This document shows positions 1 to 51,414 of a DNA stretch of 51,414 bases, in pieces. Within the stretch, counting starts at the first letter, position 1. The number at the start of each line of letters is the position of its first letter. The notes under the pieces were generated by a model. The model searched no databases. It was not told the DNA's origin and saw nothing but the letters and a program-made list of their open reading frames with translations. Both the position numbers and the translations under genes were made by a program. Location of the stretch: the NCBI GenBank assembly GCA_018648225.1, contig JABGRQ010000152.1, forward strand, positions 1-51,414, given 5' to 3'. Origin of the DNA: Chloroflexota bacterium. GTDB taxonomy: Bacteria; Chloroflexota; Anaerolineae; Anaerolineales; UBA11858.

Positions 1-56
1 TATAACCTATCCTACCAGATTTCCAATGCTCATTATTTTGGCGAAACTAAAGTAAT

Positions 57-707
57 ATGTCTAAGTTCCGTCTCGTTACAATCGTTCTCGTCCTGTTGGG
101 AATGTTGATTCCCGCGTCTGCAGGAATGGCTGCCACTGATCTCTCCCAGTTCGAGGTTATCAACCACAGCGACCAGCCGATTACCATGTGGATGTATGAA
201 TCCACTTCATATCAAGACCCTGCTATGGATGGCGTTCAATACGAGAAAGTGAAAAATGGTGCCTTCTATTTCCTAAACATTGATGCCGGAGAAAGAGTTA
301 CTTTCACAGTAAAACGAGCCCTCTATTCCTATACAATGAACCTCTGTGGTGGCGATTCCCGCGCCGGTGCAATTGACCTCTCCAACTACAACCGGATCGT
401 GGTTCCCAAGTGTGGCATCTTTGCGCTAGAATTGCCCGGCAAGAAATCGGGGCAAGAACTTGATAATGTTACAGAACTGATTGAATTGGTGAAATTCACG
501 GCCACAAACATTTCCGATACAACCGCTTTCCTCACCATCAGCGGCCAGGGAGCAACCTACCACTTCACATTAGTTCCTGGAGCGGCTAAAGAAATCACCG
601 TGGAAGAAGGCCAATACACTTACAGCTATTGGGCCTGCAGCAAACCTGCTGCTGCACAATCCTTTACTCCGTTCTTCCATACAAACTTGAAACTCACCTG
701 CCCCTAA
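57..707 (+). CDS. Secreted protein with two related ~80-residue repeats, unknown function
   Basis: I do not recognise the family. The 216-residue product opens with a basic n-region and a hydrophobic stretch (about residues 6-25) ending in ASAGMAA, a plausible Sec signal peptide, so the mature protein is probably exported. The rest looks like an internal duplication: residues about 32-122 and 147-216 each begin with an N-x-S-D segment, pass through a Y-x-F-x-L...G turn and a YSYTM.LC / YTYSYWAC strand, and end in V-P-K-C or L-T-C-P. The paired cysteines in each copy (LCGG/PKC and WAC/TCP) could form one disulphide per repeat, and the pattern suggests two small beta-rich domains. There is no strong ribosome-binding site before this ATG, and the start lies close to the window edge, so a longer N-terminus is possible. 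A strong hairpin terminator follows. Function unknown. Confidence 0.7.
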   Translation: MSKFRLVTIVLVLLGMLIPASAGMAATDLSQFEVINHSDQPITMWMYESTSYQDPAMDGVQYEKVKNGAFYFLNIDAGERVTFTVKRALYSYTMNLCGGDSRAGAIDLSNYNRIVVPKCGIFALELPGKKSGQELDNVTELIELVKFTATNISDTTAFLTISGQGATYHFTLVPGAAKEITVEEGQYTYSYWACSKPAAAQSFTPFFHTNLKLTCP

Positions 708-775
708 AATCAACAAATATCGTCTTAGTATAGGCAGCAGGTCACTAAAACGAATCTAATTTAAAACTAAAAACA

Positions 776-821
776 CGAAAACAGGCTTTGACCCGGTATT
801 ATTGGTCAAAGCCTGTTTTCG
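776..821 (+). terminator. Strong hairpin terminator after the secreted protein
   Basis: An 18-bp perfect stem (776-793 with 804-821) closes a 10-nt loop. The arms carry an A-run and a T-run at their bases, so it could act on either strand. It lies 69 bp after the secreted-protein gene and ends only 15 bp before the cinA start, so it insulates the two genes. Confidence 0.8.
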
Positions 822-836
822 CGGTATCATAACAAC

Positions 837-1985
837 ATGCCTGTTGCTGAAATCATCACCATTGGAACCGAACTGCTCTTGGGCGAAACCGTGGATACCA
901 ACACCCGCTATATTGCCCGCGCCTTGCGCGATGCTGGCGTTGATCTATATCGCTCTTCCACGATTGGCGACAACCAGGAACGCATCGCCCAGATTATTCG
1001 AGAGGGGATGAACCGCGCGGACATTATCATCACGACAGGGGGGCTTGGCCCCACCGTAGATGATCCCACGCGCGAGGCCCTGGCGTTGGCTCTGGATGTG
1101 GAGATTGAATTCCGCCCGGAGCTTTGGGAACAAATTCAAGAACGTTTCCGGCGCTATAACCGCACCCCTACAGACAACAACCGCCGACAAGCCTACATCC
1201 CCACAGGAGCTATTGGGGTAGAGAATGCAGTAGGTACAGCCCCAGCCTTTGTCATTGAAACCGATCGTCACGCCATCATCGCGTTGCCCGGTGTACCCCG
1301 CGAGATGGAACACTTGATGCAAGTGAAAATTCTACCTTATTTGCGCCAACGCTTTCAATTGCACGGTATCATTAAATCGCGCATCTTGCACACATCTGGA
1401 GTCGGGGAATCCACCATCGATGCACGTATCGGCGATCTGGAACGCCTCACCAACCCCACCGTTGGTATGGCTGCCCACGCCGGTCAGGTAGATATTCGCA
1501 TCACCGCCAAAGCCGATTCAGAAAGCGAAGCGAATCACCTCATCCAACAAGTTGAACAACAACTCCGCCAACGCCTGGGAAAATGGATTTACGGTGCGGA
1601 TGGAGATACCCTCGAAGGCGTTGTGCTGGCCGCGCTTGAAGTGCAAGAACTCCCCCTCGCTGTTGTAGAAGCCAACCTCGAGGGCAGATTGCTGCGCCGC
1701 CTCGCCGGGAAGAGTCATATCTTCGCCGGTGGCGAAATCATATCACCACCACCCAAACCCAAAACACTAAATCAGGCGGTTAAAACTGTCTGCCAGAGTC
1801 ATAACGCTGCCATTTGTCTCGGTGTGTTGTTAGAATCCGGAGCAACACAACAAACCATGCACCTTGTCCTGCTCACTCCCGAGGGTGAGAAAACCATCCA
1901 GCATACCTATGGCGGGCCCCCGCAGATGGCCCCGCTATGGACTGTGAATCTCTGTCTGGACCATTTGCGCAAACTACATATTTAA
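837..1985 (+). CDS. cinA: CinA-family protein with degenerate C-terminal amidohydrolase domain
   Basis: The N-terminal MoaB/MogA-like (COG1058) domain is clear: EIITIGTELLLG at residues 4-15, TGGLGPTVDD (about 66-75), and a GVPREM segment near 150. A KH-like middle region follows (about 170-250). The C-terminal third should be the CinA nicotinamide-nucleotide amidohydrolase domain, which normally begins with an AESCTGG-type motif. Here the equivalent position reads VEANLEG, so the usual Ser/Cys-Thr-Gly-Gly signature is gone. In the family, this domain deamidates NMN for NAD recycling and the N-terminal domain has pyrophosphatase activity. By inference only the N-terminal activity is likely to survive here. 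No Shine-Dalgarno is visible. A TATCAT hexamer ends 6 nt before the ATG, as expected for a leaderless message. Confidence 0.85.
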   Translation: MPVAEIITIGTELLLGETVDTNTRYIARALRDAGVDLYRSSTIGDNQERIAQIIREGMNRADIIITTGGLGPTVDDPTREALALALDVEIEFRPELWEQIQERFRRYNRTPTDNNRRQAYIPTGAIGVENAVGTAPAFVIETDRHAIIALPGVPREMEHLMQVKILPYLRQRFQLHGIIKSRILHTSGVGESTIDARIGDLERLTNPTVGMAAHAGQVDIRITAKADSESEANHLIQQVEQQLRQRLGKWIYGADGDTLEGVVLAALEVQELPLAVVEANLEGRLLRRLAGKSHIFAGGEIISPPPKPKTLNQAVKTVCQSHNAAICLGVLLESGATQQTMHLVLLTPEGEKTIQHTYGGPPQMAPLWTVNLCLDHLRKLHI

Positions 1986-2043
1986 CCCGCCAAACCAGTG
2001 TCTGTATATTTTGCAATATCCCCTTGAACATCGAAAGGACAGT

Positions 2044-4029
2044 ATGACAAAATCAGTGGATCGCCTCCTCACTAACGCTATCGTTCTCACAATGGATAGA
2101 GATTTTCACCAATACGAACCCGGTGCAGTCGCCATCGCAGATGACAAAATCATCGCTGTCGGGCTGGAAGCAGAACTCAAACAACAATACACGGCCAACG
2201 AAACAGTGGACTGCGACGGCAAGGTGCTCATGCCGGGTCTGGTCAACGCGCATACCCATGTCCCCATGACATTGTTACGCGGGCTTGCCGATGACTTACG
2301 CCTCGATGTCTGGTTGCTGGGCTATATGATGCCCGTGGAACGCGAGTTTGTATCGCCCGAATTCGTCCAGCTAGGCACCTCACTGGCCTGCATTGAACTC
2401 ATTCGCTCGGGAGTCACCTGCTTTGCCGATATGTATTATTTTGAAGAAGATGTCGCCATAGCCACCGCAGAAGCCGGGTTGCGCGCCTTATGCGCTCAAA
2501 CGGTACTCAAATACCCTTCCCCCGACGCCGATTCATACGAGCAATCTCTCGATGCTGCCGATGATTTTATCGCCCGTTGGAAGAACCATCCGCTAATTGT
2601 CCCCTCGGTGGCCCCACATGCGCCCTATACCTGCACCGAAGATATTCTTCAAGCTACCTCGGCAATCGCGGTCAAACATGATGTGCCGCTGCACACTCAT
2701 TTAGCCGAAACCCTCACCGAGGTCGAAGCCTCAAAAGAAGAACACGGCATGCCCGTAATTCCCTACGTCAAAAAACATAAAATCTTCGAGGCTAAAGTGC
2801 TAGCTGCCCATTGTGTGCATGTAGATAGCGGCGAAATCCACACCCTGCACCACCACGGAGCCGGGGTTGCACATAACCCGTCTTCCAATCTAAAACTGGC
2901 TTCGGGGGTTGCTCCAGTTAATGCCATGCTCGAAATTGGCGTTAATGTTGGCATCGGCACCGATGGCCCAGCCTCCAATAACGATCTGGATATGTTTGAA
3001 GAAATCCGCCTGACGGCTCTGCTCGCCAAAGGCATTAGCGGCGATCCCACTGTGTTACCCGCCAAAACCGCCTTACTGATGGCTACCCGTTTGGGGGCGC
3101 AAGCCATGCATATGGGCGAAATTACCGGTTCGCTTGAATCCGGCAAACGCGCCGATCTGATTCTGGTAGATATTTCTCCTCTGCATAACGCCCCGCGTTT
3201 CCACAGAGACCCTGAAGGGATCTATGCCCAATTGATCTATGCCGCCAAGAGTACTGATGTCAGCGACGTGATGGTCAATGGTCAATGGCTAATGCGCGAC
3301 CGAGAGTTGCTCACGCTGGATGAAGCCCCACTGCTGGAACAAGCCGCTGAGTATGCCCAAAAAATTGATGCCTTCTTACGCCAGCGCGAAGAATCGGTAC
3401 TCTCGAAACTGATCGCAATTGGCGGAGCATTGGAGCAAGAGAGCTTTGAAGTACAGGCTAAAGTTCGCATTACCGATACACAAGCCATCCTGGCTAATAT
3501 TTCGCGGCCTGAAATCGAAACCCTGCACACACGTCAATACCACGAATTCGATACCTACTTCCAATTTGATGATCCTACCCAGGGGCAATTGCGCTACCGA
3601 GAAGACGAATATATCGGCGAGGATGAAGCCGTCGATAAAATTCGTTATCGCCTGACGATGATCGGTAAAACCAGCGAACGCCATTTCCTAAGCGATGTAT
3701 TGCTTTCCCGCAGCCGTTATATTGCCCCTGCCACCCACAGCCTGCGCTTTTATCGCGAATATTTCAAGCCCAACTCCGAAACCTTCATCGAGAAAGATCG
3801 CCTGCGCTGGCGGGTACTCTTCCGCGGCACAGAGTTCTACATCAACCTTGATCGCATTGATAAACCGGACTTAGGCACTTTTTTGGAAGTCAAAAGCCGC
3901 ACCTGGAGTTTGAGGGACGCGGAAAACAAGGCAAAAATGGCTAAAGAATTACTCATATTTTTGGGAGCTGAACCCGAAAAGATGGTGGTGCAAGACTACG
4001 TTGAAGCTGCCGCGAGCGAACAATCCTGA
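2044..4029 (+). CDS. MTA/SAH deaminase-type amidohydrolase fused to a CYTH-like domain
   Basis: The start at 2044 is chosen for the GAAAGGA ribosome-binding site just upstream; an in-frame TTG at 2011 lacks one. Residues 1-450 form an amidohydrolase of the MtaD/SAH-deaminase group. Metal ligands are visible at H70-x-H72 (NAHTH), H219 (THLAET), H256 (AAHC) and D307 (GTDGPASNNDLDMF, a hallmark of this group). The family hydrolyses 5'-methylthioadenosine or S-adenosylhomocysteine to the inosine forms. Residues about 465-655 look like a CYTH (triphosphate tunnel) domain: an E469-x-Q471-x-K473 strand in place of the usual ExExK, DTYFQF, a LRYRED strand, and a C-terminal LEVKSRTWS...LLIFLGAEPEK...YVE tail. 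Typical deaminases are about 430 residues, so some 210 residues are added. CYTH domains bind triphosphates or polyphosphate. The combined role is unknown. Confidence 0.85.
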   Translation: MTKSVDRLLTNAIVLTMDRDFHQYEPGAVAIADDKIIAVGLEAELKQQYTANETVDCDGKVLMPGLVNAHTHVPMTLLRGLADDLRLDVWLLGYMMPVEREFVSPEFVQLGTSLACIELIRSGVTCFADMYYFEEDVAIATAEAGLRALCAQTVLKYPSPDADSYEQSLDAADDFIARWKNHPLIVPSVAPHAPYTCTEDILQATSAIAVKHDVPLHTHLAETLTEVEASKEEHGMPVIPYVKKHKIFEAKVLAAHCVHVDSGEIHTLHHHGAGVAHNPSSNLKLASGVAPVNAMLEIGVNVGIGTDGPASNNDLDMFEEIRLTALLAKGISGDPTVLPAKTALLMATRLGAQAMHMGEITGSLESGKRADLILVDISPLHNAPRFHRDPEGIYAQLIYAAKSTDVSDVMVNGQWLMRDRELLTLDEAPLLEQAAEYAQKIDAFLRQREESVLSKLIAIGGALEQESFEVQAKVRITDTQAILANISRPEIETLHTRQYHEFDTYFQFDDPTQGQLRYREDEYIGEDEAVDKIRYRLTMIGKTSERHFLSDVLLSRSRYIAPATHSLRFYREYFKPNSETFIEKDRLRWRVLFRGTEFYINLDRIDKPDLGTFLEVKSRTWSLRDAENKAKMAKELLIFLGAEPEKMVVQDYVEAAASEQS

Positions 4030-4084
4030 TCCCACTTTCAAAGTGAATCGCCATACTCAAGAAACCAAAGACTTTCACCAAATT

Positions 4085-4936
4085 ATGAAGATCGCCGTCC
4101 TCGCGGATATTCACGCCAATTACCCAGCCCTTGAAGCAACCGTAGATCACATTGAACGCTGGCAACCAGATACTGTTCTGGTTGCTGGCGATCTTATCAA
4201 CCGCGGCCCAAAACCGGTTGAATGTTTGCATCTCATCCAGAAAATGCAAACGCAACGCGGCTGGGAAGTGATCCGCGGCAATCATGAAGAATATGTGCTC
4301 TGGCACAGCCTGCCTGATTCGCCGCGTGAAGGGCCACTCTTTGAATTATTCCGCTACAGCTATTGGACGTATGAAAAACTCGATGAACAGGCAGCACTCC
4401 TTGAAGCCATGCCCGATGAATTTAGTAAAAATATCCCCGCCGCAGGTGAGTTTCGCTGCGTACATGCCTCTATGAAAAGCAATCGCCGGGGTATTTACCC
4501 TGAAATGGCGGATGAAACCATCAAAAAATTGATCAACCCGCCCCCCGCGCTGCTCGCCGTTGGACACACCCACCGACCGCTGATCCGCCAAATTGGGCAA
4601 ACCCTGGTTGTCAATGCCGGAGCCGTAGGCCTTCCCTTTGATGCCGACCGTCGCCCCGCCTATGCGCAGATTACATTTTCACAGGGGCATTGGAGCGCCG
4701 AAATAGTTCGACTGAATTACGACATCACACAGGCCAAGAGAGATTTTTACGACACCGGTTTCCTCGATCAAGCTGGCCCACTCAGCAAAATCATACAGCT
4801 GGAATTGGAAATCTCACTCTCCCAGCTTTTCCAATGGACACATATTTACATGAACGCAGTTCTGGATGAAAAAATCAGCATCAAACAAGCCGTTGATGAG
4901 TATTTGCGTGATCCGCTGGATCGGCCATATTGGTAA
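4085..4936 (+). CDS. YfcE/ApaH-like calcineurin-type metallophosphoesterase
   Basis: This 283-residue protein carries the full dinuclear metallophosphoesterase motif set: D-I-H (LADIHAN, residues 6-12), GDLINRG, GNHEE and GHTHRP. The order and spacing fit the COG0639/DUF2437-like phosphodiesterase group. Substrates in that group vary (phosphodiesters, diadenosine polyphosphates, phosphoproteins), so none can be assigned here. A longer reading frame runs upstream into the deaminase gene, but the family N-terminus begins at MKIAVLADIH, which fixes the ATG at 4085. The ribosome-binding site is weak. The gene follows the deaminase by 55 bp on the same strand and may be co-transcribed with it. The C-terminal ~60 residues beyond the phosphoesterase core are helical and less familiar. 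Confidence 0.85.
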   Translation: MKIAVLADIHANYPALEATVDHIERWQPDTVLVAGDLINRGPKPVECLHLIQKMQTQRGWEVIRGNHEEYVLWHSLPDSPREGPLFELFRYSYWTYEKLDEQAALLEAMPDEFSKNIPAAGEFRCVHASMKSNRRGIYPEMADETIKKLINPPPALLAVGHTHRPLIRQIGQTLVVNAGAVGLPFDADRRPAYAQITFSQGHWSAEIVRLNYDITQAKRDFYDTGFLDQAGPLSKIIQLELEISLSQLFQWTHIYMNAVLDEKISIKQAVDEYLRDPLDRPYW

Positions 4937-4942
4937 TTCCCC

Positions 4943-5266
4943 CTACAATTCGTTTTCGCGGTAAAAACGATTCTCCTCCGAGTGATAAAGCAGTTCACAA
5001 GAGGGGCAAAACCACCACAAACGATTTTCAGCGCGCGACAAAGTCACATTGCAATCCGGGCAAATATAGCCCGTACCGGGAATCGGTGGGCGAATCTGCA
5101 CGGCCACCTTAGGCGGTGTAATGGTGGCATACGGGCCACTGACCAACAAAATCACGCGGCATGTGCCAATCGCCCAGCCAATCAAACGGCGAGCATCATC
5201 CGCAGAGTCCGATTCGACCTCCCAGATTTCGCCTGTATCCCGATGTACAACCCGATAATGCGCCAT
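4943..5266 (-). CDS. Small zinc-ribbon protein, unknown function
   Basis: A product of about 107 residues. The start at 5266 (MAHYRVVHRDTGE) is preferred over an in-frame upstream ATG because GGAG lies about 10 nt before it. The N-terminal half is a compact alpha/beta segment (HRDTGEIWEVES.SADDARRLIGW). The C-terminal part holds CPDC...CPSC (C-x2-C, 19 residues, C-x2-C), a classical zinc ribbon. It converges on the metallophosphoesterase gene, with only 6 bp between their ends. I do not recognise a named family. A role in nucleic-acid or protein binding would be a guess from the zinc ribbon alone. Confidence 0.65.
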   Translation of the reverse strand: MAHYRVVHRDTGEIWEVESDSADDARRLIGWAIGTCRVILLVSGPYATITPPKVAVQIRPPIPGTGYICPDCNVTLSRAENRLWWFCPSCELLYHSEENRFYRENEL

Positions 5267-5329
5267 TTGCCGTTCGTCTCCAAAGCCAGTATAACACGTT
5301 CCCCAACTGCCCATGATATACTCTGCCCC

Positions 5330-6112
5330 ATGAACACCCCACTCAATTTTTCCATCGAAATTGCCAAAGAAGCCGGTAATATCTTAATGAAATATTATCG
5401 GGCTACTGGTATACAAGCCAATAAAAAAGCGGATAAAAGTGCTGTAACCGAGGGAGATTTAGCCGCCGATGAGTTTCTGCGCTGCAAGATTCAACAGGCT
5501 TATCCGCAGGACGGCCTGATTAGCGAGGAGGCTGGCACTGTGTACCCGAAGGGGAAATCTGCGGTGTGGGTGATTGATCCTCTCGATGGCACCACCAATT
5601 TCAGCCTCGGTTTGCACCATTGGGGCGTTGCCATCAACCGTATTATAGATGGCCTACCCGAATTAACCGCGCTGTACTTCCCCATCATTGATGAACTTTT
5701 CACTGCGCAGCGTGGTGCGGGGGCGTTTCTCAACGGAGAACGCATCCAGGTGAAGATTCCCGATGAGAATCAACCTTTCTCATTTTTCTCATGCTGCACG
5801 CGTACCATCCGTAATTACAATATTAATCTACGCTACAAAACCCGTGTTCTGGGGACCTCAGCCTACGGGCTGAGTACCGTTGCCCGCGGCAACGCAGTAT
5901 TGGCTTTTGAAACTACCCCCAAAATCTGGGATTTCGCCGGAAGTTGGCTGCTCACCGAGGAAGCTGGGGGCATAATACGTGTCCTCGATGGCAGCACTCC
6001 CTTCCCTTTGGTTCCCGGCACAGACTACAAAACCAAGAGCTACCCAATTTTGGCGGCAGCCACCCCCGAGCTTTGGACAGAGGGTCAACAAAATATAATT
6101 CCAAAAAAATAA
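5330..6112 (+). CDS. Inositol monophosphatase family phosphatase
   Basis: The 260-residue product has the family signature: EE in LISEEAG (about residue 72), the metal-binding loop DPLDGTTNF (about 86-94), and the second metal motif WDFAG (about 203-207). These place it in the lithium-sensitive IMPase/SuhB/HisN-like group, which removes phosphate from inositol-1-phosphate, histidinol phosphate, fructose-1,6-bisphosphate or 3'-phosphoadenosine phosphate. The substrate cannot be decided from sequence. A longer open frame exists upstream, but it runs through the opposite-strand zinc-ribbon gene. The family N-terminus (FSIEIAKEAGNILMKYY) fixes the ATG at 5330. No Shine-Dalgarno is present, and a TATACT hexamer ends 7 nt before the ATG, suggesting a leaderless transcript. 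Confidence 0.88.
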   Translation: MNTPLNFSIEIAKEAGNILMKYYRATGIQANKKADKSAVTEGDLAADEFLRCKIQQAYPQDGLISEEAGTVYPKGKSAVWVIDPLDGTTNFSLGLHHWGVAINRIIDGLPELTALYFPIIDELFTAQRGAGAFLNGERIQVKIPDENQPFSFFSCCTRTIRNYNINLRYKTRVLGTSAYGLSTVARGNAVLAFETTPKIWDFAGSWLLTEEAGGIIRVLDGSTPFPLVPGTDYKTKSYPILAAATPELWTEGQQNIIPKK

Positions 6113-6117
6113 TAGGT

Positions 6118-6210
6118 CGTGAATAACACGGATCGGGCAAATTTTCACGGAAATTCCAGGTTGGTTTTTATCCGCGAAAATCCGTCAAATTCGCATCATC
6201 CGCGCTCTAT
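6118..6210. repeat. Imperfect palindromic dispersed repeat, type A
   Basis: A stretch rich in CGGAT/CGCGAAAATCCG words whose halves (about 6128-6155 and 6170-6205) are roughly complementary. It resembles the tracts at 18688-18780 and 21826-21925. I read them as one family of non-coding interspersed repeats. Confidence 0.45.
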
Positions 6211-6239
6211 TTAGGATTACAGACAACAAGGAGTCAACC

Positions 6240-7235
6240 ATGCAATATCGTTATCTTGGATCGTCTGGCCTGCAAGTTTCGGCGCTGTCGTTTGGCGCCT
6301 GGGTCACATTTGGAAATCAACTTGATGTAGATGCAGCCTATGAACTGATGAACGCCGCCTATGAGGCCGGGGTTAATTTTTTCGATAATGCCGAAGTCTA
6401 CGCTGATGGTAAAGCCGAGACAATTATGGGAGAAGTACTCAAACGCGCTCCCTGGAAACGCTCGGATTTAGTCATCTCGACCAAAATCTTTTGGGGCGGA
6501 CAAGGCCCCAACGACCGCGGGCTTTCGCGCAAACATATCGTGGAAGGCCTGGACGCGGCGCTGGCGCGTTTGCAGCTCGATTACGTTGATCTCGTCTTTG
6601 CGCACCGCCCCGATCTGCACACGCCTATCGAAGAGACTGTGCGCGCCTTCACCCACGCTATCAACCAGGGCAAAGCCTTCTACTGGGGCACCAGCGAGTG
6701 GAGCGCCCAACAAATTATGGAGGCTTACGCCGTCGCCCGGCGCGAGCATCTGATTCCCCCACAGATGGAGCAGCCTCAGTACAATATGTTCCACCGCGAA
6801 CGTGTAGAAGTGGAGTACGACCGCCTGTACGAAGAAATCGGCCTGGGCACCACCATTTGGAGTCCTCTCGCCAGCGGTCTGCTCACCGGCAAATACAATC
6901 AGGGCACACCCGATGGAACCCGCATAAGTCTGGAAGGCTACGAATGGCTGCGCAAACAATTTGAAAGCGCAGAAGCCCAGCAACGCCTGGAAAAAGTTGG
7001 CAAACTGATACCCATTGCAGATGAACTTGGCTGCACCATCGCCCAACTCGCCTTGGCCTGGACGTTGAAGAATCCGCATGTCAGCACGACCATCACCGGC
7101 GCTTCGCGCGTTGAGCAGGTTGTGGAAAATATGAAAGCCATTGATTTCGTCGAAAAACTCACCCCCGAGGTGATGACCCGCATCGAAGATGCACTCGAAA
7201 ACAAACCCACACAGCAGCAAGATTGGCGCGGGTAA
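6240..7235 (+). CDS. Aldo/keto reductase, Kv-beta/YghZ-like
   Basis: The 331-residue protein begins [21 protein letters not shown], the usual AKR opening. The catalytic tetrad is visible: Asp and Tyr in [12 protein letters not shown] (about 48-59), Lys in ISTKIFWGG (about 81) and His in VFAHRPD (about 121). The C-terminal NADPH-binding segment [17 protein letters not shown] is typical of the potassium-channel beta-subunit-like AKRs (YghZ, AKR6/AKR14). Members reduce aldehydes and ketones with NADPH; the physiological substrate here is unknown. The start is well supported by AAGGAG eight bases upstream. The gene ends at a strong hairpin shared with the convergent GyrI-like gene. Confidence 0.9.
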
Positions 7236-7240
7236 ATTCT

Positions 7241-7279
7241 AAAAATAGAGCCGGGCGCTTTGCGCCCGGCTCTATTTTT
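7241..7279. terminator. Bidirectional terminator between AKR and GyrI-like genes
   Basis: A perfect stem of 17-18 bp (7241-7258 with 7262-7279) with a 3-nt loop, flanked by an A-run on one side and a T-run on the other. It sits between two convergent genes and should stop transcription in both directions. Confidence 0.88.
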
Positions 7280-7287
7280 TTTGAGGC

Positions 7288-7896
7288 TCATTTTGCCCGG
7301 ATCGGCTGCCGGATAACGGTTTTTAGTTTTTCTGGCGCGGTGCGGCGGGGATCACTTAAATAGATTTCGTGGTGTTTGCCGTGAAGCATATAGCCCTGCG
7401 CTTCGATAAACTCGTGCATGGCTGCAATCGTCGGGCCTTCATCGGCATAGGTACCCAGATACATAATTTGTGCAGATTTCCCCTCCGCGTAAGTATTCAG
7501 CCGGAGCAAATCAAGCGCGGCGGGATTTTTACCAGCGCGCACTTGGGATACAGCATCATCAAACAGGTTCTGTGTGATCCACGTTGGGGTCATTATCATG
7601 GCTGTCCAATCCCACCGTGATTTATCGTCCGCGAACGTTTCCATATTTTCAGCCCACCAGAGACCTTCCAGCGGCGGGACAACATAGTCTTTTTCCAGGC
7701 CATTCTTGCTGCTGAATTTAAGCGTGTATGCCACAGCATAGAGCGTTTCTATCGCATCCTTATAGCTCTGAGCGGTGTTTGGGTCGCCGTGACCGTCCAC
7801 CATTAGAAATTGCATCTCAGGGACATCCACGATGCTAAATTTTTTGGGCGGGTTATACAGGTGCTTCAATTCCTTCTTGAAATCAACTTTCGACAT
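7288..7896 (-). CDS. GyrI-like small-molecule-binding domain protein
   Basis: The 202-residue product matches the GyrI-like (COG4832) group: N-terminal DFKKELKHLYNPPKKF, then VDVPEMQFLMVDGHGDPN, and the aromatic segment PPLEGLWWAENM. The C-terminal part carries RLNTYAEGKSAQIMYLGTYADEGPTIAAMHEFI, the usual SOUL/GyrI-type repeat. Members bind small hydrophobic molecules and often sit next to a regulator. It overlaps the upstream PadR gene by 14 bp on the same strand, so the two are surely translated together. A plausible reading is a ligand-binding partner in a drug- or lipid-sensing pair. Confidence 0.85.
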   Translation of the reverse strand: MSKVDFKKELKHLYNPPKKFSIVDVPEMQFLMVDGHGDPNTAQSYKDAIETLYAVAYTLKFSSKNGLEKDYVVPPLEGLWWAENMETFADDKSRWDWTAMIMTPTWITQNLFDDAVSQVRAGKNPAALDLLRLNTYAEGKSAQIMYLGTYADEGPTIAAMHEFIEAQGYMLHGKHHEIYLSDPRRTAPEKLKTVIRQPIRAK

Positions 7897-8425
7897 TTTC
7901 TTTCACCTCCAAATCCTGAATAAATGTATCCAACCATTTTCGTTCGGCTTCAATCAATGCCAAACTATAGTCAAACATGGCGCTCACAAAAAAAGGTGCG
8001 CTGCTCTGCGCCTCAGTACGCTGCACAAGATGTTGTTGGCGCTCTGTAAGCTGTTGACGATAGGCGTGCAAAGCATCAAGAGCTTGCTCTGACGATAAAA
8101 CCGGGAAATTCGACAACCCCAGCAAGAATGGCACCGATCTCCCATGCAACGTAGACAGAGCATCATAGGTCGCGGCGGCTTGCGCTTCATACCCTGCAGC
8201 GGTAATCTGGTACACTTTGCGGGCAGGTCCTTTACCTTCAAATTGCTGTATTTCGCTCGCAATCAAGCCAGATTTTTCCAACTTGTTTAGCAAATAATAG
8301 ATCGATGAAAAACCAATTTCCGTCCAATCGCGCATCCCGCGCATCTCGATGGTTTGTTCAATCTCGTAGCCGTGACGGGGTGTTTCGGCAATCAAGCTGA
8401 GGATGGCAAGCTCTGCGTTGGTCAT
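7883..8425 (-). CDS. PadR family transcriptional regulator
   Basis: The 180-residue protein begins MTNAELAILSLIAETPRHGYEIEQTI, the winged-helix signature of PadR proteins (LxLL...xxHGYEI). It continues with SSIYYLLNKLEKSGLI (recognition helix) and KVYQITAAG (wing). The C-terminal helical portion (about 100-180) is the long dimerisation region of the PadR-s2/Vir-like subgroup. These are usually repressors of their own operon and of transport or detoxification genes. The gene overlaps the GyrI-like gene downstream by 14 bp. The promoter region carries three phased heptamers that could be its own operator. Confidence 0.9.
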   Translation of the reverse strand: MTNAELAILSLIAETPRHGYEIEQTIEMRGMRDWTEIGFSSIYYLLNKLEKSGLIASEIQQFEGKGPARKVYQITAAGYEAQAAATYDALSTLHGRSVPFLLGLSNFPVLSSEQALDALHAYRQQLTERQQHLVQRTEAQSSAPFFVSAMFDYSLALIEAERKWLDTFIQDLEVKENVES

Positions 8426-8439
8426 TTGTACAAATATCC

Positions 8440-8468
8440 TATTCTATTTATATTCTAGCATTAGAATA
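8440..8468. promoter_or_regulatory. Candidate PadR operator: three phased TATTCTA heptamers
   Basis: TATTCTA occurs at 8440-8446 and 8451-8457, and its reverse complement TAGAATA at 8462-8468. All three start exactly 11 bp apart, one helical turn. The last two form a perfect inverted repeat with a GCAT spacer. The array lies 15-43 bp upstream of the padR start, where an autorepressor would bind. Binding itself is inferred. Confidence 0.5.
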
Positions 8469-8630
8469 ACAAATTTTAATCAGGTCGTCAAGAGGTATTA
8501 GTACACTGTAACCCAAGACTTCGGAGGTCTTTCGCGAAAAATCAAACCACTTTGTTTACGATGTAATCATTCTGGATTCGCTCATTTCGATGGATAAATC
8601 TGTTGTCACGTCCTGAGAATCATTTTGAAC

Positions 8631-10019
8631 TTACCCCACTATGCTTTGAATATCAGCCGCCAATTGACGCGTCTTTTGCGGCGCGTTACCCACATAATGA
8701 CTCGCATCCATCAAACCGCGTATCGCTGCACCAGAAAGATGGCGCAAAAATTCGCTTTCCTGGGCAACCAACTCAATTAACGGATTCGCTTCCCCAACCC
8801 GCAGGGCCTCCCACGCAGTCAGGGCGTGTTGCCGCAAATATTCGTGCATGGCCTGACGGTCGGCACCAGCTTTACCCAGCGCCATCAGCAAACGTTCAGT
8901 AGCCGCAAACGGCGCATAAATAGCAAAATTCCGCCCAATAGCGATTTCATCAATTTGCAAATTCGATATGATTTTGTATGCAACGCGCAAAAGTTCATCG
9001 GCAATCAAAAAGGCTTCAGGCAAAAGCGTACGCCGGTTGGCGCTGTCATCGAGGGTGCGTTCCAATAGCGAATGGGCAGCATTATCCCAGGCCGTACGCG
9101 GGAATTGCGCAAGCAGGCGCGCCAGCGAGTCCAATTTCTCAGCCTGAATTGGGTTACGCTTGAAAGGCATCGCCGAAGAACCGATCTGCTTGCTACCAAA
9201 CGGCTCAGCCAATTCGCCAATCGGGGGCGATTGTAAAATGCGTAAATCAAAAGCCAGTTTGTAAATCGAAGCGCCCATCCCGGCCAACGCCGAAAGCACT
9301 TCATAATCCTGCTTGCGCGGGTAGGTTTGGGTCGTCACCGGGAAGAAGGTCAGGCCTAATTCTTCTGCCATTAAAAGTTCAAACTCGGCCAAGTTTTCCA
9401 ACCCAAAGAGTTCCGCATACGAGGCCGAAGTCCCTACCGCGCCCTTAAAACCTTTACCTTTTAGCGCGGCACGCGCACGCACAAGATTTTCCCAATCTGT
9501 CAACAAATCCTGCGTATATTGCGCCAAACGATACCCCAACGTAGTTGGCTCTGCCGGTTGCAGGTGAGTATAGGCCATCACCGGAGTCTCGGCGAACTGG
9601 ATCATCTTCGGGACGAGAATCAATAACAGGTCACGCGCGCCAGCTATGGTTAAGTCCAGAGCAGCCCGCATTTGCAGCACGGTGGCATTATCTTTCACGT
9701 CCACTGAAGTCGCCCCCAGATGAATAATCCCCCCACCCAATGGGCATTGCTCAGCGTAGGTTTTGACTTCGGCCATCAGATCATGCTGAATTTCAATCTC
9801 AATTTCCAAAGCGCGTTCCACATCAACTTTATCGGCATGGTGTTGTAAATCGGCGACTTGTTCGGGGGTAACCAGGCCAAAGTGCGCCTGGGTTTGGGCC
9901 AATGCCACCCAGATTTTTCGCCACAGCAAGCGCGTATAATGCTCGCTCCAGATTTGGCGCATGGCCGCAGAGCCGTAGCGCCAAGTAAAAGGGGAAAGAT
10001 AGCTTTTATAATTATTCAT
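8631..10019 (-). CDS. purB: Adenylosuccinate lyase
   Basis: The fumarase/aspartase-superfamily signature GSSAMPFKRNP is present near residue 285, along with HLGATSVDVKDN and TYAQPA-like AYTHLQPAEPTT. The whole length of about 462 residues fits the PurB type. The enzyme splits SAICAR and adenylosuccinate to fumarate plus AICAR or AMP in purine synthesis. Two starts are possible: TTG at 10028 or the ATG at 10019. I prefer 10019, which begins MNNYKSYLSPFTWRYGS; the family N-terminus is consistent. There is no clear Shine-Dalgarno. Its start is only 18 bp from the divergent LysE-type gene, so the two promoters must overlap. The gene stands alone, with no other purine genes in the window. Confidence 0.93.
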   Translation of the reverse strand: MNNYKSYLSPFTWRYGSAAMRQIWSEHYTRLLWRKIWVALAQTQAHFGLVTPEQVADLQHHADKVDVERALEIEIEIQHDLMAEVKTYAEQCPLGGGIIHLGATSVDVKDNATVLQMRAALDLTIAGARDLLLILVPKMIQFAETPVMAYTHLQPAEPTTLGYRLAQYTQDLLTDWENLVRARAALKGKGFKGAVGTSASYAELFGLENLAEFELLMAEELGLTFFPVTTQTYPRKQDYEVLSALAGMGASIYKLAFDLRILQSPPIGELAEPFGSKQIGSSAMPFKRNPIQAEKLDSLARLLAQFPRTAWDNAAHSLLERTLDDSANRRTLLPEAFLIADELLRVAYKIISNLQIDEIAIGRNFAIYAPFAATERLLMALGKAGADRQAMHEYLRQHALTAWEALRVGEANPLIELVAQESEFLRHLSGAAIRGLMDASHYVGNAPQKTRQLAADIQSIVG

Positions 10020-10037
10020 GGGGTACAATTTACGCTT

Positions 10038-10655
10038 ATGGATACACTTTTTTTCTTCAAAGGTTTGGTATTAGGATTCTCAATTGCTGCGCCGGTCGGT
10101 CCGATTGGAGTTCTTTGCATCCGGCGGACTCTGGCTGAGGGGCGGCTGCACGGACTCATCTCGGGGCTGGGGGCAGCCACCGCGGATGGATTTTACGGCC
10201 TGGTGGCAGGATTCGGTTTATCCATGCTCTCGGGCCTGTTGGTGGAGCAACAGAGATGGCTGGCGTTGCTCGGCGGCCTGTATCTACTCTATTTGGGCAT
10301 CAAAACCCTGGGGACAAAACCCGGTGAACAAGCCGCCAGCGACAGAAGCTCAACCCTGTGGGGAGCTTATTTTTCAACCTTGGTGCTAACACTCACTAAT
10401 CCAGTGACTATCCTTTCATTTGTGGCAATCTTCGCCGGTTTGGGGATGGTCGCAGGCAGCTACATGGCGGCAGCCTCATTGGTGGCCGGGGTATTTTTGG
10501 GATCAGCGGCCTGGTGGCTGACGCTCAGCGGCGGGGTTAGCCTGCTGCGCAACCGTGTAACTCCCAAAACTCTGGTCTGGATTAACCGCGTCGCCGGGGC
10601 AGTTTTGCTGGTATACGGGGTAATAGCGTTGATCAGCTCACTACTTGCAAACTAA
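10038..10655 (+). CDS. LysE family amino-acid exporter
   Basis: A 205-residue membrane protein with about five to six hydrophobic segments. It begins with the LysE-family opening FFKGLVLGFSIAAPVGPIGVLCIRRTLAEGRLHGLISGLGAATADGFYG, shared by LysE/RhtB exporters. A LTNPVTILSFVAIFAGLG segment in the middle is the second family signature. Members export lysine, arginine, homoserine or threonine. An open frame continues upstream through the antisense purB gene, but the family N-terminus fixes the ATG at 10038. TACAAT ends 8 nt before it and there is no Shine-Dalgarno, so the transcript is probably leaderless. Confidence 0.88.
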   Translation: MDTLFFFKGLVLGFSIAAPVGPIGVLCIRRTLAEGRLHGLISGLGAATADGFYGLVAGFGLSMLSGLLVEQQRWLALLGGLYLLYLGIKTLGTKPGEQAASDRSSTLWGAYFSTLVLTLTNPVTILSFVAIFAGLGMVAGSYMAAASLVAGVFLGSAAWWLTLSGGVSLLRNRVTPKTLVWINRVAGAVLLVYGVIALISSLLAN

Positions 10656-10678
10656 CCAATGCTGACACACTTATCTAC

Positions 10679-10924
10679 CTAGCTTTCAGCCGCCTCATTT
10701 TCATTGGTTGGCTGCAATGAGTGTTCTTCGGCATGCGTGCCAAGTAAATACTCAAATGCTATCTCAAAACTGGCATCATCGTAGATAAATTTTCTTGCGC
10801 CTTTGCCAGACCATTTTTTGACGCGCCAATGGTTGAGTACGGGAGAGTAAAACAGTGTGCGATTCGCCATACTCAATTGCATGGCCTCACCCCATTTCAT
10901 AAGGGCTTCTTGGATTATTTCCAT
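10679..10924 (-). CDS. Small hypothetical protein downstream of histidine ammonia-lyase
   Basis: An 81-residue product with no family I recognise. It has an amphipathic N-terminal helix (MEIIQEALMKWGEAMQLS), a basic/aromatic middle (HWRVKKWSGKGARKFIYDD) and an acidic C-terminal tail (PTNENEAAES). It starts 12 bp after the hutH stop on the same strand with an AAAGAG-like ribosome-binding site, so it is probably the last gene of that transcript. Function unknown. Confidence 0.55.
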   Translation of the reverse strand: MEIIQEALMKWGEAMQLSMANRTLFYSPVLNHWRVKKWSGKGARKFIYDDASFEIAFEYLLGTHAEEHSLQPTNENEAAES

Positions 10925-10936
10925 AGCAGCTCTTTA

Positions 10937-12478
10937 CTAAACCATCGAACAAAAATTCAGGCGGCCGCTGGAAATAAGGTCTTTCACAGCAGCAATATAT
11001 TTGTATAGAACTGTATCTTCCTCGATGAAAGGAGCACAGGTGCGAATCAGCTTATAGACTTCACCGGTTCCCTGCCCCAGTTGCGCATCCGCGCCAATTT
11101 CAGCACGGCGAAAATCGATACCCTGGGCGGCAGCCATCAACTCGGTAGCGAGAATATGTTCAACATTGCTGGCGATCTGCCTCAGTTTGAGGGCCGCGGT
11201 CAGTCCCATGCTAACATGATCCTCAACATTTGCAGAAGTGGGAATGCTATCCACGCTGGCAGGGTGAGAGAGAACTTTATTCTCAGTTGCCAGCGCGGCT
11301 GCTGTGTATTGGGTAATCATGAAGCCAGAGTTCAGCCCACCTTTTTCCGTCAGAAAAGCCGGTAAAACATGCGCGTTGCTGGCATCATCAGTCAGACGCA
11401 TAATGCGCCGTTCAGCGATATTGCCTAACTCGGTCAGCGCAATGGCTAAATAATCCATCGCAATCGCCAGCGGTTCACCATGAAAATTCCCCCCAGAGAG
11501 TACGCTAATTTCACCACTTTCATCATCGAAGAAAATCAGCGGGTTATCGGTGACAGAATTCAACTCGATATCCATCACCCAACGCGTGTAGGCAATTGCA
11601 TCGCGCACCGCGCCATGCACCTGAGGGATGCAGCGTAGCGTATAAGCATCTTGCACATTGCTGGGATCATAATCGCGCGTGAATTGGCTGCCTGCCAAAA
11701 GTTTGCGCATATTGGCAGCGCAATCCATCTGCCGCGGGAAAGGGCGTAATTGGTGAATGCGTTCATCGAAAGCCAGCGGCGTGCCGTGCAAGGCTTCCAT
11801 GCTCAACGCGCCAGCGACATCGGCCACACCATATAAACACTCGGATTGATGGACAAGTAACGCCCCCAACGCGGTCATCACAGATGTGCCATTCGTCAGC
11901 GCCAAGCCTTCCTTAGCAGCCAGTTCAACCGGCTTCAATCCCGCAGCTTGCAAGGCTATTGCTCCAGGGAGAATTTCACCCCTATATTCGGCTTCGCCCA
12001 TCCCAATCATCACCAGCGCCATGTGCGCCAACGGAGCCAGATCGCCACTGGCGCCCAGAGACCCCTTTTCAGGGATGCAGGGATGTACTCCTTCGTTGAG
12101 CATCGCTAATAATAGATTCAATGTCTCCAGGCGAATACCCGAATGTCCGCGGGTGAGGGTGTTGGCTCGGATCAACATAATGGCGCGGGTGGTGGGAATA
12201 TCAAAGAGATTACCAGTCCCCACCGCGTGACTCATCACAATATTGCGTTGCAACAACTCAACCTGATCAGGTGAGATGATCTTGTCTTTAAAGGCGCCAA
12301 ACCCGGTAGTAATTCCATAGGCGATTTCCCCGCGCACCAGTAGTTCTTGCACGGCGCGGGCGGCGCGTTCAACTTGTTGCTGTCCAGTTTTGCCAATAAG
12401 CACCTCAGGCTGCCCGGGTTCCCCATAAGCTACCTGAATAACCTGTTCAATAGTCAGTGATTTTCCGTCAAGAATCAT
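10937..12478 (-). CDS. hutH: Histidine ammonia-lyase
   Basis: The 513-residue product carries the MIO-forming Ala-Ser-Gly in GSLGASGDLAPLAH (about residue 141), YGITTGFG near residue 54, and the aromatic-ammonia-lyase core SVTDNPLIF. The length is typical of HutH. The family deaminates histidine to urocanate. The ATG at 12478 is chosen because AAAGGA lies just upstream of it, while the in-frame ATG five codons earlier would put that site inside the gene. No hutU, hutI or hutG lies nearby. The gene instead follows a DMT-type transporter by 16 bp, so this may be a stand-alone ammonia-lyase with a different physiological setting. Related MIO enzymes (aminomutases, PAL/TAL) share the motif, but I see no reason to prefer them. 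Confidence 0.9.
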   Translation of the reverse strand: MILDGKSLTIEQVIQVAYGEPGQPEVLIGKTGQQQVERAARAVQELLVRGEIAYGITTGFGAFKDKIISPDQVELLQRNIVMSHAVGTGNLFDIPTTRAIMLIRANTLTRGHSGIRLETLNLLLAMLNEGVHPCIPEKGSLGASGDLAPLAHMALVMIGMGEAEYRGEILPGAIALQAAGLKPVELAAKEGLALTNGTSVMTALGALLVHQSECLYGVADVAGALSMEALHGTPLAFDERIHQLRPFPRQMDCAANMRKLLAGSQFTRDYDPSNVQDAYTLRCIPQVHGAVRDAIAYTRWVMDIELNSVTDNPLIFFDDESGEISVLSGGNFHGEPLAIAMDYLAIALTELGNIAERRIMRLTDDASNAHVLPAFLTEKGGLNSGFMITQYTAAALATENKVLSHPASVDSIPTSANVEDHVSMGLTAALKLRQIASNVEHILATELMAAAQGIDFRRAEIGADAQLGQGTGEVYKLIRTCAPFIEEDTVLYKYIAAVKDLISSGRLNFCSMV

Positions 12479-12494
12479 TGAAGTCCTTTTCATA

Positions 12495-12926
12495 TTATCG
12501 ATTCACCCACCAGACACCCAGTAACATTACAGCAAGCCCAATCAGGCGTGTTGCATCCAGCGGACGCACCGTAGCCTGAAACCAGCCAAAATGGTCAATT
12601 AACGCTGCGAAAACAAATTGCGCTGCGACAATCAGCGTGAAACCACTGGCAACTCCAAGGCGAGGGACAACATAACCAATCGTGCCAACAATCACCAGCC
12701 CCAACACTCCGGCGCTGAAAGCATACCAGGGCACGGCGCGTAAATTTTCCAACTTAACACCGCGCAATAACACCACCAACACCATCAACGCGCCCCCGCT
12801 GGCATAAGTGATAAATACGCTGGTGCGCGTCCCCAGAGTTTGATCCATGATACCCATAAACTGGCCCTGTAAAGTAATAGCCAAACCCCCAACAACTGCC
12901 AGGGCTATAAAATAAAACGTACTCAA
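12495..12926 (-). CDS. DMT-family (DUF606/YdcZ-like) membrane protein
   Basis: A 143-residue, four-to-five-helix membrane protein of the DUF606/YdcZ type: GGLAITLQGQFMG near the N-terminus, a central FSAGVLGLVIVGTIGYVVPRLG and a C-terminal LIGLAVMLLGVWW. Members are half-sized DMT transporters. I place the start at a TTG at 12926 because GGAGG lies 6 nt upstream and the family length (about 140) then fits. The longer in-frame ATG start at 13034 adds a polar, unrelated N-terminus. It is the first gene of the hutH cluster, and could carry histidine, a product or something unrelated. Confidence 0.75.
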   Translation of the reverse strand: MSTFYFIALAVVGGLAITLQGQFMGIMDQTLGTRTSVFITYASGGALMVLVVLLRGVKLENLRAVPWYAFSAGVLGLVIVGTIGYVVPRLGVASGFTLIVAAQFVFAALIDHFGWFQATVRPLDATRLIGLAVMLLGVWWVNR

Positions 12927-13108
12927 AACTAGCCTCCAGGGTCTTCTTATAGCACACACTTGAGCCAATACGTGAACATCGCCATTATAGCAAGTATTCT
13001 GAACTTTGACCTTCCAGGAACTGCAGTAGCGCATCCCAAAGATGCGCAGCCCTTTAGCGTCGTTTTTGGGCGCATCGCGTTATAATACAACTCAGGAGAC
13101 TGATTATT

Positions 13109-13816
13109 ATGGAAGAACGCGTTCAAAAAATCATGGCACACGCAGGAATCGGCTCACGCCGGGCTTGCGAAAAAATCATTGAGCAGGGGTTGGTCACTGT
13201 CAATGGGCAGCGCGCCACTTTGGGCATGAAAGCTGACCCCGAAAAAGACCGTATCGAAGTAAAAGGCGAGCCAATTCGTGCAGCACAAAAATTGGTCTAT
13301 ATCGCCCTCAACAAACCGCGCGGCGTGATTTCGGCAGTCACATCCCCCGATCCACGCCCGACAGTGCGCGATCTGGTGGAAATTCCGGGCAGGCTCTACC
13401 CGGTGGGCCGTCTCGATATCGAGAGCGAAGGGCTAATGCTGCTGACCAACGACGGCAATCTTGCCAACCGGCTAACGCACCCCAAATACGGTCACGAAAA
13501 AGAATACTCGGTTTTAGTTGCCAGCCGACCAGATGAAAAACAACTCTCTGTCTGGCGCAACGGAGTTGTACTGGAAGATGGCTATCGCACCAAACCTGTT
13601 CAAGTTTTTGTAACAAGCACCAAAGGCAAAGGAGCCTGGCTCAAAGTAATCATGCGCGAAGGGCGCAAACGCCAAATTCGCGAGATGGGCCGACTCACCG
13701 GTTTGCCGATTGTACGTATCACGCGCATGCGCATCGGGAATCTGCGCTTGGGGGATCTCAAATCACGCCAATGGCGCTATCTGACCGAAGATGAAATCAC
13801 TGAACTCAAAAAGTAA
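13109..13816 (+). CDS. RluB/RsuA-family pseudouridine synthase
   Basis: The 235-residue protein has an N-terminal S4 RNA-binding domain (RVQKIMAHAGIGSRRACEKIIEQGLVTVNG, residues 4-33). The pseudouridine-synthase core follows, with the catalytic Asp in GRLDIESEGLMLLTNDG (about 109-125), and the C-terminal GRKRQIREM. This architecture is that of RluB/RluE/RsuA, which modify uridines in 23S or 16S rRNA. RluB (helix 89 of 23S) is most likely, but the exact position is not decidable. An AGGAG ribosome-binding site precedes the ATG, and a TATAAT (13081-13086) lies 22 bp upstream. Confidence 0.9.
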   Translation: MEERVQKIMAHAGIGSRRACEKIIEQGLVTVNGQRATLGMKADPEKDRIEVKGEPIRAAQKLVYIALNKPRGVISAVTSPDPRPTVRDLVEIPGRLYPVGRLDIESEGLMLLTNDGNLANRLTHPKYGHEKEYSVLVASRPDEKQLSVWRNGVVLEDGYRTKPVQVFVTSTKGKGAWLKVIMREGRKRQIREMGRLTGLPIVRITRMRIGNLRLGDLKSRQWRYLTEDEITELKK

Positions 13817-13899
13817 TATTCTGATTTGTTGTCAGATTTTTCCAAAATAATCGTTTTTAATTCCACACGCGAAAACAACTTGCTGCGGAGCCATTTTCA

Positions 13900-14466
13900 A
13901 TGACTTCACCATCATCATGCTCTTCGGAAGAAATTATTTCACTCCGTAGCACCGCAGCTTTTAACGCGCTCTATCGACGCACGCATCAGACGGTATTTCG
14001 CTATATCTACGGCCTGGGCGCGGGCAGCACGCAAGACGCCGAAGATCTGACCGCTGAAACCTATATCCGGGCCTGGCAGGCGCGGCGACGTTTCCGTGGC
14101 GATGCACAGGCTGCGCTGGGATGGCTGTTGCGCATCGCTCGCAATCTGGTTTTCGATCGTTTCCGATGGCAGAAACGCCAACCCAAAAACGATACGATTG
14201 AAACCCATATTCTCCACGACCCCGCCGCCAGCCCTGAGGCGCACGCCATGTATACCCAGCAAGTGCGCCTTCTCTGGCAACAACTCAATCAACTGGATCG
14301 CACTCAACGGGAAATACTCGTACTGCGCTACATCTTGGGCTTTCAAGTTAGAGCAATTGGCGAATATTTAGAAATTAAGGAAAATACCGTCTCGGTGAAA
14401 ATTCGCCGGGCGTTGGAAAAATTGCGTCAGGATTGGCCGAATGATGATGAGCAACAAACCGGATGA
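13900..14466 (+). CDS. ECF-type RNA polymerase sigma factor
   Basis: A 188-residue sigma-70 relative. Region 2 is visible in FNALYRRTHQTVFRYIYGL...DAEDLTAETYIRAWQARRRF (about 20-66). Region 4 is visible in LDRTQREILVLRYILGFQVRAIGEYLEIKENTVSVKIRRALEKLR (about 132-178), with a helix-turn-helix. Regions 1 and 3 are absent, which defines the ECF group. It overlaps the next gene, a membrane protein that probably acts as its anti-sigma factor, by 26 bp. GGAG about 10 nt upstream supports the ATG. The regulon is unknown, but the large Agl23-NHL gene follows directly and may be a target. Confidence 0.9.
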   Translation: MTSPSSCSSEEIISLRSTAAFNALYRRTHQTVFRYIYGLGAGSTQDAEDLTAETYIRAWQARRRFRGDAQAALGWLLRIARNLVFDRFRWQKRQPKNDTIETHILHDPAASPEAHAMYTQQVRLLWQQLNQLDRTQREILVLRYILGFQVRAIGEYLEIKENTVSVKIRRALEKLRQDWPNDDEQQTG

Positions 14467-15241
14467 CAATCAAATTATAGACTGGCTGGAAAGTGTGCGC
14501 CCCACCCCGGGGGCTGAATTCTACCAAAAGGCGGCACACCAACCCTGGGCCGCGGGTGAGCATCCCCCACGGAAGGCAGGATTCTTCCCCAGACGCGTGG
14601 CAGCCATCGCTGGCCTGGCCCTGCTGCTGGTCGTCGTCATCAGCCTGACTTCCCCATCTTTAGAAGTCCTGGCGCAACGCTGGCTGCAATTCTTTCTGCC
14701 CAAAACCAGCGACCAGACCACTGTCCAGATTCCGATCAGCGAAATCAGCGACCCTGCCGGGCGTTTCACATTGACCATCGCCGAAGCCGAGGCGTTGGCC
14801 GGTTTTACAGCGCGGGTTCCAGCAGAGCTGCCTTCCGACTTTCGCTTCAGCGGAGCCGCTTACGAAGCTGAACGGGGCGCAATTGTACTCAACTATATGA
14901 CACAATCCGGTGGCGTGCTGCGGATTATCCAAAGCCGCGCCGTGGAGGAATACCAACAAATCGGGGCCAGCGCAGAAGTAGAGATGGTCTCAGTTGGCGG
15001 CCTGAGCGGTGAATACCTGCGCGGCGCGTGGGTGATTCCTGAGGTAAAATCGGCTCTCGACACGCCCGCCAAAACTACCCTGCCGCTGCAAGCCACCTGG
15101 AACCCCGCTGCCAACAGCCAGATGTTGCGCTGGCAAAGCGGGGAAATGCTATTTGAAATTATTGTTGCCGGGGGCGTAGAAAACCAACCCGGTTATCTCG
15201 ATAAAGAAGATTTAATTGCGCTCGCCGAGCAGATGCACTAA
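14441..15241 (+). CDS. Single-pass membrane protein, probable anti-sigma factor
   Basis: A 266-residue protein with a short cytoplasmic N-terminus (about 50 residues, DNQIIDWLESVRPTPGAEFYQ), one transmembrane helix (about 53-70) and a large outer domain rich in beta strands. The outer domain resembles the DUF4367-type sensor found in sigma-regulating proteins (FTARVPAELPSDFRFSGAAYE...VGGLSGEYLRG...LRWQSGEMLFEI). The HxxxCxxC zinc-binding anti-sigma motif is absent. Its start overlaps the sigma gene by 26 bp. Three consecutive ATGs begin at 14441, so the exact first residue is uncertain. The anti-sigma role is inferred from gene order and topology. Confidence 0.75.
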   Translation: MMMSNKPDDNQIIDWLESVRPTPGAEFYQKAAHQPWAAGEHPPRKAGFFPRRVAAIAGLALLLVVVISLTSPSLEVLAQRWLQFFLPKTSDQTTVQIPISEISDPAGRFTLTIAEAEALAGFTARVPAELPSDFRFSGAAYEAERGAIVLNYMTQSGGVLRIIQSRAVEEYQQIGASAEVEMVSVGGLSGEYLRGAWVIPEVKSALDTPAKTTLPLQATWNPAANSQMLRWQSGEMLFEIIVAGGVENQPGYLDKEDLIALAEQMH

Positions 15242-15251
15242 TGGAGTACCG

Positions 15252-18200
15252 ATGCAAGTAACCGACACACAATCTAAAACCTGGCTCGACAAACCCGTTT
15301 TCAGTAATCTGACAATTAATTGGGAGACACTGATCTTCAGCATCATCCTGATTTTGGCCGTCGTCACGCGTTTCTACGACCTTGAAGCGCGCGTGATGAG
15401 CCACGATGAAAACTCGCACGTCTATTATTCCTGGCAACTGGAACAGGGCAGCGGCTACACACACACACCAATGACGCACGGCCCATTCCAGTTCCATGTC
15501 GTTGCACTCTCGTATTTTATGTTCGGCGACAACGATTTCACCGCCCGCATCCCGGCGGCGTTGTTTGGCATCGCCACCGTAGCTTTCTTGTGGTTTTATC
15601 GCCGGTATCTGGGACGCGCTGGTACCCTGATTGCCGCGGCGCTGATGCTGATTTCTCCCTTTATGCTCTACTATGCCCGCTATGTGCGTAACGATATTTT
15701 CTCGGCGCTCTTCGGTATTATCACATTTTGGGCTATTTTGCGCTATCTTGAAACCGGCGAGGCGCGCTACGCCTTCTGGCTGACCGCCGTGACGATGCTG
15801 CATTACACCACCAAAGAGACTTCCTTCATCTATTCGGCGCAAACGCTCGTCTTTCTGGGTTTGCTCTTTGTGGCGCAGATCAGCCGCGCCCGCTGGCAAA
15901 AACCTGCCCACCGCGATCTTTTCCTGATCTTATTGCTAGTAGCGGGCATTCTCGCCGCAATTGGCATCGGCCTGAATGCCTATTTCCCTGCCCCGGAGGC
16001 CGTCGTCACAGAAGCCGTAGCCGAGGCGGTTGAAACCGCCCGCGATATCCCCCTGCATTTGTATATTCCGCTGGCATTGAGCGGCCTCACGGTGCTGGGT
16101 GCATTGGTGCTTGCCATTCGTGGTTACACCTGGGAAAAACTGCGCCAACAGCGCGCTTTCAGCCTGATGCTGCTACAATTCACGCTGATTTTGCCGCAGT
16201 TAGCGCCCTTCATCGTCAGCGCCATTGGCTGGAACCCGCTCGACTACACCAACATTGGCATGATCCGCACCGGGGCGTTTGTTTTCATTTTGGCGCTGGT
16301 TGCCATTGGCGTGGGCATGACCTGGGATGCGCGCCTGTGGCTGATTAACGCGGCCATTTTTTATATTCCCTTCACGATCCTGTACACCACCGTCTTCACC
16401 AATGGCGCCGGATTTTTCACCGGCATCGTCGGCTCGCTGGGCTACTGGCTCGAACAGCAAGGCGTGGAGCGCGGCAGCCAGCCCTGGTATTACTACATAC
16501 TGGTGCAGGTGCCGATGTATGAATTTTTGCCGCTCCTGGGGAGTATTCTGGCTGGATATTACTGGATTCGGCTCAAATTGATCCCTGGCCTCGAAGCGGA
16601 TGTTCAGACTCACTCCAGGCATGATTCTGAGACCGATATAGAAATTGATCCCCAAGATGGTCCTGCTCCCGTACTGCCGCTGCTCAGCTTCTGGGTGGTT
16701 ACCAGCCTACTGGCCTACACCGTCGCTGGAGAAAAAATGCCCTGGCTGACGGTTCATATTGCCTACCCGATGATTTTGCTGGCCGCCTGGGGGTTGGGCA
16801 AACTCGTTGAACGCATCGATTGGGACTTCGTCAAAACCCGCAATGGCGCCTTGCTCAGCGCCCTGACGATCACTTTCATCACATCGCTGGGTTCCACTAT
16901 CGGTAAGCTCATCGGGAGCCAGCCCCCCTTTATGGGCAAAGAACTCAGCCAATTAAACAGCACCAACGCATTTATCCTGGCGGCGCTGGTCGCCATTATC
17001 AGTGCGCTGCTAATTGTGCGTTTGCTGCGCGAGTGGCAATTCGCTCAGTTCGCCCGCCTGACCATCCTGACCATGTTCACCTTCCTGGCGCTGCTTACCG
17101 CACGCGCCGCTTTCCGGGCAGCTTATATCAATTACGATCAGGCCACCGAATATCTGGTCTATGCGCACTCAGGTGCCGGGCCGAAGATCGCCCTCGAGCA
17201 AATTGAAGAACTCTCGCGCCGCACCACCGACGGGCTGGATATGGTCGTCGCCTACGACGACGAAACCACCTACCCCTACTGGTGGTATCTGCGCAATTAT
17301 CCTAACCAGAAATACTACGGCCCCAACCCGACGCGCGAATTGCGCGACGCGCCGGTAATTCTGGTCGGCGACAATAATTTCGACAAGCTGGAACCCGTCG
17401 TCGGGCAGGCCTATTACCAGTTCGACTATATCCGCATCTGGTGGCCGAATCAGGATTATTACAACCTGACGTGGGAGCGCATTCGCAATGCTATCTTCGA
17501 TCCGCAGATGCGCGCCGCCATCTTCCAGATTTGGCTGAACCGCGATTACAGCGACTACGCCGTCCTGACAGGCAAAGAGGCCGAACTCAACCTGCCCACC
17601 TGGTCGCCCGCCGACCGCATGAGATTGTATGTGCGCAAGGATATCGCTGCCCAGGTATGGAATTACGGCAGCGCGCCGCTGGCTATGGAAGAAGTGCTTG
17701 CCGACCCCTATGAAGGCAAAGAAATTATCTTGCTGGCCAATAAAACCTTCGGCAGCAACGGCGCAGAGCGCGGCCAATTCCAGATGCCGCGCGCTGTGGC
17801 CGCCGCCCCCGATGGCTCGGTCTATGTGGCCGACACCAATAATCACCGCATCCAGCACCTCAGCGCCGAGGGCGAAGTGATGCATGTGTGGGGCAGCTTT
17901 GCCGACAGCGCTGTTGGAGAAGCCCCCGCGGGCACCTTCTACGAACCCTGGGGCATTGCTGTGGGGCCGGATGGCAGCGTTTACGTTACCGATACCTGGA
18001 ATCATCGCGTGCAGAAGTTCAGCGCCACGGGAAAGTTCATCACCCAGTGGGGTTATTTCGGCCAGGCCGAAACCGGCACCGCTTTCTGGGGACCGCGCGA
18101 TGTGATCGTAGACAGCGAAGGCCGCGTTTTCATCACCGATACCGGCAACAAGCGCGTGGCTGTCTTTGATGGAGATGGCAACTTCCTGACCGCTTTTGGA

Positions 18201-18623
18201 ACAGCCGGGCTGCTCGAAGGCCAGTTTGACGAGCCTGTCGGGCTGGCGGTGGATGGCGAGGGCCGCATCTACGTGGCCGATACCTGGAACAAGCGCGTGC
18301 AGGTTTTCGCCTTCGATGAGACCGAACTGGCCTACTTCCCCGTGCTGGAATGGGAAATTGTCGGCTGGTACGGCCAATCGCTGGATAACAAGCCCTATAT
18401 CACGGTTGATGCACAAGACCGTGTTTTTGTCAGCGACCCGGAGGGCTACCGCATTCTGGAATTCACCACCGAGGGCGAGTTTGTGCGCTACTGGGGCATT
18501 TTCGGAAGCAGCATGGATAGTTTCAACCTGCCCACCGGGTTGGCAGCCGCGCCCGATGGCGGCCTGTGGGTTGCCGATGCGGGTAACCACCGCATTTTGC
18601 ACTTCGCCATACCACAAGAGTAG
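15252..18623 (+). CDS. Agl23/TIGR03663-type membrane glycosyltransferase fused to an NHL propeller
   Basis: A 1123-residue protein. The start at 15252 has GGAG just before it; an upstream ATG lies in the preceding gene. Residues about 20-650 are a polytopic GT-C type membrane domain: an early SHDENSHVYYSW motif with the acidic DE after the first helix, HGPFQFH, and YARYVRNDIFSALF. This is the TIGR03663 (Agl23-like) family, close to dolichyl-phosphate mannosyltransferase PMT/GT39. A soluble segment follows (about 650-825). The C-terminal ~300 residues hold five to six NHL repeats (GSVYVADTNNHRIQ, GSVYVTDTWNHRVQ, GRVFITDTGNKRVA, GRIYVADTWNKRVQ, DRVFVSDPEGYRIL, GGLWVADAGNHRIL), giving a closed beta-propeller. 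Such enzymes move sugars from lipid carriers to outer-face acceptors. The substrate is unknown. Confidence 0.88.
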   Translation: MQVTDTQSKTWLDKPVFSNLTINWETLIFSIILILAVVTRFYDLEARVMSHDENSHVYYSWQLEQGSGYTHTPMTHGPFQFHVVALSYFMFGDNDFTARIPAALFGIATVAFLWFYRRYLGRAGTLIAAALMLISPFMLYYARYVRNDIFSALFGIITFWAILRYLETGEARYAFWLTAVTMLHYTTKETSFIYSAQTLVFLGLLFVAQISRARWQKPAHRDLFLILLLVAGILAAIGIGLNAYFPAPEAVVTEAVAEAVETARDIPLHLYIPLALSGLTVLGALVLAIRGYTWEKLRQQRAFSLMLLQFTLILPQLAPFIVSAIGWNPLDYTNIGMIRTGAFVFILALVAIGVGMTWDARLWLINAAIFYIPFTILYTTVFTNGAGFFTGIVGSLGYWLEQQGVERGSQPWYYYILVQVPMYEFLPLLGSILAGYYWIRLKLIPGLEADVQTHSRHDSETDIEIDPQDGPAPVLPLLSFWVVTSLLAYTVAGEKMPWLTVHIAYPMILLAAWGLGKLVERIDWDFVKTRNGALLSALTITFITSLGSTIGKLIGSQPPFMGKELSQLNSTNAFILAALVAIISALLIVRLLREWQFAQFARLTILTMFTFLALLTARAAFRAAYINYDQATEYLVYAHSGAGPKIALEQIEELSRRTTDGLDMVVAYDDETTYPYWWYLRNYPNQKYYGPNPTRELRDAPVILVGDNNFDKLEPVVGQAYYQFDYIRIWWPNQDYYNLTWERIRNAIFDPQMRAAIFQIWLNRDYSDYAVLTGKEAELNLPTWSPADRMRLYVRKDIAAQVWNYGSAPLAMEEVLADPYEGKEIILLANKTFGSNGAERGQFQMPRAVAAAPDGSVYVADTNNHRIQHLSAEGEVMHVWGSFADSAVGEAPAGTFYEPWGIAVGPDGSVYVTDTWNHRVQKFSATGKFITQWGYFGQAETGTAFWGPRDVIVDSEGRVFITDTGNKRVAVFDGDGNFLTAFGTAGLLEGQFDEPVGLAVDGEGRIYVADTWNKRVQVFAFDETELAYFPVLEWEIVGWYGQSLDNKPYITVDAQDRVFVSDPEGYRILEFTTEGEFVRYWGIFGSSMDSFNLPTGLAAAPDGGLWVADAGNHRILHFAIPQE

Positions 18624-19180
18624 CATGCCAATAAAATTTACAACTGATTTCGCTACCGTACATTTAGAAAAATAGTGCCAAATTTTAACGCGAATTACGC
18701 GAATGAACGAATACCGCGAATGAAAAACAAGGAAAAATTCGTGTCATTCGCATATTCGCGACATTCGTGTTCCGTTTTTGTGCTATTGTGCATAGATGTA
18801 CGGTAGAAAACAACTGATCAAAATTGGGCAGTTCCCCCGCGGGGTATTACTGGCAAAAAATAACCGCGGAGAGCGCAAAGGTCGCCGAGTTCTGTTGCAT
18901 AAAATGCTTCTCCCAGCGTTCTCGGCGCACTCTGCGGCAAATCAGTGAGACGATTTTCCATAGCAACACTTAATCGCCATCCAAAATGGGTTCAATCGAA
19001 AAGCAGATTGAATCCATTTGTTTGTTTAAGTTGCCGCTCGCAATTTACTCGCCATATTCTGATATAATCCACCTGACACGATTCAACTGAGATGTCGGGG
19101 GAATGTCTGCACCCAGAAACCGGCGTTCCCGACGAAAATCTCACCCGCTATGGAATACCCCGATTGGGGAAAGGAGTTGT
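18624..19180. repeat. Non-coding stretch with two dispersed palindromic repeats
   Basis: I see no gene here. About 18688-18780 is a type A tract: repeated GCGAAT words, the two halves complementary around an A-rich centre. About 18855-18955 is a type B tract: CCGCGGAGAGCGC on the left and GCGCACTCTGCGG on the right form a long imperfect hairpin. Near 19063 a TATAAT hexamer may be the -10 box of the HU-like gene. At 19158-19169 a CCCC-GATT-GGGG hairpin sits just before its ribosome-binding site. Confidence 0.5.
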
Positions 19181-19576
19181 ATGATGGCGAAGAAAATCAA
19201 AATGTGGCAGGAGCTTGGCCCCAGGCTGGCTTCGGCCACCCCGATGGACTCCGAAGAGATGATTGACGAATTGATTGCTGCCACAAACCAGACCCGCGGC
19301 AGTATTCTGGCCGTACTCTCGGAGTTGGATGTCGTCATTGAAAAAGGTTTGAAAGCCGGGCGCATCGTTAAACTGCCCAATGGCACATCCTTCAGACCAA
19401 TTGGCAAAAAAGACGGCAGCATCAAAATTAGCCTGCGCCTGAACCCGCGCGTGAGCGGCGGCGTGAACAGCGAGTTCCGCGGCGCATGGCTCAACGCCGC
19501 CAACATTGGCAAAACCGAAGACGAAATGGTTGCGCTTTGGAATGAACTGCATCCCGACGACCTGATTGAAGATTAG
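19181..19576 (+). CDS. HU-family (DNABII) DNA-binding protein, HU-HIG-like
   Basis: A protein of about 131 residues. The start at 19181 (or 19184, two ATGs in tandem) follows AAGGAG. The sequence has the HU-HIG pattern: an N-terminal helix pair (MIDELIAATNQTRGSILAVLSELDVVIEKGLKAGRIVKLPNGTSFRP), then a basic, arm-like strand (KKDGSIKISLRLNPRVSGG). This is the Bvu_2165/HU-like group more than classical HU. Such proteins bend or coat DNA; whether this one is a general nucleoid protein or belongs to a mobile element is unclear. It lies next to an RHS fragment in a repeat-rich patch. Confidence 0.7.
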   Translation: MMAKKIKMWQELGPRLASATPMDSEEMIDELIAATNQTRGSILAVLSELDVVIEKGLKAGRIVKLPNGTSFRPIGKKDGSIKISLRLNPRVSGGVNSEFRGAWLNAANIGKTEDEMVALWNELHPDDLIED

Positions 19577-19586
19577 GGCGGGGCGA

Positions 19587-19745
19587 TTGCACTGGCGCAA
19601 TTGACCCGCTGCACCAGTGGAACACATGGATTGCACCAGTGCGCCCCCATCATTCCACTGGTGCAATCAACACATTCCACCAGTGGCGTCACGCCACCAC
19701 ACTGGATCGATTTGCGTACAAAGGCCAGACCTGACAGGTCTGACC
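19587..19745. repeat. Cluster of three palindromes at the RHS junction
   Basis: Three inverted repeats lie within 160 bp. One has 13-bp arms (19629-19641 / 19656-19668) built on GATTGCACCAGTG. One has 7-bp arms (19683-19689 / 19691-19697, GTGGCGT). One has 8-bp arms (19726-19733 / 19735-19742, CAGACCTG). Variants of the CACCAGTGG word recur at about 19590, 19613 and 19678. The RHS homology begins directly after the last palindrome. The first stem may also end HU transcription. Confidence 0.6.
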
Positions 19746-20647
19746 TTACCGGGATAAACTATAATGCGCGGTTTTACTCACCTCGTATAATGCGATTCAC
19801 ACAGCCGGATACGATTATTCCTGACTTATCTAATCCTCAGAGCCTCAATCGGTATAGCTACACATATAACAACCCGGTGAAGTATACCGACCCAACAGGG
19901 CATATAGGGATGCTTCGTACAAACCCAGTAATTATTGGAGCAGGTCATACTACATTAGAAGGAAATACGGGAAGGCCTCCAGTTGGGATTAAAGGATCTG
20001 CAGATTATTATCACAGAGCATATAATGCAGCAATGGTAGTAGTCCAGGATCTTAAAAAGAGAAAGCCAAAAACAACCGTGGAGGTAGCTGCACAAATAGT
20101 CGAAACCACCGCAGATATATATGGTGATTATGATATGATGATGCCAACGCTTAATGATTTGTTTATTGGTACAACAACGGTTGGTAAGTGGGCACCACTA
20201 CACGCAAATAGGCATGTAGCTCCAACATATTCATACTTCACCGATACAGGTTTTCATACTGACTTTCGAGATAAGGGTAACCAAATTTACCATTCATGGG
20301 CTTATGTGGCAGCAATGACAGAAGAAAGTGATTTTGAAATGGCTTTTGTATTCGCCACAGGGGCAAATGTAGTACATGAGTATGCTCAAAGCACTGTAGG
20401 CACGGTATTCCAGTCAACTTCTGTGGATTTAACCACTGGCACCAGTTGGAAAGATCATGTTCTCTCGGAAGCTGCTATGGGGATTGGCGTTTGTATTTCA
20501 ATTGAGTGCGTTTCTCCCGATGATCTTGGTAATTTAATTAGAAATGTATTTGGTATACGTGGTGTTGGAAGCAATGGCCGTTACGAAGATTTATTAATAA
20601 GACATGGCCCACTTGCTGGTGAACCGTTCCCTTTTTCGAGACCATAA
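19601..20647 (+). CDS. Orphan RHS-core C-terminal fragment with a variable tip domain
   Basis: Residues about 50-105 carry the end of an RHS core: LTGINYNARFYSPRIMRF, then the usual NPQSLNRYSYTYNNPVKYTDPTGH hinge. No YD/RHS repeats lie upstream; the frame instead runs into palindromic repeats, so the gene is 5'-truncated, and the true start (if any) is uncertain (the ATG at 19790 is one option). After the hinge come about 240 residues of tip sequence that I do not recognise. It contains YHSWAYVAAM and ANVVHEYAQ, so a His/His-Glu pair might matter. In RHS systems the tip is usually a toxin. Base composition is visibly AT-richer than the flanking genes, a sign of transfer. A possible immunity gene follows. 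Confidence 0.65.
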   Translation: MTRCTSGTHGLHQCAPIIPLVQSTHSTSGVTPPHWIDLRTKARPDRSDLTGINYNARFYSPRIMRFTQPDTIIPDLSNPQSLNRYSYTYNNPVKYTDPTGHIGMLRTNPVIIGAGHTTLEGNTGRPPVGIKGSADYYHRAYNAAMVVVQDLKKRKPKTTVEVAAQIVETTADIYGDYDMMMPTLNDLFIGTTTVGKWAPLHANRHVAPTYSYFTDTGFHTDFRDKGNQIYHSWAYVAAMTEESDFEMAFVFATGANVVHEYAQSTVGTVFQSTSVDLTTGTSWKDHVLSEAAMGIGVCISIECVSPDDLGNLIRNVFGIRGVGSNGRYEDLLIRHGPLAGEPFPFSRP

Positions 20648-20667
20648 TTGGAGAGATTTACTAAATT

Positions 20668-21147
20668 ATGCAGAATATTTTTCGCAACATACCTTTAAGG
20701 GCAATAGCGATAATCCTAGTGGTTTTTGTAGTGACGTATTTTTGCTGTGGTATGTGTCCTTGGTATGGATTCATTTTCCACAATATTGAAGATAACAATG
20801 AAATCATGGGAGGGCTTCAGCATTTAGATGCGACAACTATAAAGGATTTATGTACTAAATTTACTCTAGACTTTGATGAATATCCCTGTATACCTAGTGG
20901 CCAAGTTGATTCTAATGACTTTATAGATATTTTAAGGGACGCTTTCATGTCGGATGTTAGTTTCGAAGATGTTCAAGTTCAACTGCGAAAATATAGAGTT
21001 GGACAGTGCATCAATATCTCTAACGAGAATAGTGATGAATTCACTTCATGTACTTATGATCTAGGAGATGGTGTTTATAAAATCGACATTCTGTTTGATA
21101 ACCAAGGTTTGGTCTCTAGTATAGAAATCTATGGCGACTTCCAATAA
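20668..21147 (+). CDS. Small membrane-anchored protein, possible immunity protein for the RHS tip
   Basis: A 159-residue protein with an N-terminal membrane segment (about 9-27, PLRAIAIILVVFVVTYFCCGMC) followed by an acidic outer or cytoplasmic domain that ends in a beta-hairpin (YKIDILFDNQGLVSSIEIYGD). I recognise no family. It starts 20 bp after the RHS fragment, with GGAGAG about 13 nt upstream of the ATG, and shares its AT-rich composition. Position directly after a polymorphic tip suggests an immunity protein, but that rests on context alone. Confidence 0.6.
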   Translation: MQNIFRNIPLRAIAIILVVFVVTYFCCGMCPWYGFIFHNIEDNNEIMGGLQHLDATTIKDLCTKFTLDFDEYPCIPSGQVDSNDFIDILRDAFMSDVSFEDVQVQLRKYRVGQCINISNENSDEFTSCTYDLGDGVYKIDILFDNQGLVSSIEIYGDFQ

Positions 21148-21207
21148 AAGATTCCGTAAAATCTCTGATTGATACTCTCTTGAAGGACAGCGACCGGGGG
21201 CCTAGTT

Positions 21208-21336
21208 CTGCTCGCCTTCCGTTGGGGTCTGCGGTGATGATTTATCGCAGCCACGGCGGGAAAATTCAGGATTTTGCCCTTAAATTGAAAGACGAGCGAA
21301 CCGGGTAGCCCAGCTCTGCTCGCCTTCCGTTGGGGT
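21208..21336. repeat. 21-bp direct repeat, 108 bp apart
   Basis: The same 21 bases, opening CTGCTCGCC and ending GTTGGGGT, occur at 21208-21228 and 21316-21336. The identity extends imperfectly upstream (CCGGG-G/T-x-GCC). The pair brackets a non-coding segment after the candidate immunity gene. It could be the scar of a duplicated insertion. Confidence 0.65.
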
Positions 21337-21996
21337 AGAGATAGTGTACCCCAAAGTTTCTACTCAGGCATATCGTGAAATACCACTTTTTTCACCACAA
21401 AAACACAAAGTCACGAAGAAAATGCCAAGATTTTATGTTTTTCTTTGTGGTGAATTTTATAGCCCTTTAGGCATAGGCTGAGTAATTACACTCCAGGAAC
21501 CTTACCAATTTAGCGCAAGATATAATCATAATAGTGGTGTTATCCCGCTCACGGTCACTTTGTGGCCTGGGATATGTTTGAAGCTGAGGGCGACGTTATT
21601 CTCGCCCTGAGGATCATGCCTCGGAGATAAGGATGTCGCCTCAGCGCCATTGAGAGGACTCGAATAAGCAGGTTGCTGATCTGCGGTATCGAACCGCAGA
21701 TGCTTCGTAAGACTCACGAGGCTGAGTGGCTCATTGGATGGCTGAGGATCACCTCACTTCTACGAAATTCGGGAATTACTGGGATAGTGTATTGGTCAAC
21801 AGTATCTTGAACAAATCAATCATTCAGCCTGGAACGCGAATGCCGCGAATGGTGCGAATTTCACGAATTTTTTAAAACATTCGCGTGATTAGCGATATTC
21901 GCGCTCATTCGCGTTAAAAATTTCGAAGGCATTTATTGTACAACATGCACTTGATGAATACGGAAGTACTGGATTAGGCCAAAAAGCTTGAACACA

Positions 21997-22118
21997 TGTC
22001 ATTCTGAACGTTGCGAAGCGGAGCGAAGAATCCCTGAACAGAATCGCGAAAAAATACTATCACACAGATGATCAATCAAGCCGCTTCACAAGGATTCCTC
22101 GCCTCGCTCGGAATGACA
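21997..22118. repeat. REP-like palindromic element, TGTCATTCTGA type
   Basis: It opens TGTCATTCTGA...GCGAAGCGGAGCGAAGAATCC and closes AGGATTCCTCGCCTCGCTCGGAATGACA. The two ends are complementary over about 30 bases, with a central A/T-rich region. Such elements occur widely in bacterial genomes as non-autonomous interspersed repeats. Confidence 0.7.
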
Positions 22119-22310
22119 ACGATCGTATTGTTATTCAAGCCATAGTTGACCAAGAAAACCCTTGTCTCCTAATAGCAGGTCTTAACCAAGGGATTTCTAT
22201 TCATCAACTTCCCATTTGCAATTAATCTTCCTGTTAATCAGGTAGCCTATAATTCGGAGTAAGATAGGCCAGTTTGTAAGCATCATAGCATTAGACAACA
22301 GGAGATTGCC

Positions 22311-23273
22311 ATGCAAAAAATCCCATCATCTGAAATTACACCCGAACACGTTTACCTTTCGCGCCGCGACTTCCTCAAGAGCATGGGGATTGTCAGCGCC
22401 AGCGCGGCAATATTAGCAGCTTGCGGCATTGCTCCCGCAGAAACCGCCGAAGCATCCGCGGCGCCTGCCAGCGATGCGCAGCCCACGGTTCCGCCATCAT
22501 CGACTACAGACGAGTTGGGCGCCCCGCTCAATTCGTTTGAAGATATTACCCACTACAACAACTACTACGAGTTCACTACCGACAAAGAACGCGTCGCAGA
22601 CCTGGCCATGGGCTATCCAACATCTCCCTGGGAAGTGACAGTGGGCGGATTGGTGGATAACCCCAAAACCTTCTCGCTGGATGATTTACACAAATTCGAG
22701 ATCGAAGAACGCATCTACCGTCTGCGTTGCGTGGAGGCCTGGTCGATGGTCATCCCCTGGATGGGTTTCCCGCTGAGCAAATTACTCGCCGAAGTCGAAC
22801 CCAAAGCCGAGGCCAAATACGTGCGCTTCGAGACGATCTACGACCCCGAAGGCATGCCCGGCTTCAAGGCGAATCCCTGGTATCAGTGGCCCTACATTGA
22901 AGGCCTACGCCTGGATGAGGCGATGCACGATTTGACCATTCTCTCTACCGGTCTCTACGGCAAAGACCTGCTGCCCCAAAGCGGCGCGCCTATACGTCTG
23001 GTGGTACCATGGAAATATGGTTTCAAGAGCATTAAATCCATTGTCAAGATTGATCTAGTCACCGAGATGCCCACCTCCCTGTGGATGGCTGCTGCCTCCA
23101 ACGAATATGGTTTCTATGCTAACGTCAACCCCACAGTAGACCACCCACGCTGGTCGCAAGCCTCTGAGCGACGCATCGGAAATTTTGGCCGCAGCGAAAC
23201 GCTGATGTTCAACGGTTACGAAGCCGAAGTTGCCCATCTCTATGCCGGAATGGATTTAAAGGCTAATTTTTGA
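22311..23273 (+). CDS. msrP: MsrP/YedY-like methionine-sulfoxide reductase catalytic subunit
   Basis: A 320-residue molybdopterin enzyme. The N-terminus [10 protein letters not shown] (about 17-26) is a twin-arginine signal, and ILAACG follows, which would also read as a lipoprotein box. The Moco cysteine is in [11 protein letters not shown] (about residue 142). Typical YedY segments are present: [59 protein letters not shown]. The family repairs oxidised methionine in exported proteins using electrons from the quinone pool through MsrQ, encoded 35 bp downstream. AGGAG supports the ATG. If the lipobox is used, the enzyme would be anchored to the outer face of the membrane. Confidence 0.9.
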
Positions 23274-23308
23274 CCGACGACCGGGCACAGAAGACGGAGA
23301 GATAAAAC

Positions 23309-23914
23309 ATGAAAAAAAAGATTTTAAACTTACAACTCGCCACCCACGTCAGTGCACTCATTCCATTCGCATGGATGCTATGGGATTTTTTCACCCACAA
23401 TTACGGTCCCGATCCAATCCGCGAGTTCACCCTGCGTACGGGAAAAACTGCTCTGGTGTTGCTGCTGCTCTCACTGGCCTGCACGCCGGTCAACACCGTG
23501 TTCAAATATCGCCCGGTGCTGAAATTGCGCCGCCCGCTGGGGCTTTACAGTTTCATGTACGCCAGCATTCATTTTGCGATCTTTATCGGCGTGGATTATT
23601 TCTTCAATTTTGCTTTGATTCAGGATGCTTTGCTTGAAAAGCGCTACGCCGTTGTCGGGCTAACCACGGGGTTGATCCTGCTAAGTTTGGCGATTACTTC
23701 CACCCAGGGTTGGCAGCGCCGCCTGAAGAAGAACTGGAAAAAGCTGCATAAATTGGCCTACGCCGCGGGAATTTTTGCCGTCATCCACTATATTTGGCTG
23801 GTCAAACAAGGGGTCACACAACCCTGGTATTTCGCCGCGGCGCTGCTTTTGTTGCTGGCGCTTCGGGTTAAACCCATCAAAAAATGGGCAGGATCACGCC
23901 TAAAGGGAGTCTGA
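23309..23914 (+). CDS. msrQ: MsrQ/YedZ-like heme-binding membrane subunit
   Basis: A 201-residue integral membrane protein with about six helices and the ferric-reductase-like fold. Candidate heme-ligand histidines lie in ATHVSALIPFAW (H13), YASIHFAIFIG and KLHKLAYAAGIFAVIHYIW. It belongs to the YedZ family, which passes electrons from quinol to MsrP. It follows msrP directly, with GGAGAG as the ribosome-binding site, so the two form an operon. Confidence 0.9.
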   Translation: MKKKILNLQLATHVSALIPFAWMLWDFFTHNYGPDPIREFTLRTGKTALVLLLLSLACTPVNTVFKYRPVLKLRRPLGLYSFMYASIHFAIFIGVDYFFNFALIQDALLEKRYAVVGLTTGLILLSLAITSTQGWQRRLKKNWKKLHKLAYAAGIFAVIHYIWLVKQGVTQPWYFAAALLLLLALRVKPIKKWAGSRLKGV

Positions 23915-23953
23915 ACACCCGCTCGGGAATAGAATCCGTCTGAATAATGAACG

Positions 23954-23962
23954 TGGTATAAT
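23954..23962 (+). promoter_or_regulatory. Extended -10 promoter box of sucCD
   Basis: TGGTATAAT is a perfect extended -10 element (TGn plus TATAAT at 23957-23962), 51 bp before the sucC start. No good -35 is present at 17-18 bp, which extended -10 promoters tolerate. Confidence 0.5.
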
Positions 23963-24013
23963 CGCCCCGCTAACTGATTAGAGACAAGTATTCAGCTAGG
24001 AGCTATCACGTTC

Positions 24014-25156
24014 ATGAAACTACACGAGTATCAATCTAAATTAATATTCGCCGAGTACGGCGTACCCATCCCGAAAGGGAGAGTAGCGGCTACCGCAAGT
24101 GAGGCAAAACAAATTGCCGAAGAATTGGGTGGCCGCGTTGTTGTTAAATCGCAGGTATTGGTCGGTGGGCGCGGCAAGGCTGGGGGAATTCGCCTGGCGA
24201 AAAGCCCAGCAGAAGCCGAAGAAATCGCAACCCAAATTTTAGGCATGGAGATTAAAGGTTTGCCGGTACGCAAGGTGCTGATTGACGAAGCTGCTGATAT
24301 CCAGCACGAAATTTACCTGGGCATCACCAATGACCGCGCCGCGCGGCGTCCGGTGATGATGGCTTCATCTGAGGGCGGTGTGGATATTGAAGAAGTAGCC
24401 CGCGTAACCCCAGAGAAAATCATCCGGGCGCATATTGATCCCTTAATGGGCTTGCAAGGCTATCAGGCCCGCGATATTGCCGCCGGGATTGATTTGCCAC
24501 GCGAATTATGGCGCAGTTTTGGCAAGATCGCCGAAGGTTTATGGCAAGCTTATAAACAAAGTGATGCCACCCTGGCCGAGATCAACCCCCTGGTGATTAC
24601 AAACGACAAGAGACTGTTGGCTGTTGACGGCAAAATGGTATTGGATGACAGCGCCTTATTCCGGCATCCGGAACTGGCCGATAAGCGCGATCTGGATGTG
24701 GAAGCCTCCGCCGAGATTGAAGCCCGCAAGTATGGTCTTTCGTTCATCAAGCTGGATGGCGATATTGGCTGTATGGTCAATGGGGCCGGGCTGGCAATGA
24801 CCAGCATGGATGTGATTAAATTCTTCGGCGGCGAACCGGCCAACTTTTTAGATATTGGTGGTGGCGCGAATGCCGAGAAAGTTGCCGCCGCCTTCCGCAT
24901 TATTCTTTCGGACCCAAATATCAAAGCTATTCTGATTAATATTTTTGGCGGGATCACGCGCGGCGATGAAGTGGCGCGCGGTATACTGGCAGCTATGGAG
25001 GAAGTGAAGCCGGATGTGCCAATGGTGGTGCGGCTGGTGGGCACCAACGCCGAAGAGGGGCGCAAATTATTAGCAGATGCCAAAATGATTACGGCAGACA
25101 CATTGGCTGACGCAGCCCAAAAAGCGGTTGCCGCCGCTAAGGGAGAAGCTAAGTAA
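24014..25156 (+). CDS. sucC: Succinate-CoA ligase, beta subunit
   Basis: The 380-residue protein begins [22 protein letters not shown], the family N-terminus. It carries the ATP-grasp domain ([16 protein letters not shown], about 43-58; LAEINPL, about 193-199) and the C-terminal CoA-ligase domain ([30 protein letters not shown]). With SucD it makes succinate plus ATP or GTP from succinyl-CoA in the citric-acid cycle. Its stop codon shares a base with the sucD ATG (TAATG), so translation is coupled. Confidence 0.95.
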
Positions 25157-26022
25157 TGAGTATCCTGGTTGATAAAAACACAAAATTAATGGGTCAGGGC
25201 ATTACCGGACGCGAGGGCCTTTTCCACGCCGAGCGCATGTTTGCCTATGGTACTAATCTGGTCGCTGGTGTGACCCCCGGCAAGGGTGGTGAGTGGATTT
25301 TAGATGGCAAGGTCCCCGTTTTCGACTCGGTCAAGCTGGCGAAAGAAGCCACGGACGCCAATGCAACCATCATTTTCGTCCCCTCGCGCTTCGCCGCCGA
25401 CGCCATGTTTGAAGCGGCGGACGCAGGTGTTGAATTGATTATCACCATCACTGAGGGCATTCCGGTGCAAGATATGATGCGCGTGCGCAACTATCTCGAT
25501 CAGAAAAAAGTGCGCCTGGTTGGGCCAAACTGCCCCGGTTTGCTGACCCCCGGCGAGGCCAAAGTTGGCATCATCCCTGGCGATATTGCCATCCCAGGTG
25601 ATGTGGGTGTGGTTTCCCGCTCTGGCACGCTCACGTATGAGGTACTTTATGCGTTGAAAGAATTGGGCATGGGCGTGAGTACGTGCGTGGGCATTGGCGG
25701 TGATCCCATCAATGGCACCAATTTCATCGACGCGCTGCGCCTCTTCGAGGAAGATCCCCAAACCAAAAAAATTGTCTTGATTGGTGAAATTGGCGGCACC
25801 GACGAAGAAAAAGCAGCCGAGTTCATCAGCAAGTATCTAACGAAACCCGTAGCCGGATTCATCGCCGGGCAAACCGCTCCTCCTGGAAAACGTATGGGAC
25901 ACGCAGGCGCGATTGTCGAAGGCGGTACCGGCTTGGCCGCGGATAAAATCAAGGCACTAGAAGCCGCCGGAGTGCGTGTTGCCAAACACCCGGAGGAAAT
26001 TCCGCTGCTCTTGAAAGATTAA
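25156..26022 (+). CDS. sucD: Succinate-CoA ligase, alpha subunit
   Basis: The 288-residue protein has an N-terminal Rossmann CoA-binding domain ([34 protein letters not shown]) and the phospho-histidine site in [14 protein letters not shown] (His about 246). Together with SucC it completes the enzyme. It is the last gene of the operon, followed by a 27-bp-arm palindrome that ends transcription. Confidence 0.95.
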
Positions 26023-26067
26023 TCTGCCCACACCCCTGCCCCTCCCCCGAAATACGGAGAAGGGAGG

Positions 26068-26123
26068 AACGTAAAAATAAAGGAGCCGCAGCAAAATTGC
26101 TGCGGCTCCTTTATTTTTACGTT
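26068..26123. terminator. 27-bp-arm bidirectional terminator between sucD and acpP
   Basis: A perfect inverted repeat (26068-26094 / 26097-26123) with a two-base centre, so a functional loop of 4-6 nt. The inner arm is GGAGCCGCAGCAA, and the outer ends are A-rich on one side and T-rich on the other. It separates the convergent sucD and acpP genes. A CCTCCCCCGA-type C-rich repeat lies immediately upstream (26030-26067). Confidence 0.92.
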
Positions 26124-26153
26124 AAATTGTGCCATAAGTGCAGCACGGAGAGA

Positions 26154-26390
26154 TTACATGCGTTGTTCGATATAGCTGACTGCCTCGCCCACGCTGGTAA
26201 TGCTCTGGGCATCTTCGTCAGAAATTTCGCTGCCAAAAGTCTCTTCAAACTCCATAATCAATTCGACCAAATCGAGCGAATCGGCTTCGAGATCTTCACG
26301 AAAACGAGATTCAGGTTTGATCTCGCTCTCATCAACATCCAGTAATTCAGCAATAATCGCTTTGATTTTCTCAAGAACTTCTTGGTTCAT
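26154..26390 (-). CDS. acpP: Acyl carrier protein
   Basis: A 78-residue acidic protein with the phosphopantetheine site D-S-L-D (Ser38 in [17 protein letters not shown]) and the four-helix ACP pattern. Ser38 takes the prosthetic arm from coenzyme A. GAGGAGG lies just upstream of the ATG. No other fatty-acid genes are nearby; it stands alone between terminators. Confidence 0.95.
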
Positions 26391-26550
26391 AGTCGACCTC
26401 CTCAGGTAGTAAGCCAGTAATCAACAAAGTCTGGCCTGGTTCAAAAATTACTGAGGCAATTTTACAGCCCAATTCAGGCACCTGTCAAGCGCTGTTGACA
26501 GCGCAGAATCGGACTGGTAATATAGCCTCACAGCTAAGGAACACTAGACT

Positions 26551-27585
26551 ATGCCAAAAGTTACGGCGACAAGCTCGCGAAAAGCCGATCATATTCGGAT
26601 CAACCTCGAAGAAGACGTGCGCTCCAGCCTGGGCACTGGGCTGGAGCGTTATCATTTCTCCCATCAGGCCCTGCCTGAGCTTGATCTGGAAGCAATTGAT
26701 TTAACACAAAAGTTGTTTGGACGCGTCTTAAAGGCTCCCGTGCTGATTTCATCGATGACTGGTGGCACACCCGAAGCTGGAGAGCTAAACCGCACGTTAG
26801 CTGCAGCCGCGCAGGCCACCGGCATTGCTATGGGTTTGGGTTCACAACGCGCCGCAATCGAAGATCCGGCGCTAGCGGCAACCTTCCAGGTTCGTCAGGT
26901 GGCGCCCGATATACTGCTGCTGGCAAACCTGGGGGCGATTCAACTCAATTATGGCTATGGCGTTGAAGAGTGTCAACGCGCTGTAGATATGATCGCTGCC
27001 GATGCGCTCATCTTGCATCTCAACGCTTTGCAAGAGGCCGTACAACCCGAGGGCGATACACACTTCAGCGGACTGCTCTCTAAAATTGAAGTGGTTTGCA
27101 AAAAACTCACTGTGCCGGTGATTGCAAAAGAAGTAGGCTGGGGTATATCGGCACAAGCAGCACGGCAGCTCGCCAATGCTGGAATCGCCGCCATTGACGT
27201 AGCCGGAGCCGGTGGTACATCATGGTCACAAGTTGAAATGTACCGCGCAAAAAACCCAAGCCAGAAACGATTGGCAGCCGCCTTTGTCGATTGGGGCATC
27301 CCCACCGCTGAGTCCATTATTCAGGTGCGGCAATCCGCCCCAGGCTTGCCCATCTTTGCTTCGGGAGGTATCCATACCGGCGTGGAAATTGCCAAAAGCA
27401 TCGCTCTGGGCGCGTCCCTGGGGGGCATGGCTGGGCCATTCTTGAAGGCCGCTTCCCACTCGCTCGACCAAACCATCCTGACCATTCAGGAAATCACGCG
27501 GGAAATTCGAGTAACCATGTTTGCCACGGGCGCCGCCAACCTTTCAACTCTGCAAAACACTCCCCTTAGCGGGTATCAGGAGTAA
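26551..27585 (+). CDS. fni: Type 2 isopentenyl-diphosphate isomerase
   Basis: The 344-residue protein has the FMN/NADPH-dependent IDI-2 layout: [14 protein letters not shown] near the N-terminus, [15 protein letters not shown] (about 67-81), AMGLGSQRA, the LHLNALQE loop, and the TIM-barrel phosphate-binding segments [19 protein letters not shown] and FASGGIHTG. It interconverts IPP and DMAPP for isoprenoid synthesis, and its product feeds the polyprenyl synthase encoded 3 bp downstream. Confidence 0.93.
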
Positions 27586-27588
27586 ATT

Positions 27589-28602
27589 ATGCCGCTTCAG
27601 CAGTTGATCCAAACCTACCTGCCTGCTATCGAAAACGAACTTCAGTTGGCGGTGGCGCGATCGCACGCCCCGCATTATGCTGAACTCCTCAAGATGATGC
27701 GCTACCACATGGGTTGGGAAGGCGAGGGCGCTGGCTCAAAAGCAACTGGCAAACGGGTGCGCCCACTGCTGGTATTGTTAACCGCCGCGGCCGCTGGCGG
27801 CAACTGGAAAAACACACTTCCCGCCGCCGCAGCAGTAGAATTGGTACATAATTTCTCGCTCGTCCATGACGATATTGAGGATAACAGCCCTCTGCGCCGC
27901 GGCCGCCCTACGGTGTGGAAAATTTGGGGTCTTTCGCAGGGCATCAACACGGGCGATACACTCTTCACGCTTGCTCATCTGGAAATGCTCGAACTGCGCC
28001 GCTCAGTTTCTACCAAAATTGTACTGGATGCCGCCAGCCTGCTTCAGCAAACCTGCCTGCATCTCACCCAGGGGCAATTTCTGGATATTTCTTATGAGAA
28101 TCGGAACGATCTTGTTCTGAGTGATTATTGGCCGATGGTCAGCGGGAAAACTGCTGCGCTACTGGAGGCCTGCACCGAATTGGGGGCAATTGTAGCCGAG
28201 AGTGATGCGGCAACCCGAAATTCATACCGGCTTTTCGGACGCGACCTCGGGTTGGCTTTTCAGGCCCTTGACGATTATCTGGGCATTTGGGGGGATGTCA
28301 GCGAAACCGGAAAATCAGCAGCCAGCGATCTGCTGGAGGGTAAAAAATCGTTACCCGTACTCTTCGGCTTGCAACAAAATGGGGCATTCGCAGCCCGTTG
28401 GCGACAGGGTCCAATCAGTCCTGAGGAGGTCCCCACGCTTGCTGCACAACTCGCCACAGAAGGCGGACAAGCCTATACACAACAACAAGCTGAACGACTC
28501 ACGCAACAAGCACTCGACGCGCTAGAAGCTGCCAATCCTCTGGGAGATGCCGGAGAAGCGTTGGTGGAGCTAGCAAATATTTTGTTGAAACGCGAAGTGT
28601 AA
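27589..28602 (+). CDS. Polyprenyl diphosphate synthase
   Basis: The 337-residue protein has the first aspartate-rich motif DDIED (HDDIEDNSPLRRGRPTVW, about 93-97). The second region FQALDDYLGIWGD has DDxxG instead of DDxxD, a form common in GGPP-synthase-like relatives. GKSAASDLLEGKKSLP is the usual downstream motif. It condenses IPP with allylic diphosphates to make GGPP or longer chains; the chain length cannot be read from sequence. GGAG plus an ATG 3 bp after the fni stop shows translational coupling. Confidence 0.9.
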   Translation: MPLQQLIQTYLPAIENELQLAVARSHAPHYAELLKMMRYHMGWEGEGAGSKATGKRVRPLLVLLTAAAAGGNWKNTLPAAAAVELVHNFSLVHDDIEDNSPLRRGRPTVWKIWGLSQGINTGDTLFTLAHLEMLELRRSVSTKIVLDAASLLQQTCLHLTQGQFLDISYENRNDLVLSDYWPMVSGKTAALLEACTELGAIVAESDAATRNSYRLFGRDLGLAFQALDDYLGIWGDVSETGKSAASDLLEGKKSLPVLFGLQQNGAFAARWRQGPISPEEVPTLAAQLATEGGQAYTQQQAERLTQQALDALEAANPLGDAGEALVELANILLKREV

Positions 28603-28613
28603 CCCTCACCCCA

Positions 28614-28638
28614 ACCCTCTCCCGAATCGGGAGAGGGT
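28614..28638 (+). terminator. C/G-rich hairpin terminator after the polyprenyl synthase
   Basis: A 12-bp perfect stem (28614-28625 / 28627-28638; ACCCTCTCCCGA and complement) is followed by CTTTTTCT. The preceding CCCTCACCCCAA marks it as a member of the C-rich palindrome family also seen near 26030, 43180 and 50000. It lies just before the convergent hemW gene's end. Confidence 0.75.
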
Positions 28639-28644
28639 CTTTTT

Positions 28645-29814
28645 CTACACAAACTGTATAAAAACCTGATTGCCCAGTAAACGCCCGCGCCTGGTCAGGC
28701 TTAAGGTATCATTTTCCCAACAGAGTAGTTCCCACTCCATAAGCTGTTGAATCTCTTCGGTAAATTGCTGTTGTAGGGACAGGCCGAAGCGCGCCTGAAA
28801 GCGGGCATCCGAGACGCCTTCACGCGTCAGGCGCAGGCCCATCATCATGGTCTCGCGCATTTCAGTCTCGCGATCTATGGGGTTGGCCTCGATGGTGGCG
28901 GGGGTGCGAGGAAATTGGGCTGATGATTGAAGGTTGAAGGTGGAAAGGCGCTGAATATAGGACTTGGGGGATAAGACATTAACAGTACGCATACCATTGA
29001 CAAAGCCGTGCGCCCCGGCCCCAAGGCCCAGGTAGGGCTGGTTACGCCAGTATTGCACGTTATGGCGACACTCATGATTTTCTCGCGCCCAGTTGGAAAT
29101 TTCGTATTGTGCGTATCCGGCTTGAGCGAGCATTTCGGTGGCGAGTTCATACATATCGGCAGCCCGGTCGGGATCGGGTTCGGGGATCAGGCCGCGGGCC
29201 GCCCAACTCCCCAGTGGGGTGCCATGCTCCAGCGTCAGCGCGTAGAGCGAGAAATGCTCCGGAGCAAGCGCCAAGGCCCGTTGGAGGCTATCCACCCAGG
29301 TCTGAGTCTGCTGCTCCGGCAACCCAAATATCAAATCCAGACTCAGGTTGTCAAATCCGGCCTGACGCGCCCAGGTTACGGCATCAACCACATCCATATA
29401 ATCATGAATACGCTCAAGGAATTTCAATTCATCGGGGTGCGCGGACTGCATCCCCAGGCTGAGGCGATTGATGCCCAAATTGCGTAATTCAGTCAGATAA
29501 GCCGCCGAGAGTGTGCCAGGATTGGCCTCCAGACTGATCTCTGCATCGGGAAATACATTAAAGGATGTGCGCAGCGTTTTTAATATATTCGCCAGGTATT
29601 CAGCAGGCAGCAGCGAGGGGGTGCCGCCACCAAAAAAGATCGTATGTACAGGCAATTTTGCATCCAGGGTTGCAGCCACATATTTAATTTCGTGTTGCAG
29701 CGCCTGGGCATAAGCTGAAATTAGATTCTCTAAACCGGCATAGGTATTGAAGTCGCAGTAACTACAACGATGCTGGCAAAAGGGGATATGGAGATAAATG
29801 CTGTGAGGCTGCAT
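28645..29814 (-). CDS. hemW: HemW-like radical SAM protein
   Basis: The 389-residue protein begins SIYLHIPFCQHRCSYCDFNTY: the radical-SAM CxxxCxxC cluster motif (C13, C17, C20) followed by F, as in HemW and unlike the HemN form that has a fourth Cys. FFGGGTPSLL, SLEANPG and NRLSLGMQSAHPDELKFLERIH are the further family motifs. HemW binds heme and acts as a heme chaperone; older annotations call it an oxygen-independent coproporphyrinogen III oxidase. Start is the first ATG, after a GC-poor leader. Confidence 0.9.
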   Translation of the reverse strand: MQPHSIYLHIPFCQHRCSYCDFNTYAGLENLISAYAQALQHEIKYVAATLDAKLPVHTIFFGGGTPSLLPAEYLANILKTLRTSFNVFPDAEISLEANPGTLSAAYLTELRNLGINRLSLGMQSAHPDELKFLERIHDYMDVVDAVTWARQAGFDNLSLDLIFGLPEQQTQTWVDSLQRALALAPEHFSLYALTLEHGTPLGSWAARGLIPEPDPDRAADMYELATEMLAQAGYAQYEISNWARENHECRHNVQYWRNQPYLGLGAGAHGFVNGMRTVNVLSPKSYIQRLSTFNLQSSAQFPRTPATIEANPIDRETEMRETMMMGLRLTREGVSDARFQARFGLSLQQQFTEEIQQLMEWELLCWENDTLSLTRRGRLLGNQVFIQFV

Positions 29815-29872
29815 GATGGCAGTATACCAGTTTCCGGTTTCCGGCAGCCAGTATCTGGAGGGTAAAAAGCGA

Positions 29873-29902
29873 TTCGCAAGGGTTGTAAAAGGCTGGTATA
29901 AT
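29873..29902 (+). promoter_or_regulatory. Promoter of the LysM protein
   Basis: TTCGCA (29873-29878) matches the -35 consensus at 4 of 6 positions and is followed after 18 bp by TATAAT (29897-29902) preceded by TGG (extended -10). The ATG of the LysM gene is 72 bp further on. Confidence 0.55.
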
Positions 29903-29974
29903 CATCGCCGCTATTTTAAGAACCAGTCTTAGACTTATTCTACAAACCAATCCTCTGTTTTTTATACTTGGCCT

Positions 29975-31132
29975 ATGAGCACTGACAACTCTGCAACTTC
30001 CACAAAACTTTGCCCAACCTGCGGTACGCGTCTCAGCGAAGATGCCGCCCGATGTCTGGTATGCGGCAGTTCATTAACGGGCAATGGCGAAAGCGAAGAA
30101 AAGCAATCACAGGCTTTGCGCGGCAGCCGAATGCCTGAAATTACATTAAGCCTGCCTGCAGTGATCGGTTTACTGGCAGTGTTTCTGGCAATTGGCGCGG
30201 TGATGGTATTTTTTGCACTGCAAAGCACCGGACGCGTGGTAGAACCCACAGCAACGCCTACGCTGACATTGACCATTACGCCATCGCTGACCCCCACGCC
30301 GCAAACTCCTACACTCACACCCACGCCACTGCCCTCGCCAACACCTTTTACCTACACGGTACAATCAGGCGATACCTGCGGTGGTATCGCAGCCGCTTTT
30401 GATATTTCGGTGCAGAGCATTGTGCGCACCAACAACCTGCCAGCCGATTGCGCCACGCTCTTCGATGGACAAGAGTTGCTGATTCCGTATCCTACACCGA
30501 CGGTGACTCCTTTCCCCACGGCCACGCTCAGTGGTCTGGATGCTACAATTGCCGCCTGCGAGAAAGTTGTCTATACCGTGGCAGAGAACGACACCTTAAG
30601 CAGCATTTCAACCAATTATGCTGTACCGATGGATGCCATCAAGGAATTTAACGGAATGGTCAATAACACGGTCTATTCCGGCTTGAGTTTGATCATCCCT
30701 TTGTGTGAGCGGGCAGCCACCCCCGGGCCAACGCCTACACCCACAGCGCCGCCCCCTTATCCCGCCCCGAACCTATTACTGCCCCCCGATGGGACACACT
30801 TCACTCTCGAAGATGATATTGTCACCCTACAATGGGCCGCGGTAGGCACGTTGCGCGATAACGAAACCTATGCCATCACGGTTGAAGATGTCACCGAAGG
30901 CCAGGGACGTAAATTGATAGCTTATGTTACGGATACAAAATTTATTGTGCCGGCTTCCTTTAGAGCGAATGCCAACGAACCGCATGTTTATCGCTGGTCG
31001 GTGATGCCGGTACGCCAAATTGGCACCGACGATAATGGCGCACCCATTTGGGATACCGCGGGAGCCAGCAGCCAGACCCGGGTCTTCACCTGGACGGGTG
31101 AAGCAGGTGCGGCGGTAACACCAACACCATAA
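29975..31132 (+). CDS. Zinc-ribbon, single-TM, two-LysM surface protein
   Basis: A 385-residue membrane protein with the following layout: an N-terminal zinc ribbon (C13-PTC16...C27-LVC30), a basic linker, one transmembrane helix (about 59-82), a threonine/proline-rich stalk (90-124), a first LysM domain (FTYTVQSGDTCGGIAAAFDISVQSIVRTNN, about 125-172), a second LysM (VVYTVAENDTLSSISTNYAVPMDAIKEFN, about 199-244), a second proline/threonine stalk, and a C-terminal beta domain (LLLPPDGTHFTLEDDIVTLQW..., about 265-375). LysM binds peptidoglycan or chitin-like sugars, so the outer part probably contacts the cell wall. A cytoplasmic zinc ribbon on a LysM anchor is a Chloroflexota-like arrangement. 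Function unknown. Confidence 0.85.
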   Translation: MSTDNSATSTKLCPTCGTRLSEDAARCLVCGSSLTGNGESEEKQSQALRGSRMPEITLSLPAVIGLLAVFLAIGAVMVFFALQSTGRVVEPTATPTLTLTITPSLTPTPQTPTLTPTPLPSPTPFTYTVQSGDTCGGIAAAFDISVQSIVRTNNLPADCATLFDGQELLIPYPTPTVTPFPTATLSGLDATIAACEKVVYTVAENDTLSSISTNYAVPMDAIKEFNGMVNNTVYSGLSLIIPLCERAATPGPTPTPTAPPPYPAPNLLLPPDGTHFTLEDDIVTLQWAAVGTLRDNETYAITVEDVTEGQGRKLIAYVTDTKFIVPASFRANANEPHVYRWSVMPVRQIGTDDNGAPIWDTAGASSQTRVFTWTGEAGAAVTPTP

Positions 31133-31137
31133 AGATA

Positions 31138-31178
31138 AAAAAAGAGCCGGTGCTTGTGAATTGCACCGGCTCTTTTTT
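31138..31178. terminator. Bidirectional terminator between the LysM gene and gltA
   Basis: A 16-bp perfect stem (31138-31153 / 31163-31178; AAGAGCCGGTGC core) with a 9-nt loop, flanked by A-run and T-run. It lies between the two convergent genes. Confidence 0.88.
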
Positions 31179-31201
31179 ATTGGCAATTATTTGTAAGGCT
31201 T

Positions 31202-32506
31202 TTACTTCGCCTTGACAACGATATCTTCAAGCATTTTCGTGGTGAGGGATTTAGGACGTTCCAGGGGTTGACCAAGCGCACGCGCCCAAACCAAATTGGC
31301 GGTTACACCCAGAATGCGACTGATGCCAAAGAGAACGGTATAGAAGTCAAATTCGCGCATACCGTAGTGATATTGCAGCGTGCCGCTAATGGCATCCACA
31401 TTCGGCCAGGGGTTCTTGACTTTGCCAAGCTCCTGCAAAACTTTGGGGACAACATTGTACAACTCTTCGATCAGCTGGAAAATCTCGTCATGGGGCATAT
31501 ATTCGCGGCCAAATTCAAGCTGGGCTGTATAACGCGGATCGGGCAGGCGCAAAACCGCGTGACCATAACCCGGAATCACTTGCCCCGAGTTCAGGGTATC
31601 CCAGGTGAATTTTTCAAGCTCTTCCTTGCTGGGGTTGCGGCCAAATTCCTCACGAAGATTCAACACCCAGCGCAAGCTTTCCTGATTCGCCAAGCCATGC
31701 AAAGGGCCAGCCAAACCGTTGATACCTGCAGCACAGGCGTAGTACACATCGGCGAGCGATGAACCCACTAAGTGGGTGGTATGGGCGCTGACATTGCCGC
31801 TCTCGTGATCGGAGTGCAGGAAGAAATACAAACGCGAGAGTTCCTTATAATCCGGGCTGTCAAAGCCAATCATGTGGGCAAAATTGGCTGCCCAATCCAG
31901 ATCGGGGTCAGGGGAGACAAAACCGCCATTGCCATATTTGATATTGTAAATATACGCCGCAATCGCGGGGAGTTTTGCTGTCAGGTTGAGGGCATCAGCC
32001 AGGGCAGCTTCCCAATAATCTTCGCGCTGCATCCCTTCTTGATAGCGGCGAGCGAAAACCGACTCATGCTGCAAAGACACAATCGCCTGTGAGAACATGG
32101 TCATGGGATGGGTATCTTCCGGCATGGCCCGCAAGGTTTCGAAAACGAAGGGTGGAATTACGCCGCGCGCTTTCCAGGCGTTCTCAACTTCCATCGCTTC
32201 TGCGAAACTTGGAATTTCGCCAACTAATAATAGATAGAACAAACTTCCGGCCAGGGGGAACTTTGAGCCTTCAGCCTTGGGAAGTAGTTTCAACAGTTCG
32301 GGAATAGTATAGCCTCGAAAACGGATACCCTCATTGGGGTCCACGTAAGAAATATCCGTCACAAGAACTTTGGCGCTGCGCATGCCACCGTAGATTTGCT
32401 TCACAGTGACCTGATCCACAACCACGTCCCCATTCTCACCAACCAGTTTGCGAACACGCGCACGCCATTCGGGAAGTTGAGCGGCGATCTTCTCTTTTAA
32501 AATCAT
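31202..32506 (-). CDS. gltA: Citrate synthase
   Basis: The 434-residue protein has the citrate-synthase residues: SAHTTHLVGSSLAD (His), AGINGLAGPLHGLANQESL (active-site His in GPLHG) and GYGHAVLR. The enzyme makes citrate from oxaloacetate and acetyl-CoA. I choose the ATG at 32506 because AAAGGA precedes it at the right distance; an in-frame GTG at 32521 has that site inside it. It follows mdh by 78 bp on the same strand, which suggests a mdh-gltA transcript. Confidence 0.92.
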   Translation of the reverse strand: MILKEKIAAQLPEWRARVRKLVGENGDVVVDQVTVKQIYGGMRSAKVLVTDISYVDPNEGIRFRGYTIPELLKLLPKAEGSKFPLAGSLFYLLLVGEIPSFAEAMEVENAWKARGVIPPFVFETLRAMPEDTHPMTMFSQAIVSLQHESVFARRYQEGMQREDYWEAALADALNLTAKLPAIAAYIYNIKYGNGGFVSPDPDLDWAANFAHMIGFDSPDYKELSRLYFFLHSDHESGNVSAHTTHLVGSSLADVYYACAAGINGLAGPLHGLANQESLRWVLNLREEFGRNPSKEELEKFTWDTLNSGQVIPGYGHAVLRLPDPRYTAQLEFGREYMPHDEIFQLIEELYNVVPKVLQELGKVKNPWPNVDAISGTLQYHYGMREFDFYTVLFGISRILGVTANLVWARALGQPLERPKSLTTKMLEDIVVKAK

Positions 32507-32584
32507 TTCATTCCTTTCCACAAATAAACCAATATTTTTGTATCTTCGGGCATTTGAGGGTGATCAAACCCGAAAAAGTTGATT

Positions 32585-33511
32585 TTACAGGCCCAAGGCG
32601 GCAATATTCTCGGCAACACTTTTTGCCGATTTTTGAAGTTCTGCAAGCTCGTCATCGCTGAGTTCGTATTCGATGATTTTCTCGACACCATTAGCACCTA
32701 ACTGAGCAGGCGCGCCAAAGTATATGCCGTTGAGACCGTACTCGCCCTGCATATAGACAGCCGCGGGAACGATAAGCTGTTTGTCTTTCAAGATAGCTGC
32801 AGCCATCTGAGCAACACCTGCCGCCGGAGCATAAAACGCGCTGCCCTGCTTGAGTAAGCTGACAATTTCACCACCGCCTTTGCGGGTGCGCTCTACAATT
32901 GCATCCAGGCGTTCTTGGGGCATCGTTTTGTGCAAAGGTACACCAGCTACGTTGGAGTGCTGCGTTAACGGCACCATCGAGTCGCCGTGTCCACCCAGCA
33001 CATAGCAATGAATATTTTCAACGCTGACGCCCAGTTCCATGGCAACGAAGGCGCGCATCCGTGCCGAATCGAGTACACCGGCCTGACCGATGACACGGTT
33101 GGCAGGCAACCCAGATTTCTTCCAGGCCAGATACGTCATCACATCCAACGGATTGGTGAGAATGATATAAATGGCATCGGGGGAAAGTTTGATCGTCTCT
33201 TCTACAACTTTGCCAACAATGGCTGTATTGGCCGCCAGCAGATCATCACGGCTCATGCCCGGCTTGCGCGGCAGGCCAGCTGTAATCACAATAATATCGG
33301 ATCCGGCAGTGGCAGCATAATCATTGCTGCCTGTGATAGTAACATCTTTGCCAATTACCGGCATGGCCTCTTGCATATCGAGTGCTTTACCCTGCGGCAT
33401 CCCCTCGACAATATCTACCAAAACAATATCAGCGATCTCACGTTCAGCCAACCAATGCGCGGTAGTTGAACCAGTCATCCCCGCGCCAACAATCGTAACT
33501 TTTTTATCCAT
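32585..33511 (-). CDS. mdh: Malate dehydrogenase, LDH-like type
   Basis: The 308-residue protein begins KVTIVGAGMTGSTTAHWLAER, a Rossmann NAD-binding motif, and has the VLGGHGDSMVPLTQHSNVAG catalytic region (His in GGHGD, about 174) and NPLDVMTYLAWKKSGLPANRVIGQAG. The MTYL.WK segment and the absence of an LDH-specific selector favour malate over lactate dehydrogenase. It supplies oxaloacetate for citrate synthase, encoded next. Confidence 0.92.
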   Translation of the reverse strand: MDKKVTIVGAGMTGSTTAHWLAEREIADIVLVDIVEGMPQGKALDMQEAMPVIGKDVTITGSNDYAATAGSDIIVITAGLPRKPGMSRDDLLAANTAIVGKVVEETIKLSPDAIYIILTNPLDVMTYLAWKKSGLPANRVIGQAGVLDSARMRAFVAMELGVSVENIHCYVLGGHGDSMVPLTQHSNVAGVPLHKTMPQERLDAIVERTRKGGGEIVSLLKQGSAFYAPAAGVAQMAAAILKDKQLIVPAAVYMQGEYGLNGIYFGAPAQLGANGVEKIIEYELSDDELAELQKSAKSVAENIAALGL

Positions 33512-33698
33512 CGGATAACTCCTTGAAGTAAAAAACTGAAATTTTTCTTGCTACTCAGCCGATTTTACTTTCTGATGCAGCAAACCACAGTAGCATTTAT
33601 CACTTTATTTTCGCCGCATAGCACGTATCAATATATACACATATTCAATAGCAGTCCGATCAAAACAACTGGCGTAAAAACATCAGGGGGATATTTAC

Positions 33699-34631
33699 CT
33701 ATTTAATTTGATTTTCAAGGTAATGAATGGCCTGCATAGCGGCGGCGGCACCCATTCCCGCGGAAGTAATCACCTGTCGGAAATGCGAGTCGGCAACTTC
33801 GCCAGCCGCGTAAACACCGGGGATACTGGTTTGCATATACTTATCGATAACAACATAACCTTGATCGTCCATTTCCAGCTTACCGACATAAAGCTCGGTG
33901 TTGGGGATGTGGCCGATGAAGATAAACACGCCTTCGGTGGGCATATCACTCTCGTCGCCCGTTTTGAGGTTCTTCACTTTGACACTTTGCACAATCCCCT
34001 CGCCAACGATCTCGGTAAGTGTGCTATCCCAAATAAAACTGACTTTAGGATCATTAAAAGCGCGCGCTTGCAGCAGTTTTCCGGCGCGCAATTCATCGCG
34101 TCGATGCACGATGGTAATGGTCTTTGCAAAACGCGTCAGGAAAAGACCTTCTTCCAGGGCGCTATCGCCACCGCCAACCACAATCACATCTTTGCCCTGG
34201 AAGAAATGCCCATCGCAAGTTGCGCAATAGGAAACACCACGTCCGGTGAATTCTACTTCGCCGGGAATCTCAAGATGGCGCGGGTTGGCGCCGGTACTGA
34301 GGAGCAGCGTTTCGGCATAATATTCGCCGCTATAGGTAATGACTTTGAAAGGGCGCTTGGAAAAATCGATATCGGTGACTTGATCGAATTCAACTCGAGT
34401 ACCAAATCGTTCGGCCTGTTTTTGAAAAGCATCTACCAATTCGGGGCCACCAATGCCTTCGGGAAAGCCAGGATAATTCTCGACAATATGTGTCGTGGAA
34501 ACCTGCCCACCTAATTGCATACCCGTGAAAACCACGGGCTCCAAATTAGCACGGGATGCGTATAGCGCTCCGGCCAGGCCAGCAGGGCCAGAGCCAATGA
34601 TTAGCATTTTATGTACTTTTTTGTCTTCCAT
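33699..34631 (-). CDS. trxB: Thioredoxin-disulfide reductase
   Basis: The 310-residue flavoprotein has the FAD motif [20 protein letters not shown], the redox-active CATC ([11 protein letters not shown], about 137-146), the NADPH motif [16 protein letters not shown], and [10 protein letters not shown] near the C-terminus. It reduces thioredoxin with NADPH. Start at the ATG at 34631 ([15 protein letters not shown]) with GAGGA just upstream; an in-frame ATG 60 bp earlier has no ribosome-binding site. Confidence 0.93.
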
Positions 34632-34854
34632 TGTTCCTCTTTTTGAACGATGTGTGCATCCAGTAGTTTGACAATATCGCACTACAAACAAGAAGCCCTA
34701 AATTAGGGAACTTTTCGCACGAATGTCGATTTTCAACGTAGCTACTCACTTATAACAGAAATTTTAATCTATGAATTAGCGTGCACGAATTGATATTATT
34801 TTACCAATCTCAACTTATTTTTAGATGCATCTCTCACAAAAAGGTTGCAGCCAA

Positions 34855-34893
34855 TAAAAAAGGTGCGTGGATCACCCACACACCTTTTTTATT
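34855..34893 (-). terminator. Terminator after pnp
   Basis: A near-perfect stem (AAAAAAGGTG..GTGG paired with CCAC..CACCTTTTTT, one mismatch) with a T-run on either strand, 31-69 bp after the pnp end in the minus direction. Confidence 0.75.
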
Positions 34894-34923
34894 AATTATT
34901 TTAGTTTTGAGCAAGCACATGTT

Positions 34924-35190
34924 CTAGCGCCGATTATCACGATTGCGGCGATCGCCACCACGATTCGATGAAGAACCCCGATTACCGCCACCTTTACTTC
35001 CGCCAGCCTTGTCATTGGCAATCGCTTCTTCTACCGTCCAGCCTTCGAGTACGGCACGACGGGAGAGGCGAATTTTGCCTGAGCGCGGATTGATTTCTGT
35101 CACCATCACGGTAATTTCATCACCGTTCGTCACGACATCTTCTACGCTATTGACGCGTTGCGTGTCCAATTGTGAAATATGAACCAGTCC
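34924..35190 (-). pseudogene. Displaced C-terminal half of the PNPase S1 domain
   Basis: The reading frame shifted by one base from the pnp gene encodes [20 protein letters not shown]...[23 protein letters not shown] and a basic glycine/arginine tail ([26 protein letters not shown]). This is the second half of the S1 RNA-binding domain and the usual C-terminus of PNPase. It lacks its own convincing start. One missing base near 35191 would restore the join. Confidence 0.85.
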
Positions 35191-37127
35191 ACCGTCCCAG
35201 GGGTGATTTCAACAAAAGCGCCGAAATCTTTAACACCCGTCACTTTGCCAGTGTAGATACGCCCAACTTCGGGTGTCTCGGTGAGGCCGATGATGATCTC
35301 GCGTGCCTTACGTGCACCTTCACCATCTGCAGAAGCAATAAAGACAGTACCATCTTCCTGAATGTCAATCTGCACACCGGTTTCTTCCTGAATACCGCGA
35401 ATGACTTTGCCACCTGGGCCAATCACCGCACCGATTTTGGCCTCGGGGATTTGAATGGTTTCGATACGCGGCACATGCGGTTTCAATTCTGCGCGCGGCT
35501 CAGAGATCACAGACATCATTTCATTCTTGATGTGATCGCGGGCTTCTTTGGCTTGGAGCAGGGCTTCGGCCATAATTTCTGGAGAAATACCCTTGATCTT
35601 AATATCCATCTGGAGGGCGGTGATGCCATCATCCGTTCCGGCTACTTTGAAATCCATATCGCCGAGGTGATCTTCCATACCTTGAATATCGGTAAGGACA
35701 ACGTAGCGATCTCCTTCTTTGATGAGCCCCATAGCAACACCGGCCACAGGAGCTTTGATCGGCACACCTGTATCCAGCAACGCCAGGGTTGAGCCGCAAA
35801 CCGAAGCCATCGAGGAAGAACCATTCGAAGACAAGACTTCGGAAACCAGACGCAGCGAGTAGGGAAATACTGTTTCATCGGGGATCACTGGCAGTAAAGC
35901 TCGTTCTGCCAAAGCGCCATGCCCAACCTCGCGGCGAGATGTGCCACGCAAGAAGCGGGCTTCGCCTGTACAGAAGGGCGGGAAATTATAATGGTGCATA
36001 TAACGCTTGCTTTCTTCGGGATCCAGCGTATCGAGTCGTTGTGCATCGCGCGGGGTTCCCAAAGTCGCCATGGTCATCACCTGAGTCTCGCCACGAGTGA
36101 AGAGACCGGTTCCATGGGCGCGCGGGCTAGTGTTGATATCACACCAAATTTGGCGCACATCTTTTAGACCGCGTCCATCGGGGCGTTTTCCTTGCTCCAA
36201 AATACGGGCGCGCACAACTTTCTTGTGAGCAGCGTCGAAGTAGTTTTTTACATCCGTGACGAGGCTTTCATCTTCACCAGAAAACTCGGCCAAAATTTCT
36301 TCTTTTAGCACCGACATTACTTGTTTACTCTCAGCTTTGGGCAACTGCTGCTCAAGAATTTCATTCATCCGTGCCTGAGAGCGGTCATAGATCGCCTGTT
36401 TCATGGCTTCATCAACAGGGTCAGCATCATAACTGCGCTTGGCCTTGCCGACTTCGGCAGCCATTTTATCTAATGTATCGGTGATCTGACGGATTGCGTC
36501 ATGCCCAACGCTGATGGCTTCAACTATTGTGTTCTCAGCCACTTCGTCGGCACCACACTCAACCATAAGAATGGCATCCTTCGTTCCGGCCAGCCGCAAA
36601 TCCAGGGGAGAAATTTCCATTTCGGCAAAAGTTGGATTGATGACAAATTTCCCTTCGAGCATACCCACACGCACCGCGCCAATTGGACCATCCCAGGGAA
36701 GATCCGAAATCGTCACGGCAGCAGAAGCAGCATTGATGGCAAGAATATCCAACGGATTTTCGCCATCTGCAGAGAGCGAGTACATAATCACCTGAACAGC
36801 ATTGCGCAAGTCTTTGGGAAAGAGCGGGCGCAGCGGGCGATCGGTGAGACGATTGACCAAAATAGCGTTTTCGCTGGGGCGGCCTTCACGGCGGAAGAAT
36901 GAGCCAGGGATAACGCCACCGGCATACATGCGCTGTTCATAATCGACCGTTAGAGGAAGAAAATCAATGCCATCGCGCACTTCGCCCATTGTAGCAACAC
37001 CAAAAAGTAAGGCATCGCCAACGCCGACGGTGACTGCACCGCCAGCTTGTCCGGCCAGCAGACCTGTTTCAAAGGTCATTTCTTTATCGCCGACCATCAC
37101 TTGATATTTTTTTGCTTCGGGTTTCAT
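35142..37127 (-). CDS. pnp: Polyribonucleotide nucleotidyltransferase, frameshifted near its C-terminus
   Basis: The first ~645 residues match PNPase: two RNase PH-like domains ([45 protein letters not shown]...[19 protein letters not shown]), a KH domain ([35 protein letters not shown]) and the start of the S1 domain ([24 protein letters not shown]). The frame then derails into an unrelated 16-residue tail and stops at 35142, while the true S1 continuation sits in the adjacent frame (34924-35190). PNPase degrades RNA 3' to 5' with phosphate. GGAGG supports the ATG at 37127; an in-frame ATG 15 bp earlier is inferior. A real frameshift or a sequence error are both possible. Confidence 0.88.
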
Positions 37128-37145
37128 GGTACCTCCTACCATTTT

Positions 37146-37231
37146 GACCCACCGGTTAGGGATTGGGAGCTAAAAACAACCTACCTGAACAGGTTATTCT
37201 CAAGTCCCAATTCCCAACCTCGCGGTGGGCC
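37146..37231 (-). promoter_or_regulatory. Long imperfect hairpin in the pnp leader
   Basis: Left arm about 37146-37169 and right arm about 37199-37231 pair over more than 18 bases (CCCACCG / CGGTGGG at the base, GTTAGGGATTGGGA / TCCCAATTCCCAAC further up). An inner hairpin AACCT/AGGTT (37178-37182 / 37191-37195) sits in the loop. The structure lies in the transcript between S15 and the pnp ribosome-binding site. In E. coli the corresponding region forms a hairpin cut by RNase III for PNPase autoregulation. Confidence 0.6.
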
Positions 37232-37503
37232 TGAAAAAAATTAGTTAACGCAGACCTGGTGCATTCCAAGCACCACAGACTGAGTAATTCTCATATTTAA
37301 CTTCAATTAACAGATGCAAGAAAATAATGAACCCAATCCCCCGTTGAAGAAAAACCGCCAGGGCTTATGCAACATGCTTGCTGCAAACAAGGGTATGAAG
37401 AGCACATCGTACCCAACATACCCTCATTTTAGTTTTTTCTCATCATGCTGCACAGATATAAACAAGTAGATGGCAGACTTACAGCGCCATCTACTTTGAA
37501 TAC
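37232..37503. other. Non-coding spacer between S15 and the pnp leader hairpin
   Basis: I see no gene. Two hairpins are present. AAGTAGATGGC/GCCATCTACTT (37464-37474 / 37486-37496, 11-bp perfect stem) lies directly after the rpsO stop in the minus direction. A second, AGGGTATG/CATACCCT (about 37389-37424), is weaker. The first may attenuate or end rpsO transcription; its T-run is poor, so read-through into pnp is plausible. Confidence 0.5.
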
Positions 37504-37776
37504 TTATACCTTACGAATGCCCAACTCTTTGGTCAATGCCACAAACCGATTGTAGTCTTTACTGCGCAAGTATCTGAGCAGTCGGCGGCGGCGGCCAACT
37601 AATTTCAACAATCCCCGGCGTGAAGATTCATCGTGCTTATGCTCACGTAAGTGATCGGTAAGATAAAGGATACGATCTGTCAGCAGGGCAATCTGCACTT
37701 CTGGCGAACCGGTATCTTTCTCGTGACGAGAATATTTTTGGATCAGGTCTGTCTTGTTTTCTTTTTCTGTTACCAT
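37504..37776 (-). CDS. rpsO: 30S ribosomal protein S15
   Basis: The 90-residue basic protein carries [57 protein letters not shown], the standard S15 sequence. S15 binds 16S rRNA early in 30S assembly and represses its own synthesis in several bacteria. Gene order rpsO-pnp is conserved across many bacteria, as here. Confidence 0.97.
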
Positions 37777-37883
37777 GACGTCTGCTATCTCCTATTAGAT
37801 GTGTTATTTGTGCTGTTAGCAGGTCTCCAGGTCAGTAGCTGTCCCATTCGGAGCAGCCGCCGACCGGTCGAGTCAGCGGGCAG

Positions 37884-37892
37884 ATTATACCA
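37884..37892 (-). promoter_or_regulatory. Extended -10 promoter box of rpsO
   Basis: On the minus strand this reads TGGTATAAT, a perfect extended -10, about 108 bp before the rpsO start. The -35 region is weak. The leader in between could hold a S15-binding structure; I cannot confirm one. Confidence 0.5.
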
Positions 37893-37933
37893 GAGAACGA
37901 TCAGAAGTAAATAGCATAAAATATGCCCAAATT

Positions 37934-39244
37934 CTAGCCAATTGCATCCATCACTGCACCATAATTGGCTGCGACTTCAATCGGCGGGTTAGCATAGCGC
38001 GAGACAACATCAACTAACTGCTCTTGATGATAATCGACTTTGAAACGCGAGAACTTGAGTCCGTGCGCTGTGGAGATAACCACAACACGCTGATCGGGTT
38101 TTATTTCGCCGCGTTCCAGCAGTTTGAACATAGCCCCCAGCGCCACCCCGGTATGCGGGCAGGCATACAGGCCGGTTTTATCGGCGCGCATAGCCGCATT
38201 GGCAAGTTCATCTTCGGTAACCTGTTCAACGATACCGTCAAAGGCTTGTAGCACTCGCACAGCGCGCTCGTAGCTGACCGGATTGCCGATCTGAATGGCG
38301 CTGGCAAGAGTTTTCTTAGCCGTCATCGGCATAAACTGCTCAAAGCCTGTTTGAAAACTCTGGTAAAGCGGATTAGCGTGGGCAGCCTGCGCCGCCACCA
38401 GGCGCGGCAACCGCTTTATCAAACCAAGTTCTTTCATCAGCAACAAGCCCTTTCCCAATGCGCTGACATTGCCTAAATTGCCGGAAGGAATAATGATCCA
38501 GTCGGGGACTTCCCAGTTGAACTGCTCAACGATTTCAATGCCAACCGTCTTTTGCCCCTCCATGCGCAGCGAGTTCATCGAGTTCGCCAGATAAATGTGA
38601 GGGTCCTGCGTCATTTGCTGGACAATTGCCATACAGCCGTCGAAATCGGTATCCAACGAGAGTACCGTAGCCCCGTTGGCAATTGGCTGGATCAACTGTT
38701 CAATCGAGACCTTGCCGCGCGGCAACAACACAATCGCCGGAATGCCCGCGGCCGCCGCGTAGGCCGCCACGGCAGCCGATGTATCCCCCGTCGATGCCGC
38801 GGCTACAGCCTTAATCGGCGCGCCATCGCTAATCATCTGCCTGAGTACCGAAACCAGCACGGTCATGCCCAAATCTTTAAAAGAGCCGGTGTGGCTATTG
38901 CCGCACAGTTTGACCCACAGTTCGGGTAAACTCAATTCTTTACCCAGACGCTCGGCCCAATACAAATTAGTATGCCCTTCATAAACTGAAACAATATTTT
39001 CATCGTCGATTTGCGGGCAGACCCACTCTTTTTTTCCCCACACACCACTGCCATACGGCCAGGTATGCGTGTGCGTACGCTGTTCAAAAAGCGCTTTCCA
39101 TTCATCGGCGGAGCGGTCGCGCAGGGCATCCACATCATGTTCCACTTCCAATAGCCCGCCGCAATCTTCGCAGCGATACACCACATCGTAAATCGGGTAA
39201 CGCCGCCCGCAGCCGCGCACACATTGGTACCAACTGGAATACAT
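37934..39244 (-). CDS. thrC: Threonine synthase
   Basis: The 436-residue PLP enzyme starts with a zinc ribbon (C8, C12, C25-EDC28) and has the PLP lysine in [12 protein letters not shown] (about 112-123), [20 protein letters not shown], and [15 protein letters not shown]. It converts O-phosphohomoserine to threonine. The ATG at 39244 follows GGAGG; an in-frame ATG 54 bp earlier is not supported. It is the last gene of a block with a HAD-like protein, Asd and LysC, all minus-strand. Homoserine dehydrogenase and kinase are not in the window. Confidence 0.92.
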
Positions 39245-39294
39245 ATCTACCTCCGATCCAGGTGGGGTGCACTTTTTGGAAGTGCGCCCCATCT

Positions 39295-40431
39295 TCACTC
39301 GCCTACTACATCCGTTTCAATTCGGTGGATGGGCTGAGCCCCCTGGCTGGCCTGTTCTGCCTCGGGGAGAGAGGCCTCATCGGGTTTATCGGACAACCCG
39401 AAGATGAAGGCACCCTGATTGAGCCAGGTCAGCGCCTGCGTATACACCTCGCGGGTGATGACAATTTCCTCAGCGAGTTTCTGCTCCACAGTGGATTCTG
39501 TTCCCAACTGCCCCATGCGAGCGGCCGTAGCGCGATATTCGTTGCGGCGGAAAGTCTTGAAGGGGGTGGGATCCCCGGCAGCGACGCGCGTCTGCACATC
39601 GTGGTGGATTCCCTGCAATGCCGCAGACAGCTCGGTTGCACGCGCACTCACCTCGGTAAGGAAACGCTCAAACGAGGCAACCCTCCCTGAGCGAATATCG
39701 TCAATCAACCCCTCCAGCGAGAAGATACCACTGCCAAGAATCAAGCACAGGTAAACCAGGTAGTCTTGATTATCGGTGGTAAAGGGATGGTACTCAACTT
39801 TATTCAATTCCCGATAGGATGCCTCGAATGCCGGGGCATCAAAATCATCCCCCAGCAGCACGCTGACCGTCTGAAAAGCGGCATCCACGCGCACCTGATC
39901 GATCACGCAGTCGTTGCGGCCGCGCGCGCCCAGGGTAGTTTTATCAAGATCAACCAGCACGGCGGTGCTTTCGTCCACGGGGAAATTCTGCGCGGCGCAG
40001 TAGGCGGCGAAATCGGGCAGGGCTGCCCAGCGATTGGCAATGTAGACATGGGCGTTCGCGCCACGTTGTTCCATCTCGAAGGATGGAGCTTGATCCGGTT
40101 TCTCAGCGGCTATAAAGGCCAGCCCCGGCCAACCGCCCGCGGCGCAGATATTGGCAAACGCGGTGCCATCGTTGAGACGCGTGTCGCCGAGAAAAATCAC
40201 GCGACGAATTGGAGTTTGCGGCGCATCCAGGGCTCGCCCGGCGCGCAGAATTTGGGCGACGACGCGGGCGTAATCATTGGTGCTTTTGCGCGGCACCACC
40301 CCGGCAGGCAAGCCGACTGTTTCATGTAAATCACCCAGCGATGGCAGGCGCGCGTCGAGGGGCTGCAAATTGCGGTACACAATCGCGTCACCCAGAAAAT
40401 CGCTGACTTTCGCTTTTCCGTAGGCTTTCAT
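39295..40431 (-). CDS. HAD-like protein of the threonine/aspartate gene block
   Basis: A 378-residue product with the HAD motif I in [18 protein letters not shown] (D-x-D-x-T; about 173-190). A possible later HAD acidic motif is in [16 protein letters not shown] (about 348-363), and a candidate motif-III lysine lies in [12 protein letters not shown]. No well-known named family fits. It begins [21 protein letters not shown] at 40431, 63 bp inside a longer open frame. It lies between asd and thrC on the same strand, 50 bp before the thrC start, so a role in amino-acid metabolism is inferred from position. It could supply a missing phosphatase or kinase-like step, but I have no motif that proves it. 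Confidence 0.7.
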
Positions 40432-40451
40432 TGAGAATATCCTTTCAGAAA

Positions 40452-40552
40452 TTTTAACGCAAGGTCGCAAAGATGCAGAGCCGGAAAGACGCAAGGGTTT
40501 TTGATGTTTTTCTCTGTGTCTTTGTTCCTTAGCGACTTTGCGTTGAGCATTA
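40452..40552. repeat. Type B dispersed hairpin repeat between the HAD gene and asd
   Basis: AACGCAAGGTCGCAAAGATGCAG on the left and CTTAGCGACTTTGCGTTG on the right are complementary over about 15 bases, with a CTTTGTTCC/GGAAAGACG interior. This is the same repeat type as at 18855-18955 and 21385-21465. It has inserted in the intergenic gap of an otherwise compact gene block. Confidence 0.6.
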
Positions 40553-41599
40553 CTCCAAATATCCTTCCGCCACCAGCAACTCGGCGTTCAATATCGAGCC
40601 GCTGGCCGCGCCGCGCAGAGTGTTGTGAACTACACTGACCATGCGCAAATCCAGAATTTGGCACTCGCGAATGCGCCCGACGGTGACAGCCATGCCCTCA
40701 GCGGCGGAGCGGTCGCGGCGCGGCTGCGGGCGGTCGGCTTCAGTGCGGACAACAACGGGGTATAACGGCGCGCTGGGCAAATCCAAACCGGGGAATTCGG
40801 CCAGAACGCGTGCGGCTTCCCCGGGGGTGGGTTTGCGCTCGAAATCCACGGCAATGCTCAGGGTATGTCCGTCAAACACCGGGACACGATTAGCCTGGGC
40901 GCTGACGCGGAACGGTGCGGCCACGCGCTCGCCATTCTCAATCTGCCCCAGCAAAATGCGGGATTCATTTTCAATTTTCTCTTCTTCCCCACCGATATAG
41001 GGGATCACGTTGCCGTCAATGTCCAGATACGATACACCCGGATACCCCGCCCCGGAGACGGCCTGCATAGTGGTGACAATCACTTGGCGCACGCCAAAGG
41101 CATCATCGAGGGGCTTGAGGGTCATCGCCAGGCCGGATGTAGTGCAATTGGGACTGGTGACGATTAGCCCCGGCCAGCCATGTTCTGCACGCTGACGTTC
41201 TATCATCGCCAGGTGGTCGCCGTTGACCTCGGGAATTATCAGCGGAACGCCCGTCGCCTGACGATAGGCCGATGCATTCGAGCAAACGGCATAACCGGCG
41301 GCGGCAAAGCGCGGCTCAATCTCTTTGGCATGCTGCGTAGGCAAGGCCGAAAAAACGAGTTTGGCGGGCAAATTTGGCGTGGAACGGGAGATGGTCATTT
41401 GGCGCGCCGCGGCGGGGGGATCACCATCCAGCACCCAGCGGGTTTCGCCGTAAGCCTTGCCAATGCTGCGCTCAGAGCCAGTCAGGGCTACAACTTCAAA
41501 CCAGGGATGATCGGCGAGTAATTGCACAAAACGTTGACCGACAGCGCCAGTAGCGCCCAGCACGGCCACAGGTATTTTTTGAGATAGGTTGTTGTTCAT
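40550..41599 (-). CDS. asd: Aspartate-semialdehyde dehydrogenase
   Basis: The 349-residue protein has the N-terminal VAVLGATGAVGQRFVQLLADHPWFEVVALTGSERS Rossmann motif, the catalytic cysteine in VTSPNCTTSGLAMTLKPL (about 148-165), and TMQAVSGAGYPG. Its length and the SPNCTT form place it in the Asd-2 (TIGR00978-like, archaeal/fungal type) group. It makes aspartate semialdehyde from aspartyl phosphate, the substrate from LysC upstream. ATG at 41599 chosen over an ATG 12 bp earlier; the ribosome-binding site is weak either way. Confidence 0.92.
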   Translation of the reverse strand: MNNNLSQKIPVAVLGATGAVGQRFVQLLADHPWFEVVALTGSERSIGKAYGETRWVLDGDPPAAARQMTISRSTPNLPAKLVFSALPTQHAKEIEPRFAAAGYAVCSNASAYRQATGVPLIIPEVNGDHLAMIERQRAEHGWPGLIVTSPNCTTSGLAMTLKPLDDAFGVRQVIVTTMQAVSGAGYPGVSYLDIDGNVIPYIGGEEEKIENESRILLGQIENGERVAAPFRVSAQANRVPVFDGHTLSIAVDFERKPTPGEAARVLAEFPGLDLPSAPLYPVVVRTEADRPQPRRDRSAAEGMAVTVGRIRECQILDLRMVSVVHNTLRGAASGSILNAELLVAEGYLE

Positions 41600-41671
41600 A
41601 ATAATCACCACAAAATATGAGTGCTTTCCTAAGCCACAGAGATCACAGAGAAAAAACTCTGAGTGGCTTCA

Positions 41672-43081
41672 TTATGCTTCGACCAACATTTCGGTATGGA
41701 TGGCACGCATGGCTTCTTCCGCATCGGCGTCGGTCAAAACCAGCGAGATGCTATACTCCGATGAACCTTGGGCGATGGCAATCACGTTGATATTGGCCTT
41801 GCCCAGCGCGCCAAAGATGCGCGCCGCCACGCCGGGCGTGTTGCGAATGGCCGCGCCGACTACCGTTAGAATCGTGACATCATCTTTCGACCAGATGCGA
41901 TCAATATCGCGGCGGGTTAATTCCAGCGACATTTCTGTTTCCAGCGAAGCAATGACATCGGTGGCGTTGGCGGTGGGAATCACGAAACTGATCGATTGCT
42001 CGGAGGAGGCCTGCGAAATCATCAGCACACTGGCTCCGGTGCGGGCGACGGCGGAAAATGTGCGCGCTGCAATGCCAGGAACACCCAACATGCCGCGTCC
42101 CTCCACGGTGACCATGCTCAGATTCGGAATGGTCGAGATAGCGGTCACTTGCCCAGAGTCGCTCTGGGGTGCAGCGGTGATACGCGTGCCAGGATAGCTG
42201 GGGTTGAAGGTATTCTTGACCCACAGGGGAATATCTTGCTCGATGATCGGACGGATGGTCTTGGGGTGCAACACCTTGGCGCCAAAATAGGCCAGTTCGC
42301 TAACTTCGCTGAAAGAAAGCTCCGGGATAACACGCGCATCAGGGACAACGCGCGGATCGGCAGTCATCACGCCGTCCACGTCAGTCCAGGTCCAGACTTC
42401 GTCGGCATCGAGGCAGGTGCCCAGGATGGCAGCAGTATAATCGCTGCCACCGCGCCCCAGGGTTGTAATCACTCCATCGGGGGTGGCGCTGATGAAGCCG
42501 GTCACCACAGGGATGGAACCCGCCTCGAAAAAGGGTATCAACTTCGAGCGCGTCCGGCTGCGCGTGGCTTCCATATCCGGCACAGCATTCTGAAAATTGG
42601 CATCCGTGATAATCAGTTCGGTGGCGTTTACCGGTTGGGCTTTCAATCCAATTTGGCGCAAAGCCGCCGAAACCACGCGTGCATTCAGACGCTCCCCCAA
42701 CGAAGTGATGGTATCCATACCGCGCGGGGTGACTTCCCCCAGCACGTGGATGCTGTTGCAGTAGGCGCTGAGTTCATTAAGGTGTTGATTGACGATTTCG
42801 AGCAGGCTTTTACGCTCTTCTCCGGAGGGGATCAGTTCCATAATGGCTTCGTAGTGGCGCACCTGCAAATCGGCAATCAAACCCTGATAAGTAGATTGGT
42901 CGCCGCGGGCTGCGGCTTGAGCGCTGTGGATGAGGGCATCGGTGATGCCGCGCATGGCCGAAACAACCACAGTCAGGCGCTCCCATTGGGGAGCATACTC
43001 CTTGACAATTGTCGCTGTTTGACGAATGGCATCGGCATTGCCGACGGATGTGCCGCCAAATTTCATCACCAATGTTTTCAT
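41672..43081 (-). CDS. lysC: Aspartate kinase
   Basis: The 469-residue protein begins MKTLVMKFGGTSVGNADAIRQ (KFGGTSV). It has the kinase core (GFISATPDGVITTLGRGGSDYTAAIL, DVDGVMTADPR) and two ACT domains near the C-terminus (TVEGRGMLGVPGIAARTFSAVARTGASVLMISQASSEQS; VGAAIRNTPGVAARIFGALGKANINVIAIAQGSSEYS). ACT domains bind lysine or threonine as feedback effectors. It is the first gene of the block with asd. GAGGTG precedes the ATG. Confidence 0.95.
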   Translation of the reverse strand: MKTLVMKFGGTSVGNADAIRQTATIVKEYAPQWERLTVVVSAMRGITDALIHSAQAAARGDQSTYQGLIADLQVRHYEAIMELIPSGEERKSLLEIVNQHLNELSAYCNSIHVLGEVTPRGMDTITSLGERLNARVVSAALRQIGLKAQPVNATELIITDANFQNAVPDMEATRSRTRSKLIPFFEAGSIPVVTGFISATPDGVITTLGRGGSDYTAAILGTCLDADEVWTWTDVDGVMTADPRVVPDARVIPELSFSEVSELAYFGAKVLHPKTIRPIIEQDIPLWVKNTFNPSYPGTRITAAPQSDSGQVTAISTIPNLSMVTVEGRGMLGVPGIAARTFSAVARTGASVLMISQASSEQSISFVIPTANATDVIASLETEMSLELTRRDIDRIWSKDDVTILTVVGAAIRNTPGVAARIFGALGKANINVIAIAQGSSEYSISLVLTDADAEEAMRAIHTEMLVEA

Positions 43082-43177
43082 AAAAGCACCTCACGGGAAT
43101 AAATTCACAGAATTATACTCGCGCCCCTTGAAATTTGGTTCCTGCCTGTATAAAAATTGTGTAAAGCTATTTTCGAC

Positions 43178-43215
43178 CCTCACCCTAGCTCCTCTCCCAA
43201 AATTGGGAGAGGAGT
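43178..43215. repeat. C-rich palindromic interspersed repeat
   Basis: CCCTCACCCTAGCTCCTCTCCCAAAATTGGGAGAGGAG has complementary arms CTCCTCTCCCAA / TTGGGAGAGGAG. It is a member of the C-rich family also found near 26030, 28605 and 50010. Confidence 0.7.
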
Positions 43216-43248
43216 ATATGCAAATCTTTTCGCCTAAAAAATTAGCAT

Positions 43249-44235
43249 TTATCTATGTTCGCGTGTGCGCTTCAGGGTATCTGTGTCTATTATTGAAAAG
43301 TCCACGATGACGGGCAGATGGTCGGAGCCGATGTCAGGGCCAATGTGATGAGCATGTACTTGGATAGCCTCTGAGATCAAGATATGGTCAATAGGAATTG
43401 AAAACAAAGGATGGATACCCATCCAAGTAGGCTGCACACCAAATCCGAGTCGGCTATCCCACAAATTAGCAGTATCCATCCATGAACCAAAATATGGCGA
43501 CCATGATGTAACATTAAAATCCCCCGCCGCAATGAAAGGTGGAGCCAAATGGCTAACGTAATCCGTTAACGCATCCATTTGCGCGTTACGCACCTGCGTT
43601 AGCTTTTCATTTTTTGGGGGCACTGTATGCACAAGCACCAATGTGGTCGGCTGCTCATCGAGAATAATTCTGGCAACAATTACAGGCAACTCCCAAATAT
43701 CAAGATAAATTATTTGTGCATCTTCAATTAAATAACGGCTATATAACGAAATTCCAAAGTTATCGCTTCGCGGCATCAAAATACTATGCACATATCCCAG
43801 TTCTTCAAGCCTCAAATCGTCTAACCAATTTTGGTTGACTTCGAGCAAGGCTACAAAATCGGCATCACTCTCTTCAATAAACTGGCGCGTCCGCTCGTGT
43901 TGAGGGTTGGAGGTCAGCACATTATACAAAAACAACCGATATTCGGGGGATTCTACATCCACGGCGTGAACCGGGATGAATAACGGGACGATCAAACTTA
44001 GGTTGATGAGGGCGAGCCCCGCAGAAAGGATGCTCCATCCCGCGCGTTTACCCAGCGCAGAGACAGCCAGCAACAACAACGCGACCACCAGGTATTGCAC
44101 CCGGAAATGGGCAAGTAAATCTAAAATCCACCACAAGCGCCCCAGAAAACCGCCCAATGTGACAGCCATAAGTCCCAACGTTGCAACGTGCACACCGGCC
44201 CAAAGCAACTTGTTCAGAAAAGAAAATTTTGACAT
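43249..44235 (-). CDS. Membrane-anchored endonuclease/exonuclease/phosphatase-family protein
   Basis: The 328-residue protein has two to three N-terminal transmembrane helices (about 5-75) and a C-terminal EEP domain. Motifs: NVLTSNPQHERTRQFIEESDADFVALLEVNQNWLDDL (DNase I-like N and E), AAGDFNVTSWSPYF (catalytic D-x-N) and GSDHLPVIVDF (H near the end). The layout is that of YafD-type proteins, anchored with the EEP domain outside. Substrates can be nucleic acids or phospholipids. The ATG at 44235 is chosen because upstream sequence overlaps the rnpB gene. Confidence 0.88.
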   Translation of the reverse strand: MSKFSFLNKLLWAGVHVATLGLMAVTLGGFLGRLWWILDLLAHFRVQYLVVALLLLAVSALGKRAGWSILSAGLALINLSLIVPLFIPVHAVDVESPEYRLFLYNVLTSNPQHERTRQFIEESDADFVALLEVNQNWLDDLRLEELGYVHSILMPRSDNFGISLYSRYLIEDAQIIYLDIWELPVIVARIILDEQPTTLVLVHTVPPKNEKLTQVRNAQMDALTDYVSHLAPPFIAAGDFNVTSWSPYFGSWMDTANLWDSRLGFGVQPTWMGIHPLFSIPIDHILISEAIQVHAHHIGPDIGSDHLPVIVDFSIIDTDTLKRTREHR

Positions 44236-44299
44236 GCCGATAAGTTTATCACTTTGGAAGCCCGTAGCCCATCCCCTGAGTTCATGGTAATATCGAATT

Positions 44300-44657
44300 C
44301 CCCAGGCCGACCAGGCGATCGCAGTCCGATGTTTTGTCGGATTGAGGAAAGTCCGCACTCCATAGAGCGCGATGCCGGATAACATCCGGAGGGAAGCAAT
44401 TTCCTGGATCGGGCCACAGAAACAGGTAGCCATCCCCCACGGGGTGAATGGTGATAGTGAAAAGGTGGTGTAAGAGACCACCGGCGCGGGTGGCAACATC
44501 CGCGGCCAGGCAACCCCCATCGGGAGCAAGGCCAAGCAGGCGCGAGGGGCTGCTCGCCCCGTCGAAGCGTCGGGTAGGCTGCACGAGGTGTGGGGAGACC
44601 TGCATCCCAGACAGATGATCGTCCTCGACAGAATGCGGCTTATCGGTCGACCTGGGG
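44300..44657 (+). ncRNA. rnpB: RNase P RNA, bacterial type A
   Basis: The ends pair as P1: CCCCAGG (44300-44306) with CCTGGGG (44651-44657), continued by CGACC/GGTCG. The conserved core is visible: GAGGAAAGTCCGCACTCC near the 5' end, ACAGAAA, GGTGAA, GTAAGAGACCACCGG, AGACAGATGATCG, and the closing ACAGAATGCGGCTTAT. The length of about 358 nt fits type A. This is the catalytic RNA that trims the 5' leader of pre-tRNA. A recombinase gene ends 46 bp after it, so the 3' end may be an integration site. Confidence 0.95.
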
Positions 44658-44703
44658 TTAGGTTTTTCCTACTAACTGGTACCTTACCATTGGAATACAT
44701 GAA

Positions 44704-45603
44704 TCACTCGCTTCGTAGAGATATTGATCGAGGATGATATCGCTTGAAGATACGGCGGCGACTTTCTACAGTATCAGGTGCATAATAAAGTCTTGTTGTT
44801 CTCAATTCGCTGTGGCGTAAAAATTCACGAGCTTCATCAAGGGAAGCACCGTTTTCCCTGAGGTTGCGAGCAATGGTTGTCCGAATTCTGCGTGGGTAAA
44901 TATCCTTTACGCCTCTTTCTTCTCCATATTGTTTCACAACTCGGTGAATGTCTTTTCGTGTCCATTTATTACCATTCAATTTTATGAAAAGATTATCATC
45001 GAGTGACAAATAGTTTGTGAATTTGCGTAATGGTTCGATTAGGTACTCAGGAATGTGCACATACTGAGTCATTCCACCTTTGGTCATTTCAAGGATTATG
45101 ATTCCGTCGTCCAAATTGATATCTCGTTTCCTGAGGTTGGCAACTTCTGAAGATCGTAGAGCATTGCAATCCAGTAACGCCATAGTAAGGATGATTTGGT
45201 ACCGCTGGCGTTGATAATGGAATCGAAGAAAATTCAATCTTTCTACTTGTTTTTGAGAAATATCGCTCGGGTGGTTATGGATTGGCTGAACACCAGCTTG
45301 GAAAACAAGTTTTCGAAATCTTTTAGAAAACTTCCCCGGCAGATATAGATTGCCATTTAGGGTGGGGAATAGATGTTCCGATTCAGGAAACATTTCATCC
45401 CGCCTTTGAAGAAATTCCATCCATAACTTCGATAATGGAAATGAATTTGAATTTTGGATATTAATCTCGTCGTTGATTATTTCAATTGCTTTTCGCTGAA
45501 ATTGTAAACTCTCTTGAATAGATTTTCCCGAGTGCCGAATTAGATGAATGATTGATAGATCACGTAAAGTAATAAACTCACCAAATTTCTCGAAGTCTCT
45601 CAT
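44704..45603 (-). CDS. Tyrosine recombinase, catalytic part (split integrase)
   Basis: The 299-residue product starts at 45603, with GGGAG seven bases upstream, and overlaps the preceding core-binding gene by 26 bp in another frame. Active-site positions: R150 (NALRSSEVANLR), K175 (TKGG), R241 (PRRIRTT), H264 (FLRHSELRTT), Y273 (RLYY). The usual HxxR histidine is replaced by R238. Before it, residues 14-105 look like a second, degenerate catalytic fold (RDLSIIHLIRHSGKSIQESL, HLFPTLNGNLYLPGKFSKRFRKL) lacking the arginine. Such enzymes insert elements at specific sites. Its 3' end lies beside rnpB. Confidence 0.75.
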   Translation of the reverse strand: MRDFEKFGEFITLRDLSIIHLIRHSGKSIQESLQFQRKAIEIINDEINIQNSNSFPLSKLWMEFLQRRDEMFPESEHLFPTLNGNLYLPGKFSKRFRKLVFQAGVQPIHNHPSDISQKQVERLNFLRFHYQRQRYQIILTMALLDCNALRSSEVANLRKRDINLDDGIIILEMTKGGMTQYVHIPEYLIEPLRKFTNYLSLDDNLFIKLNGNKWTRKDIHRVVKQYGEERGVKDIYPRRIRTTIARNLRENGASLDEAREFLRHSELRTTRLYYAPDTVESRRRIFKRYHPRSISLRSE

Positions 45604-45970
45604 ATAAATCTCCCATAAGATGATCCATTGTGTCGTTCGCGATATGAGGAGTTGGGTTGATGATTTTGCGAAAGGTGATTTCCATGTTTTCCATGGGTTC
45701 TGGTGTAGGAGCCAGCCTTTGGCGATATAAAAATTTCCAATAACGGTATACGCCATAGGCGACACGTTCAACTGTAGATTCGGATAGGTTGGTGTTCCTC
45801 AGCCATGCAATGAAATCTTCAAATAGATCTTGATTGATCGTTACGTCATTTATCTCAATTTGCTCTAGAAAACTATGATATCGCATAGCATCCCGTACAT
45901 ATGAGTAGACTGTTGAATCAGCACGACCCAATGTCCGCCTTAGATATTTTTCGAATTCTTGTAATGACAT
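45578..45970 (-). CDS. Tyrosine-recombinase core-binding domain (split integrase, N-terminal part)
   Basis: A 130-residue product that starts at 45970, with AAGGAAG nearby. MSLQEFEKYLRRTLGRADSTVYSYVRDAMRYHSFL resembles the SAM-like N-terminal domain of phage integrases, which contacts DNA arm or core sites. It ends in ...MGDLYERLREIW at 45578, overlapping the catalytic gene by 26 bp. In most relatives the two parts are one protein, so this is a frameshift or a genuine two-gene layout. Confidence 0.7.
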   Translation of the reverse strand: MSLQEFEKYLRRTLGRADSTVYSYVRDAMRYHSFLEQIEINDVTINQDLFEDFIAWLRNTNLSESTVERVAYGVYRYWKFLYRQRLAPTPEPMENMEITFRKIINPTPHIANDTMDHLMGDLYERLREIW

Positions 45971-45992
45971 AATGGCTTCCTTATTGATGGAC

Positions 45993-46028
45993 AACTGTGC
46001 ATACAGTTACCATTATTATACGGATAAT
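45993..46028. promoter_or_regulatory. Candidate operators between the recombinase and double-HTH regulator
   Basis: Two inverted repeats with 4-bp spacers lie in the 81-bp divergent gap: AACTGT-GCAT-ACAGTT (45993-46008) and ATTAT-ACGG-ATAAT (46015-46028). They are well placed for a regulator that controls both directions. Binding is inferred. Confidence 0.45.
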
Positions 46029-46051
46029 TACCTAAAAGTCAAGGAAATATT

Positions 46052-47005
46052 ATGGAAGAGTTATCACAATCAATCGTAAATTGGATCAAGGATGTCAGGA
46101 AAAGTAAGGGACTTTCTTTAACTGAGCTTGGCAATCGAGCAGGTATCACACATTCACAATTGAGCCGCATCGAGAACGGAGTTTCGGCCCTAACGTTATT
46201 TTCCTTGATTCGAATGTTGCATGGGATGAATTACTCGTTTACTTCATTATTTAGTGAGAAAATTATTGATAGCAAATTTCCACTGCCAAGCATCTATCTA
46301 GAAGAAAAAACCGAATCGTACCAATATCCAGTCATAAAGTTTAGCGATATTGATAGCTTTGTCCATTTCATCCTGTACAGGAAAAATGCCAGAATTATTA
46401 TTGCAAAATGGATAAAACACTATTTGAAGAACTATACATCATGGGCAGATGAAACCATAGCAGTACTAATGGATGAAGCAATTACTCTGCTTACTTTTCC
46501 GTCAGTTGATAATCGAGAAGGATCTCTATATGAAAATCTTTGCTATCCGATAGATATTGGCGTTGATAAACTTAGAAAAATCTATCTATCAGGGGGGGTA
46601 CTGCTAATGAGGGATATTGGGGCCTATATCCGAAATCAGAGAATAGCTAGTAACCTTTCCCTGAGGGCTCTCAGCAGCAGGATCGATTTTTCTCACCCAG
46701 GGTTAATTAAATTGGAATCAAACATTGGTGATAGAGTCATTTTCTCTGATATTCTAAAATTAGATCGAGCATTGGGAGTTGATGGTGAACTAGTAGCACT
46801 CGCATGGAGAGCAGGCGAATTATATCTGGGGGTTCACAGGATTTACGAAAGGAAAGAGTTTCCTTTGCCTTATACAACACGTGAGGTTGAATGGATCGAA
46901 AGGTTAGTCATTGTCCAGAGGATCTACCAACATTTTGATCTGGATGAAGAAATCCAATCTTGCATAGCTGATCTAAGGGAGAATGCCGTTTTGGATCCTT
47001 CATAA
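46052..47005 (+). CDS. Regulator with two XRE-type helix-turn-helix domains
   Basis: The 317-residue protein has one Cro/C1-type HTH at residues about 11-63 (WIKDVRKSKGLSLTELGNRAGITHSQLSRIENG). A second lies at about 189-245 (IGAYIRNQRIASNLSLRALSSRIDFSHPGLIKLES). They are joined by a helical/linker region of about 120 residues with no family I recognise. Most XRE regulators have one HTH. It is divergent from the split integrase, so it probably controls integration or the island's expression. Base composition is AT-rich, like the recombinase. Confidence 0.75.
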   Translation: MEELSQSIVNWIKDVRKSKGLSLTELGNRAGITHSQLSRIENGVSALTLFSLIRMLHGMNYSFTSLFSEKIIDSKFPLPSIYLEEKTESYQYPVIKFSDIDSFVHFILYRKNARIIIAKWIKHYLKNYTSWADETIAVLMDEAITLLTFPSVDNREGSLYENLCYPIDIGVDKLRKIYLSGGVLLMRDIGAYIRNQRIASNLSLRALSSRIDFSHPGLIKLESNIGDRVIFSDILKLDRALGVDGELVALAWRAGELYLGVHRIYERKEFPLPYTTREVEWIERLVIVQRIYQHFDLDEEIQSCIADLRENAVLDPS

Positions 47006-47128
47006 AATGTGGAGTACATCTATATACGTAACAAGACCTTACTTTTGGGGAAATTGCTGAAAACTGTAATATACTGTCACATCCTTGATCTCAGCTTGAT
47101 TCTACAATACGAGCATGAGAGAACCTAA

Positions 47129-47398
47129 ATGAAGAAGTATAAAGTTGGTCAGACCGTGGATGCAGTTGTCGAGAAAGTGCTGCCATTTGGTGTTTTCGCG
47201 CGTCTAGACGGTGAGACTATTGGGTATATTCGTCACCGCGAAATGAATATAGATACCGATGTGGATCCTTCGCAGGATTTGCAAGCTGCTTTGCCAGGCA
47301 AGGTTTTGTTGGTAATGACGTCTGTCGGGCCAGTGCCAGAGATTTTAATGCGCATGGCAGGTGAAGGGGTTTGTGATATAGCCGGGCGGATAAGCTAA
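47129..47398 (+). CDS. Small S1-domain RNA-binding protein
   Basis: An 89-residue protein made of one S1-like fold (KVGQTVDAVVEKVLPFGVFARLDGETIGYIRHREM), followed by a short C-terminal segment with no recognised motif. GAGAG lies 8 nt before the ATG. It lies alone between the regulator and the AbiE pair. RNA binding is inferred from the S1 fold; function unknown. Confidence 0.65.
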   Translation: MKKYKVGQTVDAVVEKVLPFGVFARLDGETIGYIRHREMNIDTDVDPSQDLQAALPGKVLLVMTSVGPVPEILMRMAGEGVCDIAGRIS

Positions 47399-47432
47399 AC
47401 CTTCTGCTGAAAACCATCCTTGTCAATCTGAT

Positions 47433-47479
47433 ATTTATATTGGATAATATACAAGATATGTATATTATCCAATATAAAT
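47433..47479. promoter_or_regulatory. Long palindromic operator before the AbiE pair
   Basis: Two perfect 20-bp arms (47433-47452 / 47460-47479) flank a 7-bp spacer, ending one base before the abiEi ATG at 47481. AbiEi antitoxins are known to repress by binding inverted repeats in their own promoters. No Shine-Dalgarno is visible between the palindrome and the start. Confidence 0.75.
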
Positions 47480-47480
47480 T

Positions 47481-48122
47481 ATGAGCAATTCAATTCTTTC
47501 TTCCTTCGAAAATTTGCCCTATTTCACCATCGCCGGATTTCGACAAATGGCAGGGGATTCGATTTCCAACGATCATTCCGCGCGGGTGGCGCTCTCGCGC
47601 CGGGCGAAAGCCGGGCAAATCTTTCGCCTGAAAAATGGCGTTTATATGCACCGCCGCTTCTATGAGCGGCACCGGCAAGATGCCGCTTTTTCAGCCATCA
47701 TCAGCGCCATCTTGTTACCACAGTCGTATCTATCTTTGGAGTACGTCTTACAGCAAAACGGTATCCTGACAGAAATCACCTACCCGATCACTGCCATCAC
47801 CACTAAAAATACGCACGCCATTGATAATGCGGCAGGCGATTTTGTATACCGCCACATCCGGCCTGAGCTGTATCGAGGCTTTCATATCGCAGAGGCCTAT
47901 GGCATCCCCTATGCGCAAGCTACTCTGGCAAAAGCGCTGTTTGATTATCTGTACCTGCGCCCCCTGGATACCCGCGCGAATCTGGCCGAAGAACTGCGCC
48001 TGAATTTGGATGATTTCACGCCCCAAGAACGTGATGAATTCGCTGGATATGTAGCTATCAGTGGCAAACCCAAAATGCGCAACATCCTTACCAACCTGGA
48101 GAAATATGTATGGCGACCTTGA
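47481..48122 (+). CDS. abiEi: AbiEi-family antitoxin
   Basis: The 213-residue protein has an N-terminal winged-helix part (ENLPYFTIAGFRQMAG..., then ARVALSRRAKAGQIFRLKNGVYMHRR, about 34-59). The C-terminal domain (SLEYVLQQNGILTEI..., IPYAQATLAKALFDYLYLRPL) is as in AbiEi antitoxins. It represses its operon and counteracts the AbiEii toxin by an indirect (type IV) mechanism. It overlaps abiEii by 13 bp. Confidence 0.85.
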   Translation: MSNSILSSFENLPYFTIAGFRQMAGDSISNDHSARVALSRRAKAGQIFRLKNGVYMHRRFYERHRQDAAFSAIISAILLPQSYLSLEYVLQQNGILTEITYPITAITTKNTHAIDNAAGDFVYRHIRPELYRGFHIAEAYGIPYAQATLAKALFDYLYLRPLDTRANLAEELRLNLDDFTPQERDEFAGYVAISGKPKMRNILTNLEKYVWRP

Positions 48123-48961
48123 TCCAAACCATGCAAAACGTGCTGGATAGTAAAGACCCGCTTCTGGCTGTTGAAACCAAACGCATTATTCTCAAGGAAG
48201 TGCTTCAGGCGCATGTGCTGGATTTTCTGTACAACCACGCCGCCTATCGCAAATTGAACTTCTACGGTGGCACTTGCCTGCATATCATTTATGAACTCAA
48301 TCGTCTTTCCGAAGACCTGGACTTTGATAACCAGACCGGGCTGGAACTGAGCAATCTTCACGTAGATTTATTGGCTCATTTTCAACAAACGCTTGGTTAC
48401 ACAGATATTTCTGCCAAGCAACAGGAAGGGGCTGGTGGCATCCTGCGTATCACGCTCAAATTTCCGCTGCTCTATGAGTTAGGGCTTTCTCCACATGCCA
48501 GTGAAGCCTTACATCTCAAAGTAGAAATTAGCCATCACGATCAGGTGTGTATTGTTCAACGCACCCCAGTTATGGTATATGGGCGCAGTCTGGTCGCCAG
48601 TCATTTTTCGCTGGAAACCATGCTGGCGGGCAAAATCCTGGCTTGCCTGGAACGCTCCTTTGAGAGCGGAAAAAGCGGAGCTACTGTCAAGGGACGTGAT
48701 TTTTACGATCTGCTCTGGTTTATGCAGAAGCGCATCTGGCCGCTTGAAGAAAAACTCGCACAAGATGGGGGAAAACCATATACAGTACAAAGTGCTATGC
48801 TGGCCTTGCAGGAAAAAATTGACTACATTCCAAAGCGTACCCTTGCCATAGATTTGCTGCCCATGTTTGAATCGCGCAGTTTCATCGAGACCTGGTTGGA
48901 TGTATTCCATGAAAATTTCAACACGCTGATGAAAACTTACCTGGATAATTCCTTAATATAA
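48110..48961 (+). CDS. abiEii: AbiEii-family nucleotidyltransferase toxin
   Basis: The 283-residue protein shows the DUF1814/AbiEii motif set: FYGGTCLHIIY (about 51-61), RLSEDLDFD (65-73, acidic pair D69/D71), and KGRDFYDLLWFMQ (about 188-200). AbiEii is a nucleotidyltransferase toxin that halts growth, giving phage defence by abortive infection or plasmid stability. The 13-bp overlap with abiEi gives tight translational coupling. Confidence 0.88.
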   Translation: MATLIQTMQNVLDSKDPLLAVETKRIILKEVLQAHVLDFLYNHAAYRKLNFYGGTCLHIIYELNRLSEDLDFDNQTGLELSNLHVDLLAHFQQTLGYTDISAKQQEGAGGILRITLKFPLLYELGLSPHASEALHLKVEISHHDQVCIVQRTPVMVYGRSLVASHFSLETMLAGKILACLERSFESGKSGATVKGRDFYDLLWFMQKRIWPLEEKLAQDGGKPYTVQSAMLALQEKIDYIPKRTLAIDLLPMFESRSFIETWLDVFHENFNTLMKTYLDNSLI

Positions 48962-49120
48962 CTGCTCTTGTACGACGGCTTGACCCTGAGAGACTTCGCA
49001 TAAGTGGTGCCTAACGGGGGGCTAAGAGCGGAAAAAGTCTTCAGATAATTGCGTTTCGCACGCTTTTGCACTACACTTATATGGATTCCATTCCAGCTAG
49101 CCAAATTACAGGGGAATCCC
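48962..49120. other. Spacer between the AbiE pair and hsdR
   Basis: I see no gene, no strong hairpin and no confident promoter. A GGGGAA stretch a few bases before the hsdR ATG could be its ribosome-binding site. Confidence 0.5.
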
Positions 49121-51414
49121 ATGCCCACACCCGAAGAACAGGCCCGTAAGATCATCGACCAGAAGCTGACCGCCGCCGGTTGGATTGTGCAGAATTATAA
49201 ACATCTCAACCTCGGCGCAGGGATTGGGGTGGCTGTGCGCGAGTTTCCGACGGGGCGCGGGGAAGCAGATTATCTGCTCTTTGTGGATCGGAAGGCTGTT
49301 GGGGTGGTGGAGGCAAAGCCCGAGGGAACAACGCTCAGCGGGGTTTCGGAGCAATCGGCGAAGTATCAGACCAGCTTTCCAGATGATATTCCGCATGTGG
49401 AGCTGCCGCTGCCTTTTGCGTATGAAAGCACGGGCGTGGAGACGCATTTTACCGACATCCGTGACCCGGATTATCGTTCGCGGCGGGTCTTTTCTTTTCA
49501 TCGTCCAGAGACGCTGAGGGATTGGCTCTCTGTTGGGCGGGGCGACCCCGCCCCTACGTTGCGCGGACGATTGCGCGAGATGCCGCCTTTGATTGAGAAG
49601 GGGTTGTGGAAGGCGCAGATTGAAGCGGTCTCGCAATTGGAGCAATCTTTGGCGCAGGGGCGACCGCGCTCCTTGATCCAGATGGCGACGGGCAGCGGGA
49701 AGACCTTTACGGCGGTGAATTTTATTTATCGGCTGATCAAGCATGGCGGGGCGAAGCGCGTTCTTTTCCTTGTCGATCGCAATAATCTCAGCAAGCAGAC
49801 CTTGGCGGAGTTCCAGAAATTCCGCACGCCGGATGATGGGCGTTTATTCACCGAGTTGTATAACGTCCAGCGGTTGACGAGCAATATGATTGACCCCGTC
49901 AGCAAGGTAACGATCACGACCATTCAGCGGCTGTATTCGATGTTGAGGGGCGAGGAATATGAAGAAGAGAACGAAGAAGAATCGCTCTTTGAGGCCCTCA
50001 CCGCCCCCACCCCTAACCCCTCCCCCGCGAGCGGGAGAGGGGGATTAACTGTCGAATATAATCCCGAGATCCCCATCGAAGCGTTTGATTTCATCGTTAC
50101 GGATGAGTGCCATCGTTCAATCTATAATCTTTGGCGGCAGGTATTGGAGTATTTCGATGCTTTCCTGATCGGGCTGACCGCCACGCCATCGAAATATACG
50201 CTGGGATTTTTCAACCAGAATTTGGTGACGGAATATACCCATGAACGCGCGGTTGCGGATGGCGTCAATGTCGGCTATGAAGTCTATCGCATCCGCACGA
50301 AGATCACGCAGGAGGGCAGCCAGGTGGATGCGGGCGAATATGTGGATAAACGCGATAAAAAATCGCGCGCAGATCGTTGGGCGGTGGAGCTGGAAGAAGA
50401 CCTTGAGTACGCATCCAACCAACTCGACCGCGATGTGGTTGCGATTGACCAAATTCGTACCGTTGTGCAAACCTTTCGAGATCGGCTTTTTACGGAGATT
50501 TTTCCCGGGCGCAGCGAAGTGCCCAAGACGCTGGTTTTTGCCAAAGATGATTCGCACGCCGAAGATATTACCAATATCATTCGCGAGGAGTTTGGCAAGG
50601 GGAACGAATTTTGCAAGAAGATCACCTACAAAACCACAGGAGAAACACCCGAAACGCTGCTGGCTTCTTTCCGCAATAATTACAATCCGCGCATTGCGGT
50701 TTCGGTGGATATGATCGCGACCGGCACCGATATCAAGCCGCTCGAGTGCCTGCTTTTCATGCGCATGATCCGCTCGCAGGGTTATTTTGAGCAGATGAAG
50801 GGGCGCGGCACACGCGTGATTTCGGATACGGATTTGCGGGCGGTGACGGCCGATGCGGGGCATAAAACCCATTTTGTGATCGTGGATGCGGTCGGCGTTT
50901 GCGAGCAGGATAAAACGGATATGCGTCCGCTGGAGAAGCAGAAAACGGTGCCTTTCGCCAGGTTGATGCAGCGGGTGGCGATGGGTGTGCGGGATGCGGA
51001 TTCACTGGAATCGCTCGCGGGACGCCTCTCCCGTTTGGATAGGGCACTCAAGCCCAAGGATCGGGAGCGTATCGCCCGTGTTTCCGGCGGAATCCCGCTA
51101 AAGGAGATCATCCACACTTTGATGGATTCCGTTGATCCAGACATCCATCTTCAACATGCGCGCGTTAAATGGGCAGACGTCTCGCCTGAGAGCATCGCCA
51201 AAGCCGAAGCGGAGATCATCCAGAAAGCTTGTGCGCCTTTTGATGATGGCGATTTCCGCACGTTGTTGGAGGCGCTACAAAAAAATTCTGAGCAGGTGAT
51301 TGATATTGTCAGCCGAGATGAATTAATTAGCGCGGGTTTGGAAAGCGAAAAGGCGCAAGCGGATGTGCAAAGTTTTCGGCAATTTATCGCTGAGAATAAG
51401 GATGAGTTGACGGC
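49121..51414 (+). CDS. hsdR: Type I restriction R subunit (HsdR), runs off the window edge
   Basis: At least 764 codons, open to the edge. Residues 1-130 hold a PD-(D/E)xK nuclease (D50, E64-A-K66). The SF2 helicase core shows ATGSGKT (189-195), DECH (328-331), GLTATP (351-356) and QMKGRGTR. It cleaves DNA after HsdM/S-directed translocation; hsdM and hsdS are not in the window and presumably lie beyond. Two interspersed repeats have been absorbed in frame: GC-rich palindrome at residues 137-145 (SVGRGDPAP) and C-rich element at 292-308 (ALTAPTPNPSPASGRGG). GGGGAA lies near the ATG. Confidence 0.88.
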   Translation, partial: MPTPEEQARKIIDQKLTAAGWIVQNYKHLNLGAGIGVAVREFPTGRGEADYLLFVDRKAVGVVEAKPEGTTLSGVSEQSAKYQTSFPDDIPHVELPLPFAYESTGVETHFTDIRDPDYRSRRVFSFHRPETLRDWLSVGRGDPAPTLRGRLREMPPLIEKGLWKAQIEAVSQLEQSLAQGRPRSLIQMATGSGKTFTAVNFIYRLIKHGGAKRVLFLVDRNNLSKQTLAEFQKFRTPDDGRLFTELYNVQRLTSNMIDPVSKVTITTIQRLYSMLRGEEYEEENEEESLFEALTAPTPNPSPASGRGGLTVEYNPEIPIEAFDFIVTDECHRSIYNLWRQVLEYFDAFLIGLTATPSKYTLGFFNQNLVTEYTHERAVADGVNVGYEVYRIRTKITQEGSQVDAGEYVDKRDKKSRADRWAVELEEDLEYASNQLDRDVVAIDQIRTVVQTFRDRLFTEIFPGRSEVPKTLVFAKDDSHAEDITNIIREEFGKGNEFCKKITYKTTGETPETLLASFRNNYNPRIAVSVDMIATGTDIKPLECLLFMRMIRSQGYFEQMKGRGTRVISDTDLRAVTADAGHKTHFVIVDAVGVCEQDKTDMRPLEKQKTVPFARLMQRVAMGVRDADSLESLAGRLSRLDRALKPKDRERIARVSGGIPLKEIIHTLMDSVDPDIHLQHARVKWADVSPESIAKAEAEIIQKACAPFDDGDFRTLLEALQKNSEQVIDIVSRDELISAGLESEKAQADVQSFRQFIAENKDELT
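49535..49553. repeat. GC-rich palindrome inside hsdR
   Basis: GGGCGGGG-CGA-CCCCGCCC, two perfect 8-bp arms, translated in frame as VGRGDPAP. The adjacent CTACG matches a common interspersed-repeat end. Confidence 0.75.
49994..50043. repeat. C-rich palindromic repeat inside hsdR
   Basis: A member of the CCCTCACC...CCCCTAACCCCTCCCC family. The 12-base arms 50017-50028 / 50031-50042 pair with one mismatch. It keeps the hsdR frame open and adds about 17 residues. Confidence 0.8.

Follow-up and report, generated by a model that had tools for sequence, protein, structure and literature searches.

Islands integrated in structural RNA genes share a characteristic organization: a tyrosine recombinase adjoins the RNA gene, and of the two junctions one carries the restored 3' end and the other a short copy of it (PMC4383910). 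Islander is confined to tRNA and tmRNA genes, and the TIGER/Islander classes comprise tRNA/tmRNA, coding and intergenic sites, with rnpB not named among them (PMC12424338). The dusA-specific integrases are a family that keeps to a single chromosomal gene in many genomes; they use the 5' end of a protein-coding target and are encoded by one gene (PMC4482086). At the level of the enzymes, the simple tyrosine recombinases (Xer, RitA/B/C and the TnpA subgroups) combine a core-binding with a catalytic domain; RitA has two core-binding domains and is yet one chain (PMC8138268). Integrase genes in two pieces are known from the partitioned 'suicidal' archaeal integrases, where the gene is cut by integration itself (PMC8371274).

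The locus described here is predicted to share the above organization but differs in its target, the 3' end of the RNase P RNA gene rnpB, and in its recombinase, which is encoded by two genes. The window, i.e. the whole stretch of DNA that was analysed, is one complete contig of 51414 bp (G000:C152) from a genome of 4.0 Mb in 226 contigs. Its sequence leads us to propose, with a probability of about 85%, that it holds the left end of an integrative island inserted into the 3' end of rnpB, equipped with a two-polypeptide tyrosine recombinase and belonging to a family of rnpB-specific islands. Structural RNA genes are known to host site-specific islands; what appears new here is the rnpB site and the split enzyme. 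A search of the open-access literature (subscription literature was outside its scope) found rnpB nowhere described as an island site, nor any recombinase whose core-binding and catalytic domains are on separate genes. The features of the window are the following:

44303-44658, + strand: rnpB, RNase P RNA class A, intact, the predicted integration target (Rfam RF00010, 257.8 bits, full length over model positions 1-367)
44632-44653, + strand: AATGCGGCTTATCGGTCGACCT within the rnpB tail, candidate attL core on the analogy of G595, a relative with a 22-bp direct repeat
44704-45603, - strand: intC, catalytic polypeptide of 299 aa with an extra N-terminal segment (Pfam Phage_integrase, 5e-25)
45578-45970, - strand: intN, core-binding (SAM-like) polypeptide of 130 aa with a 26-nt overlap with intC (Pfam Phage_int_SAM_1, 2e-8)
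45609-45614, - strand: SD-like GGGAGA before the intC start, within intN (anti-SD pairing -7.3 kcal/mol)
45993-46008, no strand: 16-bp palindrome AACTGTGCATACAGTT in the spacer between intN and the regulator, a possible operator (hairpin-forming inverted repeat, z = -4.3)
46052-47005, + strand: divergent regulator of 317 aa with two Cro/CI-type HTH domains (Pfam HTH_3 and HTH_31)
47129-47398, + strand: S1-like ORF of 89 aa, possibly chimeric (Pfam S1, 7e-5)
47433-47479, no strand: perfect 21+5+21 inverted repeat, the AbiE operator (z = -10.5)
47481-48122, + strand: abiEi, antitoxin/regulator (PADLOC AbiEi, 4.5e-42)
48110-48961, + strand: abiEii, nucleotidyltransferase toxin (Pfam AbiEii, 1e-17; PADLOC, 1.7e-32)
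49121-51414, + strand: type I restriction subunit HsdR, truncated where the contig ends (Pfam HSDR_N and ResIII; PADLOC REase_I, 6e-53)

The left boundary is placed at the rnpB 3' end, because the closest relative (G001), in which the upstream genes are syntenic, aligns as far as position 44659 at 82% and nowhere past that point, and because the recombinase is absent from the other six genomes of the window's genus. On the opposite strand, intC runs to the end of its stop codon at 44704, 45 bp past rnpB, and the GC content is 0.37-0.41 across 45000-47500 versus 0.55-0.59 in the aspartokinase region, climbing again across AbiE and HsdR. An earlier sequence-only reading of this DNA had the recombinase gene ending 46 bp from rnpB and the first genes richer in AT than the chromosome, with both of which these values agree. 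It had also found no second rnpB tail inside the window and placed the right boundary outside; this extends to the whole assembly, where a search for attR with a 23-mer and a 20-mer, at up to three mismatches, returned only rnpB itself and chance-level matches, a control pattern matching equally often. The right flank of G001 was likewise not found in the window's own genome. The contig stops inside HsdR, so that the right end of the island would lie outside the assembled sequence. In the window the P1 stem of rnpB is paired throughout except for one C.A mismatch; this was considered as a mark of tail replacement and dropped, 12 of the 13 occupied loci being fully paired.

The recombinase belongs to a family with a strikingly uniform location. 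The window protein retrieved two homologs (36-37% identity), both directly past rnpB and with the same regulator, and a profile of these three sequences, run against 400 genomes of the same order (Anaerolineae, Chloroflexota), detected 14 homologous loci in 13 genomes. Retrieval of these loci and an Rfam scan place all 14 directly past the rnpB 3' end, the intC stop lying about 30-125 bp beyond it, which supports the earlier claim that the island is anchored there. Genus g6 contributes three carriers of the module; 57 genomes of g6 were searched for rnpB, and among the 30 whose flanks were read, two of these three carriers are the only ones with the recombinase directly after rnpB. In a phylum-wide search, the window and G392 gave the only full-length members (over 400 bits), and no relatives were found in viral contigs. 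The other phylum-wide matches cover mainly the catalytic part at under 90 bits and, looking like generic Xer-type recombinases, were set aside. The family thus resembles the dusA-specific integrases in its bond to one chromosomal gene, but differs from them in using the 3' end of an RNA gene and a two-gene recombinase (PMC4482086).

The sequence-only reading took the recombinase for a single gene, which proved wrong: in all 12 complete modules the core-binding and catalytic domains are encoded not in one ORF but in separate ORFs that overlap in different frames. The intC start precedes the intN end by 23 nt in ten modules, by 26 nt in the window and by 29 nt in G743, and intC is always in the +1 frame relative to intN (12/12). 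This constant frame, together with the fact that the joined frames would make one core-binding-plus-catalytic enzyme, is what a single protein produced through programmed +1 frameshifting at the intN end would predict. We nevertheless consider that unlikely: the intN stops are variously TGA, TAA or TAG, with differing preceding codons and no common slippery site, whereas an intC start codon (ATG in 11, GTG in one) is kept at the above positions even though the intN residue encoded over it varies. The intN codon at this point specifies Y, D, N, H or S and always ends in T, followed by G; hence it is the start codon of intC rather than the residue of IntN that appears conserved. Further, an SD-like stretch lies just upstream of intC, which in five loci provides the best anti-SD pairing of any intN window; in all loci except G572 at most about 11% of intN windows pair as well, and the value for the stretch analysed here is equalled by 3.9%. 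Thus, the variable stops, the conserved start and the SD-like site favour coupled translation of two polypeptides over frameshifting. In having their gene in two pieces these recombinases recall the archaeal 'suicidal' integrases, but here the pieces overlap at one place and are intact, intC having a start codon and an SD-like stretch to itself.

The catalytic R, K, R, H and Y of IntC are invariant in the 12 modules, the first residue of H-x-x-R being R, Q or K in these recombinases, and a comparison with the PDB, which bears on IntC residues 130-272 only, gives a catalytic fold of the XerA/XerD/Cre type. The first about 115 residues found no match in the PDB comparison, from which a new fold does not follow. 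In a profile comparison they align in matching register with the catalytic part of IntC itself (97 columns, E = 7e-5, probability 62%), which, with a model of moderate confidence, is suggestive of a degenerate catalytic-like segment. The pair resembles the simple tyrosine recombinases in having core-binding and catalytic domains with no arm-binding domain found, but departs from them in the separation of these domains on two genes and in the additional segment before the catalytic domain of IntC (PMC8138268). On balance, we lean towards seeing these proteins as a distinct clade of tyrosine recombinases: a two-subunit enzyme of translationally coupled polypeptides with an inactive catalytic-like segment, dedicated to islands that enter the RNase P RNA gene.

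Both ends of such an island are seen in one relative only, G595, where the 22-bp AATGCGGCTTATCGACCAGCCA of the rnpB tail recurs 43.6 kb downstream on the same strand (22/22 bp identical). The two copies enclose the split recombinase and the regulator along with a complete type I R-M system, further genes and two additional tyrosine recombinases; because of the latter, the split recombinase is only a candidate maker of this insertion. G742, a congener of G595 that lacks this recombinase, matches it as far as rnpB, and its sequence from rnpB+1343 again matches G595 from attR+1341 onward; being collinear with G595 on both sides at the right spacing, it represents the matching empty site. In the other loci, the 0.6-11 kb downstream yielded only short chance-like matches to the tail, and no repeat was found in the longer flanks of G572 (36.7 kb) and G660 (12 kb). 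The direct repeat for which the sequence-only reading had looked past rnpB is present in G595 and was not found in the window's own assembly, and the empty-site comparison it had proposed succeeds on both flanks for G742 and G595 and, for the window itself, on the left flank only, via G001.

At the far end of the G595 island (oriented positions 49072-51390), beside attR, we observed an unsplit tyrosine recombinase and an actin-like gene (ParM-type by eye).

These data also bear on the possibility that the split recombinase and its regulator constitute a resident, non-mobile chromosomal module beside rnpB, with the cargo arriving by other routes. Such an arrangement would account for every member being at one locus and could draw on the fact that most contigs stop before any right boundary, as well as on the occurrence of AbiE in other contexts, where it would be movable without the module (see below). 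The patchy presence of the module (13 of 400 genomes, with other congeners lacking it), the attL/attR pair of G595 with its empty site in G742 and the different cargo at each locus make it very improbable, and argue instead for an integrative island. That the two ORFs are simply a frameshifted pseudogene or an assembly error can be dismissed, even though the genomes are draft MAGs and the G719 copy is truncated at its N-terminus and without intN, because the frame change is conserved: 12 independent assemblies show the same +1 overlap, their sequences being 31-37% identical to that of the window and their catalytic residues invariant. In G719 itself (L022/L039) intC is kept from about residue 48, the intC start and intN are lost and rnpB is intact; we read this copy as a decaying island.

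Mechanistically, IntN and IntC, translated from their overlapping genes, are predicted to act as a complex in recombination between the chromosomal rnpB tail and a copy of it carried by the island; this would restore rnpB at the left junction and leave a short repeat of its tail, 22 bp long in G595, at the right. The recombinase promoter is probably repressed by the divergent regulator, which has Pfam HTH domains in both halves, as the earlier reading of it as a double-HTH protein implied, and of which 10 of the 12 complete modules have a homolog divergent to intN. In most occupied loci (about 44679-44702 in the window), the interval between rnpB and the intC stop contains a recurrent motif resembling GTACCTTTACAATTGAATAC, which may be an island-borne binding site for the recombinase. 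The remainder would be exchangeable cargo, which in the window comprises AbiE and probably also the type I restriction subunit.

AbiE is a type IV toxin-antitoxin system. With AbiEi and AbiEii adjacent in an operon and an inverted repeat upstream, the pair in the window is ordinary cargo without notable difference from known AbiE. Its assignment with a long operator in the sequence-only reading, like that of a type I restriction R subunit, is matched by the PADLOC and Pfam hits listed above. Between 47309 and about 49000, the window matches DNA of G001 and G006 at 91-92% identity, and in both of those genomes this segment stands in other contexts; as against 82% for the core DNA of G001, this suggests that the AbiE segment moves on its own. 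From 47309 the DNA of the S1 ORF matches the region upstream of AbiE in both genomes, where the upstream gene differs; as this homology begins inside the ORF, the S1-like ORF may be a chimeric junction product. The near-chromosomal GC content of HsdR implies that it could lie outside the island; only this partial HsdR is present in the window, and HsdR, HsdM and HsdS all occur in the G595 island. Beyond the module, the cargo differs per locus: AbiE and HsdR in the window, type I R-M in G595, and NACHT/FGE-sulfatase proteins and a sacsin-like ATPase in others. No conjugation or phage structural genes appear among the cargo Pfam families listed (for G595, the top 25 families). With several cargo genes being known or candidate defence genes, the label of a defence island given to this locus earlier is fair but not exclusive.

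If the proposal of an rnpB-specific island is correct, rnpB joins the structural RNA genes that serve as docking sites for islands, and its module becomes a marker for accessory defence cargo in Chloroflexota. The naturally split enzyme would likewise demonstrate that a core-binding and a catalytic domain are able to function on separate chains, a point of relevance to how tyrosine recombinases evolved and to split-recombinase tools. Since the 3' end of rnpB (GCGGCTTA) shows high conservation among bacteria, the site could be used widely.

Several other rnpB loci show unusual 3' ends. G489 has two recombinase loci, the second contig opening with 167 bp of the rnpB 3' end about 30 bp before the second intC. 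The rnpB 3' ends of its two contigs (L048 and L044) are 97.6% identical over 168 bp, with a different intC after each; this could reflect islands in tandem, a second copy of rnpB or a bin that mixes two strains. In genus g6, six loci without a recombinase (L087, L060, L063, L068, L074 and L076) have one or two extra rnpB 3' tails in tandem, placed after rnpB and ahead of the following gene, and ACAGAA is followed there by an inserted CCCC...GGGG hairpin; lost islands could have left these tails as scars, or they could be a repeat of another kind. Finally, in G004 (L012, start to 508) a deoC-like frame lacking its N-terminal part opens abruptly at the rnpB 3' end, possibly representing another rnpB junction or a misassembly.
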